64,000 nt of DNA, taken from positions 6,256,028 to 6,320,027 of the forward strand of contig NZ_CP036339.1 of the NCBI RefSeq assembly GCF_007746075.1. The letters run 5' to 3'. Shown here piece after piece: positions 1 through 64,000 of the stretch. A program made the translations under genes and the position numbers. The notes below the pieces were generated by a model, which saw only the letters and a program-made list of their open reading frames with translations, had not been told where the DNA came from and made no database searches. This DNA comes from Lacipirellula limnantheis (GTDB lineage: Bacteria > Planctomycetota > Planctomycetia > Pirellulales > Lacipirellulaceae). The first letter of the stretch is position 1. The number at the start of each line of letters is the position of its first letter.

Positions 1-1760
1 GACCACTCTTGCACGGGCAGACCGACGATCTCGGTGAGGGGCGGACTGAAGGCGTAGCCGCGTTCGAAGAGCGTCGACTGTGCGCCGCTGCTGCGCATGC
101 CGTCGAGGCCATAGCCAGTGGCGCCGAGCCACGCAACGAGTTGGGACTGGCCCGCGCCGGGGTCGGGACGACCCGGCTCGCCGATCGGCTTGCCGGCGAA
201 GTTGGGAGCGAGGGCGAGATCGTAGCGCTCGACGCGCGGGCTGAAGAAGTGGGTGTAAACCGTGCCGCGCGCCGTCCCGGCGGCGAGATCAACGTCGACG
301 AACTCGACTTGATTTACGCGGAGGCTGTCTCCTTTCATCCAGTGGGCCGCCCAATACGCGGCGGCCGAAACGCCGACGACGATCAGCGGGAAGGTGATCC
401 ATGTCAACTCCATCCGCTTCAGCAGCCGCTTCACCAAGAAGTAATCGCCCGGGCCGATCAGCAGGATGTAGCCGATTACCAGCAGGGCGACCAACCCGAA
501 GGGCGCCGGCGTGATTCCTTGGAACGCCACGTCGAGCGAACGACGCAGGCGATCGATCAAATCGTCTTGATAGCCATAGTCGTTCTGGTCGTTGGCTGGG
601 CTCGCCGACCACTGCAGCGCCTGACGGAGCACATTCGGCCGGCCGGCCCAATCGACGATCGGCGGCGCGTCGGGATCGAACGCGACGAACGTCACTTCGC
701 CCAGTCCCTGCCGCGCCCGAATCACCAAGGGCATGTCAGTCGACTTCGAACCCGAAAAGGCGAGGATCTGTCCGTTGACGTCGGTAAGTTTCGGGACCTG
801 CAACCGCAGATTGGCGGCGTCGGGGATCGATTCGGCGCCGTTGGCAAACCCTTCGATCGGCTGCGCCTCGCGCAGGGTCGACATCGCTTCGTAAGTCCCG
901 GGGACGAACGGCGCCAGCGGGCCCTCCGGTCCGATCAATTCGGGCGCGTTCGCGCCGCAGAAGATCACGAGCTGACCGCCGAGATCGATCCACTTGCGCA
1001 GCGCCTCGATCCGCTGCGGGCTGGCGGCGAGCGGACGATAGATGTCGGCGTCGGTGCTGCCGAGGCAAAGGACGTCGATCGCCTCGTAGCCGTACCACTC
1101 GGTCGGCCAATCGGCGGCGCTGGTGAATTCGACGATGCGGGTTGCCAGTGGGCCGTCTGAATTGCCGTCAGTTCGAGCCAACTCGGCGAGGCCGCGCCGC
1201 ATGCCAAAGGTGGCGATGAAACGGTTCGTCGCCGGACTGCCGTAATTGACGAACTCGCCGCCCGGTTCGGGGCCAGGCAGGAATCGTTGCCTGGCCCGCG
1301 TCTTGCCATTCTCGTCGAGGACGCGAACCTCATAGGCGCCGCCGTCTTGGCCGGGACGCACGAACAGGCGTACGCTCGAAGGCTTACCGGCGAACACGCC
1401 GACCGGGCGGTCGGGCCCGGTGAAGACCGAAGTCGGCACGCCTTCGGCATCGGGGGTAATCAGTTGAATGGATCCGGTGAAGTTCTCTTCGCCGCCCTGA
1501 AGCGTCACTTCAGCCGGCGTCCAGCAACCGAGCTTGTAAGCTCCATTGAAGCCGAGCTTGAGCGACCGGATTTCGAGCTTCGGCCGTTCTTGAGCATGCG
1601 CGGAAGTGGCGAATAAAAGGAGAAGAGCGAATAGCGCGACGATGTAGCCCCCGGCTCCGCCGGGGGGTCGAACGGCGCTCCACACCGCTGCGGTCGGCAG
1701 CGCTACCCCCCGGCGGAGCCGGGGGCTATAGGGGACGTACTCAACAGGCGATCGGCTCAC
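1..1760 (-). CDS. Secreted/membrane protein of unknown function (3' end outside window)
   Basis: An open minus-strand frame of about 586 codons runs off the left edge. The start chosen is GTG at 1760-1758, which overlaps the TGA of the upstream MazG-type gene as GTGA, so translation is probably coupled. A hydrophobic segment around residues 39-53 ending in ATSAHAQ looks like a signal peptide. A long soluble part follows, then two membrane segments (plus positions about 385-545), one containing GPGDYF before a basic patch, and a further extracellular part. I do not recognise the family. The overall plan (signal, periplasmic region, membrane segments, periplasmic region) is common among planctomycete membrane proteins. 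The first 38 codons include both arms of a GC-rich palindromic repeat, an odd N-terminus; without it no ATG, GTG or TTG lies close to the signal peptide. Confidence 0.75.
   Translation of the reverse strand, partial: MSRSPVEYVPYSPRLRRGVALPTAAVWSAVRPPGGAGGYIVALFALLLLFATSAHAQERPKLEIRSLKLGFNGAYKLGCWTPAEVTLQGGEENFTGSIQLITPDAEGVPTSVFTGPDRPVGVFAGKPSSVRLFVRPGQDGGAYEVRVLDENGKTRARQRFLPGPEPGGEFVNYGSPATNRFIATFGMRRGLAELARTDGNSDGPLATRIVEFTSAADWPTEWYGYEAIDVLCLGSTDADIYRPLAASPQRIEALRKWIDLGGQLVIFCGANAPELIGPEGPLAPFVPGTYEAMSTLREAQPIEGFANGAESIPDAANLRLQVPKLTDVNGQILAFSGSKSTDMPLVIRARQGLGEVTFVAFDPDAPPIVDWAGRPNVLRQALQWSASPANDQNDYGYQDDLIDRLRRSLDVAFQGITPAPFGLVALLVIGYILLIGPGDYFLVKRLLKRMELTWITFPLIVVGVSAAAYWAAHWMKGDSLRVNQVEFVDVDLAAGTARGTVYTHFFSPRVERYDLALAPNFAGKPIGEPGRPDPGAGQSQLVAWLGATGYGLDGMRSSGAQSTLFERGYAFSPPLTEIVGLPVQEW
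1645..1728. repeat. REP-like palindromic element (family A), inside coding sequence
   Basis: Two inverted arms, each itself a palindrome (AGCCCCCGGCTCCGCC-type, 1645-1668 and 1704-1728), flank a 35-base centre. The same arms recur at 24737-24822 and around the IS element at 56187-57236. This copy lies within the first codons of the 1-1760 gene. Confidence 0.8.
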
Positions 1761-2068
1761 GGCTTCTCCGCATCGTCGCAGGTGCAAACGAGATGGCCGC
1801 AACCGGGGCAACCGCCGCCATACTTCTTTTGGACCGCTGCGGAGAGATCGACGCCGGCGACATTGGCAATCGTCGTCAGCCAGGCGAGCACATCGGCGAA
1901 CTCGAGCGACTGTTCCTCCAGCGTTCCTTCCCGCAGCGCTGCCGCGAGCTCGCCCACCTCCTCCATCAGCCACATGAACGTACCGTCGACGCCGCGGGCG
2001 ACGTCCTTTTCATGATACATCCCGCGGATGAGCTGCTGGAATTCGCGGAGCGATACGTCGGCGGGCAT
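1757..2068 (-). CDS. MazG-type nucleotide pyrophosphohydrolase domain protein
   Basis: This 103-residue protein has the all-alpha NTP pyrophosphohydrolase pattern: WLMEEVGELAAAL (EExxE) followed by EFADVLAWL (ExxD), the Mg-binding acidic residues of the MazG/RS21-C6 fold. It ends in a Cys-rich tail (CPGCGHLVCTC) that could bind zinc. Known members hydrolyse (d)NTPs to the monophosphate and pyrophosphate, often removing damaged nucleotides; the substrate here is unknown. The start is MPADVSLREF at 2068; an upstream extension is possible but not MazG-like. It is the upstream partner of the 1-1760 gene, overlapping it by four bases. Confidence 0.85.
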   Translation of the reverse strand: MPADVSLREFQQLIRGMYHEKDVARGVDGTFMWLMEEVGELAAALREGTLEEQSLEFADVLAWLTTIANVAGVDLSAAVQKKYGGGCPGCGHLVCTCDDAEKP

Positions 2069-2187
2069 AGGCGGCAGAAGCGGAATTGATGAATGACGAA
2101 ATCCGAATGGCGAACTGCCTATTGTACCGGCAATTGGCCGCCGAGCGAATCCAGAAGCGCGGCTCGTTGCCTTGCGGAAGGGGCGAT

Positions 2188-2342
2188 TAGCCACCAAGGC
2201 ACGAAGATCACCAAGAAGCGCGAAGGAACGCAAGAAATGAAGAATCGCGACCAGCCCGTCGTCGAAGCCAACGCTCCCGGATATCTGTCTTTTTTCACTT
2301 TCTGGGTGCGTCTTTGTGCTCTTCGTGCCTTGGTGGTTAGCC
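2188..2342. repeat. Imperfect inverted repeat with CCACCAAGGCACGAAG arms
   Basis: The left arm at 2188-2220 (TAGCCACCAAGGCACGAAGA) is mirrored at 2318-2342 (TCTTCGTGCCTTGGTGGTTA). It fills the gap between the MazG-type and isochorismatase-like genes. It belongs in style to the nested elements at 19579, 25874 and 54474. Confidence 0.65.
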
Positions 2343-2353
2343 TTTCTCGCCGG

Positions 2354-3238
2354 CTACTTGCTGGCCGCAAACCGAAACGGCTCGCCGCCGGTCAGGTCGC
2401 TGCTGACGATCGTCGGGCACCAGTATTTTTCGACGTGCTCGACCACCAGATCAGTTCCCGTGAAATGATCGACGTGCGGAGCCATTTCGTGGTTGTACAT
2501 GGTGTCGGTGAGGTCGCGGACCAGCACGACGTTCTTTCCCATCTTCACGAGCTGCCGAATCGCAAACGGTCGGCCCAGGACGCACATGTTGAGGTGGACG
2601 CCGCAGATGATGACATTGTCGATCCCGCGTTCGGCGAACAAATTGACGAGTTCCTGTCCGTTGTCAGTCACGGCGTCGCGCTTGTCGTCAATCTCGATGG
2701 AGGCGATTTGGCGTTTCCAGGGCGCGCTGATCTCGCACTTCACGGCGCAGTCGCAGCCCATATCGGAGTCGTCGATCGGCATTGGCGGTTCGCGCGGCTC
2801 ATCGGGATAGTCCCACGCCGTTCCCCAGCGTTGTTCCGCGGCAAGCTCGCCGGGCGGCGTTGCATGCGGAGCGCGGATCGCACGTTGGCGTGCGGGCGAG
2901 TCATTGTAGAAATCAACGCACGTGCTCGGGGCGTGAACCACCAGCACGCCGGCGTCGCGCGCCTTCGCGACGAACTCATTTAAAGGTCCCGCCATCTCGA
3001 CCACTCGTTCGGCGGCGCCGCGGCACCAATGATCGTCCCACATGTCGACGACGATCAGGGCGGTGCGCTGCGGATCCCACTCGACCGTCTCCTCGGTTCG
3101 CAGGAACGTCTTGCCGTCGGCGGTTTGCGGCTTCATGCCGCGGGTGTGAAACGTGAGCATTGGCCGGTTCACCCCTGTTTCAGCCCAGGCGATCGCGCCG
3201 AGCGACATGAGTGCGAGCATACAAATGATGAGTTTCAT
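2354..3238 (-). CDS. Secreted isochorismatase-like cysteine hydrolase
   Basis: The protein has 294 residues with a signal peptide (about residues 1-19, ending AIAWA). The isochorismatase/nicotinamidase fold is shown by ALIVVDMWDDHW (catalytic Asp65) near the start of the domain and by VIICGVHLNMCV with the nucleophile Cys219. A Lys near residue 186 could complete the D-K-C triad. Family members hydrolyse amides or vinyl ethers; the substrate cannot be read from sequence. Export is unusual for the superfamily but common for planctomycete members. It is divergent from the Rieske gene across about 70 bp. Confidence 0.85.
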   Translation of the reverse strand: MKLIICMLALMSLGAIAWAETGVNRPMLTFHTRGMKPQTADGKTFLRTEETVEWDPQRTALIVVDMWDDHWCRGAAERVVEMAGPLNEFVAKARDAGVLVVHAPSTCVDFYNDSPARQRAIRAPHATPPGELAAEQRWGTAWDYPDEPREPPMPIDDSDMGCDCAVKCEISAPWKRQIASIEIDDKRDAVTDNGQELVNLFAERGIDNVIICGVHLNMCVLGRPFAIRQLVKMGKNVVLVRDLTDTMYNHEMAPHVDHFTGTDLVVEHVEKYWCPTIVSSDLTGGEPFRFAASK

Positions 3239-3309
3239 GGCGTCCCTGTTGTTCGAGCCGGGAGCGAGATAAGCTCAATGTAGCAACTTCCGCTCAGCGA
3301 TTACGCGAC

Positions 3310-3636
3310 ATGTCCGAGTTTATCACCGTTGCCCGCGTTGGCGCCATTCCCGAGGGGGGCGGCGGCACCTTTCAGGTCGGCGCGCGGCTGGTGGCCGTTT
3401 TCAATCGGGGCGGCGAGTATTTCGCGATCGACGATCTGTGCCCCCACATGGGTGCATCGCTTGGCGCCGGCTACATGGACGCGGAAGGCGTGGTCACCTG
3501 CCCCTGGCACGCCTGGCATTTTTCGGTCTGCGACGGCACTTGGTGCGACAATCCGCGCATCAAGATTGATGCGTTCGAGACCCGCGTCGTGGGGGATGAA
3601 ATTCAGGTCCGCACGACGCCGACGAAGCCACAGTAG
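3310..3636 (+). CDS. Rieske [2Fe-2S] ferredoxin-type protein
   Basis: A 108-residue stand-alone Rieske domain. The cluster ligands are visible as C44-P-H46 (CPHMGASLG) and C64-P-W-H67 (CPWHAWHF). There is no signal or transmembrane segment, so it is probably a cytosolic electron carrier, like NirD or dioxygenase ferredoxins. No oxygenase or reductase is adjacent, so its partner is unknown. The TAG stop (3634-3636) is the first triplet of a palindromic repeat. Confidence 0.9.
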   Translation: MSEFITVARVGAIPEGGGGTFQVGARLVAVFNRGGEYFAIDDLCPHMGASLGAGYMDAEGVVTCPWHAWHFSVCDGTWCDNPRIKIDAFETRVVGDEIQVRTTPTKPQ

Positions 3637-3790
3637 CCGCGGCTCAACGAGCCGCCGGAGCGGTTCAAAAACAATGGCAAATGGGGAATGCCGAATGGGG
3701 ACATGAGGGAGGCGTTCGTGACCTCGCCCCATTCCACAATCAGCAGTCCCCATTTGATCGCCGCTCCGGCCGGTCGTTGACCGGCGGCTA
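3634..3790. repeat. Palindromic repeat (family B) between convergent genes
   Basis: The outer arms are TAGCCGCGGCTCAACGAGCC at the left and CGGTCGTTGACCGGCGGCTA at the right. They enclose a second inverted pair of AAATGGGGAATGCC / CCCCATT type. The terminal TAG (3634-3636) is the stop of the Rieske gene, and the terminal CTA (3788-3790) is the stop of the opposing gene. A sister copy is at 18766-18850. Confidence 0.85.
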
Positions 3791-4702
3791 GTCGACGTTC
3801 GGCACCCATTTCACGCCGATCGTTTGCTCGATCTTCTGTTCGACCACTTGGCCCGCCGCGGTGATCTTGAGGTTCGTCACCTGCGTGATCTTCGACTGCT
3901 CCAGCCGGCCTTCGACGCCATTGAATAGAACTTCACCGTTGGATTCCTGACTCGGGACTTCCACCGTGACCTCCCCGCCGGCAAAGCTGACCTCAACTTT
4001 GGCGCTGAACTTCTCTAGTTTCGTCCCGTCGCTATCCACGGGGCCTTCGTACTTGTAGGTCGTCACCGCCGTTTGCGTGCCGACGACAGGGAGTTTCGCC
4101 TCGGTCGTGCTGGTCCATTCCTTGCCGACTTCGAGTTTCTCCGGCAGCACAAACGACGCTTGGCCGACCATCTTCTTGAAACCGGCGGCGCTCGCCAATT
4201 CACCCATTTGCGCGGCGCCGGGCTGATTCTTCAGCGCTTCGGCGACGGCCTCGGGAACGACGACGTCGGTCACCTCGCCCCGAGGGGTCATGGTAACGAT
4301 GAAGGGGTGGCCGGTGACCGCCTTCAGCAGCGGCGCAGCCATTGCCGCTTGACCTTGCGGGTCCTCCTTGGCGTCGGTATCGATCTCGGATTTCATGCCG
4401 TCGGCGGTCGCAATGCTCATCCTCATCCGGTCAACTCGCTGTTCCAGCACGGCCGACCCATCGGGCTTCACTTCCTTGACGGTCCAGGACATGTCGATCG
4501 TCAGCACCGAGTCGACCGACATATCGCCGCCGGCGCCGGTCTTGGTGACTTTCGTATCCTGGTTCATCTGAAAGCGGTTGGTCAGGCCGGGCGTGAATTT
4601 CCAGGCCGGGACTTCCGCCGCGCGAACCGTCGTTTCTGCACTGAGCAGCAGGAGCGTGCAAGCCAAGACCTGAGGGCGGCAGAGCGTGAGGAGCGACGAC
4701 AT
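3788..4702 (-). CDS. Secreted protein of unknown function, DUF6263-like
   Basis: The protein has 304 residues with a signal peptide (about 1-28, ending TTVRA). The mature part is a beta-rich domain starting WKFTPGLTNRFQMNQDTKV and containing repeated statements of measured-response type (GQASFVLPEKLEVGKEWT, TTYKYEGPVDSDGTKLEKFS). This resembles the DUF6263 family of exported planctomycete proteins; that match is from memory of the pattern. No catalytic motif is seen. It lies convergent with the Rieske gene, and its stop codon is provided by a palindromic repeat. Confidence 0.7.
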   Translation of the reverse strand: MSSLLTLCRPQVLACTLLLLSAETTVRAAEVPAWKFTPGLTNRFQMNQDTKVTKTGAGGDMSVDSVLTIDMSWTVKEVKPDGSAVLEQRVDRMRMSIATADGMKSEIDTDAKEDPQGQAAMAAPLLKAVTGHPFIVTMTPRGEVTDVVVPEAVAEALKNQPGAAQMGELASAAGFKKMVGQASFVLPEKLEVGKEWTSTTEAKLPVVGTQTAVTTYKYEGPVDSDGTKLEKFSAKVEVSFAGGEVTVEVPSQESNGEVLFNGVEGRLEQSKITQVTNLKITAAGQVVEQKIEQTIGVKWVPNVD

Positions 4703-4795
4703 AGGTTCTTGTTCCGTTCAATAGATCAATCGATGTTTTGAAATCTGGTCGGCGAACACCTCCCTTGTCGGGAGGGATTTACCGTGCCGCAAGAA

Positions 4796-5485
4796 TCATA
4801 CCACGAAGCTGCCGCCTGGTTCGACTACTATCGGATCGGCGGCGGTTTGCCGGCGAACGTCCTCGGCCCAGGCGTTCCCGTCCTGGGCGATCGGCGGCCA
4901 GGTGTTGTAGTGGCAGGGAGCCGCCTTCTTGGGGTTCAGAAACTTGACCGCTTCGACCGCGTCCTCGGGGCCCATCGTGAACCGGTCGCCAATCGGCAGC
5001 ACGGCGAGATCGAGCCCGCCGAGGCCGATCAGCTTCATGTCGAGAAACAAGGCCGTGTCGCCGGCGAAGTAGAGCCGCTTCCCGGCCAACTCCAACAGGA
5101 ACCCGCCGGGGACGCCGCCGTACGCACCGTCGGGAGTGCTGGAACTATGATGGGCGATTGTAAATTTGGCCCGACCGAACGGCTGTTGAACAGCGCCGCC
5201 GGGATTCATCGGGACGACTTTATCCTCAGCCACGCCTTGACGTTTGAGCCATTCGGTGACCTCGTAGCCAGCCAGCACCACGGCGCCAGTGCGTTTGGCG
5301 ATGGCCGGTGCATCGGTGACATGATCGAAGTGACCGTGCGTCAGCAAGATAAAGTCCGCATCGGCTTTATCGGCTTTGATCGGGGCTGCAGGGTTTTCGT
5401 TCAGGTAGGGGTCGATGAGCAGCCGCTGGCCGTCGGCCTCGATGGCGAAACAGGAATGGCCGAGCCAAGTGATTGTAACGGACAT
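4796..5485 (-). CDS. UPF0173-type metallo-beta-lactamase-fold hydrolase
   Basis: The protein has 229 residues, the usual length for UPF0173. It starts MSVTITWLGHSCF. The metal-binding motif is THGHFDH, with further ligands in AHHSSSTPDG, FAGDTALF and a late CHYNTWP. Members are cytosolic Zn-dependent hydrolases whose physiological substrate is generally unknown. A longer reading from 5608 is open but adds an unconserved basic extension, so 5485 is preferred. It is divergent from the protease gene at 5696, with a shared intergenic region of about 210 bp holding a GC-rich inverted repeat near 5640-5670. Confidence 0.88.
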   Translation of the reverse strand: MSVTITWLGHSCFAIEADGQRLLIDPYLNENPAAPIKADKADADFILLTHGHFDHVTDAPAIAKRTGAVVLAGYEVTEWLKRQGVAEDKVVPMNPGGAVQQPFGRAKFTIAHHSSSTPDGAYGGVPGGFLLELAGKRLYFAGDTALFLDMKLIGLGGLDLAVLPIGDRFTMGPEDAVEAVKFLNPKKAAPCHYNTWPPIAQDGNAWAEDVRRQTAADPIVVEPGGSFVV

Positions 5486-5695
5486 GCGGATTCTCGCGGG
5501 CAGATGACGGTGGATGCGCTGCCTAGACTTGTACCCCGGTGGGTACAATGGAGGCAAGCGCGGGGGATGACTTGCCGGAACATTCTCGCTACGAGTTTCA
5601 TCATTCACGCCGACGCGTCCATTGCGTCCCGCCGCTCGCGGCGGGTTCGCGGGCTCCGCCCGCGGCTAAATGGCCGTTCTTGTTTTGCCAGGTTG

Positions 5696-7003
5696 ATGCG
5701 AACTTCAATAACCAAGTTGATTCAGGCGACCGGCCTCGCGGCGGCGCTCGTTGCCAGCGCGGCACGCGCCAACGCCGCGGATGCACCGCCGCCGCGTAAC
5801 GTGGACGCTCAGCGCGCCGCGGCGGCCGGCATCCGCGAACTCACCGGACAGCACATTCGCATCTTTACCGACCTGCCCTCGAGCCCGGCGGTCGACGAAC
5901 TTCCGGCCGTTTTCGACGCCGCCATCCCGCTGTGGGCGAAGTACTTCGACCTCGACGAAGGTGCGACCCAGGGCAAGTTTCTCGGCTTCCTGATTAGCGA
6001 TCGCGAGAAGTTCGCCGCACTCGACCTACTGCCCGCAGAGAACCGCGATTTCGTCAACGGTTACAACCGCAACTTCGAATTCTGGCTCGTCGAGCAGCCG
6101 AGCGACTACTACCGCCGCCATCTGCTGCTGCACGAGGGGACGCATGCCTTCATGCAGACCCAACTCGGCGGCGCCGGCCCTGGTTGGTACATGGAGGGGA
6201 TGGCGGAGTTGCTTGGCACTCATCGTTGGAGCGACGGTCGGCTCGAAATCGGCGTGCTACCGGCGTCGAAAGACGACGTGCCGATGTGGGGGCGCATTAA
6301 AGTCATCCGCGACGCGGTGAAGGCGGGAAAGCCCTGGCCGATCGAGGCGGTGCTGGAGGTCGACAACCGCCGGCAACTCGATACCGAGAATTACGCCTGG
6401 TGCTGGGCACTGACGGCGATGCTTGATGGGATGCCGGCGTTTCGCGAGGAGTTTCGGTCGCTCAAAAACTCCGTCGCCGACTCGGCATTCAACGAAACGT
6501 TCAGAGCGACGTACGGCCCCAAGCAGCGACTGCTCAATCAGCAGTGGAGCGCGTTCATCGCCCAACTCGACTATGGATATGACCTGGAGCGAATGGCCAT
6601 CGCCCTACAACCAGCCGCGAAGACCAGTCCGAACGCGGTTTCCATCGCCGCCGACCGCGGTTGGCAGGCCACGGGCTGGAAGCTCGAATCGGGGAAGTCG
6701 TACCGCATCTCCGCGACGGGCCGGTTTCAAGTTGCCAACGACGGTGAGCCATGGCCGTGCGAGCCTAATGGCGTGACCATCGAATACCACGACGGCCTGC
6801 CATTGGGCGCCCTTCTCGGCGCCATCGCCAGTACGAAGCCGAGCGAAGGCGACCCGTCGTTTGCGGAGCCAATGCTGATCGGCCGCGAAGCGGTCATCAA
6901 GCCCAAGAGTGACGGCGTACTCTGCCTGCGGGTGAACGACTCACCGGCGAAGCTGGGCGACAATGCGGGGGCAGTCGAAGTGAAGATTGCATCCGCTGAT
7001 TGA
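5696..7003 (+). CDS. Secreted DUF1570-like zinc metalloprotease with C-terminal LecA-like domain
   Basis: A 435-residue protein with a signal peptide (about 1-25, SAARANA). It carries a zincin motif H146-E-G-T-H150 in LLLHEGTHAFMQ, followed by WYMEGMAELLG, which supplies the third ligand Glu in gluzincins. The last 130 residues (AVSIAADRGWQATGWKLESG and onward) resemble the PA-IL/LecA-type carbohydrate-binding fold seen attached to planctomycete exported enzymes; this is inference. The frame is open far upstream, but ATG 5696 directly precedes the signal peptide. A second, distinct DUF1570 protein is at 27418. Confidence 0.75.
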   Translation: MRTSITKLIQATGLAAALVASAARANAADAPPPRNVDAQRAAAAGIRELTGQHIRIFTDLPSSPAVDELPAVFDAAIPLWAKYFDLDEGATQGKFLGFLISDREKFAALDLLPAENRDFVNGYNRNFEFWLVEQPSDYYRRHLLLHEGTHAFMQTQLGGAGPGWYMEGMAELLGTHRWSDGRLEIGVLPASKDDVPMWGRIKVIRDAVKAGKPWPIEAVLEVDNRRQLDTENYAWCWALTAMLDGMPAFREEFRSLKNSVADSAFNETFRATYGPKQRLLNQQWSAFIAQLDYGYDLERMAIALQPAAKTSPNAVSIAADRGWQATGWKLESGKSYRISATGRFQVANDGEPWPCEPNGVTIEYHDGLPLGALLGAIASTKPSEGDPSFAEPMLIGREAVIKPKSDGVLCLRVNDSPAKLGDNAGAVEVKIASAD

Positions 7004-7015
7004 GGGACGCTCCTC

Positions 7016-7045
7016 AACCCCCAGTCAGTGACCGGGGACTAATCG
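7016..7045. repeat. Hairpin repeat CCCC-loop-GGGG (family E), 3' side of the ABC gene
   Basis: The core CCCCCAGTCAGTGACCGGGG is followed by ACTAATCG. A sister copy with the core CCCCCGGTTAGTGTCCGGGG lies at 10026-10055 on the other side of the ABC transporter gene. It could act as a bidirectional terminator between the convergent genes, but there is no T-run. Confidence 0.55.
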
Positions 7046-7056
7046 CGTTTCCACGC

Positions 7057-9897
7057 TTACCAATAAACGTACCGCTGGAACAACTCCCGCTCCTTCGGCG
7101 GCAGCGTCTGCACGTCGGGCACCAGGAACCGGTTGTCGTCGAGGTCTAGCAGCATCTTGCCGCGTTCGCCGAAGTCTTGCACCTGGCTTTGGCTCCAACG
7201 CATCGTGAACCGTCGCGGGCCGTGCGGGGTGCGGACGTCGCAGTGGAGGTGGCCGAGTTCGAGACTGATCGCGTCGACGCCTTCGATCGTTTGCAGGAAG
7301 TAACGGCGATCTAGCGCGGAGCGGACGAGTCGCTGGGCCTCCGCCGGCCACTCGTTCAGGTTGCGGAGGATGCCGATTTCCTGCTGCTCGCCGTCGCGCG
7401 TCCAGACGCGGAGGCTAATGTAATCCTCCGGACTGGTCGCTGGGAACAAATTCACGGCGAATACGCCGCGGAACACCTGATCGTTGGCAAGCACCGCCGT
7501 CATCGTGTCGCGGGCGCCGGCGCAGATTTCGGCGTCGTCCGGCAGCAGCCAGCGCGGCAGGAACTTTTTCGCTTCCAGCGCGGCGTCGTGTTCGGCCGTC
7601 GCCTTCGCTTCATCCGACGGTGCGTCTTCCGCTTTTTCGAGCAAATCATCAATCGACGCCTTGGGCGAAGCCTGCGACTGCAGCCGCACAAGCTTCGCAT
7701 AGCGGCCATTCTCGGCAATGAGCTGTTCGTGGCTCCCTTGCTCGACCAAGCGGCCGCGATCAAACACCAAAATCCGATGCGCGTCGCGAAGCGTCGACAA
7801 GCGGTGGGCGATCGCGATCGTCGTCCGCCCGCGGGTGAGCGCCTTGAGCGCCTGCTGAATCGCCTGTTCGCTCTCGGCGTCGACGCTGCTGGTTGCTTCG
7901 TCGAGCACCAAGATCGGCGGATCGTAGAGAATCGCCCGCGCGATTGAGAGGCGTTGACGTTCGCCGCCCGAAAGGCCGGCGCCGCGCTCGCCAAGCCAGG
8001 TGTCGTACCCCAGCGGCGAGTTGAGGATGAACTCGTGCGACTGGGCCGCCTTGGCCGCGGCGATCGCTTGTTCCTTATCGCTGGTCGGCAGACCGTAAAT
8101 GAGATTGTCCCAGATCGTACCGCGGAACATGAACGGCTCCTGCAACACGACGCCGACTTGCCGACGGAGTTGGTGGGCCGCCAGTTGTCGCACATCGACG
8201 CCATCGACGAGGACGCGCCCTTCGTTGACGTCGTAGAACCGGCAGAGCAGATTCACGAGCGTCGTCTTGCCGCTGCCGCTCTTGCCGACGATGCCGATGG
8301 TCTCGCCCGGTTCGATCGCGAAGCTGACGTCCCGCAGCACTGGCTGGTGCCGCTCGTAGCCGAAGGTCACTTTGTCGAACTCGATCCGTCCCTTCACATC
8401 GGGCAGGTCGACCGGTTCGGCAGGATCGGTCGATTCGACCGGCGTGTCAAGCAGCTCAAACACCCGCTGGCAACCGGTGAGGAAGTTCGTCAGCCAGGTG
8501 GTGAACTGGGAGAGGGTCGCCAATGGCGTGTAGAACATCGCGAGGTACGCGAGAAACGCCATCAGCGAACCGAGCGTCATCTTGCCGGCGAGCACGTCGC
8601 GGCCGCCGACGTACCAGACGATCAAGCCGCCGAGGCTGAAAATCAGCTGCATCGTCGCCGAGAAGGCGGCGGTGGAGTAATCGACGCGGATGCGCGAACT
8701 TCGCAAGTAATCGCTGATCCGGTTAAATCGCTCATACTCGCGCTCCTCCTGTGCAAACGCCTTCACCACGCGGATGCCCGACAGCATGCCGGTCAGCATC
8801 CCAGCCTGCTTGCTGCTGCTGTCCCAGTAGCGGTAATGTTTGGGGTGAACGCGCTTCCAGAAAAACCAGCTGCCGGCAATCACCAGCGGCGCCGGGATGA
8901 GCGTGTAGACCGCCAGCTTCGGGTTGAGCGTGAAGAGCATCACGCCGACCGCCGTCACCTGCACGATCTGCAGCAGGAAGCCGCCGGTGATTTGTTGCAG
9001 CAGGCTCTGGATCACTTCGCTGTCGTAGGCGACGCGGCTGGTGATCGACCCGACCTGATGGCGATCGTAGTAGCCGAGGCCGAGCGTGTGAAGTTTTTCG
9101 ACCAGCTTCGCGCGCAGATCAAAGGTGAGCGCTACCCCCACCCGAGTGGCAAGTCGTCCCTTGGCGAAGTTCACGACGCTTAACACGATGCGAGCGAGCG
9201 CGAGCGCCGAGACGACCGCCAGCAGCGCCGTGAGCAGCGATTGCGGGTCAAGCGTCTTGTCGCCTCCCTTGAGGATGTCGTCGACGAGATACTGCTGCAG
9301 TTTGGGCGGCGCGAGTTCCGCCGCGACCGCGACGAGCATCAGGCCGCACATAATCGCCGCCGTCGCGCGGTAAGGCCACAACATTTGGCCAAGTCGCCCG
9401 ATGATTGCCTTCCGCGGCAAGCAGCGGGGACACGCCTCGCCGGGGGTCGGCAGGCGCTGGCTGCACTTCTCGCAGTGGGTCTTCAGTAACGGCTCGCCAT
9501 CGACCGCCGCAATGGCGCCGGTGGTTCGCAGTTCTTCCAGGCTGCGGGCAACGCGGTGGAAGCGATCGGCTTCAGCGTTGGAGTAGCGAGCCAAGTCGAC
9601 CCAGTGGTCGTCGACGTAGGCTTGCAGGAAGCCGGAACCGACCGCGCCCTGGGTGCGGAACTCCTGCACGTCGCTGACGGACACGTGGCTTTCGACGCGC
9701 GGCGCATGCGGAGTCGCGCCACCCTCAGCCTCTTCCGAGACCGCCGCCACGTTCGCATGGGTGGCGACGATCCAATGCCGCCGCGGCTTCCCGGAAAGGG
9801 ACAGATCGGTGCTAGTCGACAGCAGCACCGGGACCCCGTTGAGTCCCTGAACGTCGAGTTCCTTCTTGACGGCGAGCGGCAATTCTTCGTGGAGCAT
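7057..9897 (-). CDS. ABC exporter with fused C-terminal DUF1854 domain
   Basis: The protein has 946 residues from ATG 9897. In order: an N-terminal cytosolic region of about 140 residues; a zinc-ribbon-like CxxC...CPRC (about 141-160); a six-helix exporter membrane domain (about 180-480); an ABC ATPase with Walker A GKSGSGKTT (about 534-542), signature LSGGERQR (about 641) and Walker B ILVLDEATSS (about 661); then a long linker and a DUF1854-like domain (about 800-946, with a GVFAVNLFPATSPEDYISLRVWTRDGEQQEIGILRNL-type start). In other bacteria DUF1854 is a separate small protein beside a dedicated ABC transporter in cyanophycin-linked loci; here the two are fused. The transported substrate is unknown. 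The frame is open to 10068, but the extra residues cross a repeat. Confidence 0.85.
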   Translation of the reverse strand: MLHEELPLAVKKELDVQGLNGVPVLLSTSTDLSLSGKPRRHWIVATHANVAAVSEEAEGGATPHAPRVESHVSVSDVQEFRTQGAVGSGFLQAYVDDHWVDLARYSNAEADRFHRVARSLEELRTTGAIAAVDGEPLLKTHCEKCSQRLPTPGEACPRCLPRKAIIGRLGQMLWPYRATAAIMCGLMLVAVAAELAPPKLQQYLVDDILKGGDKTLDPQSLLTALLAVVSALALARIVLSVVNFAKGRLATRVGVALTFDLRAKLVEKLHTLGLGYYDRHQVGSITSRVAYDSEVIQSLLQQITGGFLLQIVQVTAVGVMLFTLNPKLAVYTLIPAPLVIAGSWFFWKRVHPKHYRYWDSSSKQAGMLTGMLSGIRVVKAFAQEEREYERFNRISDYLRSSRIRVDYSTAAFSATMQLIFSLGGLIVWYVGGRDVLAGKMTLGSLMAFLAYLAMFYTPLATLSQFTTWLTNFLTGCQRVFELLDTPVESTDPAEPVDLPDVKGRIEFDKVTFGYERHQPVLRDVSFAIEPGETIGIVGKSGSGKTTLVNLLCRFYDVNEGRVLVDGVDVRQLAAHQLRRQVGVVLQEPFMFRGTIWDNLIYGLPTSDKEQAIAAAKAAQSHEFILNSPLGYDTWLGERGAGLSGGERQRLSIARAILYDPPILVLDEATSSVDAESEQAIQQALKALTRGRTTIAIAHRLSTLRDAHRILVFDRGRLVEQGSHEQLIAENGRYAKLVRLQSQASPKASIDDLLEKAEDAPSDEAKATAEHDAALEAKKFLPRWLLPDDAEICAGARDTMTAVLANDQVFRGVFAVNLFPATSPEDYISLRVWTRDGEQQEIGILRNLNEWPAEAQRLVRSALDRRYFLQTIEGVDAISLELGHLHCDVRTPHGPRRFTMRWSQSQVQDFGERGKMLLDLDDNRFLVPDVQTLPPKERELFQRYVYW

Positions 9898-10025
9898 GGC
9901 AGTCGTGATAATCGTCTCCGGGCGAAACGTGCAAGATGAACCCGAGAAAAGGGACGCCTTCGGCTGCCAGCACGTTTCGATGGCGGCGGAAGGGGGAGGG
10001 AATGGGCAACCGCGTCGCCCCCTGA

Positions 10026-10055
10026 AGCCCCCGGTTAGTGTCCGGGGGTCAATCG
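10026..10055. repeat. Hairpin repeat (family E), upstream of the ABC gene
   Basis: Sister copy of 7016-7045: CCCCCGGTTAGTGTCCGGGG followed by GTCAATCG. The rest of the 9898-10467 gap holds no convincing gene. Confidence 0.55.
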
Positions 10056-10260
10056 GGTTGCGGGACAAAACCCATCAAATCGGCAGGAAGTCGTTCATCG
10101 CACGGTCGCGAGAGGCCGCCGGCATAAGCGGCAAGGGAAAGGCGCGCGGCTAAAGCCGAGCGCGAACATGGGATTATAGGAGCTTGCCCAGCGCCGACTA
10201 TTCTTATCGCGCCCTGCTGAGTAACTCCGGCGTAAGTGCCGCGTGCGCGTTTCGCGACGA

Positions 10261-10289
10261 TTGACACTCTCCGCCGGTGCTCTGACAAT
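10261..10289 (+). promoter_or_regulatory. Putative sigma-70 promoter of glyA
   Basis: A perfect -35 TTGACA (10261-10266), a 17-bp spacer and a GACAAT (10284-10289, 4/6 match to TATAAT) lie about 180 bp before the glyA start. This implies a 5' leader of roughly 170 nt. I see no known riboswitch consensus in that leader. Confidence 0.4.
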
Positions 10290-10467
10290 GATAGTGTTGC
10301 GTCTAAATGGAGCCGCGATAATCAGTTGCGATGCAGCTGGCAACGTGGTCGGGAGTCCATGGCGACTGCCGGCCGTCGCTCGCATCGAGGCTCCCCAGTC
10401 GCAAAAAACTCCCAACCCTTTTTTGCCCCCAACTCGACACGCCGCGAAGCCCCCAGAGCCCCCGTTG

Positions 10468-11742
10468 ATGAGCAATCCACTCGCTGCCGCTGATCCCGAA
10501 GTTTGGTCTGCCGTCGCCGATGAAATCCAGCGCCAGCAAGATGGCCTGGAGATGATCGCCAGCGAAAACTACACGAGCCCGGCTGTGATGGCGGCCGCCG
10601 GCAGCGTGCTGACCAACAAGTACGCGGAGGGGTACCCCGGCAAACGGTACTATGGCGGCTGCGAATACGTCGACGTCGTCGAGAACCTCGCCATCGACCG
10701 AGCCAAGAAGCTATTTGGCGCCGAGTTCGCCAATGTGCAACCCCATAGCGGTTCGCAGGCCAACACGGCGATCTACCTCGCCGCGCTGGAACCGGGCGAC
10801 ACGGTCCTGGGCCTCGACTTGGCCCACGGCGGTCATCTCACTCACGGCATGCGGCTGAACATTTCAGGCATGCTCTACAACTTCATCAGTTACGGCGTGC
10901 GGCAGGACGATCACCGGCTCGACTTCGATCAGATCGCCAAACTTGCTCGCGAGCACAAGCCGAAACTGATCGTCGCCGGGGCCAGCGCGTACCCGCGTGA
11001 GATTCCGCATGGCAAGTTCGCCGAGATCGCCCGCGAGGTTGGCGCCAAGCTGATGGTCGACATGGCCCACTATGCCGGCCTCGTCGCCGCGGGCCAGCAC
11101 GACAACCCGGTGCCGGTCGCCGATTTCGTCACGACAACCACCCACAAGACCCTCCGCGGTCCGCGCGGCGGCTTGTGCCTCAGCAAGGAAGAGTACGGCA
11201 AGACCATCAACAGCCGCGTCTTCCCCGGCATCCAGGGCGGACCGCTGATGCATGTCATCGCCGGCAAGGCGGTCTGCTTCGGCGAAGCCCTGCAGCCCGA
11301 GTACAAGAGCTACATCAAACAAGTGATCGCCAACGCGAAGGCCTTAGCACAAGTGCTGACCGCCGGCGGCCTGCGATTGGTGAGCGGCGGCACCGACAAC
11401 CATCTGATGCTCGTCGACGTCACCCCCCTGGGAATTGGCGGGAAGCAGGCCGAGCATGCCCTCGACGCCGCCGGGATCACCGTCAACAAGAACATGATTC
11501 CGTACGACGAGCGCAAGCCGATGGACCCCAGCGGCATCCGCGTCGGCACGCCGGCGCTCACGACCCGCGGCATGGGCGTCGACGAAATGCGCACCATCGG
11601 AGGCTGGATGCTCCAGGCTCTCCGCGCCGCCGATGACGCGAAGGTGCACGCTGGCATCCGTGAGCAAGTCCGCGAACTGGGCGTCAATTTCCCGGCGCCG
11701 ACCGTTGCCGATCAATTCGCCGAGGCGACGGCGGCCGTTTAG
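10468..11742 (+). CDS. glyA: Serine hydroxymethyltransferase
   Basis: The protein has 424 residues, the normal bacterial SHMT length. It interconverts serine and glycine with tetrahydrofolate, feeding one-carbon metabolism in the cytosol. Diagnostic stretches are [30 protein letters not shown] (substrate and PLP site), HSGSQAN, and [14 protein letters not shown] with the PLP lysine near residue 227. ATG 10468 gives the canonical N-terminus; the upstream in-frame extension to 10243 has no homology. It is a single-gene unit with a possible promoter at 10261. Confidence 0.97.
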
Positions 11743-11756
11743 ATTGCATTGATCAC

Positions 11757-11850
11757 GGCGAGCACCGAGGACGCAGAGAACTCCGAAGCGAGTGAAGGCG
11801 CAGGCAAGTTGCATTTCTCTCGGTGATCTCCGGATTCTCTGTATCAAATC
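11757..11850. repeat. Imperfect inverted repeat, ACGCAGAGA / TCTCTGT type
   Basis: The left arm GAGGACGCAGAGAACTCCG is mirrored by CTCGGTGATCTCCGGATTCTCTG. It fills the gap between glyA and the response regulator. A related element with the same arm words is at 12404-12490. Confidence 0.45.
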
Positions 11851-11874
11851 TCCCGCAATTCCAGCGAAGGCAAG

Positions 11875-12324
11875 ATGAGCCAACCAATCCGCGACCGCGT
11901 GCTGATCGCCGACGACAACGAGGCGAACGTCGAACTCCTGGAGGCGTATCTGGGCGATAGCGGGCTCGAGGTCGAGATCGCCGTCGCGGTGGACGGGCAA
12001 GATACGCTCGAAAAGGCGGCGTCGTTCAAGCCCGATCTCATCCTGCTCGACGTAATGATGCCGAAGCTGAGCGGCTTCGAGGTCTGCCAGAAGCTCAAGG
12101 GCGACCCCGCGACCCGCGGGATCATGATCTTAATGGTCACGGCGCTCAACGAACACGGCGACATGGAGCGTGCGGTCGACGCGGGGACCGATGACTTCCT
12201 CTCGAAGCCCGTCGACAAGGTGTCGTTGGTAAAGCGGGTCGAGAATATGCTGAAATTGCGAAACGTTTCCGACGAGCTCGAACGACTCCGCCGCTATATC
12301 GAACAGATGGAAGCCGACCGCTAA
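11875..12324 (+). CDS. Stand-alone response regulator receiver protein
   Basis: The protein has 149 residues. A complete CheY-like receiver domain shows the acidic pocket D13-D14, phospho-acceptor D59 in LILLDVMMP, Thr in MVTA and K111 in FLSKP. A short helical tail (LRNVSDELERLRRYIEQMEADR, broken here only by domain end) could dimerise or contact a partner. There is no DNA-binding or enzymatic output domain, so it probably acts by protein-protein contact. No histidine kinase is adjacent. Confidence 0.92.
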   Translation: MSQPIRDRVLIADDNEANVELLEAYLGDSGLEVEIAVAVDGQDTLEKAASFKPDLILLDVMMPKLSGFEVCQKLKGDPATRGIMILMVTALNEHGDMERAVDAGTDDFLSKPVDKVSLVKRVENMLKLRNVSDELERLRRYIEQMEADR

Positions 12325-12403
12325 ATGGCCGTTCTTTACCCCTCGGGCTCCGAAGCCTAGTCCAGCGCCAACATTCTTGAAATGCTTGGCGGACAACGAT
12401 TTA

Positions 12404-12490
12404 AACATAGTGAACGCAGAGAGGGAGCAGGCCGCAGGGAGATGATTCACTAGTCGTCTTTTCTGTAGCCTCTGTGTTCTCTGTGTTAAA
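12404..12490. repeat. Imperfect inverted repeat, AACGCAGAGA / TCTCTGTGTT type
   Basis: TAGTGAACGCAGAGAGGGAG on the left is mirrored by CTCTGTGTTCTCTGTGTTAA on the right. Together with a partial family A repeat near 12571-12598, it accounts for most of the 327-bp gap 12325-12651, in which no gene is seen. Confidence 0.5.
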
Positions 12491-12651
12491 TGCGCATAGT
12501 GATAGCATTGGAACAAGCCTCTCGGCCGGGACTTAGCGCACCGCAGGTCGCCGGCTGCCGGCATGGCGACCGACCCCCGGGCGGAGCCCGAGGCTGGAAA
12601 GGCACTGGCGTGTCTCTGGCATCCAATCAAATGGCTACGTCAGGAGGTGCG

Positions 12652-14421
12652 ATGAAACGAGTTCTGCCAACCGTAGCTTTCCTCCTGCTCGGTTACGCGG
12701 TTGCGTGCGCTGCCGAGACGGCGCCGGCGAGCGATCCCGCTGCCATCGCCAAGCTCGTCGAGCAGCTCGGTTCCGACCAGTTCGCCCTGCGACGTCACGC
12801 CGAAGAAGAGCTGACGCGGCTCGGGCCCGCCGCGCAGGAACAACTCAAACTTGCCGAGCAAAGCGACGACCTCGAAATTGCCGAGCGTGCCAGCTACATT
12901 CTGCAAAGCATGCGCGTCGATTGGATTCGCCCTCAGGACGCGCCAGAAGTCCGTCGAGCGTTGGCGCGGTTCGGCGACCTCTCGCGAGACGAAAAGCAGC
13001 ATCGCATCCAGTTGCTCGCAGCGCTGCCCAACGGGCAAGGGTTGCCGGCGCTCTGTCGGATCGCCCGCCTGGAGCATGTCCCCGGGGTGGCGCGCCAATC
13101 GGCGCTCGCGATGCTCCGGCAGAAACCGCCGACGGAAGGGGCTCCGGCGATCCTCGATGCATGCCGGCAAGAATTGCAAGGGGACGTCCGCCCCGCAGCG
13201 GCGTGGATCGAGCTTTGGCTGCGCGAGCAGGCCGATCGTCAAGCGACCTTGGCCGACTGGAACAAGGCCATCGACGCCGAGTTGAAGCTGTATCAGGCGA
13301 AGTCGCCCGACACGGATTTCACGACGGTTTCGGCGCTAATGCAACGCCGCCTAGACCTCTGCAATGAGCTGAAGCTCGTCGACGAGACGACGGCTGGCCT
13401 GCTGGCGATCGTCGACTTGATCAATGAGGACGAGGATCGACCCCAGTTCGATGCCAGCCTGGTCTGGGCCATCGGTTGGATCGTCGACCATGAGCGCTGG
13501 GACGTGCTCAACCAGCTTTACCAGAAGTATCGCGGCGAGATCCACGGCGATCGCAAACTCCTCTACCGTTACGCCGCCGCCCTGTCCCGGTCTGGGAAGA
13601 CTGACGAAGCGAACAAACTGGCCGAGCGGGCTTTCTCCATGAAGGTCGACGAGCCGATCGATCGCGTCTCGATCGCGGCCGCCATCGCCGACATCGGGGC
13701 CGTTGACTGGGCGCTCCGAGAATACAACACCGCTATCGAGGCGATGCCGCCGCTGAGCTACGAATCGCTCATCGCCCGCCGCGAAGTTTCCACCTGGCTT
13801 CACGACCGACAGGACTACAAAGGGGCCTCGGACGTTCTGCTGGAGTTCTTTCAGCAGATCCAAGCGAAAGAGAACCGTCTGGCCCTACGGGAACTGCGCC
13901 AGCAGCTCGATGGGACGCAGTACCTCAACGCGATCGAAGGGCGGCAGCTTCTCTACCAGGCCAACCACCACCACTCCCGCGGAGAATTCGATCTGGAACG
14001 GGAAACGCTTGAAAAAGCCTACGAGAAGTATGACGACGACCCCGACATCCTGATCGCCATGTTCCGTATGCCCGACGCGAGCGAGGAGTACAAGCAGCGG
14101 ACGCGCGATCGCATCGCCAAGATGGCCGAGTCGTACGCCAATCAGATCGACGATTCGCCGGAGGACCCGTCCAAATACAACCAATGGGCGTGGCTGGTAA
14201 GCAATACCGAAGGCGACTTCGCTCAGGCGGTGCAGCATTCGCTCCACTCGCTCGAACTGTCGCCCGACGAGCCAAGTTACCTCGACACCCTCGGCCGCTG
14301 TTACTTTTCCGCAGGCGACGTTGAGAATGCGATTAAGTCTCAACGCAAGGCGGTGGAGCTGGCGCCGCAGTACCAAATCATGCGTCGGCAACTTGCCGAA
14401 TTTGAGAAAGCGAAGCAATAA
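12652..14421 (+). CDS. Exported HEAT-like/TPR repeat protein
   Basis: A 589-residue protein with a clear start: AGGAGGT (12642-12648) before ATG 12652. A signal peptide (about 1-22, YAVACAAE) is followed by HEAT-like helices (LVEQLGSDQFALRRHAEEELTRLG, about residues 33-56), a pattern common in planctomycete proteins that begin with a fragile-repeat motif. The C-terminal half holds TPR units, ending DTLGRCYFSAGDVENAIKSQ (about 553-572). Such scaffolds mediate protein contacts; no enzyme motif is visible. The alpha/beta hydrolase starts three bases after its stop, so the two form an operon. Confidence 0.8.
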   Translation: MKRVLPTVAFLLLGYAVACAAETAPASDPAAIAKLVEQLGSDQFALRRHAEEELTRLGPAAQEQLKLAEQSDDLEIAERASYILQSMRVDWIRPQDAPEVRRALARFGDLSRDEKQHRIQLLAALPNGQGLPALCRIARLEHVPGVARQSALAMLRQKPPTEGAPAILDACRQELQGDVRPAAAWIELWLREQADRQATLADWNKAIDAELKLYQAKSPDTDFTTVSALMQRRLDLCNELKLVDETTAGLLAIVDLINEDEDRPQFDASLVWAIGWIVDHERWDVLNQLYQKYRGEIHGDRKLLYRYAAALSRSGKTDEANKLAERAFSMKVDEPIDRVSIAAAIADIGAVDWALREYNTAIEAMPPLSYESLIARREVSTWLHDRQDYKGASDVLLEFFQQIQAKENRLALRELRQQLDGTQYLNAIEGRQLLYQANHHHSRGEFDLERETLEKAYEKYDDDPDILIAMFRMPDASEEYKQRTRDRIAKMAESYANQIDDSPEDPSKYNQWAWLVSNTEGDFAQAVQHSLHSLELSPDEPSYLDTLGRCYFSAGDVENAIKSQRKAVELAPQYQIMRRQLAEFEKAKQ

Positions 14422-14424
14422 ACA

Positions 14425-15261
14425 ATGGCTCAACGTCAGTTCAACGTCGACGGCGTCCGTCTGGCATGCGAAGACGTCGGCGCGGGACCGCCGATCGTAT
14501 TGCTTCACGGCTTCCCGCTCGACCACACGATGTGGAATGCACAGATCGCGGCGCTGCAGTCGAATTTTCGCGTCATTGCACCCGATCTGCGCGGCTTCGG
14601 CGCCTCGCAGCTTGCGGAGGGCGACGCGGAGAACGGCGTTGGCATGGAGCGTTACGCGGCTGACGTGATCGGGCTGCTCGACAGCCTGCAAATCAGCGAG
14701 CCGGTCGTGCTGGCTGGTCTCTCGATGGGAGGTTACGTCGCCTGGCAAGTCGCGCTGCGCTGGCCCGATCGGATTCGCGGCCTCGTTCCGTGCGATACTC
14801 GCGCCGTGGCCGACGCCGACGAACCGCGGGCCGCTCGGTTCAAAATGGCCGAGGCGGCGATGCAAGCCGGAAACTCGTCGCCGGCGCTCGCGATGATGCC
14901 CAAGCTCCTCGGCGCCGAGACGCGCGAGCAACGCCCGGAAGTGGAGGCCCTGCTTCGTGCGATGATCGAGCGTCAGACGGCCGAAGCGGTCGCCGCTGCG
15001 CAACGCGGCATGGCCCGCCGCGAAGACGTCCGCGGCAAGCTCGACAAAATAACGGCGGATTCGCTCTGCATCGTCGGCGCTGAAGACGCGATCAGCCCCC
15101 CGGCGGAGATGCACGAATTCGCCGCGCTGCTGGCCAAGTCAGGCGACGACGACGTACGTATCACCGAAATCGACCACGCCGGACACATGACGCCGATGGA
15201 GAACCCGGCTGCTTTCACCGCCGCGGTGGCGGCGTTCGCGAAGAAGTGCTACAGACTGTAG
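14425..15261 (+). CDS. Alpha/beta hydrolase
   Basis: The protein has 278 residues. The fold is shown by the oxyanion HGFPLDH (about 29-34), nucleophile elbow GLSMGG with Ser100, an acid in IVGAEDAISPP and the catalytic His in DHAGHMTPMENP. It resembles the 3-oxoadipate enol-lactonase/esterase branch, but the substrate cannot be assigned. No signal peptide is seen. It is co-transcribed with the repeat protein at 12652. Confidence 0.85.
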   Translation: MAQRQFNVDGVRLACEDVGAGPPIVLLHGFPLDHTMWNAQIAALQSNFRVIAPDLRGFGASQLAEGDAENGVGMERYAADVIGLLDSLQISEPVVLAGLSMGGYVAWQVALRWPDRIRGLVPCDTRAVADADEPRAARFKMAEAAMQAGNSSPALAMMPKLLGAETREQRPEVEALLRAMIERQTAEAVAAAQRGMARREDVRGKLDKITADSLCIVGAEDAISPPAEMHEFAALLAKSGDDDVRITEIDHAGHMTPMENPAAFTAAVAAFAKKCYRL

Positions 15262-15375
15262 GCGTCGCTGTCATGCTGAGCCCTTCGCCCCGCTCAGGGT
15301 AAAGTCAGCGAAGAATGTAGAAGCACGATCAAGGCGCCAGATTCTTCGCTTCGCTCAGAACGACAACTTCGGGAG

Positions 15376-15918
15376 TCAGCCCCCTAGTCGGTACCAAGAC
15401 TGAATCTTCAGCACCGCCGAGTCGTCAGGAAACGTGTGGAACGCCTGCACGCAGAGCGACTTGTCGCGCGATTCGATGTTCACGTAGCTGAGGGCGCCTG
15501 TCTCAAAACGGCCGCTCGGTTCGAACCGCTGCAGCATTCCCTGCCGAGTGCCGGCGAGCGTCAGTTCCCGCTGATAGGCGGCGAACTTCTCATGGTCGGC
15601 TGGTTCCAGCGAGAAGTTCATCTCGTACGTCAGCCCCGGACGAATCTCGATCCGGTCGGTCCGCTCGCCTTTGAGCCGGTACGACATCAACCGCCGCCGC
15701 TGGGGGAGCGGATGATGGGCGCCAGCGGCCACTTCGGTCAGCGTGAGTCCGCGATATTGCCACGCAACGATGTGGCCGGCGCTGGTGATCTGCACGGTTG
15801 CCTTGTAGGCCCCCCGTTCGACGGTGCGCGACTGCTGGAGGTCGAACAGCTCCGGATGGAGCGACCGACCGTAGAGCTGATAAACCAGTTCGGCAATCTT
15901 CGGGCGAACGGAGATCAC
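15376..15918 (-). CDS. Conserved protein, DUF2617-like
   Basis: The protein has 180 residues with no signal or membrane segment. Recognisable stretches include RPKIAELVYQLYGRSLHPELF at the start and HIVAWQYRGLTLTEVAA in the middle. It resembles DUF2617 proteins, seen in planctomycetes and actinobacteria, whose role is unknown; I rely on pattern memory for this. It is a single gene on the minus strand, with a 110-bp downstream gap (15262-15375) holding a GAAGAAT / ATTCTTC inverted repeat. Confidence 0.6.
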   Translation of the reverse strand: MISVRPKIAELVYQLYGRSLHPELFDLQQSRTVERGAYKATVQITSAGHIVAWQYRGLTLTEVAAGAHHPLPQRRRLMSYRLKGERTDRIEIRPGLTYEMNFSLEPADHEKFAAYQRELTLAGTRQGMLQRFEPSGRFETGALSYVNIESRDKSLCVQAFHTFPDDSAVLKIQSWYRLGG

Positions 15919-16212
15919 GGGAGGGTCTTCTTATGCTTTCTGACGCGACGCGCCGTGCTAGCGGAGGTCGTCGTCAATTGTCAACGCGGTCTTGTTGATC
16001 ACGCTATTGGGGAGTCGTCGACGAAGCTCGCGGCGTCCATGTCTTCCGCGTCGCGCGATGCGTCGTCAGGCTCGATTATACTTGCCGTGACAAAAGCAAA
16101 CAAACGCGGATTCCAGTTCCGGATTTTGTTCCGTGCATTCAGCTTGACAGAAACTAAACGTCAGCGCGCGTGACAGACGTCGCGCTGCTAGCACGCTCGA
16201 CTCCAAGTCCCC

Positions 16213-16404
16213 ATGCAGCATGTCAGCGCACATGTTTATCGCCTGCTGCTCGACCAACTCGGCCCGCAGCAATGGTGGCCCGCCCAGTCGCCGTTCGACG
16301 TGATGGTCGGCGCGATGCTCATGCAGAACACGGCCTGGAGAAACGTCGAACTCGCGAATTCAAATCTGCGCGAACTTCTTCCCGCCAGCGGCGTGCGGTG
16401 CTAG
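16213..16404 (+). pseudogene. Truncated endonuclease III-like (HhH-GPD) gene
   Basis: Only about 60 codons remain. QSPFDVMVGAMLMQNTAWRNVELANSNLREL matches the N-terminal part of endonuclease III family DNA glycosylases, where the motif is FEVLVGAILTQNTAW-like. The frame stops at 16402-16404, before the helix-hairpin-helix, the catalytic Asp and the Fe-S cluster, all of which would lie about 100-150 residues later. The following 250 bases contain only a palindromic repeat, so the rest has been deleted or replaced. It is not expected to be functional. Confidence 0.7.
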
Positions 16405-16411
16405 CTACGAA

Positions 16412-16512
16412 ATAATGCTGAAGGCTGAATGCTACATGCGGAATATGAGAGCTCTTCCACCTACCGCCTTCAGTTAGCATTCCGCATACATCCTTCAGCG
16501 TTCATCTCGAAC
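16412..16512. repeat. Inverted repeat with GCTGAAGG / CCTTCAGC ends (family C)
   Basis: The left arm ATGCTGAAGGCTGAATGCTA is mirrored by GCATACATCCTTCAGCGTT, with GCGGAAT / ATTCCGC inside. A related element is at 27262-27356. It sits exactly where the endonuclease III remnant ends. Confidence 0.6.
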
Positions 16513-16656
16513 CTCCCCGACGCTAGCAGCGCCGCCAAAGTGCCATAGCCCTCACAGCCGACAATACTTACTATCCCGCGCGCCATCGGCTGCGCTCGCG
16601 CACCGTCGCGCTGTCGCATGATTCGACTCGTTGTTCGCTCGTTCGGAGGATCTGCC

Positions 16657-18114
16657 GTGAGTTCCCTTCGCCCACTGGCCACGATTACGCTGCTGGCCGT
16701 CGTCGGCGTCGTGCTGTACATGAAGATCAACGAAACCGAGCCGGTTGTTCCGGAGGGCGTTGGCGAGTGGTCCAACCAGCTTGAGATCGGCGCGGAGGGC
16801 GGCGCGGCCGTTCCTCCCGGCGTAGGAACCATTAGCGCGGCGCCAGCGCTCGAAGCGCCGCCGTTCAGTCCAAGCGCCCCGGCTGGTCAGGCCGCGGCCG
16901 CTCCCGTCGGCGACGCCGCGCCCGCGTGGAAGCCCGAGCCGCTGCTTTCCAGCAAGACTGAAGTCGCAGCCGAAGCCAAAGATAATCACGCGACGCATGA
17001 TCATGCCCACGACGACGAGGAATCGTCGCCGGTCGCACGCACGGCGGAAGTCCCGGAGATGCCGCCGCTCCCGGAATCAAACTCTACCGCAAAGAGCAGC
17101 GATGCCGCACCGCCCGCCGTCGTCGCAGTGCCGTTCGTGAACACGCCTGGCGGCAGCCCGCCGTCAGCCTCGGCCATTGCTGAACCCGCTGCGACGACTC
17201 CCGCTCCGGCCCCAGCGGCTGAAGCCTCGCCCAATCCTTACGCCGCCGCTGCCGCTACGGCCGGCGTTGCCGCTGCCGCCGCCGCTTCAACCGATCCCGC
17301 CCCCGTCGCCGCAGCGCCTGCTCCCGCAGCTGGCGCAGCTCCTGCGGCGAACGCCCCGGCAGCCAGCGAACCGATCACTCCGACCGATGCTCCCAGTGGT
17401 TCGACCTACGCCTCGACGCGCGTCGCCGTACAGGCCGACCTCGATCGCGGCGAGTTGAATCAGGCCCTCATCAAGCTCTCCGAATGGTACGGCGATCCAT
17501 CGCTCACGGCTGAGGAGACGCAAGAAGTCGAAACGCTCCTCGGCCAGTTGGCCGGCGACGTCATTTACGAAGGTCCGCCGGCTCACCGCTTGTTGCCGAG
17601 GCATATCGTTGCCACCGGCGAGACCCTTGAAACGATCTCGCAAAAATACAACGTGCCGTGGCAGCTGCTCGCCAAGATCAATCGCATCGCCGATCCCGCC
17701 GCCGTGCAAGTAGGGCAGGAGCTTAAGGTCGTGCAGGGCCCCTTCTCAGCCATTGTCGATCTTGGCAAGCGGCGGATGACGCTGATGCTCGATCGCAGCT
17801 ACGCCGGAAGGTTTAGCATCGAGCTCGATCCGACCGCGTCGATCGAAGAGGGCTCGTGGAAAGTCGACCAGAAACTGCTGACGCCCATCGTCGGCGGCGT
17901 CTACGGCCAGCCGGCCGGCGCCAAGGAGGATCGGGGCTTGCTGCTGACCAGCACGACCAATCCGACGAGCCAGCCAGCCATGCTCCGCGGCCCCGGCACG
18001 GCCGATCAAGTCTCGGCGCCTCCCGTTTCGCGAGTGATTCGATTCAACGCGACCGACGTGAACGATGTGTACGACATTCTTTCGGTCGGCTCGACGATTA
18101 CGGTACGACGGTAA
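16657..18114 (+). CDS. Membrane-anchored LysM protein with alanine/proline-rich linker
   Basis: The protein has 485 residues from GTG 16657, chosen because GGAGGA (16645-16650) lies six bases upstream; an ATG at 16618 is in frame but lacks a ribosome site. A single N-terminal anchor (ATITLLAVVGVVLYM) is followed by about 230 residues of low-complexity Ala/Pro sequence. After it come a helical pair and a LysM domain (RHIVATGETLETISQKYNVPWQLLAKINRI). Next is a segment resembling the start of an L,D-transpeptidase domain (FSAIVDLGKRRMTLMLD), but no catalytic SHGC is visible. It probably binds cell-wall glycan on the outer side of the inner membrane. Confidence 0.8.
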   Translation: MSSLRPLATITLLAVVGVVLYMKINETEPVVPEGVGEWSNQLEIGAEGGAAVPPGVGTISAAPALEAPPFSPSAPAGQAAAAPVGDAAPAWKPEPLLSSKTEVAAEAKDNHATHDHAHDDEESSPVARTAEVPEMPPLPESNSTAKSSDAAPPAVVAVPFVNTPGGSPPSASAIAEPAATTPAPAPAAEASPNPYAAAAATAGVAAAAAASTDPAPVAAAPAPAAGAAPAANAPAASEPITPTDAPSGSTYASTRVAVQADLDRGELNQALIKLSEWYGDPSLTAEETQEVETLLGQLAGDVIYEGPPAHRLLPRHIVATGETLETISQKYNVPWQLLAKINRIADPAAVQVGQELKVVQGPFSAIVDLGKRRMTLMLDRSYAGRFSIELDPTASIEEGSWKVDQKLLTPIVGGVYGQPAGAKEDRGLLLTSTTNPTSQPAMLRGPGTADQVSAPPVSRVIRFNATDVNDVYDILSVGSTITVRR

Positions 18115-18222
18115 AACATCGTGCGCGGCGCCGACTCCCGGCAGCCCCTGGCAGGCTCCACGCGCTTCGTGGTATACCCCGGCGTTTGAGTTTCAATTTT
18201 GCCGGCCGGGACGCGAAGAGCC

Positions 18223-18768
18223 ATGTACGACAAGCAAGCCCTCATCGAACTGATCAAAGAAACCGCCCTCCAGTTCGGCGACTTCACGCTCGCCTCGGGG
18301 AAAAAGGCGACTTTCTACCTTGATTGCCGCAAGGTGACGCTCGACTCGCGCGGGGCGAAGCTGATCGGCGCCGGCATGCTGGAACTCCTCGGCGACAAGA
18401 AGCCGCATCTCGTCGGCGGCATGGCCATCGGCGCCGACCCGATCACCGCCGCGATCCTCACCCTCGCCGGCGTGCAAGGCAAGCAACTCCGCGGCGTGAT
18501 GGTTCGCAAGGAGCCGAAGCAACACGGCACCGGCAAGTACGTCGAAGGCCCCTACGCCGCCGGCGAAGAACTCGTCATCGTTGAAGACGTCGTTACTACC
18601 GGCGGCTCGTCCCTGCTGGCGATCGAACGCTGCGAAGCGGCCGGCCTGAAGGTGAAGCGAGTCTTCGCCATCGTCGACCGCCTCGAAGGGGGCCGCGAAG
18701 CCTTTGCGGCGAAGGGCTACGAACTAACGACGCTATTGACGATCAAAGATTTTGGCATCACTCAGTAG
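18223..18768 (+). CDS. pyrE: Orotate phosphoribosyltransferase
   Basis: A 181-residue protein that joins orotate to PRPP to make OMP in pyrimidine synthesis. The PRPP-binding motif VIVEDVVTTGGSS, the LASGKKATFYLDCRKVTL start region and VRKEPKQHGTGKYVEGP (catalytic loop lysines) are typical. ATG 18223 gives the normal N-terminus; eight extra in-frame codons upstream are not conserved. It stands alone, with no other pyr gene nearby. Its TAG stop is the first triplet of a family B palindromic repeat. Confidence 0.95.
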   Translation: MYDKQALIELIKETALQFGDFTLASGKKATFYLDCRKVTLDSRGAKLIGAGMLELLGDKKPHLVGGMAIGADPITAAILTLAGVQGKQLRGVMVRKEPKQHGTGKYVEGPYAAGEELVIVEDVVTTGGSSLLAIERCEAAGLKVKRVFAIVDRLEGGREAFAAKGYELTTLLTIKDFGITQ

Positions 18769-18850
18769 CCGCGGCTCAACCAGCCGCCGGAGCAGTACTG
18801 AAGACGCTGCACAACTAACACCGCTCCGGCCGGTCGTTGACCGGCGGCTA
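18766..18850. repeat. Palindromic repeat (family B) supplying the pyrE stop
   Basis: The arms are TAGCCGCGGCTCAACCAGCC and CGGTCGTTGACCGGCGGCTA, the same as at 3634-3790 but with a shorter centre. Partial copies are at 21021-21047 and 27368-27390. The right end lies only two bases before the ATG of the next gene. Confidence 0.85.
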
Positions 18851-18852
18851 CT

Positions 18853-19536
18853 ATGGAAACCTCCCTCCACCGTCAGCTGAAAGCGATTTACGCAGGCGAC
18901 GATGGTTGCTGCGAGGTGGTCTGCGACAAATACCGCATCGACGCCGTACGCGGCGACGAGTTGATCGAGATCCAGCACGGCTCGCTCGCGGCGATTCGCG
19001 ACAAGATTCGCAAGCTGCTGGCCAAGCATCGCGTTCGTATCGTCAAACCGATCGTCGCCAACAAGTTACTGGTCAAGCTAGACGGTTGCGGGGGCGCCGA
19101 GATCAGCCGCCGCCGCAGTCCGAAGCGAGGGACGCTGCTCGATGTATTCGACGAGCTCGTCTACTTCACGCGCGTATTCCCCCACGAACGCCTCACGCTC
19201 GAAGTCGTGCTGGTCGACGTGGAGGAGCGCCGCTTCCCCGGCCGCGGCAAGCGCCGGCGTCGGCGCAGTTCTGAGCGAGACTTTCAAATCGAAGATCAAC
19301 ATTTGCTGCAGATCGTCGCGTCCCAAACCTTTGCCACCACGGCGGATCTCAAGCGCCTGCTCCCGAAGCGGCTGCCCAAGCAATTCCACACCGCCCACTT
19401 AGCCGAGCGACTGAAGACCCCAAGATTCACGGCGCAGCGCATCGCCTACTGCCTGCGTCAAATGGGAGCTGTCGAAATCGTAGGCAAACAGGGGAACGCG
19501 ATTCTCTATTCCTATGCCAGCAACAAGGCCGCTTAA
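18853..19536 (+). CDS. Possible PD-(D/E)XK-type nuclease-fold protein with winged-helix-like C-terminus
   Basis: The protein has 227 residues and starts METSLHRQLKAIYAGDDG. The segment YRIDAVRGDELIEIQHGS places D30 and E39-x-Q41 as in PD-(D/E)XK nucleases, where the last residue may be Q; a basic region and RIVKPIVANKLLVKL follow. The C-terminal third (LLQIVASQTFATTADLKRLLP ... AQRIAYCLRQMGAVEIVG) looks like a winged helix. The family seems to be conserved in planctomycetes without a defined role. Fold assignment is inference; the catalytic reading needs a structural search. Confidence 0.55.
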   Translation: METSLHRQLKAIYAGDDGCCEVVCDKYRIDAVRGDELIEIQHGSLAAIRDKIRKLLAKHRVRIVKPIVANKLLVKLDGCGGAEISRRRSPKRGTLLDVFDELVYFTRVFPHERLTLEVVLVDVEERRFPGRGKRRRRRSSERDFQIEDQHLLQIVASQTFATTADLKRLLPKRLPKQFHTAHLAERLKTPRFTAQRIAYCLRQMGAVEIVGKQGNAILYSYASNKAA

Positions 19537-19578
19537 TGGCCGCCGGTCAGCCTGTTGAGAATATTAGAAAAAAGGCCA

Positions 19579-19782
19579 CCGCCAAGGATGCCATAAGCAC
19601 CAAGGAAATACACGAGAAATGCTGGAACCGCCGATAAACGCTGATAGACGCAGATAAGAAACTATTTGCGTTCATCGGCGTTTATCGGCAGTTCCATCCT
19701 CTTCCTATTCGATGGCGCTCGCCGTGCCGTCGTGGTTCAAGTTCCCCCCGCCTTTCCTTGGCGCTCTTGGCGTCCTTGGCGG
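19579..19782. repeat. Nested inverted-repeat element (family D)
   Basis: Outer arms of about 30 bp (CCGCCAAGGATGCCATAAGC at 19579 and its mirror ending at 19782) enclose inner 18-bp arms (GGAACCGCCGATAAACGC at 19624-19641, mirrored at 19678-19695 with one mismatch). No coding frame of note lies inside. It fills most of the 380-bp gap 19537-19917 between the nuclease-like gene and fabH. Confidence 0.8.
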
Positions 19783-19917
19783 ATCAAATGAAGCCCGATT
19801 GCGGGCTGCCTCAGCTCACCCTTGCAGCCCTCCGCTCAAAGGCGTACGCTGCTGAGATTCGCGCCACCCCCCACTGCCCACCTTTCCCAAACTCTTTCGG
19901 CCTGAAGGTTCCCTGCA

Positions 19918-20934
19918 ATGAGCGACAGTTTTTCGGCGGTCGGCGGAGCGCCCGTCCGAACTCTGTCGGGCGTCCAGATTCTCGCGACCGGCAGTTTTGT
20001 CCCTGACAACGTCGTGACGAACGCCGACCTCTCCTCCCTCGGTTGCGACCCCGAGTGGATTCTCCAGCGGACCGGCATTCGCGAGCGCCGCCACGCCCCG
20101 CCCGAGATGACGACCAGCGACATGGCGGTCGCCGCCGCCGAACGTTGCCTCGAAGCGGCCAAGATCGATCGCTCGGAGATCGATCTTCTGGTCCTCGGCA
20201 CGATGACCCCGGATCGGTTGCTCCCCGCCACCGCGACGCGCGTGCAAACCCGTCTCGGCCTCCAATGCGGCGCGATTGACGTCAACGCGGCCTGCGCCGG
20301 CTTCACCTACGCGCTCACGACGGCGATGCAGTTTGTCGCCACCGGCTGCAGCAAGAAGGCGCTGGTAATCGGCGCCGACGCGAACTCGCGGGCGATCGAT
20401 CCGACCGACGTGAAGACCTACCCGCTGTTCGGCGACGGCGCCGGCGCCGTGTTGCTTTCGGCCGGCAGTCCCGAGCAGGGGGCGCTCGCCTACACGATCG
20501 GCGCCGACGGTTCGGGCATGGAACTGCTGCATCGCCCCGTCGGCGGCGCCGAGTCGCCGTACCAGATCGGCGTCGAACCAAACTCCTGGCTCCTGAAAAT
20601 GGATGGCCGGCCCGTCTTTAAGTGGGCCGTTCGACTAGTCGAAGAGACGACGCGCCAGGTGCTTGAAGCTTCGGGCCTCTCAACCGAACAGATCGATTGC
20701 TGGCTCTTCCATCAGGCCAACGTCCGCATCCTCGACGCCGCGGTCGAAGCCCTGGAGATTGATCGCGAGCGCGTCGTCATGCACATGGACCGCTACGGCA
20801 ACACCTCGGCCGGCAGCATCCCGATCGCCCTCGACGAAACCGTCCGCGCCGGCGGCATCCGCCGCGGCGACCACCTGCTGATGTCCGGCTTCGGCGCCGG
20901 ACTGGCCTGGGGCACGATCGTCTGGCGCTGGTAG
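19918..20934 (+). CDS. fabH: Beta-ketoacyl-ACP synthase III
   Basis: The protein has 338 residues. It condenses an acyl-CoA primer with malonyl-ACP to start fatty acid synthesis. The catalytic triad is present: C126 in VNAACAGFTYAL, H265 in WLFHQAN and N295 in YGNTSAGSIP. The N-terminus carries about 17 extra residues before the usual start VQILATGSFVPDN. No other fab gene adjoins. The next gene (pepF) is separated by a repeat region. Confidence 0.95.
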   Translation: MSDSFSAVGGAPVRTLSGVQILATGSFVPDNVVTNADLSSLGCDPEWILQRTGIRERRHAPPEMTTSDMAVAAAERCLEAAKIDRSEIDLLVLGTMTPDRLLPATATRVQTRLGLQCGAIDVNAACAGFTYALTTAMQFVATGCSKKALVIGADANSRAIDPTDVKTYPLFGDGAGAVLLSAGSPEQGALAYTIGADGSGMELLHRPVGGAESPYQIGVEPNSWLLKMDGRPVFKWAVRLVEETTRQVLEASGLSTEQIDCWLFHQANVRILDAAVEALEIDRERVVMHMDRYGNTSAGSIPIALDETVRAGGIRRGDHLLMSGFGAGLAWGTIVWRW

Positions 20935-20935
20935 G

Positions 20936-21047
20936 TGAAGAAATGGGGAATGGGGAGCCGCCATAATCGTTCGGCCCCTCTACTCCCCATTCCCCATTCA
21001 GCATTCCACATTTGTACTCACTCCGGCCGGTCGTTGATCGGCGGCTA
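20936..21047. repeat. Composite repeat: GGGGAATGGGGA inverted pair plus half of family B
   Basis: GAAATGGGGAATGGGGAG is mirrored by CTCCCCATTCCCCATTCAG (20982-21001). A right-hand half of family B (CTCCGGCCGGTCGTTGATCG, 21021-21040, then GCGGCTA) follows directly before pepF. Confidence 0.65.
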
Positions 21048-21064
21048 CTTCTAACGAGCATCTC

Positions 21065-22915
21065 ATGGCAACTTCCAAAGCTAAGTCTCCGAAGGTGAAA
21101 TCGTCAGCCAAGCCAAAGGCCAAAACCCTCCCTCCGCGCGAGAAAGTAAAAGTTGACGACACCTGGAATCTCGACTCCCTCTTCAAAAACGACCAGGAGT
21201 GGGAAGCCGCCTTCGAGAAGTGGAAGAAGCTCATCCCCAAGTTCGAAAAATTCCGCGGCACGCTCGCCGACGGGCCGAAGCAGCTCGCCGCCTGCCTGAA
21301 GTTTGACGAAGAGTTCGACCGCGTCGGCGAACGACTCGGCACCTACGCTTTCCTCAAGTCGACCGAAGATCAGGCCAGCAGCAACTATCAACGGATGAAG
21401 GGCCGGCAGAACCACGCCGGCAGCGAGGCGAGCCAGGCTGCCAGCTTCATCCGTCCGGAGATCCTCGCGATCCCCGCGAAGAAGATGAAGGAGTACATGG
21501 CCTCGAAGGAACTGGCCCACTACCGCCTCGTCCTCGAGCGGATCCAACGCTACAAGCCCCACACGCTCAGCGACGGCGAAGAGCGGCTGCTCGCGATGCA
21601 GAGCGAGATGTCGGACGCCTCGAACCGCATCTTCCGTCAACTGAACGACGCCGATTTGAAGTTCGGCATGGTCAAAGATGAGAGCGGCGACGAGATCGAA
21701 CTCTCGCACTCTTCCTTCTCGGCGCTCCTCCACTCGCCGAATCGTGAAGTCCGCAAGACCGCGTTCCACCAATACTACGATGTCTTCGCCGCCCATCAGA
21801 ACACGCTCGCCGCGACGCTCGGCGGTTCGGTGCAGCGCGACGTTTACTACGCGAAGGCCCGCGGCTACACGAGCGCTCGCGCCGCCGCCCTCTTCCCCGA
21901 CAACGTCCCGATGTCGGTCTACGACAACCTTATCGAGGAAGTCCACCGCCGCCTGCCGGCCCTCTACCGCTACTTCGACTTGCGGCAGCGGAAGATGAAG
22001 CTGAAGAAGATCCATCAGTACGACACCTACGTGCCGATCCTCAGCGACCTCGATCAAACCCGCACCTGGAAGCAAGGCGTCGAGGCGGTGATGAGCTCGC
22101 TCACCCCGCTCGGCGACGAGTACTGCAGCGTGCTGGAGAAGGGACTCACGACCGCCCGTTGGTGCGACCGCTACCCGAACCGCGGCAAGCAAAGCGGCGC
22201 CTTCAGCTGCGGCAGCTTCGACGGCGCGCCCTACATCCTGATGAACTACGAGCCTAAGGTGCTCGACCACGTCTTCACGCTCGCCCACGAAGCGGGCCAC
22301 TCAATGCACAGCTACTACTCGTCGAAGACGCAGCCGTTCATCTACTACGACTACGTCATCTTCGTCGCCGAAGTGGCCAGCACGTTCAACGAGCAACTCC
22401 TCAGCCGCAAGTTGATGGACGATGCGAAGACCAAGGAAGAACGGGCCTACCTGATCAACCGCGACATCGACGCGATCCGCGGCACGATCATCCGCCAAAC
22501 GATGTTCGCCGAGTTCGAGAAGCTGATCCACGAATCAGCCGAGGCGGGCGAGCCGCTCACGGTCGACGCCTTCCAAAAGATCTACGGCGATCTGCTGTCG
22601 CTCTACTTCGGCCCCGACTTCGCGATCGACGACGAACTGAAGCTCGAATGCTTCCGCATCCCGCACTTCTACCGGGCGTTCTACGTCTACAAATACGCCA
22701 CCGGCCTATCGGCGGCGATCGCGCTGAGCGAACGCGTGCTCAATGGCGGCAAGCAGGAGCTGAACGATTACCTGTCGTTCCTCAAGGGAGGCTGCTCGAA
22801 AGACCCGCTTGACCTATTGAAAGACGCGGGCGTCGACATGACGACGCCGGCGCCAGTGGCGGCCGCTCTCGATCGCTTCGAATCGCTGGTGAAGGAACTC
22901 GATGAGCTGTTGTAG
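21065..22915 (+). CDS. pepF: Oligoendopeptidase F (M3 family metallopeptidase)
   Basis: The 616-residue length fits the PepF/M3B family. The zinc site LAHEAGHSMHSYYS lies near residues 406-419, with the downstream Glu in VAEVASTFNE. The N-terminal 30 residues are Lys/Pro-rich, then KVDDTWNLDSLF starts the family domain. It is cytosolic, degrading medium-length peptides. It is a single gene preceded by a palindromic repeat. Confidence 0.93.
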   Translation: MATSKAKSPKVKSSAKPKAKTLPPREKVKVDDTWNLDSLFKNDQEWEAAFEKWKKLIPKFEKFRGTLADGPKQLAACLKFDEEFDRVGERLGTYAFLKSTEDQASSNYQRMKGRQNHAGSEASQAASFIRPEILAIPAKKMKEYMASKELAHYRLVLERIQRYKPHTLSDGEERLLAMQSEMSDASNRIFRQLNDADLKFGMVKDESGDEIELSHSSFSALLHSPNREVRKTAFHQYYDVFAAHQNTLAATLGGSVQRDVYYAKARGYTSARAAALFPDNVPMSVYDNLIEEVHRRLPALYRYFDLRQRKMKLKKIHQYDTYVPILSDLDQTRTWKQGVEAVMSSLTPLGDEYCSVLEKGLTTARWCDRYPNRGKQSGAFSCGSFDGAPYILMNYEPKVLDHVFTLAHEAGHSMHSYYSSKTQPFIYYDYVIFVAEVASTFNEQLLSRKLMDDAKTKEERAYLINRDIDAIRGTIIRQTMFAEFEKLIHESAEAGEPLTVDAFQKIYGDLLSLYFGPDFAIDDELKLECFRIPHFYRAFYVYKYATGLSAAIALSERVLNGGKQELNDYLSFLKGGCSKDPLDLLKDAGVDMTTPAPVAAALDRFESLVKELDELL

Positions 22916-22978
22916 CCCTCGTTCCCACGCTCCGCGTGGGAACGCCAACAATGCCGCTCCGCGGCAACGGCACGTCCG

Positions 22979-23599
22979 ATGGCTGACAAAGCTACATCTG
23001 ATATCTCAACCCGTAGTTGCCTTGCAATGGCGGGCGTCTTTGTTGCCATCCTAGGCTTGATGGTTTTGGGGCTCCTGGCCGAAGGCAAGCGAGATCAACA
23101 AGAATTTGAGAAACGACGGGCCGAGCGATGGCAGGAAGACGTCTCATTAGTCAAAGCGGGCAACGATGGTAGTCGGATCTTCGTGAACGACCCGACGCTC
23201 GTCGAGATGTTGGCGAATGAGCCTGAATGCATTGCAAATCTGACGACTCTCTACTTCAGCATGGCTGACCTGGACGACGATCGATTCGCGGCCGTCAAGA
23301 AACTGACGAATCTCAGGTCGGTTGGTTTCTACGATTGCCAAGGAATGGATGCTGCGGCAAAGACAATTGAGGGAATGCCATCTATTGAAGAGATTTGGTG
23401 CGAGGGCGAATGTTTCACCGCGGCCGGCGTGAAGTCTCTAGCCACGCTTCCAAATTTAAAAAGAGTGGAGTTCGTGTGGGAAGTCGATCCCGCGTCCGAG
23501 CAATTGCTACGCTCTACGCTCCCCAACGTCGAGATCAAGCTCCCCCCTCCAGAAGAACTGGAGGAGGAGCGGTCTGAAGATCGCGCTGGCCAAAAATAG
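22979..23599 (+). CDS. Membrane-anchored leucine-rich-repeat-like protein
   Basis: A 206-residue protein with one N-terminal transmembrane helix (CLAMAGVFVAILGLMVLGLLA, about 14-34), a charged stretch, then an LRR-like region: LTTLYFSMADLDDDRFAAVKKLTNLRSVGFYDC and SLATLPNLKRVEF. This is the short version of the planctomycete LRR proteins. A role in binding is likely but the partner is unknown. The acidic tail is low complexity. Confidence 0.65.
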   Translation: MADKATSDISTRSCLAMAGVFVAILGLMVLGLLAEGKRDQQEFEKRRAERWQEDVSLVKAGNDGSRIFVNDPTLVEMLANEPECIANLTTLYFSMADLDDDRFAAVKKLTNLRSVGFYDCQGMDAAAKTIEGMPSIEEIWCEGECFTAAGVKSLATLPNLKRVEFVWEVDPASEQLLRSTLPNVEIKLPPPEELEEERSEDRAGQK

Positions 23600-23727
23600 T
23601 CACTGCACCTCCGCACGACGGCACGTTACGATGCGCCCAGGCCAGCGTTCCGCGCGGCTTGGTTCTTTGGCAACTCGATAGTTCGTAGACGTTGCACCGC
23701 ACTCGTTGGCGCCCGGCTGCACTTCTT

Positions 23728-23905
23728 GCGACTTTTGCGTTGTTTCGACGCAACTTGAAAAACGCAAAAGTCGCCAGCGCAATTCGTCTTGAAAACGACG
23801 AGTTGCCTCGGAAAACGCTGAGCGAAACGCAATCGACGCGACGACGGGGCCGCCGACTTTTGCGGCTTGTTAATGGGGCCCCCCGTGGGTCGACGCAAAA
23901 GCAAA
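23728..23905. repeat. Structured intergenic island with CGACTTTTGCG words
   Basis: A perfect 14-bp stem, GCGACTTTTGCGTT (23728-23741) and AACGCAAAAGTCGC (23761-23774), has a 19-nt loop. A further CGACTTTTGCGG and a late CGACGCAAAAGC repeat the same word in both orientations, and a TCGTC/GACGA hairpin lies between. The 23600-23971 gap contains no gene. It could be a structured RNA or a decayed repeat. Confidence 0.6.
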
Positions 23906-23971
23906 ATTCCCTCGAACGGGGGGACGGCCAAGAATGGAGGCTTGACGCCGCTAGCCTCGTGGGAACGAGTC

Positions 23972-24724
23972 CTAGCTCTTACGATTGATGAACAGCATCA
24001 ACAAGATGCCAATCAAAAAGCCGCCGCCGAGGATGGCGACCATCGGCAGCGGCGCGTACTGTTCATCCCACGTCTCCATCCCGTGATGGAGGTTGACGCC
24101 AAAAATCGCCGCGAGCGTTGCCACTGGGAAGAAGCAGGCGACGAGCGTGTTGAGCCGATACGCGGCCGTCGCGGCACGGCGGCTCGATTCGGCTTCCTCT
24201 TCGGCCCGTTGGGCGACGGCAAAGTCGAGAGCGTTCTTCGAATCATTGTGAAGCAGTTCCGCCGAGCGAGCTAGCGCATAAGCCCGGTCGCGCCACAGCA
24301 GCAACTGGCGATCTTCGGGCGCACCCTCGCGGGCGTCTTGCAGCGCCTCGTGCAGATTGCGCGTCGATCGCACCAGCGGATTGAGTTGATTGAGCAACTC
24401 AAAATATTCGCGCGCCGTCTTCGCCTTGTCCTCGGCGTCCTGCAAGCGGTCGATCATCTTCTCATACTCGGCGAGCAGTTGGCCGAGGCCCGGCTGACTC
24501 GGCGCCGTGCCGGGGGGCGTCCACTGGCCGTTGGCGTCGCGCCAGAAAAAGCGGCCTTCCCGCTCGCTCGAGTCGGGCTTCGGCGGCGCATGGAGGATCA
24601 CCAGCAGATGCCCGTCGGCTTTCATCGTCCGCTGTCGCCCGGGCTGATCGCCGAGGCGACGGTGGAACTCGTCGGGGACTTGCCACGAAAGCGGCAGCAG
24701 CGAACGAACGCTGGGATGGGCCAT
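23972..24724 (-). CDS. CorA-like divalent-cation-transporter-type membrane protein with altered GMN motif
   Basis: A 250-residue protein. The soluble, helix-rich N-terminal part (EYEKMIDRLQDAEDKAKTAREYFELL) is followed by two C-terminal transmembrane helices: LVACFFPVATLAAIFGVN and LPMVAILGGGFLIGILLMLF. The layout and the loop GVNLHHGMETWDEQYAP match CorA/MIT transporters, where the first helix ends in GMN. Here it reads GVN, a change seen in divergent or non-Mg members. It is shorter than true CorA (about 310-320 residues). Function as a transporter is uncertain. Confidence 0.65.
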   Translation of the reverse strand: MAHPSVRSLLPLSWQVPDEFHRRLGDQPGRQRTMKADGHLLVILHAPPKPDSSEREGRFFWRDANGQWTPPGTAPSQPGLGQLLAEYEKMIDRLQDAEDKAKTAREYFELLNQLNPLVRSTRNLHEALQDAREGAPEDRQLLLWRDRAYALARSAELLHNDSKNALDFAVAQRAEEEAESSRRAATAAYRLNTLVACFFPVATLAAIFGVNLHHGMETWDEQYAPLPMVAILGGGFLIGILLMLFINRKS

Positions 24725-24736
24725 GAGTGATCCTTG

Positions 24737-24822
24737 CAGCCCCGGGCTCCGCCCGGGGGTCGCGTTGCCTGAGTGAACGTGTTGCGTACTGGATGCCGCC
24801 CCCCGGGCAGAGCCGGGGGCTA
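24737..24822. repeat. REP-like palindromic element (family A)
   Basis: Arms CAGCCCCGGGCTCCGCCCGG and CCCCCCGGGCAGAGCCGGGG face each other across about 38 bases, as at 1645-1728. It sits between two minus-strand genes. Confidence 0.75.
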
Positions 24823-24849
24823 AAAGGGACGCGGCCCTCGTTGGTCGAC

Positions 24850-25887
24850 CTACTTCTTCTCCAACGCCGGCAGGTTATCAGGCCCGAACTGCGTTATCCA
24901 GTAGAAAGGCTTCTCCGCCTCATCGACCCGCAATTCGCCGGCCAATCGGCCTTGGCTGAGCACCCGATCGACGGCCCGTCGAATGTAGGTCTTGCCCCGC
25001 GGCAGGCTCACCTCAATCTTCGCCGGATCAATCGAACGGACCGCCAGCACGCGCTCGTCGAACAACAGCGGCGCCTCCATATGCGGGCCGAGCGCCGTGA
25101 GGGCTTCGTCGAGCGTAAAGCCGTTGATCTCAACGTTGGTAAAGCGATACATTGCCGGAACCAGTTCGCGGGCCGACTTCGCGGGACGCCAGCCAGCCGG
25201 CCACCCGCGTCGCTCGCGCGATGCTTTCACAACCCGCAGCGTGAGGGGTTGGCCGAGCTTCTGCTCCGGAATCATCGTCAACTCGGCGGGGCGAATCGCC
25301 ATCGCCAGGGCCGTGCCCGTCGTTAGCCCCTGCAGCTCGCGCGGGAAAGGCTTGGCGGATCGCAATGCGCGGCTCGCTTCGTCGTCGACTTCCAGCGGAA
25401 TCGTCAGCCCCTCCTTCAATGTGGCCACGATTGCCTCGGGTGCCACGCCCTTGGTGCTCATCGTCACCGGCGTGGAGAGGTCTTCGTAAACCTGTTCGAA
25501 TTGTTGCTTCGTCAGGCTGAAGATGCCGCGCTCGACCCCTTGATTCGCCGCGCGTTCCGGAAGCGATTCAAAGTAAGCTTTGAGCTTCGCCCGATCGCCG
25601 ACGCCGAACTTGCCGCCGGGGAGTTCGAGTTGATCGCGACGATTAAGGATGGCGACCAGTTTGAACCGCTGGTTTTCCCCTTCGCCGCTCGGCGTGACGG
25701 AAGGTTCGTCGCCGCCGTTCGCCCCGCGCAGTCGCACTCGCGCAAGGTCCATCTCTTTGAGCAGCTTCCCCCACTCCTGCATCGCCCCAAACGGCGACCC
25801 TGCTTCGGCGGCGACCTCGATGTCGATTGGCAGCGCTGCTTGGCTGATCGACGTCGCGAAGAGGAAGAAGATTGAACTGCCAAGCAC
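24850..25887 (-). CDS. Exported protein of unknown function
   Basis: About 345 residues from GTG 25887. This start is chosen because the signal peptide (LGSSIFFLFATSISQA) begins directly after it; the frame is open to 26028, but that part is a repeat. The mature protein begins LPIDIEVAAEAG. Two blocks of about 65 residues (FEQVYEDLSTPVTMSTKGVA and YRFTNVEINGFTLDEALTAL) look like small alpha/beta domains that recur in planctomycete exported proteins. No known catalytic motif is present. The start codon lies within the left arm of a nested palindromic element. Confidence 0.6.
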   Translation of the reverse strand: MLGSSIFFLFATSISQAALPIDIEVAAEAGSPFGAMQEWGKLLKEMDLARVRLRGANGGDEPSVTPSGEGENQRFKLVAILNRRDQLELPGGKFGVGDRAKLKAYFESLPERAANQGVERGIFSLTKQQFEQVYEDLSTPVTMSTKGVAPEAIVATLKEGLTIPLEVDDEASRALRSAKPFPRELQGLTTGTALAMAIRPAELTMIPEQKLGQPLTLRVVKASRERRGWPAGWRPAKSARELVPAMYRFTNVEINGFTLDEALTALGPHMEAPLLFDERVLAVRSIDPAKIEVSLPRGKTYIRRAVDRVLSQGRLAGELRVDEAEKPFYWITQFGPDNLPALEKK

Positions 25888-26075
25888 GCCAAGTGACGCC
25901 AAGGAAATGCACTGACGTTGGAAACCGCCGATGAACGCGAATAAACGCAGATGGGAATGATCTGCGCGTATCCGCGTCCATCCGCGGTTCCTCTCCCGTC
26001 CTCCGACACATTTTGGTGGTTCGATCATGTCGCTGTATCCCTTGGCGCTCTTTGGCGTCCCTGGCGGTTCAATTT
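25874..26075. repeat. Nested inverted-repeat element (family D)
   Basis: Outer arms (AACTGCCAAGCACGCCAAG at the left; CTTTGGCGTCCCTGGCGGTT at the right) enclose inner arms (AAACCGCCGATGAACGCG; CGCGTCCATCCGCGGTTCC). This is the same architecture as at 19579-19782. The left arm overlaps the start region of the 24850-25887 gene. Confidence 0.75.
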
Positions 26076-26257
26076 TTCTGCTGCATCGGAGAAATTATAG
26101 CATTCCGAAATATCGCACCGTTTCGCCGCCGCCGCCGGCCAGTTGCGATGCGCCGGATTTTGGCGACAATGCTCGTTCCCGACTCTTCCGGCGCCTACGT
26201 CTTCCAAACACGACGCCGTTCAAACTTGCTCTCACCGCTGAAGGAGCCTTGCGATCC

Positions 26258-27253
26258 ATGGCGCGACCCGTCACTCTCTTCACTGGCCAATGGGCCGATC
26301 TGCCGTTTGAAGAACTTGGCCGCATGACTCGCGAGTTCGGCTACGACGGCAACGAGCTCGCCTGCTGGGGCGATCACTTCGACGTGGCCAAGGCCAATTC
26401 CGACCCCGGTTACTGCGCCGCTAAACGCGAGCAGCTCGATCGCTACGGCCTGCAGTGCCACGCGATCAGCAATCATCTCGTCGGCCAGGCGGTCTGCGAC
26501 ATCGTCGACGAACGCCACAAGTCCATTCTGCCCGCCCATGTCTGGGGCGATGGCAAGCCCGATGGCGTCAACAAGCGCGCCGCCGAGGAAATGAAGGCGA
26601 CCGCCCGCGCCGCGCAGAAGTTCGGCATCGGCGTGGTCAACGGCTTCACCGGCTCCAGCATCTGGCACCTGCTCTATTCGTTCCCGCCGGTTCCCGAATC
26701 GATGATTGAAGCCGGCTTCCAACAATTCGCCGATCGCTGGAATCCGATCCTCGACGTTTTCGCCGAATGCGGCGTTCGCTTCGCGCTGGAGGTCCATCCC
26801 ACGGAGATTGCCTTCGACATCCACACCGCTCGTCGCGCCCTCGATGCGATCGGCAACCGCGAGGAGTTCGGCTTCAATTTCGATCCTAGCCATCTCATTT
26901 GGCAGGGAATCGACCCCGTTGAGTTCATTCGCGAGTTCCCCGACCGCATCTATCACGTCCACATCAAGGATGCGATCGTCACGCTCAACGGCCGCAGCGG
27001 CATCCTCGCGAGCCACCTCAACTTCGGCGACCCGCGCCGCGGCTGGGACTTCCGTTCGCCAGGGCGCGGCGGCGTGAACTTTGAAGAAATCGTCCGGGCA
27101 CTCAACTTCGCCAAGTACCAAGGACCACTGTCGGTCGAGTGGGAAGACAGCGGCATGGAGCGGACCCAAGGCGCCCGCGAAGCCTGCGAAATGCTCCGCA
27201 AGCTCGACTTCTCGCCCAGCAACGTCGCGTTCGACGCCGCGTTCGATCGGTAG
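26258..27253 (+). CDS. Sugar phosphate isomerase/epimerase-like TIM-barrel protein
   Basis: A 331-residue protein from ATG 26258, with AAGGAG 11 bases upstream. The xylose-isomerase-like TIM barrel is shown by metal-ligand stretches: [12 protein letters not shown] (Glu), [13 protein letters not shown] (Asp, His), YHVHIKDA (His, Asp) and [10 protein letters not shown] (Glu). No signal peptide is seen. Members isomerise or epimerise sugars, inositols or hydroxypyruvate; the substrate is unknown. The frame is open upstream into a repeat, which is not part of the gene. Confidence 0.85.
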
Positions 27254-27261
27254 TGGGAAAA

Positions 27262-27356
27262 TACGGAATGCTGAAGGATGAAGGCTGAGGGGGTCGGACG
27301 GATTCCCGAGATTCAGCCCGCATTTTCAGCATTCCGCATCCATCCTTCAGCATTTC
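27262..27356. repeat. Inverted repeat with GGAATGCTGAAGG / CCTTCAGCATT arms (family C)
   Basis: ACGGAATGCTGAAGGATGAAG on the left side is mirrored by TCCGCATCCATCCTTCAGCA on the right. It is related to 16412-16512 and is followed by a half family B copy at 27368-27390. Confidence 0.6.
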
Positions 27357-27405
27357 TTGGATTCACCGCCGGCCGGTCGTAGACCGGCGGCGGTGGGTCG
27401 CATGC

Positions 27406-27411
27406 TAAAAT
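27406..27411 (+). promoter_or_regulatory. -10 box TAAAAT, leaderless start
   Basis: TAAAAT ends six bases before GTG 27418, too close for a ribosome site. A leaderless transcript is implied. Confidence 0.5.
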
Positions 27412-27417
27412 GAAGAC

Positions 27418-28761
27418 GTGCCCGCCCCACGCTTCCGCCGCTGCTTGTTTTTCCTGATCGCTGCTTGCGTCGCGCTGGTCGCTGCGCCAGTTTCCGCCGC
27501 GGAATCGGGCCCAAAGCTCGGCTCGCTCCTCTTCGTTCCCAGCGACGTCTACAACAGCGCCGGCCCTGCAACGGAGCCAAGCCCGGCCGCCAAAGCTGCA
27601 GCGGCGGCGGCCTTCGAACAAGCCCGTACCGCCGTCGCCGCCGGTGAAGTCAGCCAGGCCTTGCAGCACGCCTGCCGCGCCGTGGCCCTCGATCCGAACC
27701 ACGACGACGCTCGCCGCCTGCTCGGCTACCAGCGCGTCGGCGATCAATGGGCCGGCAAGTACGCACAGCACATGCTCAAAGCCGGCCACCTTTGGAGCCG
27801 CGAGCATGGCTGGATCAAGGCCGACCACGCCGCCAAGTACGATCAGGGCCTCCGCCCTTGGGGCCAGAAGTGGATCACCGTCGCCGAGGATGCCGAGCGC
27901 CACGCCGATATCGAGCATGGCTGGACCGTGCGGACTGATCATTTCCAAGTGGTCACCAACGTCGACCGTGCCGCCGCCGCCGACCTCGCCATCCGCCTGG
28001 AAACGTATTATCAACTCTGGCGGCAACTCTTCGGCGAGCTCGCGCTCACGCCCGCCGAACTGCAAGCACGGCTCGATGGCAAAGAAACCGACGGCTTCCT
28101 CCGCCGGCCGATGAAAGTTGTTTACCACCGCAATCGCGACCAGTACAACGACGCGCTGATTCGCCGCCAACCGCAGATCGCGATGACCAACGGCATCTAC
28201 TTTGACCGCGAGCGCGAATCCCACTTCTTCGCGGGCGACGATCAAGACCCCGGCACGATCGCCCACGAGGCCGTGCACCAGTTTTTCTATGAGTCCGCTC
28301 CCAAACCGACGCGGAATCTCGCTGCCGCCGCGAATGCCTGGGCCGTCGAAGGCGCGGCCTGCTATTTCGAAACGCTCAAGGAGCAGCTGACCGACGTCGG
28401 CCTGGCCTACACCGTCGGCACGCCCGACGCGGGCCGGGTCCAGGCGGCCCGCCACCGCCGGATTGTCGACAACTTCTACGTACCGCTGGCGGAGCTCGAC
28501 GCGCTGGGCGTTACGGACCTCCAGCAGCGTGCCGATCTCGCCCCCCTCTACAGCCAATCCGCTGGATTGGCGTCGTTCTTCATCGATGGCCGCGAAGGCG
28601 AATATCGCCGCCCCTTCCGCGAACTGCTGCGGCTCATTTATGCTGGCAGAGACGAAGCAGGGTCGCTGCCAGAACTGGTTGGCCGGAGCGCCGGGGAACT
28701 CGACCGCGAGTACCAGCAGTTCATGGAAAGCCTCCCCGTCACCGCCGTCCTGGCGCCGTGA
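27418..28761 (+). CDS. Secreted DUF1570-type zinc metalloprotease
   Basis: A 447-residue protein that starts with GTG. The signal peptide (about 1-27, APVSAAES) is followed by a short TPR-like region (EVSQALQHACRAVALDPNHDDARRLLGY), then the DUF1570 domain with H283-E-A-V-H287 in TIAHEAVHQFFYES and the downstream acid in WAVEGAACYFETL. It is likely a periplasmic or outer-surface peptidase of unknown substrate. It is separate in sequence from the 5696 gene despite the shared class. Confidence 0.8.
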   Translation: MPAPRFRRCLFFLIAACVALVAAPVSAAESGPKLGSLLFVPSDVYNSAGPATEPSPAAKAAAAAAFEQARTAVAAGEVSQALQHACRAVALDPNHDDARRLLGYQRVGDQWAGKYAQHMLKAGHLWSREHGWIKADHAAKYDQGLRPWGQKWITVAEDAERHADIEHGWTVRTDHFQVVTNVDRAAAADLAIRLETYYQLWRQLFGELALTPAELQARLDGKETDGFLRRPMKVVYHRNRDQYNDALIRRQPQIAMTNGIYFDRERESHFFAGDDQDPGTIAHEAVHQFFYESAPKPTRNLAAAANAWAVEGAACYFETLKEQLTDVGLAYTVGTPDAGRVQAARHRRIVDNFYVPLAELDALGVTDLQQRADLAPLYSQSAGLASFFIDGREGEYRRPFRELLRLIYAGRDEAGSLPELVGRSAGELDREYQQFMESLPVTAVLAP

Positions 28762-28903
28762 GCAAGGGAAAGTGGCGCCGCTGGCAGGATGCCAGTGCTG
28801 ACGTGGGGACACGCTTCGACACCTCCCACAGGCAACACCGCCAGCGCCCAGCCTTTCCTGAACCCCAACACCCCGAACCTCAAATGCCCCAGGAACCTCC
28901 CCC

Positions 28904-29035
28904 ATGATGCCGCTGTTAGCCCATGTCACCGAGTCCGAATATCCCCTGGGCCTGGCCCTGTTCCTCGGCGGTCTGGGGGCGGGAATCGGCATTGGCGTCG
29001 GGCTCGGGGTCATGAAATACCTCCGCTCCCGCTAG
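28904..29035 (+). CDS. Small glycine-rich membrane protein (43 residues)
   Basis: ATGATG opens a 43-codon frame ending TAG 29033-29035. It encodes a short polar N-terminus (MMPLLAHVTESEYPLG), one transmembrane helix with GxxxG-type spacing (LFLGGLGAGIGIGVGLGV), then MKYLRSR, so the C-terminus is positively charged. This fits a single-pass membrane microprotein. Many planctomycete genomes seem to have similar short proteins. No ribosome site is clear (AGGAACC lies about 14 bases upstream). Its function is unknown. Confidence 0.5.
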   Translation: MMPLLAHVTESEYPLGLALFLGGLGAGIGIGVGLGVMKYLRSR

Positions 29036-29170
29036 GGAGAATTTCCCGAACCCGACCTCCGCAACCCTCCCAGCCCCGGGCTGAAAGTGCCGTACCAGAC
29101 GCAGCAGCGGCCCGCTCGCAGCGTTGACCATCCCCCGCCTCACCGAGTACCATCGAACGCTTCCGCTTGC

Positions 29171-29244
29171 GGTGGCTATAGCTCAATTGGCAGAGCGCCA
29201 GATTGTGATTCTGGAGGTCACGGGTTCGATCCCCGTTAGCCACC
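29171..29244 (+). tRNA. tRNA-His (GUG)
   Basis: The acceptor stem GTGGCTA (29172-29178) pairs with TAGCCAC (29237-29243). An extra G at 29171 faces the C discriminator at 29244, the tRNA-His identity pair. The anticodon GTG is at 29205-29207, and the T arm is CGGGTTCGATCCCCG. The CCA end is not encoded. Confidence 0.97.
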
Positions 29245-29249
29245 CCTCG

Positions 29250-29295
29250 AAGCCCGTCGGCCGACAACGCTTGTCGGCCCGCGGGCTTTTTCTTT
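29250..29295 (+). terminator. Rho-independent terminator of tRNA-His
   Basis: GCCGACAA-CGC-TTGTCGGC forms the upper stem, extended by AAGCCCG / CGGGCTT, and is followed by a run of T. Confidence 0.9.
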
Positions 29296-29423
29296 ACCCG
29301 CGGAGGGAGGATCCCTCGGCGGGAGGCGTCCCTCGTTCTGCCATCCGCCCCCCTTCGGGTATACTCACACTGGCCTTTGCCGCCGCTTTTTCTGAGTCTT
29401 GTCTCCAACTGAAGGGCCCGACC

Positions 29424-30686
29424 ATGCCTGCCCGGTTGTTGCGCGGAATTCTCTGCAGTGCACTCATTGCGTCTGCCGCCACCGTCCATGCCGCTGACGC
29501 TTCCAAGGAAGCGGCCATCAAGGGAACTGCTTCCCCTACGACCCCCGCGGCAGAGACGGCCCCCAGCTCCACCGACCCCGGCGGTTCCGGCCATCGCACC
29601 GTTATTGCCAACGGCGACGTCAACATCCCCGTCGTCGTCGTCCGCGGCACGCCCTACCAAATGGGCTGGCACCTTGGCCGGCTGTGCGCGCCGGAGATGA
29701 AGCACTTCGTCCCCGCCGCCGTGGCAGGCTTCAAACAAGAGCTGCAAGTCGACGACGAAACGCTCGACCGCACCTGGGCCACCACCGCCGGCTACACCGA
29801 TCCTCGCGTCCAGCAGCAACTCGTCGGCGCGGCCGAGGGGAGCGGGCTGCCGATGCGACTGCTGCAACACGTCCATTGCCTGCCGCTGCTGATGCCTTAC
29901 TCCTGCAGTTGCATCTCCGCCTGGGGCGACGCCACCGAAGACGGACACCTCTATCAAACCCGCAACCTCGATTGGGCCCTCGAAGCCGGCGCCCATGAGT
30001 TCCCCGTCCTGATCGTCTATCTGCCGACCGAGGGCGAAGCCCACGTCACGCCGTCGTTCACTGGCTTCTTCGGCGCCCACTGCGGCATGAACGCTTCCGG
30101 CGTGGTCCTCTCCGAAATCGGCGACGCCCCCGCGAAGGAAATGCCGTACAACCTCCACGCCCCCCACTTCACCGCGTGGTTCCGCACGCTTCTCTACGAC
30201 GCCAATTCGCTCAACGAAGCACTCACCCTCTTCCGCCAGACGCCGCAGACGAAGCGCTACCACTTCGTCTTCGGCGACGGCCTCCACGACAAGCGGGCCG
30301 TGAAGATTCGGGTCGCCGCGCCGCTTGGCGAGGAGCCTCAGATCGACATGTGGTCCGACGCGGCGGCCGACGACGAACTCGCTCCCCACACGCTCAGCGA
30401 CCTCGTCTACCACGACGAAGGCCGCGGCGCGTTCCCGACGCTCGAAGCCGAGCGCGGCACGATCAACGGCCCAAGCCTCGTGGCGCTGGCGAACCAGATT
30501 CCCATCAAGGGGGGCAACGTGATGAACGTCGTCTTCGACGCCACCGCGATGCGCCTCTGGGTGAGCTACGCCGGCGGCGACAAAGAAGCCTACCAGCGTC
30601 CCTACCTCATGCTCGACCTGACGAAGCTCGACGCCGACGCCGACGGCCGTCCCGACTGGCCCTCGCCGCGCGTCGCGGCCAAGTGA
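29424..30686 (+). CDS. Exported C45-type Ntn-hydrolase (acyltransferase/peptidase-like)
   Basis: A 420-residue protein with a signal peptide (about 1-23, ATVHAADA). The domain starts VVVVRGTPYQMGWHLGRLCA and holds the family core MPYSCSCISAWGDATEDGHLYQTRNLDW, whose Cys would be the N-terminal nucleophile after self-cleavage, as in acyl-CoA:6-aminopenicillanate acyltransferase relatives. Substrates of exported members are unknown. A possible -10 TATACT lies at 29360-29365. The frame is open upstream through the tRNA gene, but that part is not coding. Confidence 0.8.
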   Translation: MPARLLRGILCSALIASAATVHAADASKEAAIKGTASPTTPAAETAPSSTDPGGSGHRTVIANGDVNIPVVVVRGTPYQMGWHLGRLCAPEMKHFVPAAVAGFKQELQVDDETLDRTWATTAGYTDPRVQQQLVGAAEGSGLPMRLLQHVHCLPLLMPYSCSCISAWGDATEDGHLYQTRNLDWALEAGAHEFPVLIVYLPTEGEAHVTPSFTGFFGAHCGMNASGVVLSEIGDAPAKEMPYNLHAPHFTAWFRTLLYDANSLNEALTLFRQTPQTKRYHFVFGDGLHDKRAVKIRVAAPLGEEPQIDMWSDAAADDELAPHTLSDLVYHDEGRGAFPTLEAERGTINGPSLVALANQIPIKGGNVMNVVFDATAMRLWVSYAGGDKEAYQRPYLMLDLTKLDADADGRPDWPSPRVAAK

Positions 30687-30763
30687 GCGACAGCGCCCGC
30701 ACTGCAGCCTCGCGCGCCAACGGGAGCAATCAGGACTCGTGGCTCGGCGGACGTTCGCGTTTG

Positions 30764-30970
30764 AATTGTCCGCGTGCAAAACGGCCGTCGTCGTGACAAA
30801 ACGTCTGTCGGCAACAGGCTTCGGCGTCGCCAGAGCGGCGTTTTTGGCTCGAAAAGCGCCGCTGGCGACGTCGCGGCGAATTGTCCGCGCCCAGTGGACA
30901 AAACTTGGAGCGAGGGCGCAAATCGCCGGCGTCTGGCGGATGGGTTTGGGCACCGGGCGCGGACAAAACG
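30764..30970. repeat. Structured intergenic island with TTGTCCGCG / GGACAAAAC words
   Basis: A strong hairpin, CGTCGCCAGAGCGGCG (30825-30840) against CGCCGCTGGCGACG (to 30870), has a 2-nt bulge. Around it, TTGTCCGCG occurs at about 30768 and 30880, and its mirror GCGGACAAAAC or GGACAAAAC at about 30897 and 30960. TTGTCCGCGCCC and GGGCGCGGACAA form a 12-bp inverted pair. The gap 30687-31093 has no gene. Confidence 0.6.
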
Positions 30971-31093
30971 TTGGCGTCCGACGGACGCGCGACGGAGGCG
31001 CGGAATGGCCTTCTCCCGTGGGATCGGCAGCGTTCGAGCAGACGCGGCAGTCAGTGAACATGCGACCACCGTAGCAGCTCTGGTGGCCAATTT

Positions 31094-31282
31094 CTAGCGG
31101 GAAGTTTTGGCCACGCCCCCGGCTGCCGTCAGGACTATCACCGCCGCTTCCCCTTTGGCTTGATCTCGGCAACCAACGACGGCGTGATTGCCGCGACCAG
31201 CCAGTTGCTTGGCGATTTCCCAGCCGATGCCGCGGTTGCCGCCGGTGACGAGAACGACTGGCAGTGGTGCGCCAGGTGTCAT
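31094..31282 (-). pseudogene. Truncated short-chain dehydrogenase (N-terminal fragment)
   Basis: This encodes PVVLVTGGNRGIGWEIAKQLAGRG, the Rossmann TGxxxGIG nucleotide-binding motif of short-chain dehydrogenases, then NHAVVGCRDQAKGEAA, and stops after about 62 residues. The YxxxK active site and the rest of the 250-residue domain are missing. It borders the structured island on one side and the accessory region on the other, and is probably non-functional. Confidence 0.75.
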
Positions 31283-31435
31283 GCTCGATGCTACGAGTGG
31301 GTCTGTCTGTGGGTCGGATGTCGTTGAGGCCGCGGCACGAATCGTGGGGCTCCTCGGGGCACTAGACGTGCCGAAAAAGGTGGGACCTGACGTGTGGCTC
31401 AGTGTGCAGCCCGTGGGTGGGGGAAATATCGGGGG

Positions 31436-31636
31436 CTACTCAATTGCCGCGATCAGCACACGTATCATTGGCACGCCGATTCCCAGGCCGATAAGAATGC
31501 CGCAAAACCACTCTACGTCAGTGGTTTTGCGATGCCTCCTCTCGGGATACCTGACCCATCGATACAAGTCGAGTAGCCCGGCAATCACAAAGAGTCCGGT
31601 AGCCGCCGCGAGGATGTATCCATCAAGGGAAGACAT
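31436..31636 (-). CDS. Small two-helix membrane protein
   Basis: A 66-residue protein with helices at about 7-23 (YILAAATGLFVIAGLLDLY) and 46-64 (GILIGLGIGVPMIRVLIAAI), joined by a basic loop RYPERRHRK. TATAAT (complement of 31643-31648) ends six bases before the ATG, so the transcript is probably leaderless. Function unknown. Confidence 0.55.
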   Translation of the reverse strand: MSSLDGYILAAATGLFVIAGLLDLYRWVRYPERRHRKTTDVEWFCGILIGLGIGVPMIRVLIAAIE

Positions 31637-31642
31637 GCTCTC

Positions 31643-31648
31643 ATTATA
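31643..31648 (-). promoter_or_regulatory. -10 box TATAAT, leaderless start
   Basis: A perfect TATAAT on the minus strand, six bases before the ATG of the 31436-31636 gene. Confidence 0.6.
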
Positions 31649-31685
31649 GCTGCCGTCTCGGCGCTCACATTCCCGAACTGGCGGT

Positions 31686-31691
31686 TAAAAT
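31686..31691 (+). promoter_or_regulatory. -10 box TAAAAT, leaderless start
   Basis: In GGCGGTTAAAATGCGCGAC; seven bases before ATG 31699. Nearly the same string stands at 36220-36240. Confidence 0.55.
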
Positions 31692-31698
31692 GCGCGAC

Positions 31699-31740
31699 AT
31701 GGGGCTCGGTGAAGCTCCTGCACTGGGAGGCGTGGCGTGA
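31699..31740 (+). CDS. Possible 13-residue leader peptide coupled to the next gene
   Basis: ATG 31699 directly after the -10 box opens a 13-codon frame (MGLGEAPALGGVA). Its TGA overlaps the GTG start of the 31737 gene as GTGA. No ribosome site serves the downstream GTG, so coupling through this leader is plausible. It is too short to be judged by composition. Confidence 0.35.
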   Translation: MGLGEAPALGGVA

Positions 31741-32099
31741 GCTTTAGACGCAAAGGAAAGGCGTTACATGAAAAAACCCGTGAATGGAGCGAGTGGCTTG
31801 CGAGCGTCGACCAACTAGTAAGTGCGGCCGAAATCCCCTCCTCAGTCTTGGATACCGAGGAGGCTTGGTTGTACTACATCGATCGGACGTACAGTCAAGC
31901 GGGCTACCTCGGCAAAGCCCCGTGGTTCACTGTCGATCTGCTTTCGCACGACCAAGCGGAGGCGGTCTGGTCTTTAATCGGCCGTTGGCTCAAGGACCGA
32001 TGGCCAGATGCTCCTGAATACATGACGCGGCAGCTGCGCGCAACGCACGATCCGAATGCAAACAGAACCCCTGACCCCGGCCGGGAGGCTGGGGGCTAG
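31737..32099 (+). CDS. Hypothetical protein
   Basis: A 120-residue soluble, charged protein (start MSFRRKGKALHEKTREWSEWLA) with a Trp-rich centre (EEAWLYYIDRTYSQAGYLGKAPWFTVDLL). I do not recognise the family. GTG 31737 is chosen by the overlap with the leader peptide stop. The final residues TPDPGREAGG are encoded by a short sequence (about 32070-32101) that recurs after another gene at 36408-36438. Confidence 0.5.
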   Translation: MSFRRKGKALHEKTREWSEWLASVDQLVSAAEIPSSVLDTEEAWLYYIDRTYSQAGYLGKAPWFTVDLLSHDQAEAVWSLIGRWLKDRWPDAPEYMTRQLRATHDPNANRTPDPGREAGG

Positions 32100-32186
32100 G
32101 GCTGCTTCTTTTTCTCTCTACACACATTGCTCTCAACCTCTGTCAGCCGGTGGTGCGGGATTAGGTGTGGCGGGCGGATTCGGGGT

Positions 32187-32192
32187 TAAAAT
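32187..32192 (+). promoter_or_regulatory. -10 box TAAAAT, leaderless start
   Basis: Six bases before ATG 32199. Confidence 0.5.
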
Positions 32193-32198
32193 AGAGGA

Positions 32199-32393
32199 AT
32201 GAGCCTTTTCCGTTTCTGCATGGTAGTATTCGGCCTTGGCCTCACAGTTGGCATGCTAATGCCGGGAACCGGCGTTGACAGTTGGTGTGTGGGCGTTAGA
32301 GATCGCCTTACTGAGCCGCTCGTAGTCCTGGTCGTCGGCTTGGGGCTGTGCATCTTTGCAGCCGCCTGTGTGCCGCTGAAACGCCGTCCGTAG
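32199..32393 (+). CDS. Small two-helix membrane protein
   Basis: A 64-residue protein with helices FRFCMVVFGLGLTVGMLM and LVVLVVGLGLCIFAAACV, separated by a short polar loop (VDSWCVGVRDRLTEP), and ending in KRRP. It has a leaderless-type -10 box at 32187. Only 44 bases separate it from the next small membrane gene. Function unknown. Confidence 0.5.
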   Translation: MSLFRFCMVVFGLGLTVGMLMPGTGVDSWCVGVRDRLTEPLVVLVVGLGLCIFAAACVPLKRRP

Positions 32394-32425
32394 TACACGG
32401 CCGATTGCTTTCCCGCGCCGGCAGT

Positions 32426-32431
32426 TAAAAT
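32426..32431 (+). promoter_or_regulatory. -10 box TAAAAT, leaderless start
   Basis: In GGCAGTTAAAATGCGGCG; six bases before ATG 32438. Confidence 0.55.
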
Positions 32432-32437
32432 GCGGCG

Positions 32438-32608
32438 ATGAAATCACTAAGTGCGTCCATCGTCGTTCTCTCAGCAGCTGTGGTCTTCCACGGTGCCGCC
32501 GTCAGCGAGATCGGCGACGGGAGGGCGGTCCTCTTTATGGTCGGATTTGCCATCGCCTTTGTCGGGCTTGCTGGCTGGTGGGCAGCGATGAAGCAGCCTC
32601 CCTCGTAG
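32438..32608 (+). CDS. 56-residue membrane protein, copy A of a paralogous pair
   Basis: This encodes MKSLSASIVVLSAAVVFHG, a polar centre AAVSEIGDGRAV, then LFMVGFAIAFVGLAGWWAAM and KQPPS. Two transmembrane helices are predicted by eye. A paralogue of identical length lies at 36241-36411 (same MKSLS-SIVVLS start, FHG, AVSE-GD-R and GW-AAM positions). The conserved protein pattern, with many silent differences, argues that both are real genes under selection. It has its own -10 box. Confidence 0.65.
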   Translation: MKSLSASIVVLSAAVVFHGAAVSEIGDGRAVLFMVGFAIAFVGLAGWWAAMKQPPS

Positions 32609-32723
32609 CCTGATCCCGCCCGCGAGCCCGACGCCTAACCCTCTCGCGGCCGCCAGCGACTCCGCCGCCCCTTCCGCTGCTTTAGCGTGTGATGAATGCG
32701 CATAGGACGCCGATCCTGGCATT

Positions 32724-33482
32724 TCAGCAGGCGGCGCGCCGTTGTCCACGTCGAGGAAACGCCAGCGCTGCCACCATCATCAACGTCATGCTCGCCGGTT
32801 CTGGAATGGAGTACTCGACCATGTAGCACTGTACCCAATCCCGTAAACCCCGTGAGTACTCTCCGGGCAGGTCTCTCCATCGCGTAATATTCGGGGTTCC
32901 TCGGCCAATCGCAAATGTTGCGAAGTCCTCGTTGTTTCCCAACTCGCCGCCGTTGCTCGGCTCAAAATACCAATAACCGTCATAGTATGGACTGTAGTAA
33001 CGGTGTGCGCCCCAGGACTCAAAACCGAAGGCAACGCCAGTAATGACAGGTTTGGTACTCTCAGTTCGCCAGAAGAGCTGGCCTGCTTCCGGTCCGGTTA
33101 CCCAACGCCACTCTCCCTCGATCGCGGAGTCGCTTGCGCCCATCCAGACCTGATAGTTGCCTCCTCGTTGGTAAGTGTTGTCGATGAAATCCTGTTCAGC
33201 TTGCGACGTGATGGTGACCAGATGTCCGGGAATGCCTTGGTACGATTTCGCTCCCGCCGCGGCACTTGACTCAGCAAAAGTGCGGGTAGCTGAGCCGAGC
33301 TTAATCAACTCGTAATAATGGCCGTTGGTTGGATTCCGGACTACTGTGTTAAAGATTTCGTAATACTCAAGCGGTTGGGCGGCGATCGGGGCTACCGCTA
33401 CAAAAAAATATTCCGAAGAACACCGCGGTCCAGCAAGCAGCGCGAGGCGCACCCTCAGCGCAAAGAAGTAGTCGCAACACAC
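32724..33482 (-). CDS. PEP-CTERM protein with C-type-lectin-like domain
   Basis: A 252-residue protein. After an unusual N-terminus (GTG start), the region YYELIKLGSATRTFAESSAAA ... GHLVTITSQAEQDFI ... YQVWMGASDSAIEGEWRWVTG ... GEYSRGLRDWVQCYMVEY is the C-type-lectin fold as found in exported bacterial proteins. It ends with the sorting signal: IPEPASM, a hydrophobic run and PRRGQRR. Export and exosortase processing are expected; no exosortase is in the window. The first 35 residues are a poor signal peptide, so the true start may be different. Confidence 0.75.
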   Translation of the reverse strand: MCCDYFFALRVRLALLAGPRCSSEYFFVAVAPIAAQPLEYYEIFNTVVRNPTNGHYYELIKLGSATRTFAESSAAAGAKSYQGIPGHLVTITSQAEQDFIDNTYQRGGNYQVWMGASDSAIEGEWRWVTGPEAGQLFWRTESTKPVITGVAFGFESWGAHRYYSPYYDGYWYFEPSNGGELGNNEDFATFAIGRGTPNITRWRDLPGEYSRGLRDWVQCYMVEYSIPEPASMTLMMVAALAFPRRGQRRAAC

Positions 33483-33553
33483 GTTGGCACATGAAGAGCT
33501 GCCTCAGTTCCTGCCCTTGGCGAAAGTGTGACCCTTGCGGTTTGCGACGTCAA

Positions 33554-33685
33554 CTAAATATCGCCGAGGGCAGCTGTTGCAGATACCCAATGCGTTTCAG
33601 GGCTGCAGGGAACCGGCGCGGCGTCGCTGAAGAGATAGTAGCAAGCGGGCTTGGCCGGCAGCTCTTTGGGTGGTTCGTCTTCCAT
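33554..33685 (-). CDS. Possible 43-residue protein
   Basis: ATG (complement of 33683-33685) opens MEDEPPKELPAKPACYYLFSD-type sequence, ending ALGDI before TAG. Composition is protein-like (acidic, Pro-rich start, aromatic core), but there is no ribosome site or promoter. It lies in the 350-base gap between two PEP-CTERM genes, which otherwise appears empty. Confidence 0.25.
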   Translation of the reverse strand: MEDEPPKELPAKPACYYLFSDAAPVPCSPETHWVSATAALGDI

Positions 33686-33836
33686 GCCAGCCACGATAAC
33701 GGCGGCGCAAAAAACCTACGCTCGCCAATCGTACATCTTGCGGCCAGCGGGCGGGTGGAGCCCAAATCGGAGGCAGGAAACAGGAAATTGTATTGCATTG
33801 GACGCCGGCCGGCCGCACAATGCGGACGCAGGGGCA

Positions 33837-35081
33837 ATGTTAACGGATCGTCTAATGGCAACCTGGTCCTCGTGTAGGAAACGCACGTGCCTTCTTTGGT
33901 GCATCTTATTCTCTCTCACTGGCGGACCAGCGCTGGGGGCTAACGCACGCTTCCTCCCGCTCAACTTCTCCGGCATTGCCGCCCTCTCCGCAGATGGACA
34001 AGTTGTCGCCGGCCGGATCGGTAATGCCAGCGTCCTGTGGACTGAGGCCCGCGGCGTCGAGCGTTTTCCGGTGCCACCTGGCCTGTCGCTGCGCTACGTC
34101 AACGATCTGTCCGGGGACGGAACCACGATCGTTGGCGGCGTCCAAGTCGGTAGCGGGCTAACAGGTCACTACGAACCGTTCCGGTGGACGCGCGAGGGCG
34201 GCTACCAGCTATTAGGGTCTCTGTCGACCGATTGGCTCGACGACGCTTACGCTACTGCAACCTCCTACAACGGCGATGTCATCGTCGGCACCAATCGTAC
34301 CCCTGAAGGCCGCCGAGCCTTCCGCTGGACGCCGGCAACGGGCTTGGTGAACCTCGGCACGCTGGGAACTACCAATCCGTATTACGACCCGTTTAGCGAA
34401 GCCGAAGCAGTCACGGATGACGGCAGCATCACGGTCGGCACCGTCAGCACCGATGAGGACGCGTACTACAAGCCATTTCTTTGGACAGAATCTGGTGGTT
34501 TTAATCTGATCGGCCTTCCCGCAGCCCCTCATCCTGGACCGGGCGGCATTCCAGCTGGAGGCGCGTCGCGAGTATCTGGTGACGGAAAAGTCGTCACCGG
34601 TGCAAGTCAAGTAGTTGGGGATCTAAAGTACTTTAGTTGGACTGCAGAGGGCGGATTCGTGCCGTTGCAAGCCGGTGCAGACATCAACACGGCGATCGCG
34701 AACTCAATCTCCCGCGACGGGTCAACGATTGTCGGCACCGAGATTTTGTGGAACGTTCCTGCACCTGGTAAGACAACGACTCACGCGAGCATTTGGCGAC
34801 TTGCCAAAGACGGTTATCAGTTTGCCAGGGTTGCTGACGTTCTCGCGGCGAGCGGCGTCGATATCAGCGGGTGGCAATTGACGAATGTCTATGGCGTTTC
34901 TGCCGACGGACGCACGCTGTTAGGCATCGGAGTGGACCCTCAAGGAATTAATCGCGCGTGGTACGCAGTCTTGAGCGTTCCCGAACCTGCCGCCGGCGCG
35001 ATCGCAGCCATTGCCGTCTCGATGACGGGTTGCGTTGCGAACATGCGTCCCTCGCGCCGCCTTCGCCGCCCGCAGGGATGA
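33837..35081 (+). CDS. PEP-CTERM protein with HAF-type beta repeats
   Basis: About 414 residues from ATG 33837 (ATG 33855 is also possible). The signal region is CLLWCILFSLTGGPALGA. It has at least seven repeats of the pattern S-x-D-G-x-x-x-x-G (ALSADGQVVAGRI, LSGDGTTIVGGV, VTDDGSITVGTV, VSGDGKVVTGAS, ISRDGSTIVGTE, VSADGRTLLGIG). Each is typical of HAF-repeat beta-propeller-like exported proteins. It ends VPEPAAGAIAAIAV plus a basic tail, the PEP-CTERM signal. It is predicted to be exported and surface-associated. Confidence 0.8.
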   Translation: MLTDRLMATWSSCRKRTCLLWCILFSLTGGPALGANARFLPLNFSGIAALSADGQVVAGRIGNASVLWTEARGVERFPVPPGLSLRYVNDLSGDGTTIVGGVQVGSGLTGHYEPFRWTREGGYQLLGSLSTDWLDDAYATATSYNGDVIVGTNRTPEGRRAFRWTPATGLVNLGTLGTTNPYYDPFSEAEAVTDDGSITVGTVSTDEDAYYKPFLWTESGGFNLIGLPAAPHPGPGGIPAGGASRVSGDGKVVTGASQVVGDLKYFSWTAEGGFVPLQAGADINTAIANSISRDGSTIVGTEILWNVPAPGKTTTHASIWRLAKDGYQFARVADVLAASGVDISGWQLTNVYGVSADGRTLLGIGVDPQGINRAWYAVLSVPEPAAGAIAAIAVSMTGCVANMRPSRRLRRPQG

Positions 35082-35132
35082 GGGAGGGGGCATCGTTCAT
35101 CTAGCTGCCCAGCAATTCGCTTGGATTGTGTT

Positions 35133-35381
35133 ATGCCTTTCCCGTGGACCAACTTTAAGCTTTGGAAGCTACTTGCTCTCGCCGCCTTGCCAGCCCTGAC
35201 GATCGGATTGTGGCTTGCAATACCGGCTTACTTCCAATCGCTAGATCCATTGCTGCTCACCCCACGCGAGCACGACGCCACAGCACGCAGGCTTTTGGCT
35301 GGCGGTGGTCTCACTTTTGCCGGGTTTATATTGGCGTTCCTCGCTCGCCTCTTTGTGTCGATTGAGCGGGGACCGCGCTAG
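35133..35381 (+). CDS. Small two-helix membrane protein
   Basis: An 82-residue protein (ATG 35133; a TTG four codons earlier is possible). Helices are LLALAALPALTIGLWLAIP and LLAGGGLTFAGFILAFLARLF, with the loop LTPREHDATARR between them. Function unknown. It lies among other short membrane genes. Confidence 0.45.
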   Translation: MPFPWTNFKLWKLLALAALPALTIGLWLAIPAYFQSLDPLLLTPREHDATARRLLAGGGLTFAGFILAFLARLFVSIERGPR

Positions 35382-35419
35382 TTGCTTCATGCCGATCGCG
35401 TCTGATTGACCAGAGCCAC

Positions 35420-35701
35420 TCATGGAGTGAAGCGGGGGCGGGGCATGGTGATAGATTTTATCACTCGCCAAAGTTGGCCAGCCGCGCCGGACGATGCTGA
35501 TACGGCTCGTCCATCATCGTCGGCGGCCAGCGAGCGAAGCGACGCCCTAAAGATCCCGGCGATAATGGCGACCACGGCCGTCACTGTCAGCAAACGACGG
35601 ACCGTGAATCTCTCGGGCATGGCCCAGCGGCAGAGCGACCCGGCGGCAATGAGCACCAAGCCGTCGATGAGTAGCGTCAAGATGAACCTCGGTCCGTTCA
35701 T
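35420..35701 (-). CDS. Small membrane protein with planctomycete RFTVR-type helix
   Basis: 93 residues from the ATG at 35701 (a second ATG lies at 35710). The first helix is FILTLLIDGLVLIAAGSL; then RFTVRRLLTVTAVVAIIAGI, a basic start plus helix that I recognise as a recurring planctomycete motif (RFSLR-x-LL...T-x-VA). The gene at 35758 ends in the same motif. The -10 TATCAT on the minus strand lies seven bases before the 35701 start. Confidence 0.5.
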   Translation of the reverse strand: MNGPRFILTLLIDGLVLIAAGSLCRWAMPERFTVRRLLTVTAVVAIIAGIFRASLRSLAADDDGRAVSASSGAAGQLWRVIKSITMPRPRFTP

Positions 35702-35708
35702 GTCACTC

Positions 35709-35714
35709 ATGATA
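35709..35714 (-). promoter_or_regulatory. -10 box TATCAT, leaderless start
   Basis: Minus-strand TATCAT, seven bases before the ATG at 35701. Confidence 0.4.
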
Positions 35715-35744
35715 GCGGGCGGGGAAGTCGCCTGCGAACTCCGC

Positions 35745-35750
35745 TATACT
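35745..35750 (+). promoter_or_regulatory. -10 box TATACT, leaderless start
   Basis: Seven bases before ATG 35758. Confidence 0.5.
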
Positions 35751-35757
35751 AGCGGCC

Positions 35758-36207
35758 ATGCTCACCTACGTCCGCTACGCCCTGGCGACTATTTGCTTCG
35801 CGGCGAGCGTTGCTTGTTTGGCGTTGTGGTGCGACACCATCTTGGACGAACGCCGCTTGAGCGTTAGCTACGTCTCCACGTCGTTAAACGTAATGCTTCA
35901 TGCGGCGGACGGAATCGGAAATATCCAGCTGAGCCGAAGTCGACTTGGAACTAGCGTCGTCGGTGAGTGGCGATTTACGTCCTCCCATTTCAGCGGCCGT
36001 GCTAGCCAGCTTCATTGGACCGGCGGTCATGAGGGCGCGCTCGGTCGCACTCGTACCGGCGTCTTTTTTCCGTTATGGTACGCAGCTCTCCTCTTCGCGC
36101 TCGCCGGCGTTGCCTCCTTACGAGTCGGCCGCCGCTTTACGCTCCGCTCGGCGATTATCGCCACGACCGTCGTGGCTGGGCTGTTGGGGATGGCGGTGAT
36201 TCTGTAG
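35758..36207 (+). CDS. Membrane protein with N- and C-terminal helices
   Basis: A 149-residue protein. Helix 1 is LATICFAASVACLALWC. A beta-rich extracytosolic part follows (LSRSRLGTSVVGEWRF). Two closing helices are WYAALLFALAGVASL and, after RRFTLR, SAIIATTVVAGLLGMAVIL. This plan is frequent among uncharacterised planctomycete proteins. Leaderless-type -10 box at 35745. Confidence 0.6.
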   Translation: MLTYVRYALATICFAASVACLALWCDTILDERRLSVSYVSTSLNVMLHAADGIGNIQLSRSRLGTSVVGEWRFTSSHFSGRASQLHWTGGHEGALGRTRTGVFFPLWYAALLFALAGVASLRVGRRFTLRSAIIATTVVAGLLGMAVIL

Positions 36208-36227
36208 GAAGACGACCTGGGGGCGGT

Positions 36228-36233
36228 TAAAAT
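36228..36233 (+). promoter_or_regulatory. -10 box TAAAAT, leaderless start
   Basis: In GGCGGTTAAAATGCGGGAC; seven bases before ATG 36241. Confidence 0.55.
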
Positions 36234-36240
36234 GCGGGAC

Positions 36241-36411
36241 ATGAAATCACTCAGCTCTTCCATTGTCGTCCTATCGTCGGCAATAATCTTCCACGGCTCC
36301 GCTGTCAGCGAGTCGGGGGATGCACGGGTGTTCCTCTTTATGATTGGATTCGTGATCGCCTTCTTGGGACTTACCGGCTGGAGGGCGGCGATGGCGCAGT
36401 CCACTTCCTGA
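36241..36411 (+). CDS. 56-residue membrane protein, copy B of a paralogous pair
   Basis: This encodes MKSLSSSIVVLSSAIIFHG, then SAVSESGDARVF, then LFMIGFVIAFLGLTGWRAAM and AQSTS. It is the same length as, and clearly homologous to, the 32438-32608 protein. Even the promoter string before the start is shared. The sequence following its stop (CCACGGCCGGGAGGCTTGG) recurs near 32074. Function unknown. Confidence 0.65.
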   Translation: MKSLSSSIVVLSSAIIFHGSAVSESGDARVFLFMIGFVIAFLGLTGWRAAMAQSTS

Positions 36412-36438
36412 CCACGGCCGGGAGGCTTGGAGCTAGGC

Positions 36439-37122
36439 CTACTTTCGCCCCGCCCGTCGCCAATGGGGTAGAAACGAAACAGACTTGTAGAGCCTTATCG
36501 TTGTTCTCTGAGTGGCTGCAATCAGAGTCGCGATAGCGCAAAGGACCAAAGTGCTCGGCTCTGGGATAATGGTCGCGCGGAAGCGTGTGGGGACTGTGCG
36601 GCTGCTGTTGTGGAATTGAAGCGGGCCGCCCTTAGTGTCTACGCTACCGTAGCGGGTAGCTTGCCAGTAATCTAGTTCGCCGATTCCCGAGACCTCTGTG
36701 GTTCCAGAAAGCATCGCCCATCCGGCGAGCTCCGACACTCCATACGGACCGACGAACAGGTCGAAGCCCCGTAGGCTAGCCCGCTTGAAGCCAACGAGAC
36801 CATTACTGTCAACAAAGGTTTCTGTGGGAGTAAAAAAGACGAATTCGCCAAGCCCCGCAATTGCAATGGCCGCTAACTCGTGGGGCGTATGGTAAATTGG
36901 AAATCCAGGCCAAGACGGGTCTGAACCAGTTTCAATAGTTCGGTTAGACGTGTTTCCGACGGCTGTAATTGTGAAGGGGAGCTCAAAGAATCTGCGTGAT
37001 CCTAGCGTCCCTGACCCAACGCCAGAATGTTCAAAGACTATCGTTGCCCCCACGACGGTGCGAGGAACGCAAACAGTAGCCACAGCCACCAAGAACGCGA
37101 GAAGAAGTGCGGGCATTAGCAT
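36439..37122 (-). CDS. PEP-CTERM protein of unknown function
   Basis: A 227-residue protein. The signal peptide is about 1-25 (VPRTVVGA). The beta-rich body starts TIVFEHSGVGSGTLGSRRFFELPFTITAVG. The C-terminal sorting signal is IIPEPSTLVLCAIATLIAATQRTTIR, followed by an unusual 18-residue extension past the usual basic end. Predicted to be exported; no domain recognised. Confidence 0.7.
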   Translation of the reverse strand: MLMPALLLAFLVAVATVCVPRTVVGATIVFEHSGVGSGTLGSRRFFELPFTITAVGNTSNRTIETGSDPSWPGFPIYHTPHELAAIAIAGLGEFVFFTPTETFVDSNGLVGFKRASLRGFDLFVGPYGVSELAGWAMLSGTTEVSGIGELDYWQATRYGSVDTKGGPLQFHNSSRTVPTRFRATIIPEPSTLVLCAIATLIAATQRTTIRLYKSVSFLPHWRRAGRK

Positions 37123-37217
37123 CTCCCAATCCAGAGTGATCCGTCGAACTTAATGCCGCGGCTCGATGACTTCAACCCTCGCGCCGACTGCGCCGCCCGC
37201 AGGGATGAGAGAGGCCT

Positions 37218-37490
37218 TCAGGAGATTCGACCGCTCGACCGTCGCCAACTGTAGATTGCCAGGGCCACCAGCAGCAGTAGCGTAAAGAAGAACAACGAGA
37301 GTACGCCGGCCGCAGCGTCGATAGAAATCGGGATCTGTCGTCTCCCCAGCGGTCCAAGTTCGGCGTACGAAATGACTGATTCCGGGGTGAGCCTCCCGTC
37401 GATCAGCCAACCGCTCCAGGTATCTTCAGAGAAGCCGAAGCGGTGTGGTCCGAGCTTGATGTTGAGTTGTCGAGTACTGCCACTGATCAC
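37218..37490 (-). CDS. Small membrane protein
   Basis: A 90-residue protein that starts with GTG (MISGSTRQLNIKLG). A soluble, beta-like N-terminal part is followed by one transmembrane helix (AAGVLSLFFFTLLLLVALAIYSW) and the basic tail RRSSGR. Upstream on the minus strand, TATACA and AGGAG precede the start. Function unknown. Confidence 0.45.
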   Translation of the reverse strand: MISGSTRQLNIKLGPHRFGFSEDTWSGWLIDGRLTPESVISYAELGPLGRRQIPISIDAAAGVLSLFFFTLLLLVALAIYSWRRSSGRIS

Positions 37491-37539
37491 CGCTGCGTCT
37501 CCTTGTATAGAGTCAAGCGGGGGCGGAGCATGGGGGCCA

Positions 37540-37869
37540 TCAAATTCGCTTTATTACTGTGAACGCGAAGTGACACTTAAGGTCTATATCTTCGCCATCG
37601 TCTTTGCGGCTGATGATCTTATAGGTGTGTAAATCTAACTCTAGAGCCGCTGCCGGGGAGTTTGTTGCGTCGTGTCGACGTTGCCATAACCGGAACGCCT
37701 TGCCGACTTGACCGCCGTCCGACATGATCCAGCAGGCATGCCCAATCTCGCAGCCTGTAATATCCACGGGCCGTGGGCCGATGAATGCGACTACGCAGTC
37801 GGCCATCGGTCCGTCGACGAGGTTGAAGCGCACTCTTCCTTCTGGATACTCGATTGCGTGCGGGTACAC
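37540..37869 (-). CDS. Hypothetical protein
   Basis: A 109-residue soluble protein with GTG start (MYPHAIEYPEGRVRFNLVDGP). The centre PRPVDITGCEIGHACWIMSDGGQVGKAF suggests a compact alpha/beta domain. I do not recognise it. It could be a fifth minus-strand cassette after the attC-like site at 38113, but no second attC-like site borders it. Confidence 0.4.
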   Translation of the reverse strand: MYPHAIEYPEGRVRFNLVDGPMADCVVAFIGPRPVDITGCEIGHACWIMSDGGQVGKAFRLWQRRHDATNSPAAALELDLHTYKIISRKDDGEDIDLKCHFAFTVIKRI

Positions 37870-38112
37870 GACGGGCGTCCTATTAAATTCCGATCTTTCG
37901 TGATCCTCGGTCGCACCTGACGCAACGACATCATTGGCGGCAGTCTACCAGAAATCCGACCGCACGAGATGCCCCGGTTCGCGCCCCTGCGGATCGGCTA
38001 ACAGGGAAACCGTAAGCGACAGGGTTCGCGTCGAGAATCTGATCCGTCGTCTCTTCGCTATTGGCGTTGCGTCGGCCATGGGAACGTCAGCGAAGGGGGT
38101 GTGGTGGGAGTA

Positions 38113-38224
38113 CGACCTCAAGCTGAGCGACTGCCCCCCCGCGGCGCGACGGCTGCGCGGGCGAACGTGGGGGAGCAGCCGGCGTGACACGCGGGGAGTG
38201 CGCTCCAGCGCTTGGTTAGGCGAC
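38113..38224 (-). other. attC-like recombination site (3' of the Imm51-like gene)
   Basis: On the minus strand it starts with the perfect core GTCGCCTAAC (complement of 38215-38224) and continues CAAGCGCTGGAGCGCACTCC into a long imperfect stem. The partner arm is CGCGGGGGGCAGTCGCTCAG (near 38124-38146), with unpaired bases as in attC hairpins. The right-hand core is degenerate. The core is complementary to GTTAGGCGAC at the 5' side of the gene. Confidence 0.55.
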
Positions 38225-38237
38225 GTTGGTTGACGTG

Positions 38238-38642
38238 TCATGAGCCGTGAATGAGGGACCACACAACCTGCATAAGAAGTCTGCAGCTGGACTCGGATTC
38301 GACCCACACCACGCAAGTCGCCGACTCGGTATCCCCGAACTGCAACTCGTCGGAAACCTCCGGGTGATACTTGGTGAACACGCTCCGAATCAGAGTAGCC
38401 CAGCCGTATCCGTCGGGTTCGAGGCCGAGTGCGGCAATCTTTGCGTTTGGGGCGGCGAACAACTCGCCCTCGGGCTGGAACTCTACCTGCCAAGCCAACG
38501 GAATATCGCGCCCGCCATAGGACGTGCTGCCCATAACCGAAAGAAGGACCGGCTCCCACCGCGCATCCTCCCAGATGCCGCCTTCGTCGGCATCCACGAG
38601 TTCCTGCAAATTGTCTGGAATCGTCCAATCGGGCATAATCAA
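38238..38642 (-). CDS. Imm51-like immunity protein (cassette gene)
   Basis: A 134-residue acidic soluble protein. The C-terminal half, GYGWATLIRSVFTKYHPEVSDELQFG followed by DTESATCVVWVESESSCRLL, resembles the Imm51 family, whose members protect against polymorphic toxins; this assignment is from pattern memory. A competing 227-residue frame overlaps it, but that one looks like a read-through of the attC-like site. The gene is bracketed by a perfect 10-bp inverted repeat (38215-38224 and 38660-38669), as expected for an integron cassette. No toxin is adjacent. Confidence 0.6.
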   Translation of the reverse strand: MIMPDWTIPDNLQELVDADEGGIWEDARWEPVLLSVMGSTSYGGRDIPLAWQVEFQPEGELFAAPNAKIAALGLEPDGYGWATLIRSVFTKYHPEVSDELQFGDTESATCVVWVESESSCRLLMQVVWSLIHGS

Positions 38643-38659
38643 CGAATAGCGTATGCGAA

Positions 38660-38773
38660 GTCGCCTAACGGCAAAGCTCAGCAGCGGCGTTGGCCAAGTG
38701 AGCTACTAACCCCAGAAAGCCTACATGCCCCCGCTGTCTGTTGCAGCGTCTGATTCGGCATCTAGGTTACACC
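38660..38773 (-). other. attC-like recombination site (3' of the zinc-ribbon gene)
   Basis: On the minus strand it runs from GGTGTAACC, which holds the TAA stop of the zinc-ribbon gene, to TGCCGTTAGGCGAC. The right core GTTAGGC fits the attC consensus GTTRRRY exactly, and the preceding CGCTGCTGAGCTTTGCC is in the position of the L' box. Confidence 0.55.
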
Positions 38774-39207
38774 AGCGCTAGCAGCTTACGGTAGTCGAGG
38801 AACTCGTTCTTCCAGTCGCCGTACATAGCGGTCAGCCCGCACGCCGGGCACCGGCATCCCAGATACAGCCACTTCACGTCCTCGCTGTCGGCGTACAGCG
38901 ACACCCCAACTGTGATCTCGAACTCCCGAGCGCCGCACGGGCAGGCGCACTCGCCTGGTTCGGCCTCGGCCATGTACTCGGCGCTGTCCCCGATCGGGTG
39001 CTCGTGCTTACAGGCGATGCACGCGCGGACGGCTACGCACTGATTGTCATCGAGGAACAGCCAAAAAACCCGGCCGCCACACTTACACACCGCGTCGGCG
39101 TAGTGGTGAGCGAGGTATGTGACCTCACCGCTGTAACGGAAAATCTCCTCGCGGATGTCGGCTTGGCTGTCGCCGTACCGCCACTTTCCGCGCTTCTTCA
39201 AGGCCAT
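38767..39207 (-). CDS. Zinc-ribbon protein of unknown function (cassette gene)
   Basis: A 146-residue protein with four Cys pairs (CKCGG, CIACKHEHPIG, CACPCG and CRCPACG), enough for two zinc ribbons. It opens MALKKRGKWRYGDSQADIREEI and closes YGDWKNEFLDYRKLLALV. I recall similar proteins in diverse bacteria with no known role, a scatter that fits cassette-borne genes. The stop codon lies inside the attC-like site. Confidence 0.65.
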   Translation of the reverse strand: MALKKRGKWRYGDSQADIREEIFRYSGEVTYLAHHYADAVCKCGGRVFWLFLDDNQCVAVRACIACKHEHPIGDSAEYMAEAEPGECACPCGAREFEITVGVSLYADSEDVKWLYLGCRCPACGLTAMYGDWKNEFLDYRKLLALV

Positions 39208-39230
39208 CGCGCGCCCTCTGCCTCCGCCGC

Positions 39231-39278
39231 CTATAACGCTTGCGTTCAGCCGGTTCGAGGATTGATTGTTTAGTTACC
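39231..39278 (-). other. attC-like recombination site (best match)
   Basis: Minus strand: ACTAAACAATCAATCCTCGA, then ACCGGCTGAACGCAAGCGTT and ATAG. The right part compares with CGGCTTAACTCAAGCGTTAG of classic aadA-type attC sites at 17 of 20 positions, and the left part with TCTAACAATTCGTTCAAGCC. The central loop is short. Confidence 0.6.
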
Positions 39279-39383
39279 GCGATCTCACCGAGAACTCGGT
39301 TGCGCCGCAGTTGGAACCGCCACCTGCGGATAAATGTACACGAAGTCTCGATGGGTCTGATGTGAAATTGTATCCGATGTGTG

Positions 39384-39746
39384 CTACGTGGAGCACCGCG
39401 ATTGGAGTTCTGAGAGTAGCCACCTCGCAAATCGTCGCGGTCCACGACGGTGCGGCTTTTTCGTATTGGCGTTCTCGGCGCATGCATCCAGAAAAAGTTG
39501 TGCGACGGTCTGAGCGGTTGTTACTCCGAGTTCGCTCCGAATCTTAGAGCAGCGTTCTGCAAGTTCGAAGAGTTCATCCGATTCCGCGGCTAGCCAGTGG
39601 TGTTGGTATTCATGCGGAAGGTCTTGTGAATTAAAGAAGATCAGCGTTCCGTTCTCGGCACAAACCGGCAGGACACGCATTAGCGCATCAAATAGCTCAC
39701 GTTCAGTCGCAGCCAGATCTCGTTCTAGCGCTGCAGATACGGTCAT
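39384..39746 (-). CDS. Hypothetical protein (cassette gene)
   Basis: A 120-residue soluble protein, helix-rich (ERDLAATERELFDALMRVLP; SDELFELAERCSKIRSELGV). There is no signal or membrane segment. The tail KKPHRRGPRRFARWLL is basic. I do not recognise the family. About 100 bases (39279-39383) without a gene separate its stop from the next attC-like site. Confidence 0.45.
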   Translation of the reverse strand: MTVSAALERDLAATERELFDALMRVLPVCAENGTLIFFNSQDLPHEYQHHWLAAESDELFELAERCSKIRSELGVTTAQTVAQLFLDACAENANTKKPHRRGPRRFARWLLSELQSRCST

Positions 39747-39754
39747 GCTTCATC

Positions 39755-39793
39755 CGCGAACGACCTGACGTTGAGCGGCTGGTTAGCTGCACC
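39755..39793 (-). other. Short attC-like junction
   Basis: Minus strand: GGTGCAGCTAACCAGCCGCT, then CAACGTCAGGTCGTTCGCG. The left core AGCTAAC fits RYYYAAC except for one position, and CTCAACGTCAGGTCGTT resembles the L'/R' boxes. It is much shorter than usual attC sites. Confidence 0.4.
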
Positions 39794-40097
39794 GCCACAA
39801 CGCCGCGCTGAAAGCGGTGAGCAATTCCCGGTCGCCCTCACCAGTGACAATGTGCGCGATTACATCGTCGGGGTAACGCTGCAAGTCGTCTGCGAGAAGG
39901 TGCCGGAGGTGTCCGGTGACGCGATGCTGCACTTCGTTGAGCATTCGGAGGCGACGCGGGTGGGCGATATCTTCCGTGCCCGGCACATACGTGCCCCGTG
40001 CGACCACCGTCAGATTGTGGGCATAGTCGGCCAATACACAGATCTGCCGATCTGACTTCAAGCGCGAATACGCAGCGACGGCTTCGTCGACGGTCAT
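39783..40097 (-). CDS. Conserved hypothetical protein (first cassette gene)
   Basis: A 104-residue protein: MTVDEAVAAYSRLKSDRQIC ... HNLTVVARGTYVPGTEDIAH ... RLRMLNEVQHRVTGHLRHLL ... RYPDDVIAHIV. This pattern recurs as small proteins of unknown function in many bacteria (pattern memory). Its TAA stop is inside the core AGCTAAC. The gene is bracketed by a perfect 12-bp inverted repeat (39782-39793 and 40104-40115), the signature expected when a cassette carries its own split attC ends. Confidence 0.65.
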   Translation of the reverse strand: MTVDEAVAAYSRLKSDRQICVLADYAHNLTVVARGTYVPGTEDIAHPRRLRMLNEVQHRVTGHLRHLLADDLQRYPDDVIAHIVTGEGDRELLTAFSAALWRCS

Positions 40098-40103
40098 GGC
40101 TCA

Positions 40104-40115
40104 GGTGCAGCTAAC
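40104..40115 (-). other. 5' cassette boundary (attC/attI half-site)
   Basis: Minus strand GTTAGCTGCACC, the mirror of GGTGCAGCTAAC at 39782-39793. It marks the upstream end of the first cassette. No integrase gene follows within the window. Confidence 0.5.
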
Positions 40116-40344
40116 TTGTTATTGGACAGAATCTTCTTCAGTAAGCCCTGCATTTTGAAGGGAACATTCAGTAACCAGCTCGCCTATTCTAGTGGATGTG
40201 GGCGCAATAAAAAGCGACGGAACTCTTCTAGTAACCGCCGTATTCGGGGAGCGGGAGTGGCCGTGTCTTCCGCGAATGCGCCTCTCGGAGAGATGCGGCT
40301 ATACTGAACTGCGCCATTCCCCACGTCATGAAGGAGGTTTCCCG

Positions 40345-40968
40345 ATGCGATTTTTCTGCTTAATCTTGCTGGGCGTCCTTGTTGGATGGGGTGCGTCGGA
40401 TATCCAGTGGAACCGCGAGGCGGCCGGGCAGGACGCTCCCGCACGCGCTCCGGGCGCGGAGCGCTCGATTCGCCCTGACCGCGAGGGGGTGTTGCGCCGG
40501 CGCGGGCTCTTGCCGCCGCGCGACCCCGCCTCGCCCGCGCCGACGGGTGAAGCGCCGCCCTACCAGCCGAGCGGTGAAGCGACCCCGGACGCCGCCATGG
40601 AATCGGGGGCTACTGCTGCTTTGGGATTTGAAGTCCCGCAGGGTGCAAACCGCGCGATGGAAGAACTTGGCGATCCGATCGCCGCACCGACCCGAGCAGC
40701 AGCCGCCACGGGCGGTCTGTTGGGACGATTCCAAGCGTCGGCGTATGGGGCCGCGAGCGGCCACGGCTGCTACGTCGTCGATACGATGACAGGAGCGATT
40801 TGGCATGTGAGCAACGCTCAGCCGCCGCAACTGGTGACGGCGGCATTGACCGCGCACGCCAGCGGGCCGCAGCCGGCGTCGATCGCTTTGCCGCCGCCGA
40901 TGCTGACCGCGCCGGCGATCCCGAGCTTGGAACCACAGACAACGCCGCAAAGCGATGCGGCGGAGTAG
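40345..40968 (+). CDS. Exported low-complexity protein
   Basis: A 207-residue protein with a strong ribosome site AAGGAGGT (40331-40338) seven bases before ATG and a TATACT -10 candidate near 40300. The signal peptide is MRFFCLILLGVLVGWGAS. The body is rich in Ala and Pro, with one ordered stretch, SGHGCYVVDTMTGAIWHVSN. No domain is recognised; the role is unknown. Confidence 0.6.
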   Translation: MRFFCLILLGVLVGWGASDIQWNREAAGQDAPARAPGAERSIRPDREGVLRRRGLLPPRDPASPAPTGEAPPYQPSGEATPDAAMESGATAALGFEVPQGANRAMEELGDPIAAPTRAAAATGGLLGRFQASAYGAASGHGCYVVDTMTGAIWHVSNAQPPQLVTAALTAHASGPQPASIALPPPMLTAPAIPSLEPQTTPQSDAAE

Positions 40969-41133
40969 CCTGAGCAGTTGCGACAGCGCATTCTTCCAGT
41001 TGGTCGCGGTCGCAAGATTGCACGGATCTGCACGTTGACGAGCCCCCGACATCCGCTGAACCAGGAAAGCTGATTGCACGGCTCCGCGGGAGGCTGGGCA
41101 CTTCGCCTGCTGCCGGTTCGGCGACGGGTCGCC

Positions 41134-41550
41134 TTACGGCAGCGATGCGCTCGGAGCGGTCGGCGCGCTGGCCGGCGTGAAGCGGCCGCCGCAGGCAAAA
41201 CATTGGTTGCTCTGACGTCGGCAACGCTTGATCAGCACCTCGTACTTGGCGCCGCTAAACATTTGCAGCGTCCAGCGCTCATGGGGCAAGAGTTGCCGCG
41301 GCGCCAAGAACCCGACGCCATGACGCGACACGTCGGTCGTGTAGACGGCATAGACGCGTTCACCCTGGATCAATAGCGCCCTGCTGCGCATGTAGTAACG
41401 ATGAAACGAGCGGCGACTGACGGCGCACCTGGGCGTCGCCCCCATGGCCGCGAAAAAGGAGCCCATGGCGGATGGAGGCATCGCGGTTCGTTCGTCGGCA
41501 GCCTCCCAGGCTGACGAGATCACGTTTGCTTGAGCGCTGAGACCCAGCAT
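41134..41550 (-). CDS. PilZ-domain protein (c-di-GMP binding)
   Basis: A 138-residue protein. RRSFHRYYMRSRALLI gives an R-x-x-x-R-like N-terminal motif and TTDVSRHGVGFL the D/NxSxxG motif of PilZ domains, which bind cyclic di-GMP. The start overlaps the 3' end of the HD-GYP gene by 31 bp; a later Met is possible. With the HD-GYP gene it makes a plausible signalling pair: synthesis or turnover control plus receptor. The C-terminal 20 residues are low complexity. Confidence 0.75.
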   Translation of the reverse strand: MLGLSAQANVISSAWEAADERTAMPPSAMGSFFAAMGATPRCAVSRRSFHRYYMRSRALLIQGERVYAVYTTDVSRHGVGFLAPRQLLPHERWTLQMFSGAKYEVLIKRCRRQSNQCFACGGRFTPASAPTAPSASLP

Positions 41551-42512
41551 TTCACCATCTCCGCGTCAAAGTGGGGGCCTGCATTCCGCGTCAGGAAGTC
41601 GATGGCGTTCGCCGCCGTCGTCGGACGCCGATAGGGTCGCTTGCCGGTGAGCGCGTCGAAGACGTCGACGACGGCCACCATCTTGGCCCAGGGGTCGATA
41701 TCGGTTCCGAGCACGCCGACGGGATAGCCGCCCCCGTCAATGCGTTCGTGATGTTGGTAGACGATCATCAGCTGGGAGTGCGTCAGATCGGCGCGGGTAC
41801 AAAGCTCGACGTAACCGCGAGTGGGGTGCAACTCGATGAGTTCGCGTTCATGCGGGTCGAGACGGGTCGACTTGTTGAGAATCTTCAGCGGAATGTGCCG
41901 CTTGCCGAGATCGTGCAGCATGGCAGCGGTGGCGATCTGCTCCAGTTCGGCAACGTCGCTGACGCCGAGTCGCTCGGCAAGAATCACGCTGTAGCTGGCC
42001 ACATTGGTCACGTGGACGAAGGTGTTGTAGTCGTGACGGGCGATGTTGAATAGTTCGCTGGGCAGGACCTTCGCCGAGGAAATGAACGACACGATGTCGC
42101 GGCCGATGTCCCGGGCAAGGGCCACGAACTTGCTGCAATCGACCAGGCGCACCGTCTGCTCGATCTCCGCGGCGGCCGCCAGTTGCAACGCTGCGAACTG
42201 GTCGGCGCCGGGGGCCTCGTCCCCTCCCGCGCGGATGGCGTCGCGCAGGGAGGCGCCGAGTTCCTGCAGGTCGCCCATGCGGACGTAAATATCGCAGATG
42301 CCGACTTCGACCAGGTTTGACAGGGGTGCATGATCGAGCGTCAGACCGGCGCGGCAATAGAGTGCGGGCTCAGATGAGGAGTGCGATTGAAAGAACAAGT
42401 CGACTGGCGCCGCGTTGAGGCGCAGCAGCAGATCGATCGGAACATGGATGTACCCGACGGCCGGAAAAGGCTGGCCCATCGTCGCCGGATTGGAACTGCA
42501 TAACGTCGACAT
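41520..42512 (-). CDS. HD-GYP domain phosphodiesterase-like protein
   Basis: About 330 residues from ATG 42512; 42479 is an alternative, and the longer frame to 42764 has no domain. The HD-GYP domain is complete: MLHDLGKRHIP (HD), LHPTRGY, VYQHHERIDGGGYPVG (HHE and GYP) and VVDVFDALTGKRPYRRP. Such proteins hydrolyse c-di-GMP. The N-terminal 150 residues (PFPAVGYIHVPIDLLLRLN) are the usual uncharacterised sensor-like part of DUF3391/HD-GYP relatives. It overlaps the PilZ gene. Confidence 0.85.
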   Translation of the reverse strand: MSTLCSSNPATMGQPFPAVGYIHVPIDLLLRLNAAPVDLFFQSHSSSEPALYCRAGLTLDHAPLSNLVEVGICDIYVRMGDLQELGASLRDAIRAGGDEAPGADQFAALQLAAAAEIEQTVRLVDCSKFVALARDIGRDIVSFISSAKVLPSELFNIARHDYNTFVHVTNVASYSVILAERLGVSDVAELEQIATAAMLHDLGKRHIPLKILNKSTRLDPHERELIELHPTRGYVELCTRADLTHSQLMIVYQHHERIDGGGYPVGVLGTDIDPWAKMVAVVDVFDALTGKRPYRRPTTAANAIDFLTRNAGPHFDAEMVKCWVSALKQT

Positions 42513-42825
42513 ACAGAATAACGCCGCCGCGCGGGCGGCCTGCGGCCGGATACGTCGCGCCACTCGTGGAGCGTCTCCGTCGGCGGACTGGGCGGCCCGT
42601 CTGGTGTTCGAGTAGGAAACGATTGGGTGCTCAACTGGAAGCAATACTGAAACTATAGGCCATCTCGTCAGTGTTAGTTCCTGACGGCGGCGACGTCGGA
42701 GTCCACTGGCGCTAAACTCGGGAAAAGCGTAGCAATCGATTCGACCCGCAAGGGTAGCGGACAAGAATGCTGCCGCCGCTGCCCAAAGGCGGGGCGGTCA
42801 GCCCCGCGGGGAGATCGAGTTGCCC

Positions 42826-42903
42826 CCGTTTGCAGATGACGCCAGGGCGTTCTTAGAGCAAGAAGCCGAGCGCGGGGGCCGCCATCGGTCGACCGGGGCA
42901 ACT
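42826..42903. repeat. Inverted repeat GTTGCCCC / GGGGCAAC in a gene-free stretch
   Basis: GAGTTGCCCCCG (about 42827) is mirrored by CGGGGCAACTT (about 42894). It could form the terminator of the large minus-strand gene. The 42513-43039 stretch holds no other feature that I can support. Confidence 0.4.
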
Positions 42904-43039
42904 TAATTTCCGTGGAAAAAATGAAGCGACGCGACGCTTGCGGAGTGCGCTCGCGGCGGCTCGTCCGCAGCCCATGCGATCCGAGCATACCGCTCAACCG
43001 GTTCAAGCGGGCGTCACGGCGAACAGAGCGTCAGTACGG

Positions 43040-45724
43040 TCACGCGACGAGCGCTGCGTCGACGACTGCCGCCCACGATTCGACTTCGTCGAAGGCTATG
43101 TCGAGCGACTGGGCGCTGGGAGCCGAACGGGAATCTTCTTGTTCCGCTGCAACAATCGGCATGTCGGCGCCGGGCGTGCGAGCTTCAATAACGGCGAAAG
43201 ACGCGTGGCCGCTGGTTGCGATACACACGTCGGCGGGCGGCAACTCGTACGCAGGCGTCGAGAAGCTCGGCGTCGCGACGGCTGCGGCCAGCCACCAAAT
43301 CGACGCCCCGCTGCTCAGCGCAGTCAGAGGCGGCGGGGTTTCGTCCACGTCGGCGACGGTGATCGACAGCGGCAGCGTCGTCGTTCCCCCTGCCCCGTCG
43401 GCAGCCTCGACGTCGACAAGATAGATGCCGTTGGCGTCGGCGTCGGTGGCAGACTCAAAATCGAGCCCGGCCAGCAGCGTCAGTTCATTGCCGTTGGCAA
43501 TGGAGAAGAGCGCCGCATCCTCGCCGCCGACAATCGCGAACGTGATCGCCTGCTCGGGGAGATCGGCATCGATGGCCGTGAGCGTCGCGACGTTGACCAC
43601 GTTCTCATCGACCGCTAGCGATGCAGCGATGGTGAACTGCGGGACGTTGTCGTTGATCGGCAGCACGTTGACGATGATCGACTGCGTCGCCGCATTCACG
43701 CCGTCGGTTACCTGCACCGTTAATACCGCGACCTCGGCGCCGTTCTCGAAGTCGAGGTCGACGAGCGCCGCGTCGACAATCGTCAGCTGGCCGCTGGCGT
43801 CGATCGCGAACGCGCCCAGCGCATCGCCGGCGGTAATCGAGTAGGCGAGCGTCTCGGCAGGTAGATCGGCGTCGGTCGCAGACGCTTGGCCGACGATCGT
43901 GCCCGTGATGCTATTCTCGTCGATGCTGAGAGTCTGTGATGCGCCGGAGACGAACTGCGGCGGGTTGTCGTTGATCGGCAGCACATTGACGATGATGGAC
44001 TGCGTCGCCGCATTCACGCCGTCGGTTACCTGCACCGTTAATACCGCGACCTCGGCGCCGTTCTCGAAGTCGAGGTCGACGAGCGCCGCATCGACAATCG
44101 TCAGCTGGCCGTTGGCGTCGATCGCGAACGCGCCCAGCGCATCGCCGGCGGTAATCGAGTAGGCGAGCGTCTCGGCAGGTAGATCGGCGTCGGTCGCAGA
44201 CGCTTGGCCGACGATCGTGCCCGTGATGCTATTCTCGTCGATGCTGAGAGTCTGTGATGCGCCGGAGACGAACTGCGGCGGGTTGTCGTTGATCGGCAGC
44301 ACATTGACGATGATGGACTGCGTCGCCGCATTCACGCCGTCGGTTACCTGCACCGTTAATACCGCGACCTCGGCGCCGTTCTCGAAGTCGAGGTCGACGA
44401 GCGCCGCGTCGACAATCGTCAGCTGGCCGCTGGCGTCGATCGCGAACGCGCCCAGCGCATCGCCGGCGGTAATCGAGTAGGCGAGCGTCTCGGCAGGTAG
44501 ATCGGCGTCGGTCGCAGACGCTTGGCCGACGATCGTGCCCGTGATGCTATTCTCGTCGATGCTGAGAGTCTGTGATGCGCCGGAGACGAACTGCGGCGGG
44601 TTGTCGTTGATCGGCAGCACATTGACGATGATGGACTGCGTCGCCGCATTCACGCCGTCGGTTACCTGCACCGTTAATACCGCGACCTCGGCGCCGTTCT
44701 CGAAGTCGAGGTCGACGAGCGCCGCATCGACAATCGTCAGCTGGCCGTTGGCGTCGATCGCGAACGCGCCCAGCGCATCGCTGGAGGTAATCGAGTACGT
44801 CAGTGGTTCGACCGGCAGGTCTGGATCGGTCGCCGCCGCGACGCCGAGAATCGTGCCACTGGGGGAGTTCTCCGGGATCTCCAGCGTTTGGACGGCCCCC
44901 GCGGTGAAGATCGGCGCCGACAGATTGAGGGGCGCTGCCGTGACCGTCAGATCGTCGATGCCGAGACCGTGATCGGCGTCGGCATCATCGCTGTCGGTCC
45001 AGCGCAGCACGAGCTCCTCGCCTGGAGCCCAACTGAGGCCGGTGATGGTCGCCGTGACCGTCGTGCGGTTGGCGGCGGCATTGCCATCCAGCGTCCGCGC
45101 GGTCCCGCCATATTGCGGAGCCGTGAAGTCAAGCGACGGCGCGGCAGCAAACGTCCCCTGGTCGAGCGACGCTCCCTCGCCGACGGCGAACTCGAAGCGC
45201 AGCGCCTGCGCCGCGAGGGCGCCGCTCTCCTGCCACTGCTCGCCTGTGAACGACAGGGTGATGCTGGTGAGCGTGCCGCCGGTGTCGTTGGTCAGCGTCA
45301 CGCCGTAGGCGTAGCCGCCTAGTTGATTGGCGATCGAGCCCAGGGCGCGATCGGGCATATCGAAGTCGCCAAAACTGCGGACCGACGACGAAGCCGCATG
45401 CCCGTTATCGGCAATGAACGTCGCGAAGTCGCTGGAGCCCGATGACTTATGGAGCTGCCAGCCCGCCATGGCGGCCGCTTCGATCGGCCGGGCGTCGAAA
45501 CTGGTCACGCCGCTATAAAAGAACGACGTCCCGTCAATGGGGAGCGAATCGAAGTCTTGCGAGTAGTTTCCCGTGAACGAGACCGCGCTGAGCAGCGCCC
45601 GCGACTCCAGCCGCTCAACGGCGAGCGGCCGCGCGCCCGGCGACTGGGCGCCCTGGGAGTTCGCAACGCGTCGACAGCGGCCGACTTGGTTCCACCGTCG
45701 TCTTTGGCGATGACGGATATCCAT
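43040..45724 (-). CDS. Giant extracellular cadherin-like repeat protein
   Basis: An 894-residue protein. The N-terminus contains RPLAVERLESRALLSA (about 32-47), the planctomycete extracellular-protein signature. An N-terminal beta domain of about 240 residues (FTGNYSQDFDSLP...) comes next, then about five cadherin-like repeats of 106 residues (for example QTLSIDENSITGTIVGQASA ... VLTVQVTDGVNAATQSIIVN). D-x-D and D-A-D motifs suit Ca binding. The C-terminal tail is short and carries no PEP-CTERM signal. It probably works in adhesion or surface layers. At DNA level the repeats are nearly identical (43647-44790). Confidence 0.85.
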   Translation of the reverse strand: MDIRHRQRRRWNQVGRCRRVANSQGAQSPGARPLAVERLESRALLSAVSFTGNYSQDFDSLPIDGTSFFYSGVTSFDARPIEAAAMAGWQLHKSSGSSDFATFIADNGHAASSSVRSFGDFDMPDRALGSIANQLGGYAYGVTLTNDTGGTLTSITLSFTGEQWQESGALAAQALRFEFAVGEGASLDQGTFAAAPSLDFTAPQYGGTARTLDGNAAANRTTVTATITGLSWAPGEELVLRWTDSDDADADHGLGIDDLTVTAAPLNLSAPIFTAGAVQTLEIPENSPSGTILGVAAATDPDLPVEPLTYSITSSDALGAFAIDANGQLTIVDAALVDLDFENGAEVAVLTVQVTDGVNAATQSIIVNVLPINDNPPQFVSGASQTLSIDENSITGTIVGQASATDADLPAETLAYSITAGDALGAFAIDASGQLTIVDAALVDLDFENGAEVAVLTVQVTDGVNAATQSIIVNVLPINDNPPQFVSGASQTLSIDENSITGTIVGQASATDADLPAETLAYSITAGDALGAFAIDANGQLTIVDAALVDLDFENGAEVAVLTVQVTDGVNAATQSIIVNVLPINDNPPQFVSGASQTLSIDENSITGTIVGQASATDADLPAETLAYSITAGDALGAFAIDASGQLTIVDAALVDLDFENGAEVAVLTVQVTDGVNAATQSIIVNVLPINDNVPQFTIAASLAVDENVVNVATLTAIDADLPEQAITFAIVGGEDAALFSIANGNELTLLAGLDFESATDADANGIYLVDVEAADGAGGTTTLPLSITVADVDETPPPLTALSSGASIWWLAAAVATPSFSTPAYELPPADVCIATSGHASFAVIEARTPGADMPIVAAEQEDSRSAPSAQSLDIAFDEVESWAAVVDAALVA
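43647..44855. repeat. Near-identical 318-bp tandem repeats (four units)
   Basis: Units start at 43647, 43965, 44283 and 44601. Two sites alternate between units: CGTCGAC/CATCGAC, and GCTGGCG/GTTGGCG in the next dozen bases. The order is a-b-a-b, so the array is a doubled 636-bp block. Unit 4 diverges after about 44790. Confidence 0.9.
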
Positions 45725-45991
45725 AGGTATGGCGACGCGAACGCCGCGGCATGATGTGTCGGGAGACGCCCGCTACGGCGCACGAGGCGCCATTGCGGCC
45801 GCAGGTATGGTTCAGGAGCGAATCCCAAAAACGACGAGACGGTGAACAGCCGCTTGACAATATACCTGCCGGGGGCCGAATCCCATCGCGAGCGGGCGGC
45901 CAATTTTCGCAAAATTGGGGCGAAAATCTGCTGGGAATTGAGCGACGCCCCGGTCGACGCGGCCCCGTTAAGGCGCCGCCGCCGGGAAATT

Positions 45992-47374
45992 TCACGGCGT
46001 GCCGTTCAACCGACGCCACCGCTGCCGCACCGCGAAGACGGCGATGCCGCTGGCGTAAACGCCGGCCAGTAGCGCCAACAGCGGCCAGGCGCTCGTGGCT
46101 AGCAGGAAAAGCCAGCCCAGCAAAGCGATCAGGCTCGGAAGCGGATAGAGCCACATCCGGAACGGCATGGGGTGAGTCCCAACCCGGCGGACGACATGCA
46201 GGGCCACAATCTGCCCGATGAACTGGACGATAATCCGCACCGTGACGGCGCCATCGATCACCACCTGCAACGGGACGAAGCAGAAAATCGCCGTGAGGAG
46301 GCTCAACAGCCCCAGCGCCGCCCATGGGTATCCCTTGGTCGGGTGCAATTGGGCGAACGGCGCGAAAAAATCGCCGTTCTTCGCGGCAGCGTACAAGATG
46401 CGGGAATAACCGAGCGTCATCGCGAACAGGCCAGCCAGGCAAGTCCAGATGATCAGCAGCGTGAACCCAGCCGCCGCCCGCTCGCCGTAAAGCTTCGTCA
46501 TGAACGCGCCGGCGATGTTTTCGTGCGCCAGCGTCCCCTCCTCCACGGCTTCTTGCCAAGGGACGACTCCGATGAACGACAAGTTCATCGCCATGTAGAT
46601 GGCCGCAACGACGACGATCGACAGCAGCACCGCGCGCGGGATCGTCTTCTCGGGATTGCGCACCTCTTCGCCGAGATGGCAAATGTTGTAGTAGCCGAGA
46701 TAGTCGTACACGGCCACCGTCATCGCGGCGCCGAGACCGATGACAAACGTCCGGTCGAGCTTGAACGCATCCGGAGGAAACGTAATCTTCGCGGGGTCGA
46801 AGTTGAGGGCCCCCAGCACGATCACCGTGCCGACCGCGACGAGCACCCCCGCCACGAGCACGGTGCTCAGCCAGCCCAGCGAGCGAATGCGCTGCCGCAG
46901 CGCCAAGTAGATGACGCCGACGAATAGACAGGCCGGCGCGCCGATCGTGACCGCTTGGTTCCATCCCCAGTCCTGGGTCAACGCCCGGTAACTTGGCGCG
47001 AGCGAGATGGCAAACTTCGACGCCCCGATGTAACCGGAGGCGACTTCCAGCGTCCCGCTCACCAGAAACTGCCAGATGAACAGAAACGGCAGCAGCCGGC
47101 CCCAGAGCGACCCTTTGAAGATTTCGCGCAAGAAATGATACGTGCCGCCGCTGCCGGGAAACGCCGCCCCAAGTTCGGCCCAAATCAGCCCATCGCACAT
47201 CACCACCAGCATGGCGACGACCCAGCCGATCATTCCCTGGGGGCCGTACATCGCTCCCAACAACAGCGGAATGGTGATGAACGGCCCCGCCCCCAACATG
47301 TTGGCGACGTTCAGCGAAGTGGCGTGAACGGTGTTGAGTCCCCGTTCCAGTTGCGGCGGATGAGATTCAGGCAT
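45992..47374 (-). CDS. APC-superfamily amino acid permease
   Basis: A 460-residue protein from ATG 47374 (MPESHPPQLERGLN). About 12 transmembrane helices are seen. The first helix motif ATSLNVANMLGAGPFITIP is the APC substrate/Na region (GxG-type break), and GSGGTYHFLREIF, in the loop after helix 3, is the family motif. Amino acid transport is expected; the specific substrate is unknown. The frame extends upstream to 47533 without homology. An ATTTTCGC / GCGAAAAT hairpin follows its stop (about 45900-45935). Confidence 0.88.
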   Translation of the reverse strand: MPESHPPQLERGLNTVHATSLNVANMLGAGPFITIPLLLGAMYGPQGMIGWVVAMLVVMCDGLIWAELGAAFPGSGGTYHFLREIFKGSLWGRLLPFLFIWQFLVSGTLEVASGYIGASKFAISLAPSYRALTQDWGWNQAVTIGAPACLFVGVIYLALRQRIRSLGWLSTVLVAGVLVAVGTVIVLGALNFDPAKITFPPDAFKLDRTFVIGLGAAMTVAVYDYLGYYNICHLGEEVRNPEKTIPRAVLLSIVVVAAIYMAMNLSFIGVVPWQEAVEEGTLAHENIAGAFMTKLYGERAAAGFTLLIIWTCLAGLFAMTLGYSRILYAAAKNGDFFAPFAQLHPTKGYPWAALGLLSLLTAIFCFVPLQVVIDGAVTVRIIVQFIGQIVALHVVRRVGTHPMPFRMWLYPLPSLIALLGWLFLLATSAWPLLALLAGVYASGIAVFAVRQRWRRLNGTP

Positions 47375-47616
47375 GGGAACGGCGTATCGCGTCTTAGGGG
47401 GCGGTGATCGCTCACGGCCGGACAGTATGTCAAACGTCCCGCTAGCTGCAAGCGCAGTGGCTGGCGGCAGGCCACAAAGCGGTCGCCGCTGCTGTAGATT
47501 ACGCGGGGCTGTGGGAAAGACGCGGCCCCGCAATCCCCTTCACTGGAAATGGCGCCTATGATGAGGGATGAGTAACGACCCGGGCAATTTCCAATGACCT
47601 GCAGAGTCTTGTCGCA

Positions 47617-48666
47617 ATGAATTCACGCCTACCGATTGGCGCGGCGCTCCTGGCGCTTGCAGTGTTGCTTGGCGGCTGCAGTCGTCCCGCGGACGACTCG
47701 CAGCATCGAGCCCGACGCCCGCAGACCGAGCCGACGCTCGTCCTCAGTTGGAACGCCGCCAACAGCGGCGACGGCCTCGGCCGCACCGGCTGGCGTCTCG
47801 ACGAGGGAGGTTGGCCCAAATTTATCGAGCGACACGTTCGCCCCGGGATCGCCTGGTGCGAAGCATCGGACGTGAAACCGATCATCCTGATTCATCACGC
47901 CTTCGGCCAATGGCAGCCCAAGATGCACCTGGACGGCTGGGACTTCGCCCAAGAAGCCAACGCCGATTTTCTGACCGAGGACTTTGCCACCGACGCTGGT
48001 TGGAAGTCGATCACCAAGGATTACCCCTGCTACGCCTACGTCGGTGACGTGGAACTGATCGATCGGCTGCGCGACCTCCCGCCGGAGGAGCTTGCCGTCA
48101 TCATCCGGCGAAATCTGCAACCCTACGTCGACGCCGGATTCAAGGGCATCTACGTCGACTATGGCGAGAACGCGATCGAGGGGCACTACGCAGGCATCAC
48201 GCCCAAACATTCGGCGGGGCCTTCGGCCGATGCGCTCTTGCTGAAGATCGCCGACGAGATGTTTCCCGTGGCCACCGGCATCGAGGCGGCTCCGCGGGCA
48301 TTCCCCGAGTTTGCAGCGCTGCACCAACGGAACGTCATCATTCGCGACCCCACCTGGCGCCACCGCTTCGGCGGCTTCACGCCAGCCGACGAGGCGAAAT
48401 TCGTCTGGCGAAGCGACGCCGAAAAAAAGACGCGCAAGTATGGGCCGCGGCACGCCCAAGCCGCGAAGCTCGGCTGGCCCAATCGCGACCATCTGGCCGG
48501 CACGGTCTGGCGAACGCTCACCTACGGCGACGACCCGCAACTGAACATGGACCTGGCGCGGACGATCGCCGCGGAGGGGGACGTGGCGGTAATCTCGCCG
48601 CAGCCGTTCATCCAGGCGGGGATCAAAGCAAGCGAACTCTTCGCGCCGCTGCCGCCGGTGCTGTGA
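47617..48666 (+). CDS. Lipoprotein of unknown function, TIM-barrel-like
   Basis: A 349-residue protein. The lipobox LLGG-C21 follows the signal MNSRLPIGAALLALAV. The body has glycosidase-like features: ELIDRLRDLPPEELAVIIRRN, GFKGIYVDYGENAIEGHYAG with clustered acids, and VATGIEAAPRAF. These suggest a (beta/alpha) barrel, but no family is recognised. A TATGAT near 47556 could be the -10. Its stop codon lies within a GTGAT microsatellite. Confidence 0.65.
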   Translation: MNSRLPIGAALLALAVLLGGCSRPADDSQHRARRPQTEPTLVLSWNAANSGDGLGRTGWRLDEGGWPKFIERHVRPGIAWCEASDVKPIILIHHAFGQWQPKMHLDGWDFAQEANADFLTEDFATDAGWKSITKDYPCYAYVGDVELIDRLRDLPPEELAVIIRRNLQPYVDAGFKGIYVDYGENAIEGHYAGITPKHSAGPSADALLLKIADEMFPVATGIEAAPRAFPEFAALHQRNVIIRDPTWRHRFGGFTPADEAKFVWRSDAEKKTRKYGPRHAQAAKLGWPNRDHLAGTVWRTLTYGDDPQLNMDLARTIAAEGDVAVISPQPFIQAGIKASELFAPLPPVL

Positions 48667-48697
48667 TGTGATGTGATGTGATGTGATGTGATGTGAG
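48663..48697 (+). repeat. Pentanucleotide microsatellite (GTGAT)6
   Basis: Six perfect copies (48663-48692) and one degenerate GTGAG follow. The TGA of the upstream lipoprotein gene is part of the first copy, so length changes would not alter that protein. Confidence 0.95.
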
Positions 48698-48771
48698 CTG
48701 AGCAACAACGCGTTCCGCCGACATCTCGCGACGCGCAGGCGCGCCCGACCTGCTGACAGCCGACCATGCCT

Positions 48772-49782
48772 TTATGGCAACGCGACCGCTTCGCCGCCTT
48801 CGCAACTTCCCAGTGCCCGGTGGACCGCGATGTCGATCTCGTAATTCAGCGAATGAACCGAGCCGTCGCAAAAAACCATGTGGAACCCGGCCGGATGCGA
48901 GCTACCGAAGCGGAAGGTACCATCGACGTTGATCGTATCGGGAATAGGGTTCAGATAGGCGGACAGACAAATGTCGCGGTCATGACCGACCCAATACGAT
49001 TGGTCATCGTAACTGGCTTGGCCATTTTCGTAGTTGTTCGGGTCGAGATTCTTCTCGCCGATTAGATACGTTTGACTGGTACCATCGGGAATTTGATTCA
49101 GTTCGACAGGCGTGCGGAAGTGGATCGCTCCATCGAACTTTCGAATCGTGTATTGGCCACTCTTGTCGACGGCATATTCTTCTCGGTCCCACCGGAAGGT
49201 GGTCATACCGACCGAGATTGTGGCCGGCTCCCCCAGTCCGTCGAGCTTATAAACATTGGGATCGTAGTTCGCGCTCATGCACGCGGCATAGTCGCCGCGG
49301 ACGGCCATCTTCGGAGTGTAAATGTTCTTATAGGTGTCGGACGTGTAGAAGTAGGGATACAGAATAGATTGCCGCCGACTGGGGCAGTTCATCACTGTCA
49401 GCGGCGTTTCAGCCAGCTGGGTCAACGCTTTTCGCTTGTCGACGCCTGTCATGCCCTTGGCGATCGTCGTGATGCCCGCCTGCTCGATATAAGGCAGCAG
49501 GCTATAAACCCAGCTTCCGGGCTGATTCTTGCCGGCGCCTTGATCGGGATCGCCCATCCAATGCCAGCCCCAGCCGCTGGTCGGTAACGCCTTCTGCGAG
49601 CCTTCGTAATTCAGCGACGCCAAGCCCCATTGCTTCAAGTGGTTCTGGCACTGCGAGCGGCGCGCCGCCTCGCGGGCGGCTTGAACGGCCGGCAACAACA
49701 GGGCGACGAGCACGCCGATGATGGCGATGACAACCAACAGTTCAACAAGCGTAAACGCGCGTCGGCGACGAGAATGAATCAC
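48772..49782 (-). CDS. DUF1559 pseudopilin-like protein
   Basis: A 336-residue protein with GTG start (MIHSRRRR). The N-terminus [25 protein letters not shown] is a type IV prepilin methylation motif. The rest is the planctomycete DUF1559 domain, including [32 protein letters not shown] and the C-terminal CDGSVHSLN. Prepilin-like export and anchoring are predicted. These genes are hugely amplified in planctomycetes and their role is unknown. CATAAT on the minus strand near 49856 could be its -10. Confidence 0.93.
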
Positions 49783-50193
49783 GGAAGGGACCTCGATCGA
49801 TCAGAATGATGCAGCAGAGAAGCGGCTGGAGCCTGTCCAGCGGTCAACTTGTGTATTATGGCGTCCGCCTCCGAACGCGGACATACCGCGACCCGCATTC
49901 TCTCAAAAATTTCTTGCGCCGATCGAAGTCGCTATCGGAGAATCGGAGCAACTCGACGCCACCGGCCAACTCACTGGCGTCGACGCGGTGGCCGAGCGAA
50001 GGCCGGACCACTGTCGACGACCGTTCGCTTATTGGCGCGACGCGGGGCGGCGGCAAACGCAAATTGCCTGCGCCGCGACCGCTAAAATCTGCTGGCTGGC
50101 GACGGTAACTGTTCCTAAACTGGAACCCTGCTCACTGGTTTGAGGCCGCCGACTGCGCCTCCTCCGCGGCTGTTCCTTCACCGACTCGGCGCC
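49783..50193. other. Gap without a recognised gene
   Basis: A divergent intergenic region of 411 bases between the DUF1559 gene and the PLP enzyme gene. CATAAT at about 49856-49861 on the minus strand fits a -10 of the DUF1559 gene. I see no conserved small frame or RNA motif. Confidence 0.4.
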
Positions 50194-51582
50194 ATGGCCC
50201 CAACTCCTCCGGGATCCGTCCACCAACTCGACCCGGCAACGCAGCGTTCCGAGGGAGACATCAACCGTTCCGACCGGCGCGCCGATTGGCAGGCCGCTGC
50301 CCTGGACGACGCCACTCGACAACTGCTGGCCGAGGACTCGCGGTACTTCCTCCACCAGTCGCTTTCGACGCCCTGTCTCAACGCGCTGGAGAGCTGCGAG
50401 GGAATCTATGTCACCGACGTCCAAGGTCGGCGGTACATGGATTTCCATGGCAATAACGTTCACCAGGTGGGGTTTGCTCACCCCGAGGTGGTCGCGGCGA
50501 TCCGCCGGCAGCTCGACGAGCTTTCCTTCTGCACCCGCCGCTACACGAACCAGGTGGCGATCGATCTGGCCCGCAAGCTGACCGAGATCGCCCCGGGTAA
50601 TCTCAACAAGGTCCTCTTTTGCCCGGGCGGGACCGAGGCGATCGGCATCGCGCTGAAGCTCGCCCGCTTGGCCACGGGTCGGCACAAGACGATCAGCATG
50701 TGGGACTCGTTCCACGGCGCCTCGCTCGATGCCATTTCGATCGGCGGCGAAGCGATTTTTCGCGCCGGCATCGGGCCGTTGCTACCAGGGTGCGAGCACG
50801 TGCCGCCGCCGGATGAGTACCGCTGCCTGTGGGATTGCGGCAGTCGCGGCGGCTGCGATCTGAAATGCTCCAACTACGTCGAGTATGTGCTGGAGAAGGA
50901 GACCGACGTCGCGGCGGTGATCGCCGAGCCCTGCCGCGCCACGCCCTACATTCCCAAGCCGGAATACTGGCAACGGATTCGCAAGGCCTGCGATCGTCAC
51001 GGGGCGCTGCTAATCTTCGATGAAATCTGGCAGGGCTTGGGCCGCACCGGACGTTGGTTTTCGTGCGAGAACTTCGGCGTCGTGCCCGATATTCTCGTCA
51101 CGGGCAAAGGACTTGGCGGCGGGATCATGCCGCTGGCGGCGCTGCTGGCCAATGACAAGCTCGACGTCGCAGGCGACCGCGCGCTGGGGCACTACACGCA
51201 CGAGAAGAGTCCCGTCTCGTGCGCGGCCGCGCTGGCGACCATCGAAGTGATCGAACGCGAGGGGTTGCTCGCGCATGCCGCGACGCTTGGCGAATACGCT
51301 CTCCAGCGCCTGCGCGAGCTGGCCCAACGACACGAGTTGATCGGCGACGTCCGCGGCCTGGGCCTCACGCTCGGCGTCGAGTTGGTGAAGAATCGCCAGA
51401 CTCGCGAGCGCGCCACCGACGAGGCCGAACAAGTGATGTACCGGGCGCTCGACAAAGGGCTGAGCTTCAAGCTGACGATGGGCAATATCCTGCTGCTGAC
51501 GCCGCCGCTGATCATCACCCGAGAGCAACTCGACTTCGCGATTGACGTGATTGATCGTTGCTTGCTCGAAGTGGCGGGGTGA
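50194..51582 (+). CDS. Class-III PLP enzyme, possibly (R)-1-hydroxy-2-aminoethylphosphonate ammonia-lyase
   Basis: A 462-residue protein from ATG 50194. Fold type I motifs: CPGGTEAIGIALKLAR, WDSFHGASLDAISIGGE, IFDEIWQGLGRTG and VTGKGLGGG, with the PLP lysine. The segments MDFHGNNVHQVGFAHPEVVA and ISMWDSFHGASLDAISIGGE fit what I recall of PbfA-type enzymes, which convert hydroxy-aminoethylphosphonate to phosphonoacetaldehyde. No phosphonate gene is adjacent, so this assignment is tentative. A Cys-rich insert (CLWDCGSRGGCDLKC) is notable. Confidence 0.7.
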   Translation: MAPTPPGSVHQLDPATQRSEGDINRSDRRADWQAAALDDATRQLLAEDSRYFLHQSLSTPCLNALESCEGIYVTDVQGRRYMDFHGNNVHQVGFAHPEVVAAIRRQLDELSFCTRRYTNQVAIDLARKLTEIAPGNLNKVLFCPGGTEAIGIALKLARLATGRHKTISMWDSFHGASLDAISIGGEAIFRAGIGPLLPGCEHVPPPDEYRCLWDCGSRGGCDLKCSNYVEYVLEKETDVAAVIAEPCRATPYIPKPEYWQRIRKACDRHGALLIFDEIWQGLGRTGRWFSCENFGVVPDILVTGKGLGGGIMPLAALLANDKLDVAGDRALGHYTHEKSPVSCAAALATIEVIEREGLLAHAATLGEYALQRLRELAQRHELIGDVRGLGLTLGVELVKNRQTRERATDEAEQVMYRALDKGLSFKLTMGNILLLTPPLIITREQLDFAIDVIDRCLLEVAG

Positions 51583-51834
51583 GCTGACGGGAACCTGATT
51601 GTCTCCGGCTCCCTCCTCCTTGTGGGAAGGGCTGGGGAGGGGGCGGAGTCCTGATACATGGCTTCAATCACGCCGCCCTAACCCGCCAGGGGGAGGGAGC
51701 CAGCAAGCGTTGGCACCATTTCATTTGGTGCATCGCCTCTTCAGCCTGTTCGCGAAATCTTTGCCGACATTCGCGGGTCTCGCCCCGCCAACCGAGACCC
51801 TTGGTTAACCTAGAGGAAACCAGAGGCCGCGACG

Positions 51835-54459
51835 CTGCACACGCTTCAACCACTCTCGATCGTTCTGTGCGTCGCTTTCACGGCGGCGACGTCGAGCGCT
51901 CGCGCTCACGCCGGCGAGCTTACGCCGCCAGTCGATTTCACGCGCGACGTATTGCCGATTCTCGCCCGCGCCTGCTTCGATTGCCACGGCCCCGACGCCC
52001 AGGAGAGCGACCTGCGACTCGATGTGCGGCAGGTCGCTTTTGCGGGCGGCGAACTCTTCGGCCCGGCGATCGTTCCGGGCAATGCGGCCGGCAGCCCGCT
52101 AGTCCAGTTCATCTCGGGCGCCGGCGTACTCGAGATGCCGCCCAGCGGCGCGCAACTCACCCCGGATGAGGTTGCCGTGATCAGCCGCTGGATCGACGCC
52201 GGCGCAGACTGGCCCGGCCCCGCCGATCAGCCGGCAGCGGCGCCGCTCCGCTCGGACCATTGGTCGCTCCAGCCGCTGGCGTCGATCGAGCCGCCGCCCT
52301 CAAAATCCCTCTGGATCGCCAACGGCGTCGACGCCTTCATCCTGGCGAAGCTCCACGACGCGGGCCTCACGCCATCGCCGCCGGCCGATCGCCGCACGCT
52401 CATTCGGCGGCTTTACTTCGATCTGCTCGGGCTCCCGCCAACGCCGGAAGAAACCGCCGCCTTCGTCGCCGACAATCGGCCGCACGCCTATTCCGAACTC
52501 GTCGAGCGGGTCCTCGCGTCGCCGCGCTACGGCGAGCGTTGGGCGCAGCACTGGCTCGACGTGGCCCGCTTCGCCGAAACCAACGGCTTCGAAATGAATC
52601 AGCCTCGTCCCAACGCCTGGCCCTATCGCGATTACGTCATCGCCGCACTGAACGACGACAAGCCGTACGACCAGTTCATCGTCGAGCAACTCGCCGGCGA
52701 CGCGCTCGGCGAGACGGTGGCGACCGGTTTTCTCGTGGCCGGGCCGTGGGACCAGGTAAAGAGTCCCGACGTCGGGCTCACCCTGATGCAGCGCCAGGAC
52801 GAGCTCGCGGACATGACCAACACGACGGCGACCGCGATGCTCGGCCTGACCGTCGGCTGCGCGCGGTGCCACAATCACAAGTTCGACCCCATCCTGCAGA
52901 AGGATTTCTACGCGCTCGAAGCGGTGTTCGCCGGCGTCAATCACGGCGAGACGCCCTGGATCAAACCTGCTCGCGGAGCCGCGGACGATGGACGCCGCCC
53001 CGCGGTGAGCCCGTTGCAGAATGAAGACCGCTTCGCACCAGTGGCCGCGCGGGCCGTGCGCTTCACCGTCGCCGCGACGAACAGCGGCAGCGAACCCTGT
53101 CTCGACGAGCTCGAAGTCTGGAGCGCTGCGAGCGACGTCGCCGATGCGATCAACGTCGCTCTCGCCGAGCGAGGCGGACGCCCGAGCTCCTCCGGCAACT
53201 ACCCTGATCAATCGAAGCATCGGCTCGCGAATCTCAACGACGGCAAGTACGGCAACGACTGGAGTTGGATTGCTGAAACGCACGGCGCGGGTTGGGCGCA
53301 GGTCGACTTTGCCGAGGCGCAAGTGATCGACCGCGTCGTCTGGGGCCGCGACCGGTTGGGGGGCTTCACCGACCGGCTGCCAGTCGACTACGCCATCGAA
53401 GTACTCGACAGCGACAACCATTGGCACGTCGTCGCCACTTCCGCCGCGCGCCGTCGGTACAACGACAGCGGCGCCATGGTCTACGCCGGCACGTTCGCCC
53501 AACCGGCCGAGCCGACGCGCCGGCTCCACCGCGGCGACCCGCTGTCGCCGAAGGAAGCGGTGGCGCCCGACGCTCTCAGCGTGCTGGGGACGCTTGAGCT
53601 GCCGCTCGATGCGCCCGAGCAGCAGCGGCGGCTGGCCCTTGCCCGTTGGATCGCAAGCGGTGAGAATCCCCTGACCGCGCGCGTGATGGTCAACCGCGTC
53701 TGGCAGCATCACTTCGGCGTCGGACTGGTCGACACGCCGAGCGACTTCGGCGCCAACGGCACGCCGCCAACGCACCCCGAGCTGCTCGATTGGCTCGCAC
53801 GCCAGTTCATCGATCACGGCTGGTCGCTCAAGGAGCTGCACCGTCTCATCGCGTCGTCCAGCGCCTACCGGCAAGCGAACGCGCCGCGCGACGAGTGCCT
53901 CGCCGTCGACGCCGCGTCGCGCTTGCTGTGGCGCTACCCGCCGCGCCGGCTCGAATCCGAAGCGATTCACGACGCCGTGCTGCAGATCGCCGGCACGCTC
54001 GACCTCACCATGGGAGGACCGGGCTGGAGTCCGTTCGAGCCGAACGACAACTATGTGCGGGTCTACGAACCGAAAACCGAGTTCGGTCCAGCCGAGTGGC
54101 GCCGCATGATCTACATGAACCGCGTGCGAATGCGGCCCGACGCGATCTTTGGCGCGTTCGACGCCCCTGACGGCGGGCAGGTCTGCCCGAAGCGCGGCGC
54201 GTCGATCACCGCGATCCAAGCGCTGAATCTGTTCAATAGTCGGTTCATGATCGATCAGGCGGCGCACTTCGCTGCGCGCTTGCGACAGGAGGCGGGCGAC
54301 GAGCGTCTCGCGCAGGTCGACCGCGCGTTTCAGCTCGCGTTCAATCGCGCTCCCGACGCCACGGAGCTCGTCGCCGCCCAGCAACTGATCGCCACGCACG
54401 GCTTGCCAGCCTTCTGCCGCAGCGTGCTGAATGCGAATGAGCTGATGTTTGTTCCCTAA
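51835..54459 (+). CDS. Planctomycete cytochrome-type protein (PSCyt1, DUF1549, F5/8C, DUF1553)
   Basis: About 874 residues. The only signal-peptide start is a CTG (51835-51837) giving HTLQPLSIVLCVAFTAA and a SSARAHA cleavage region; no ATG, GTG or TTG occurs between the upstream TAG and this peptide, and the next candidate (TTG 51952) would remove it. Domains: a cytochrome c-like ARACFDCHG (about 44-50), DUF1549 (about 150-350, with ERWAQHWLDVARFAET and CARCHNHKFDPI), a discoidin-like insert (about 400-560, NDGKYGNDWSW...) and DUF1553 (about 590-870, RVMVNRVWQHHFG). It probably works in the periplasm with the DUF1501 protein, perhaps on polysaccharides. Confidence 0.88.
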   Translation: MHTLQPLSIVLCVAFTAATSSARAHAGELTPPVDFTRDVLPILARACFDCHGPDAQESDLRLDVRQVAFAGGELFGPAIVPGNAAGSPLVQFISGAGVLEMPPSGAQLTPDEVAVISRWIDAGADWPGPADQPAAAPLRSDHWSLQPLASIEPPPSKSLWIANGVDAFILAKLHDAGLTPSPPADRRTLIRRLYFDLLGLPPTPEETAAFVADNRPHAYSELVERVLASPRYGERWAQHWLDVARFAETNGFEMNQPRPNAWPYRDYVIAALNDDKPYDQFIVEQLAGDALGETVATGFLVAGPWDQVKSPDVGLTLMQRQDELADMTNTTATAMLGLTVGCARCHNHKFDPILQKDFYALEAVFAGVNHGETPWIKPARGAADDGRRPAVSPLQNEDRFAPVAARAVRFTVAATNSGSEPCLDELEVWSAASDVADAINVALAERGGRPSSSGNYPDQSKHRLANLNDGKYGNDWSWIAETHGAGWAQVDFAEAQVIDRVVWGRDRLGGFTDRLPVDYAIEVLDSDNHWHVVATSAARRRYNDSGAMVYAGTFAQPAEPTRRLHRGDPLSPKEAVAPDALSVLGTLELPLDAPEQQRRLALARWIASGENPLTARVMVNRVWQHHFGVGLVDTPSDFGANGTPPTHPELLDWLARQFIDHGWSLKELHRLIASSSAYRQANAPRDECLAVDAASRLLWRYPPRRLESEAIHDAVLQIAGTLDLTMGGPGWSPFEPNDNYVRVYEPKTEFGPAEWRRMIYMNRVRMRPDAIFGAFDAPDGGQVCPKRGASITAIQALNLFNSRFMIDQAAHFAARLRQEAGDERLAQVDRAFQLAFNRAPDATELVAAQQLIATHGLPAFCRSVLNANELMFVP

Positions 54460-54473
54460 AATCCAAAGCCGCA

Positions 54474-54660
54474 GAGTTTAGCCACGAAACACGCGAAAAC
54501 GACGAACAGGAAGGAAAGGGATGAAACCGCAGATAAACGCCGATGAACGCGGATAAGATCAAGAAAGAAATTGATTCGCGTTCATCTGCGTCCATCGGCG
54601 GTTCTATCTCTGTTTTTGTTTTCGTAATTTTCGTGGGTTTCGCGGTGAAGAGATCCCCGC
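54474..54660. repeat. Nested inverted-repeat element (family D)
   Basis: Outer arms (CACGAAACACGCGAAAACGA; ATTTTCGTGGGTTTCGCGG) enclose inner arms (GAAACCGCAGATAAACGCC; GCGTCCATCGGCGGTTC). It separates two genes that are normally tightly linked. Confidence 0.75.
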
Positions 54661-54676
54661 ATTCGAACCCTAAGTA

Positions 54677-56176
54677 ATGCCAGCCCCCCTCTCACGTTCC
54701 GGACTCGACCTGCTTAGCCGGCGGCAGTTTCTCGGCCACACGGGGATCGGCTTGGGCGGGATCGCGCTCGCCCATCTGCTCCACGCCGATGGCAAGCTCG
54801 CTCATGCCGACGGTTCGTCGTTGCCCGCGGGCCCAATTCGCCCGGCGATCGACCCGCTCCGCCCGCATGCGCCGCGCGCTCCCCACTTCGCGCCGCGGGC
54901 GAAGAACGTCCTGATGATTTACTGCTCTGGCGCTATCAGCCAGCTCGACACGTTCGACTACAAGCCCGAGCTCGTCCGCCGCGACGGCCAGCCGATGCCG
55001 GGGGCCGATCAGTTGGTGACGTTCCAAGGCGAAAACGGCAATCTCGCGCGGCCGCGCTACAAGTTCCGCCCCCGCGGCGAGTGCGGCAAGATGACCAGCG
55101 ACCTCTTGCCGCGCATCGGCGAGTTGGCCGACGACCTCTGCTTCATCCATTCCCTCACCAGCAAGACGAACACGCACGGCCCGGGCGAAAACTTCATGGC
55201 CACCGGGTACACGCTCGATGGCTTTCCCAGCATGGGCGCGTGGGTGAACTACGCCCTCGGTTCCGAGAACGAGCAGCTGCCGGCGTTCGTCGCCATCCCC
55301 GACCCGCGCGGCGTGCCGCAGTCGGGCAGCAACCACTGGGCGCCCGGATTTCTGCCGGCCGTCTTCCAAGGCACGGCGTTCAACGCGAGCCGGCCTGTCC
55401 GCTTCCTCGACGCGCCTGTCGGCGTATCGCTGCAAAGCGACGCCGCGTCGCGCGACTTCCTCAAGCTGCTCAACGATCGCCATCTCGAACACTTCCCCGG
55501 CGACACGCAACTGGCGGCGCGAATCGCCAGCTACGAACTAGCGGCGAAGCTGCAACGTTCGCTGCCCGACGCGGCCAACATCGACGCCGAAGCGGCGCAC
55601 ACGCTCAAGAGCTACGGCGCCAACGACCCCGACCCGGTGAAGGCGGGCTTCGCGCGCAACTGCATCCTGGCTCGCCGGTTGGTCGAGCGCGGCGTCCGCT
55701 TTGTTCAGCTCTTCAACGGCGCTTACGCAATGGGCGAAGGGGTCGGCAATTGGGACGGGCACAAGCATATCGACCAGCAATACGCCGTCCACGGGCCGAT
55801 CCTCGACCAGCCGGCCGCAGCGCTCGTCGCCGACCTCAAGCAACGAGGCCTGTTAGCCGACACGCTGGTGGTTTTTTGCACCGAGTTCGGCCGGATGCCG
55901 ACGTTCCAAAAGGGGGCGTCAGGTCGCGACCATAACCCGAAGGGCTTCACCGCCTGGCTCGCCGGCGCCGGCGTCCGGGCGCCGTTCAGCTATGGCGCCA
56001 CCGACGAATTCGGCTATCAAGCGGTCGAGAACGTCGCAACCGTCTACGATTTCCACGCGACGATTCTGCATTTGCTCGGGCTCGACCACACGCGACTGAG
56101 CTTCTACCACAACGGCATCGAACGCCGGCTGACCGACGTGCATGGCGAAGTGATTCATGCGATGGTGAAGGCGTGA
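54677..56176 (+). CDS. DUF1501 exported protein
   Basis: A 499-residue protein. The N-terminus [22 protein letters not shown] is a Tat-type signal peptide. The sulfatase-like DUF1501 fold shows [62 protein letters not shown] and a late HNG. DUF1501 proteins almost always stand behind DUF1549/DUF1553 proteins and are thought to act with them, perhaps in sulfated polysaccharide use. The pair is split here by a repeat of about 190 bp. Confidence 0.92.
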
Positions 56177-56261
56177 GCCACACTGGCAGCCCCTGGCTCC
56201 GCCAGGGGGTCGGCCGCCATTGCGGTAATCGTCGTCGCTCGTAAGGCTACCCCCTGGCGGA

Positions 56262-57220
56262 CAACATAATGCAATAGCTAGCACGCGTCGCTAGCGGTAA
56301 AAAGGCCCGCGTTCCAGGCTGTTCCTAGAGACCTGACACGTTTCTAGGAGGTGAGCCATGGAACGCGAACTCTGGAGCGTACTATACCGTTTGACTCGGC
56401 GGTTATGCAGCGATCGTTCGGGACACGTCTATTCGGTCAGTTGGATCGTCGGCGTCTATCTCTGGGCGGTGATCCACGATCGACCGGTGAGTTGGGCGTG
56501 TCGGCCGGAGAATTGGCCGTCGTCATGGCAGGTGCGGCTGCCGAGCCAATCGACGGCGAGCCGTCGTCTCCGCACGGCGGCGGCCGTGGAACTGATCGAG
56601 CGGTTGAGGAAGCGTTGCTGGCAGGGCCCGCACCCGCCGGAGGTGAGCTTCCTCGACGGTAAGCCGTTGCCGGTAGGAGGCTTCAGCAAGGATCCCGACG
56701 CCACGCGCGGGCATGGCGTCGGCGGCCCGGCCCGCGGCTACAAGCTGCACGCCGTCTGGACGATCGATGCGCTCGTGGCGTGCGAAATCCAGCCGCTCAA
56801 CGTGAGCGAACAGACGGTCGCCCGGCGACTCTTGCCGCAAGTCGGCGGAGGCTGCGTCCTGGCCGACGGCAACTACGACAGCAACCCGCTGCACGAGATC
56901 GCCGCACGGTCGGGCGTGACGTTGATCGCTCCGCAGCGTCGCGCGGGACGAGCGCTGGGCCACCGCCGCCACAGCATCGGCCGCTTGCAGTCGATCGAAC
57001 TGCTGACGACCGCCGATGGCCAAGCACTCTTCAAGCAGCGGACGTACATCGAGCAACGCTTCGCTCAACTCACCAATTTCGGCGGCGGGCTCGGACCACT
57101 CCCCAACTGGGTGAGGCGACTGCCGCGCGTCACCCTCTGGGTGAACGCCAAACTCTGCATCCAGGCCGCTAGAAACCACTTGCGACGAGGAAACGATCTG
57201 ATGGCGTTTGCATAATGTTG
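56262..57220 (+). mobile_element. Complete IS5-like insertion sequence, 959 bp
   Basis: Terminal inverted repeats CAACATAATGCAA (56262-56274) and TTGCATAATGTTG (57208-57220) match at 12 of 13 positions. They are flanked by the direct repeat CGGA (56258-56261 and 57221-57224), a 4-bp target duplication. One intact transposase gene fills the element, and its stop lies in the right terminal repeat. Confidence 0.92.
56358..57215 (+). CDS. DDE transposase, IS5 family-like
   Basis: A 285-residue protein with AGGAGGT before the ATG. The DDE triad is read as D100 (VSFLDGKPLPVGG), D170 (GCVLADGNYDS) and E232 (RTYIEQRFAQLTN). The N-terminal 70 residues hold a helix-turn-helix-like region, and the closing part is basic. 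The frame is intact, so the element may still be active. TAA 57213-57215 is inside the right inverted repeat. Confidence 0.9.
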   Translation: MERELWSVLYRLTRRLCSDRSGHVYSVSWIVGVYLWAVIHDRPVSWACRPENWPSSWQVRLPSQSTASRRLRTAAAVELIERLRKRCWQGPHPPEVSFLDGKPLPVGGFSKDPDATRGHGVGGPARGYKLHAVWTIDALVACEIQPLNVSEQTVARRLLPQVGGGCVLADGNYDSNPLHEIAARSGVTLIAPQRRAGRALGHRRHSIGRLQSIELLTTADGQALFKQRTYIEQRFAQLTNFGGGLGPLPNWVRRLPRVTLWVNAKLCIQAARNHLRRGNDLMAFA

Positions 57221-57322
57221 CGGAGCCAGGGGCTGTAAGCGCGCCGCGGTTTCGCGAACTTCGCGATAAGCTAAACTTCCCGATACCGCCGCCGACTCAT
57301 TTCGTCCATTCGGGAAACAGCC

Positions 57323-58870
57323 ATGCCCCTCGCCGGTCCGCCTCTCACGATCGAAGTCGAACTCTCCCGCCTGTTGGAAAAGGGTCTCGCCGCCACGCCC
57401 GATGCGCCGGCGCTTGTCTCGATCGACGCTCAGTTCACGTGGCGCGAACTCGACGTCGCGTCGACGCGTCTGGCCCGCCACTACCTGGCGCTCGGCCTCA
57501 AACCGGGCGATCGCATTGCGACGCTCATGCCAAACTGCGCGCAATTGGTGATTCACAACATCGCCTGCATGAAGGCGGGCTTCGCGTCGACGCCGCTCAA
57601 CTACCGCTACCAGGCCCCGGAGATTGATCACGCCCTCGAAGTGAGCGGGGCGTCGGTCCTGCTGCACCACGCCGAACGAGACGCCGACCTGGCGCTCAGT
57701 AAGTTCGCCGCTAAGCTCCCGCTGGGCCGCATTTCCTTCGGCGCGGCCGACGGTCGCACTCCGAGCTACGAACAGTTCATGCAGACCGAGCCGCCGACGA
57801 GGGAGTTCACACGGCCCACGCCCGAGACGGTGGCATTCATCTTTTTCACTTCCGGCAGCACCGGCAAACCGAAGGGGGTGACTCACAGCCATCGGTCGTT
57901 CGGTTCGATCGTCGCCGGTACGATCGCTGGATTTGAACTCAACGACGCCGACGTCTTTCTGACGGCAACCTCCTACTCGCACATTGCGGCGACGCATATC
58001 TCGTTCGGGGCGTTGGCGTCAGGAGTGCGCATCGACGTCCCCCACCGGCTCGATGGCGACGAATTACTGCCGCTGCTCGCCGCCACCCGCCCCACGTTTC
58101 TCTGCATGCTGCCGGCCGCGCTCTTCGCACTGGTGCGCGATCATCAGGCCACGCGCGAGCACTTCGGCTCGCTGCGGCTTTGCGTCAGCGGCGGCGACAA
58201 AGTCTCTGGCGAGCTCGAACGCGAGTTCACCGCGATCGCCGGCAAGACGATCGACGAGCTTTACGGCATGACCGAAACCGGCATGTCGACCGTCAATCCC
58301 CCTGACGGCACGAACAAGATCGGTTCGATCGGCAAGCTCGTCCCAGGATACGAGGCCTCGATCCGCGACGCCGCCGGCAACGAGGTTCCCGTCGGCGCCG
58401 AAGGCCGCCTCTGGATTCGCAGCGCCGCCAATATGATCGGCTACTGGAACCGCCCTGACGCCACGGCCGAGACGATCGTCGACGGTTGGCTCGACACCGG
58501 CGACGTCGTCGCGGCCGACGAGGAGGGTTACCTCTGGTTCCGCGGCCGGCAGAAGCAGATCATCGTCCACGACGGCTCGAACATCACGCCGCAAGAGATC
58601 GAAGAGTCGCTGCTCGAGCATCCCGCCGTCGCGTCCGCGGGAGTAATCGGAATCCACAACCTGCTGCATGGCGAAAACGTGCGGGCCTACGTCGAACTGA
58701 AACCGGGCGTCGCGCCTCCGACCGCGGCGGAGTTGATCAAGTTCTCGCGGGCAAGCGTCGGTTACAAGGCGCCCGAGGAGATCGTGTTTCTCGACGCCAT
58801 GCCTCTCAACGCCACGGGGAAAGTCGACCGCGTGGCGCTGAAACGCCTAGCGGCAGCCTCAGCGAGCTAG
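57323..58870 (+). CDS. AMP-dependent acyl-CoA synthetase/ligase
   Basis: A 515-residue protein. It activates a carboxylic acid with ATP, then CoA. Motifs: IFFTSGSTGKPKGVTHS (ATP loop), YGMTETGMSTVNP (adenine site), GWLDTGDVVAADEEGYLWFRGR (hinge) and PLNATGKVDR (catalytic lysine K in TGK). The substrate, possibly a medium or long chain acid, cannot be read. It starts shortly after the IS element and may have lost or gained promoter sequence by the insertion. Confidence 0.9.
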   Translation: MPLAGPPLTIEVELSRLLEKGLAATPDAPALVSIDAQFTWRELDVASTRLARHYLALGLKPGDRIATLMPNCAQLVIHNIACMKAGFASTPLNYRYQAPEIDHALEVSGASVLLHHAERDADLALSKFAAKLPLGRISFGAADGRTPSYEQFMQTEPPTREFTRPTPETVAFIFFTSGSTGKPKGVTHSHRSFGSIVAGTIAGFELNDADVFLTATSYSHIAATHISFGALASGVRIDVPHRLDGDELLPLLAATRPTFLCMLPAALFALVRDHQATREHFGSLRLCVSGGDKVSGELEREFTAIAGKTIDELYGMTETGMSTVNPPDGTNKIGSIGKLVPGYEASIRDAAGNEVPVGAEGRLWIRSAANMIGYWNRPDATAETIVDGWLDTGDVVAADEEGYLWFRGRQKQIIVHDGSNITPQEIEESLLEHPAVASAGVIGIHNLLHGENVRAYVELKPGVAPPTAAELIKFSRASVGYKAPEEIVFLDAMPLNATGKVDRVALKRLAAASAS

Positions 58871-59045
58871 CGCCCCCGCCTCTCCAGTAGCCGGACCTCC
58901 ACGCCGCCCGGGAGCGCGATGTGAAAAACGCCGCGATCCTTTTCCCCACTCCTCCCAGTGGGCATGGCCCGCCGACTATGCTGGAATGGTTGCCCGCTCA
59001 CCAGCGGTCTCCGCTCATCGCCATTTTCCGCCGCGAAGGTCCACC

Positions 59046-59570
59046 ATGCCGCAAACCTCGCTCGTTCTCACGATCTTGGGCGCCGATCGCCCCGGCCTCG
59101 TCGAATCAATCGCCCGCCTCGTTGCGGAGCATCAAGGCAACTGGCTCGAAAGCCGCATGGCCCACCTTGCCGGCCAGTTCGCCGGCATCCTCCGCGTCGA
59201 AGTCGACGCCGCGCAAGCCGAGCCGCTGACCGCCGCGCTTCGTCGGCTCAACGACGCCGGGCTCGAGACGATCGTCCACCCCGACCCCGCCGCGGCGATC
59301 GCCAGCGACCGCCCGCTGGTGAAGCTCGACCTCCTCGGCCAAGATCGCCCCGGCATCGTCCGCCAGATCAGCAGCGTGCTGGCCGCGCTGGGGGTGAACG
59401 TCGAAGAGCTGAACACCGAATGCCGCGCCGCCGCCGAAACGGGCCAACCCCTGTTCCACGCCGTCGCCCAACTGCGGCTGCCGTCCGACGTAAGCGTAGA
59501 CGCACTCCGTACGGCGCTCGAAAATGTGGCGGCTGACCTGATGGTAGACGTCAAGCTCGCCGCCGATTAG
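59046..59570 (+). CDS. Double ACT-domain protein (GcvR-like)
   Basis: A 174-residue protein with two ACT domains: SLVLTILGADRPGLVESIARL (about 5-25) and VKLDLLGQDRPGIVRQISSVL (about 95-115). The architecture equals that of glycine cleavage repressor-type proteins, which sense amino acids and regulate by protein contact. Starting at ATG 59046 gives the domain edge. The family is widespread, and regulation of glycine metabolism is only a possibility here. Confidence 0.82.
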   Translation: MPQTSLVLTILGADRPGLVESIARLVAEHQGNWLESRMAHLAGQFAGILRVEVDAAQAEPLTAALRRLNDAGLETIVHPDPAAAIASDRPLVKLDLLGQDRPGIVRQISSVLAALGVNVEELNTECRAAAETGQPLFHAVAQLRLPSDVSVDALRTALENVAADLMVDVKLAAD

Positions 59571-59614
59571 CCGCGCGTGCCGGGCGCTCAAACGCTGCGA
59601 TCGAGCCGCAGCCT

Positions 59615-61360
59615 TCATGCAACCGCGGTCGCCAGACCGATTTCTCGCGGCGGTTCGCCCGAGCCCGCCAGCACCCGCACCGCTTCCACCAGCATCAGCG
59701 CCGCCAGTCCCAGCAGCACGAGCCCGATCCACGGCACCACGTCGCTCGGCGCCTGCCACGCCCCTTCGCTGGAGCGAAACGCCGGCACGGTCATCGTGAT
59801 CAGGGCCCAGGTGCTCATCACGTACATGATCACCGTGGGAATGCCGGTGACGAACCAGACCCACATCGCCCGCCGCGTCCGCCACAGCCAGACGGTGACG
59901 CCCAGCAACGTCAGCGCGGCCAGCAGCTGATTGCTCGCGCCGAACAGATTCCAAAAGAGTTGCCACACCGGCGTCTTCGCGTCCGACGGATGCCTCAGCA
60001 TGAAAAACAGCGGCACGCCGGCGGTCAGCGCCGTGCCGAATAACCGCCCGCCCCTCCCCCGCCAGCCGGTGAGTTCCTGCAAAATAAACCGCCCGAGCCG
60101 CGTGCAGACGTCGAGCGTGTCGTAAACGAACGTTGTGAACGCCATCAGCGCGAAGGTGACGCCGATCCCCTTCGAGACGTTCATCACATCGAGAAACTTG
60201 CCGATGCCGTGGGCGTAGATCTGGTTCGGCTTGCCCGCGAGCTCGGCCGAGTTTTCCTTGAACATCATCACGCAGCAGAGCGACACCACGGCAACCATGC
60301 CTTCGAGCAGCATCGAGCCGTAGGCGACCGGCTTAGCGTCCATCTCGTTGCGCAGTTGCTTAGAAGTCGTGCCGCTGGCAATCAGCGAGTGAAACCCCGA
60401 GCACGCGCCGCAAGCGATCGTGATGAACAACATCGGCACGAGCGCCACGCCGGCGCCGACGCCGCTGGGAGCCACCGGATTCCACCCGCGGAACATCGGG
60501 TACTCGACCTGCACGTTGCCGAACGCGAGTCCCAGGGCTCCCGCCGCGAGCGCCGCGTATAAAAAGTAACCACCCAGCTGGCCGCGCGGCTGCAGCAGCA
60601 ACCACACCGGCAAGACGCCGGCGACCAAGCAGTAGGCGAGTAAGATCGCACTCCAGAGCTTCACCGCGGCGCCGTCGCTCCAACCGGTGATCGCCGCCAA
60701 ATCAAGCGGCACGCTCGGCCCCCAGACGATCGCGCCGACCACCATCGGCAAAAACACGCAGAGGGCCAGCCACGACGGCATCCCGGCGTACCGCATCGCT
60801 ACGCCCATCGCCAGCGTGATCCCCAGATAAATCAGCGACGAAGAGGCGATCGCCCCGCCGCCGATGCCCCCGTTCTCCGCGAGCGGGGCTCCGACGAACG
60901 ACGCCGCCGTCACGCCCGTGAAGGCGACAATGATGTAGACGAGCGCAATCCAGATGAACGAGAGGAACATCAAATACGATCGCCGCGACATATAAAGCCG
61001 CACCACTTCCGCAATGGAAGTCGCCCGATGGCGGATCGACGCCACCAGCGACGTGATGTCCTGCACCCCGCCGACGAAGATCGACCCGACGATGATCCAC
61101 ACAAGCGCCGGCAGCCAGCCGAAGAGCACGCCGGCGAGAATCGGCCCCACGATCGGCCCCGCCGCCGCGATCGCCGAAAAATGCTGCGGCAACAACGCCG
61201 CCGGCGCGAGCGGTTCAAAGTCGATCCCGTCGCGCAGCTCCACCGCGGGCACCGGGGCCTGCGGATCAAGCCGCAAGAGCCGCCCGAGCAAGCGGCCGTA
61301 GGTGAGGTAAGCGACGCCCAGCACGAGAGCGCTGGGGAGGACGATCCAGAGGAGATTCAT
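59615..61360 (-). CDS. cstA: CstA-family carbon starvation protein
   Basis: A 581-residue protein with about 15 membrane helices. The family signatures are IAAAGPIVGPILAGVLFGWLPA, VGGVQDITSLVASIRHR and ACGACSGFHSLIASGTTSKQL. CstA/BtsT proteins import pyruvate or peptides when carbon is short. It is shorter than E. coli CstA (about 700 residues), like many CstA proteins of other phyla. No regulatory pair is nearby. Confidence 0.93.
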   Translation of the reverse strand: MNLLWIVLPSALVLGVAYLTYGRLLGRLLRLDPQAPVPAVELRDGIDFEPLAPAALLPQHFSAIAAAGPIVGPILAGVLFGWLPALVWIIVGSIFVGGVQDITSLVASIRHRATSIAEVVRLYMSRRSYLMFLSFIWIALVYIIVAFTGVTAASFVGAPLAENGGIGGGAIASSSLIYLGITLAMGVAMRYAGMPSWLALCVFLPMVVGAIVWGPSVPLDLAAITGWSDGAAVKLWSAILLAYCLVAGVLPVWLLLQPRGQLGGYFLYAALAAGALGLAFGNVQVEYPMFRGWNPVAPSGVGAGVALVPMLFITIACGACSGFHSLIASGTTSKQLRNEMDAKPVAYGSMLLEGMVAVVSLCCVMMFKENSAELAGKPNQIYAHGIGKFLDVMNVSKGIGVTFALMAFTTFVYDTLDVCTRLGRFILQELTGWRGRGGRLFGTALTAGVPLFFMLRHPSDAKTPVWQLFWNLFGASNQLLAALTLLGVTVWLWRTRRAMWVWFVTGIPTVIMYVMSTWALITMTVPAFRSSEGAWQAPSDVVPWIGLVLLGLAALMLVEAVRVLAGSGEPPREIGLATAVA

Positions 61361-61537
61361 GGGAGGATTAGTTGACTATCGGCCATCTTTGGCGGGGAGT
61401 GATGGCGTCAATAACGCCCGAGTCGCCGCATCTTGGTGAAGCGACGCACTCGCAGACTCGCTTGCACCGCCGGGCTTAAAGCGCGTCAGCGGCCGATTCT
61501 ATCACGCAACGACTATCCGAACCAACCTCGGGGCGGC

Positions 61538-63208
61538 TTATCGATGAAAGCGTCGCCGCTGCCGAATCGTCGTCGAGCCCATCACTCCGACCGCGAGCGA
61601 AGCCGCTCCAGTCGGCTCAGGGATCGCCGCAAGGCTTGAGACGAACAATCCCATCGAGCCATCAGCAAACTCAGCGCGAAACGCAACTTGGCCCCGTTCG
61701 TTAAATCCAACTCGCCGCCCATCTTCAAGACCTGATCCACCCAAGAAACTGATCTGCGTCAGCAATCTCAGGTCGCCAGGGGCCACTTCCAACAACGATC
61801 CCGTGCTCGCGATCTCAATCAAGGAGCCGTTAGGATTTTGCACCAAGAGCTGATCGCTGAAGTTTCCGAATACTCTGCGGGTACTCATGAAGGCGACTTG
61901 CCCCGCGCCGTTGATGGCGTAACTCCCAAGGCCCAGATATTGCGAATCGCAGCCGGGAATCGGATCTCCCTGTCTCGCGATCAATTCCAACGTATCGCCC
62001 TTCAATCTCCACAGACTTTCTTGATTCTCAGACCCGACTCCTTCGCCTTGCAAATAGGCAAAAACTACTACTTCGCCCTGTCCATTGATCACAGCACTAT
62101 TGCCGCCTATGTGCATCGTCAAGCCCGGCATCCCCGGCGCTGGCGCGGCGGGGGGGAGAATATTCTGCAACGTGTCCCCGTCGATCATCCATAACCCTCC
62201 TTCATAAGGACGCCAGGAGTCATTGGGGTTCGTCAGTTGGGCCGTGAAAATAGTCTGCCCGGCGTCGTTCAGCGTCGGCGCACTGAAGCGGGCAAATGTA
62301 TTGCCTGTTCCTGGTGCGTCTTCACTTTGTCGCACCATCGGTGTTGCGCCATTCTCGTCAAAACGCCAAAGACTTTGCTCGAACACCATCGGCGGCAACC
62401 CTCGATGACTCAGCGCGGCTTCAAACACTAGCTCGCCTCGATTATTGAGCGCTGCTGCATCGGCTAAGCCAGACGAGGACCATAGCGAGTTGATGGTGTA
62501 TTTTTCGGAATCGCCGTACTCCTCGGCGCCCGTGCGCAGTGCCATCTTGAGATCGAGAGGATCTCCTACCCAAAAGGCGTTGACTCCATGCGAAATGCTC
62601 GTGCCAAGTCCGCCCTGGAATGCGATTTGACCTACATCGTTAACCTGCGGTGGGCCAATCCAATTGTAAATATGGTTAGGCGTGAAGTCGGCCGCTTGCT
62701 CCCCCAGGACCGCGAGAGACTCAAGACCAGCCGGTCCGCTGCGCTGGATCGCTACACCCCAATTGTCCGTTGCCGGGATCCCGGACAATCTACTTAAGAA
62801 AACCGTCCTTCCGGCAGCGTCAATCGCCGGATCGTAGGGATATTGAATTGTCTGAGTCGTTCCCGGCGCGACGTCGCCGCCACGGGCCGCCAGTTTCAGC
62901 GACCCGTTTCCTTCGCTCCAAATTCCGTAACGACTGTAGTCCTCCGGATCGACGATGACGGAGTCGCCAATTAGGCCGCTAAAGGCGACTTGCCCGGAGT
63001 TGTTCAATACAGGGATGGATGAAAAGAGCTCAAAACCCAGACTAGTACCTGGAGCCGGCGCTCCACGCGTTAACGCGACTGTTCGCAACGTCGTCGCACC
63101 GGCCGCACTGGCTGCTTGAGTAAGGCTGGCCCCCAGCAGCCAAAATGCAACGACTCTCCGAAACAAAATAAGCAGTCCACTTAGTCGGCGCCAAGAAGCC
63201 ATGGGCAA
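61538..63208 (-). CDS. PEP-CTERM protein with NxxGxxxF tandem repeats
   Basis: A 556-residue protein. The signal region is about 1-35 (LLGASLTQAASA). At least seven repeats share the N-x-x-G-x-x-x-F pattern (LNNSGQVAFSG, VNDVGQIAFQG, LNNRGELVFEA, LNDAGQTIFTA, INGAGQVAFMS, FNERGQVAFRA). This is the choice-of-anchor tandem repeat type of exported protein. It ends IPEPTGAASLAVGVMG plus RQRRR, a weak PEP-CTERM signal. Predicted to be exported. Confidence 0.8.
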   Translation of the reverse strand: MPMASWRRLSGLLILFRRVVAFWLLGASLTQAASAAGATTLRTVALTRGAPAPGTSLGFELFSSIPVLNNSGQVAFSGLIGDSVIVDPEDYSRYGIWSEGNGSLKLAARGGDVAPGTTQTIQYPYDPAIDAAGRTVFLSRLSGIPATDNWGVAIQRSGPAGLESLAVLGEQAADFTPNHIYNWIGPPQVNDVGQIAFQGGLGTSISHGVNAFWVGDPLDLKMALRTGAEEYGDSEKYTINSLWSSSGLADAAALNNRGELVFEAALSHRGLPPMVFEQSLWRFDENGATPMVRQSEDAPGTGNTFARFSAPTLNDAGQTIFTAQLTNPNDSWRPYEGGLWMIDGDTLQNILPPAAPAPGMPGLTMHIGGNSAVINGQGEVVVFAYLQGEGVGSENQESLWRLKGDTLELIARQGDPIPGCDSQYLGLGSYAINGAGQVAFMSTRRVFGNFSDQLLVQNPNGSLIEIASTGSLLEVAPGDLRLLTQISFLGGSGLEDGRRVGFNERGQVAFRAEFADGSMGLFVSSLAAIPEPTGAASLAVGVMGSTTIRQRRRFHR

Positions 63209-63307
63209 TCCTTTGTGCGCGGATCCCTCAAAATACCCCGACGACTAACGGAGCGTCAAAGATGATTGGAATTACGTCGGCTCGCATCCCCATCAGACCG
63301 CCGGTTT

Positions 63308-63321
63308 GGAGTCGCGACTCC
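63308..63321. repeat. Perfect 14-bp palindrome GGAGTCGCGACTCC
   Basis: This lies between two minus-strand genes in a 150-bp gap; the minus-strand sequence around it (…CGGTTTGGAGTCG) has the look of a small repeat. There is no T-run, so terminator function is uncertain. Confidence 0.4.
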
Positions 63322-63360
63322 GTAAGAATAGGCTAACAGGCCTTCGGTTCAATTCCAACC

Positions 63361-64000
63361 TCAAGCCGCAGCCGCCGCCCCCAATTCCCCGAGCAACCCC
63401 TCCAGGCACCGCGTGCTCTTCCCCCAATCGAACATCTGTCCCGGAATGTCGGTGTGCGCCTCGACGCGCGTCGCCCGCCCCTGACGCACCACGGCCACCA
63501 CTAGGTCTCCCTCCAGGGCGAACAAGTCCGACGGCAGCGCCGCTTTGACGATGCATCCATCCGCTAACTGCTGCACGTCTCGCAACGAGCGGCCCTCTTT
63601 CGCCAGCGAGCAGAGCAGCCGCACCAGCGTCTCGCCAGGCGGAATCGCGAGGATCGTCGCTTGGCTTTTGCCGGTCTTCACCCCTAGCTTGGCATAGGCC
63701 GATTGAGCGAACCCGGCGATCGCCGACATGGGGAGCGGTACGCCGGCCAGCTTGCCGAGCGCCTTTCCATACAGGTCGAGAATTTCCTCGCCCGTCATTC
63801 GCTTCTTCGACTGCGCCGCCGCCCGCGCGATCCGATCGCGTACGGCCGGGATCGACATTAGCTGCTCATAGTCGACCAGATCGGACCAGTCGATGGCCAG
63901 CACGACCGAGGGGTCATAATTGAGTTCGCCCCCGTTCGCCGCACCGCGATCCGCAACCGCCGTACCGCTGGCGTCAGCGGCGGCCAAGCGATTTCCGCAG
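63361..64000 (-). CDS. Conserved hypothetical protein (5' end probably outside window)
   Basis: At least 208 residues, readable from TTG 63987. The frame stays open to the window end, so the real start may lie beyond it. It is soluble, with DYEQLMSIPAVRDRIARAAAQ and KSQATILAIPPGETLVRLLC as typical stretches. The family is unknown; the plan suggests a mixed alpha/beta domain. Confidence 0.5.
   Translation of the reverse strand, partial: CGNRLAAADASGTAVADRGAANGGELNYDPSVVLAIDWSDLVDYEQLMSIPAVRDRIARAAAQSKKRMTGEEILDLYGKALGKLAGVPLPMSAIAGFAQSAYAKLGVKTGKSQATILAIPPGETLVRLLCSLAKEGRSLRDVQQLADGCIVKAALPSDLFALEGDLVVAVVRQGRATRVEAHTDIPGQMFDWGKSTRCLEGLLGELGAAAAA

Follow-up and report, generated by a model that had tools for sequence, protein, structure and literature searches.

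A TANNNT box some 12 bp before the start marks leaderless genes (PMC3160421, PMC12340547). Promoters that consist only of a -10 element occur at leaderless genes in Deinococcus and in mycobacteria (PMC12340547, PMC3898074, PMC3160421), and leaderless expression is usually viewed as a genome-wide trait of a lineage. For the single planctomycete that it covered, a comparative study reported a signal of the leaderless or S1 type (PMC5397173), and our literature search turned up no account of leaderless islands in planctomycetes. We analyzed a stretch of 64,000 nucleotides (positions 6,256,028-6,320,027 of the main contig) from the 6.83 Mb genome of Lacipirellula limnantheis, referred to as the window, together with further islands of small genes. 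Judged from the sequence, the anatomy of the island promoters resembles that of the published -10-only leaderless promoters (PMC12340547, PMC3898074, PMC3160421). We consider it likely that -10-only promoters give rise to leaderless mRNAs here, and that they are used mainly in small-gene islands as compact expression frames.

An earlier note had proposed eight -10-like boxes in the window, each 6-7 nt before a start, and direct reading of the letters found all of them at these places. On the plus strand, TAAAAT boxes at 27406-27411, 32187-32192 and 32426-32431 are followed after 6 nt by GTG 27418, ATG 32199 and ATG 32438, respectively. Those at 31686-31691 and 36228-36233 are followed after 7 nt by ATG 31699 and ATG 36241, and TATACT at 35745-35750 lies 7 nt before ATG 35758. 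The minus-strand boxes are TATAAT at 31648-31643, divergent from the 31686 box and 6 nt before ATG 31636, and TATCAT at 35714-35709, 7 nt before ATG 35701. As had been pointed out, such a gap leaves no room for a Shine-Dalgarno (SD) site. The claim that four starts share GGC-GTTAAAATGCG was reduced to three, since only 31680, 32420 and 36222 share GGC[G/A]GTTAAAATGCG; the 32199 start carries GGGGTTAAAATAGAGG instead. For counting, all ATGs that start an ORF of 40 codons or more were used with all box distances, and a good box was defined as at least 4 of 6 matches to TATAAT. Counts were centered on starts, as the gene caller used initially proved overly stringent for short genes. Between 31 and 41 kb of the window, 9 good boxes were found at gap 6-7 vs 0.5 expected (P about 6e-9), and the remainder of the window contained 3 vs 0.8 expected (P 0.05). 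Several unlike box types, TAAAAT, TATACT, TAGAGT and TATCGT, hold the same gap to ATG.

The window is syntenic with the same-genus genome G003 from 24.3 kb to just past tRNA-His (29,172-29,246), where synteny ends. The small-gene region after the tRNA therefore looks accessory, and 29172-29300 is a likely insertion or rearrangement point. The first boxed gene lies outside the island. It is a core gene (27418..28761, plus) encoding a 447-aa DUF1570-like protein (weak match); of 13 genomes searched, 11 have an orthologue, its own included. TAAAAT, the 6-nt gap and GTG recur in the orthologues from G003 (78% identity) and G002 (66%), with changed letters in the gap. Thus the leaderless-type mode does not appear to be exclusive to accessory genes: single core genes seem to use it, and GTG is possible.

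Within the island, a 66-aa gene with a leaderless-type start (31436..31636, minus) is followed by the type A promoter module GGCGGTTAAAATGCGCGAC (31680..31698, plus; box 31686-31691, 7-nt gap). This module precedes a leader ORF of 13 codons (31699..31740, plus), whose TGA overlaps GTG 31737 (GTGA). The 120-aa gene starting there (31737..32099, plus) is SD-led, with GGGAGG, a good SD, 6 nt before its GTG, so that the leader ORF alone would be leaderless at this locus. It ends inside the 3' hairpin module CTGACCCCGGCCGGGAGGCTGGGGGCTAGG (32071..32100, plus) with a PDPGREAGG tail. The following 64-aa gene (32199..32393, plus) has dN 0.51 and dS 2.5 against its paralogue at L043 8366. Another type A module region, GATTGCTTTCCCGCGCCGGCAGTTAAAATGCGGCG (32404..32437, plus; box 32426-32431, 6-nt gap), leads a 56-aa gene (32438..32608, plus), a paralogue of the 36241 gene (dN 0.18, dS 1.36). 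Type B is represented by a divergent promoter (35699..35760) with TATCAT on the minus strand (35709-35714) and TATACT on the plus strand (35745-35750). It lies between a 93-aa gene starting MNGPRF with a leaderless-type start (35420..35701, minus) and a 149-aa membrane protein of family F1 (35758..36207, plus), conserved at its ends and variable in the middle. Finally, the type A module GGCGGTTAAAATGCGGGAC (36222..36240, plus; box 36228-36233, 7-nt gap) and a diverged copy of the 3' module (36408..36437, plus) enclose a 56-aa gene (36241..36411, plus), and the TGA of the 3' module is its stop. The window also contains a C-type lectin gene with a PEP-CTERM-like tail (32724-33482, minus), which has near copies at L031 8250 and L039 7836 (both minus). 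Repeated stretches inside islands, at L035 ~9109 and at L036 ~6347 and 17125, appear to be copies of a short-chain dehydrogenase gene or its remnants (recognized by eye only), and window 31094-31282 (minus) is possibly another.

The proposed count of boxes against background gave a clear answer on the genome scale. The islands (248 kb) contained 101 boxes at gap 6-7 vs 13 expected (P 4e-53), a count that is inflated by paralogues in stretches chosen partly by one motif. Gap 6 accounted for 47 and gap 7 for 54 of these boxes, vs 6.6 per gap elsewhere. After removal of all sites resembling the search motif, 61 boxes remained vs about 11 expected, and 39 vs about 11 when similar promoters were collapsed as well. 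A clear island excess survives both corrections. Background, about 520 kb of ordinary genome stretches, had 14 boxes at gap 6 and 9 at gap 7 vs 9.1 expected per gap, hence no significant excess (23 vs 18). The same was observed in G003, where islands had 6 boxes at gap 6 and 23 at gap 7 vs 3.3, and background showed no excess (4 and 5 vs 3.6). SD motifs in the source genome had an excess of about 17 in islands vs about 76 in background, and the island value is small against the box excess of 93. SD starts are frequent in the G003 islands too, so these islands appear to mix both modes. GTG and TTG starts showed no box excess. ATG-only usage was considered as support for the leaderless reading and dropped; SD-type starts are equally ATG-biased here. 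The shared expression mode that had been suggested for short accessory genes was right and, if anything, understated, as many of them share promoter and 3' hairpin.

We aligned 70 distinct promoters on the box. The T, the A and the last T were imposed by the search; A was preferred at position 4, and at the two places before the box where an extended -10 promoter has TG, G occurred at -2 in 67% and T at -3 in only 24%. A -35 element was sought as a common hexamer 15-19 nt before the box, and no conserved column was found upstream of the box over the 70 promoters; single promoter classes carry TTGCAT. Among the 43 type A starts, the 12 columns ending at the box were mostly 80-100% conserved, vs ~30-50% right after the ATG; 24 of these starts have gap 7, 14 gap 6 and 3 gap 8. 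Two promoter types drive divergent gene pairs. Type A pairs span 63-66 bp from ATG to ATG (63 bp for 31636/31699 in the window), with copies in L031, L034, L036 and L037. Type B pairs, such as 35701/35758, span about 57 bp, with copies in L031 and L037. L033 18861 (plus), a ferredoxin-like gene (Fer4_13, E 6e-7), is found on the divergent side of a type A module.

As a control, the membrane protein family F1 was used. It has 56 matches in the source genome, 16 in G003 and 10 in the same-genus genome G004, many of them partial, and no Pfam family matched it. Its N-terminal and C-terminal membrane segments are conserved and the middle is highly variable (alignment A1). TANNNT was found at gap 6 or 7 in 25 of 57 F1 starts over the three genomes, and almost never at other distances. 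An upstream stop within 30 nt, a cut-off chosen after inspection, was present at 17 of 31 boxless vs 2 of 25 boxed starts (P 2e-4). Boxless starts thus mostly lie close behind an upstream stop, and the box therefore appears to mark the first gene of a transcription unit in F1, as expected of a promoter.

Many island genes share a frame. The 3' module CTGACCCCGGCCGGGAGGCTGGGGGCTAGG has 29 copies in the genome and 0 in a reversed control. At most copies, an ORF that opens 5-8 nt past a GGCGGTTANNAT box runs up to the module, the promoter module of framed units being GGCGGTTARAAT, 5-8 nt and ATG. The ORF stops either at the module's own TGA, whose last base lies 7 nt before CGGGAG, or, after read-through of the module, at its TAG; in the latter case unrelated proteins share the tail PDPGREAGG. 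Over two genomes, 27 units of 34-160 aa have both modules, and among them are two homologous pairs only. Their products differ in kind and include membrane proteins as well as soluble ones, zinc-ribbon-like proteins among the latter; Pfam is of little help with the small proteins. G003 has its own set of framed units with other ORFs, and its subclass GGCGGCGGTTAGAATGGGCGGCATG precedes four unrelated genes. The framed ORFs appear to be coding where this is testable: dN/dS was well below 1 in several island gene pairs, and one pair, L039 7046 with L040 10971, was near 1. The 3' hairpin folds into a stem of 8 bp capped by a GGGA loop, and its stability does not significantly exceed that of shuffled sequence; that it acts as a terminator is a guess. 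Among 60 genomes searched, the module was found in the source genome and one same-genus genome only. A scan of public bacterial genomes and viral contigs, from which records near the source genome were possibly excluded, gave no match.

What could otherwise place a box so close to a start? The promoters might be ordinary ones whose transcripts begin further downstream or upstream, with closeness to the ATG reflecting short-intergenic packing only. Island genes are indeed tightly packed, and in single cases, 31737 for example, transcription beginning within the coding region would agree with a real start further downstream. We regard this as unlikely, as the gap peaks sharply at 6-7 across many unlike promoters, paralogue alignments start at the M after the box and SD sites are scarce at boxed starts. 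Still less can be said for the true start being the ATG inside TAAAATG, with the box as part of the coding region, to which we give hardly any credence. A gap of 7 does put the inner ATG in frame (36232, and likewise 35710 in TATCATG). However, it is out of frame for the type A starts with gaps 6 and 8, and an ATG is missing from most other box types. These in-frame ATGs within the boxes of 36241 and 35701 were listed as ORF starts and are probably annotation traps, because paralogues of 35701 have no upstream ATG and gaps 6 and 7 give different frames. The leaderless reading of the boxed starts is well supported by the sequence data.

The origin of the frames is a separate matter. Unrelated small ORFs between constant flanks recall integron cassette arrays, in which case GTTARAAT would be a recombination-site core and not a promoter. 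GTTARAA resembles GTTRRRY, and the genome does contain a true integron, with an IntI integrase over the curated cut-off (438.7 bits, G000:C1:1027730-1028680) followed by a typical attC array (L073, L074). This is the only IntI match over the cut-off, at 1.028 Mb, with one island copy about 30 kb away and the others far; outside 1.03 Mb no integrase exceeded the cut-off. Moreover, attC-like hairpins occur at 0.07 per kb in islands, compared to 0.10 in background and 0.59 in the integron array. The variants TTACAAT, TTACGAT and TTAAGAT hold TANNNT and not GTTRRRY, other box types hold the same gap, and units are found in either orientation and also form divergent pairs. The integron array itself showed no box excess at gap 6-7. 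Island frames as integron cassettes were rejected, with no attC enrichment in the islands, and we consider this reading very improbable. A single attC-like hairpin, GCCTAAC...GTTAGCC, was seen inside an island away from the integron (L036 ~7418-7546, minus). A weightier alternative is that the frames are ordinary gene families, leaderless and without cassette exchange. Genes would have been duplicated with their flanks and coding regions would have diverged beyond recognition, with promoter and hairpin kept alike by constraint or gene conversion. Paralogous pairs and families are numerous, small membrane proteins are common among the products, and F1 with its conserved ends and variable middle fits such a course, which we rate as a serious contender somewhat short of an even chance. 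Against it stand the scarcity of homologous pairs among the 27 framed proteins, the different kinds of protein that they comprise and the drop of conservation at the ATG itself. More tentatively, and with doubts prevailing, we propose a non-integron cassette system, in which a start-fused promoter and a stop-fused hairpin form constant ends and unrelated small ORFs are captured and exchanged between them. Each captured ORF would then at once be a complete leaderless gene without need of a ribosome-binding site.

Our favored explanation, leaderless expression from -10-only promoters, would work as follows. In roughly a hundred small island genes the box is so close that the message is expected to open with the start codon. 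Sigma70-type -10-only promoters would start transcription at the start codon or no more than about 2 nt from it, and translation of the resulting leaderless mRNAs would need no SD site. The main place of use would be the islands of small accessory genes. There, the promoter module abuts the ATG and, in one class, the hairpin module abuts or supplies the stop codon. The same frame holds unrelated ORFs, and 57-66 bp of control DNA is common to both genes of divergent pairs. Inner genes of tandem runs have no box and lie right behind an upstream stop, and they therefore probably rely on read-through transcription and translational coupling. Recombination may have spread the frames. Box position, island enrichment, common frames, unrelated contents and coding constraint in several pairs can be read from the letters themselves.

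Two initiation modes appear to coexist in one genome, each in its own compartment: SD-type in ordinary genes and promoter-at-start-codon in the islands. With this pattern it can be tested whether leaderless promoters make new or foreign ORFs easier to adopt, which they could do because the expression signal consists of nothing but promoter and start codon. In addition, the start- and stop-fused frames offer a simple sequence handle for unannotated small proteins in the genus.

Leaderless promoters as such are already known; their confinement to accessory islands and the cassette-like frame are undescribed as far as we found. The island genes are like the TA-led genes of Deinococcus-Thermus and Actinobacteria (PMC3160421, PMC12340547, PMC3898074) in having TANNNT ~12 bp upstream, no conserved -35 and no SD. 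However, TA-led genes occur genome-wide in those groups, whereas here they are concentrated in planctomycete accessory islands and ordinary genes have no excess. With integron gene cassettes the units share unrelated small ORFs, constant flanks and several arrays per genome, but they have no attC enrichment and no neighboring integrase, occur in both orientations and carry their own promoter each. Early accessory (anti-defense) genes of archaeal viruses (PMC11065993) are likewise small, mostly unrelated and preceded by one highly conserved promoter. Those genes form a virus regulon with a repressor, whereas the units described here lie in chromosomal islands with the promoter fused to the ATG and a common 3' hairpin. 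Finally, bacterial bidirectional promoters (PMC10268837) also transcribe divergently from one short stretch. In contrast to them, the island promoters have their own box for each direction, 6-7 nt before the ATG, within 57-66 bp from ATG to ATG.
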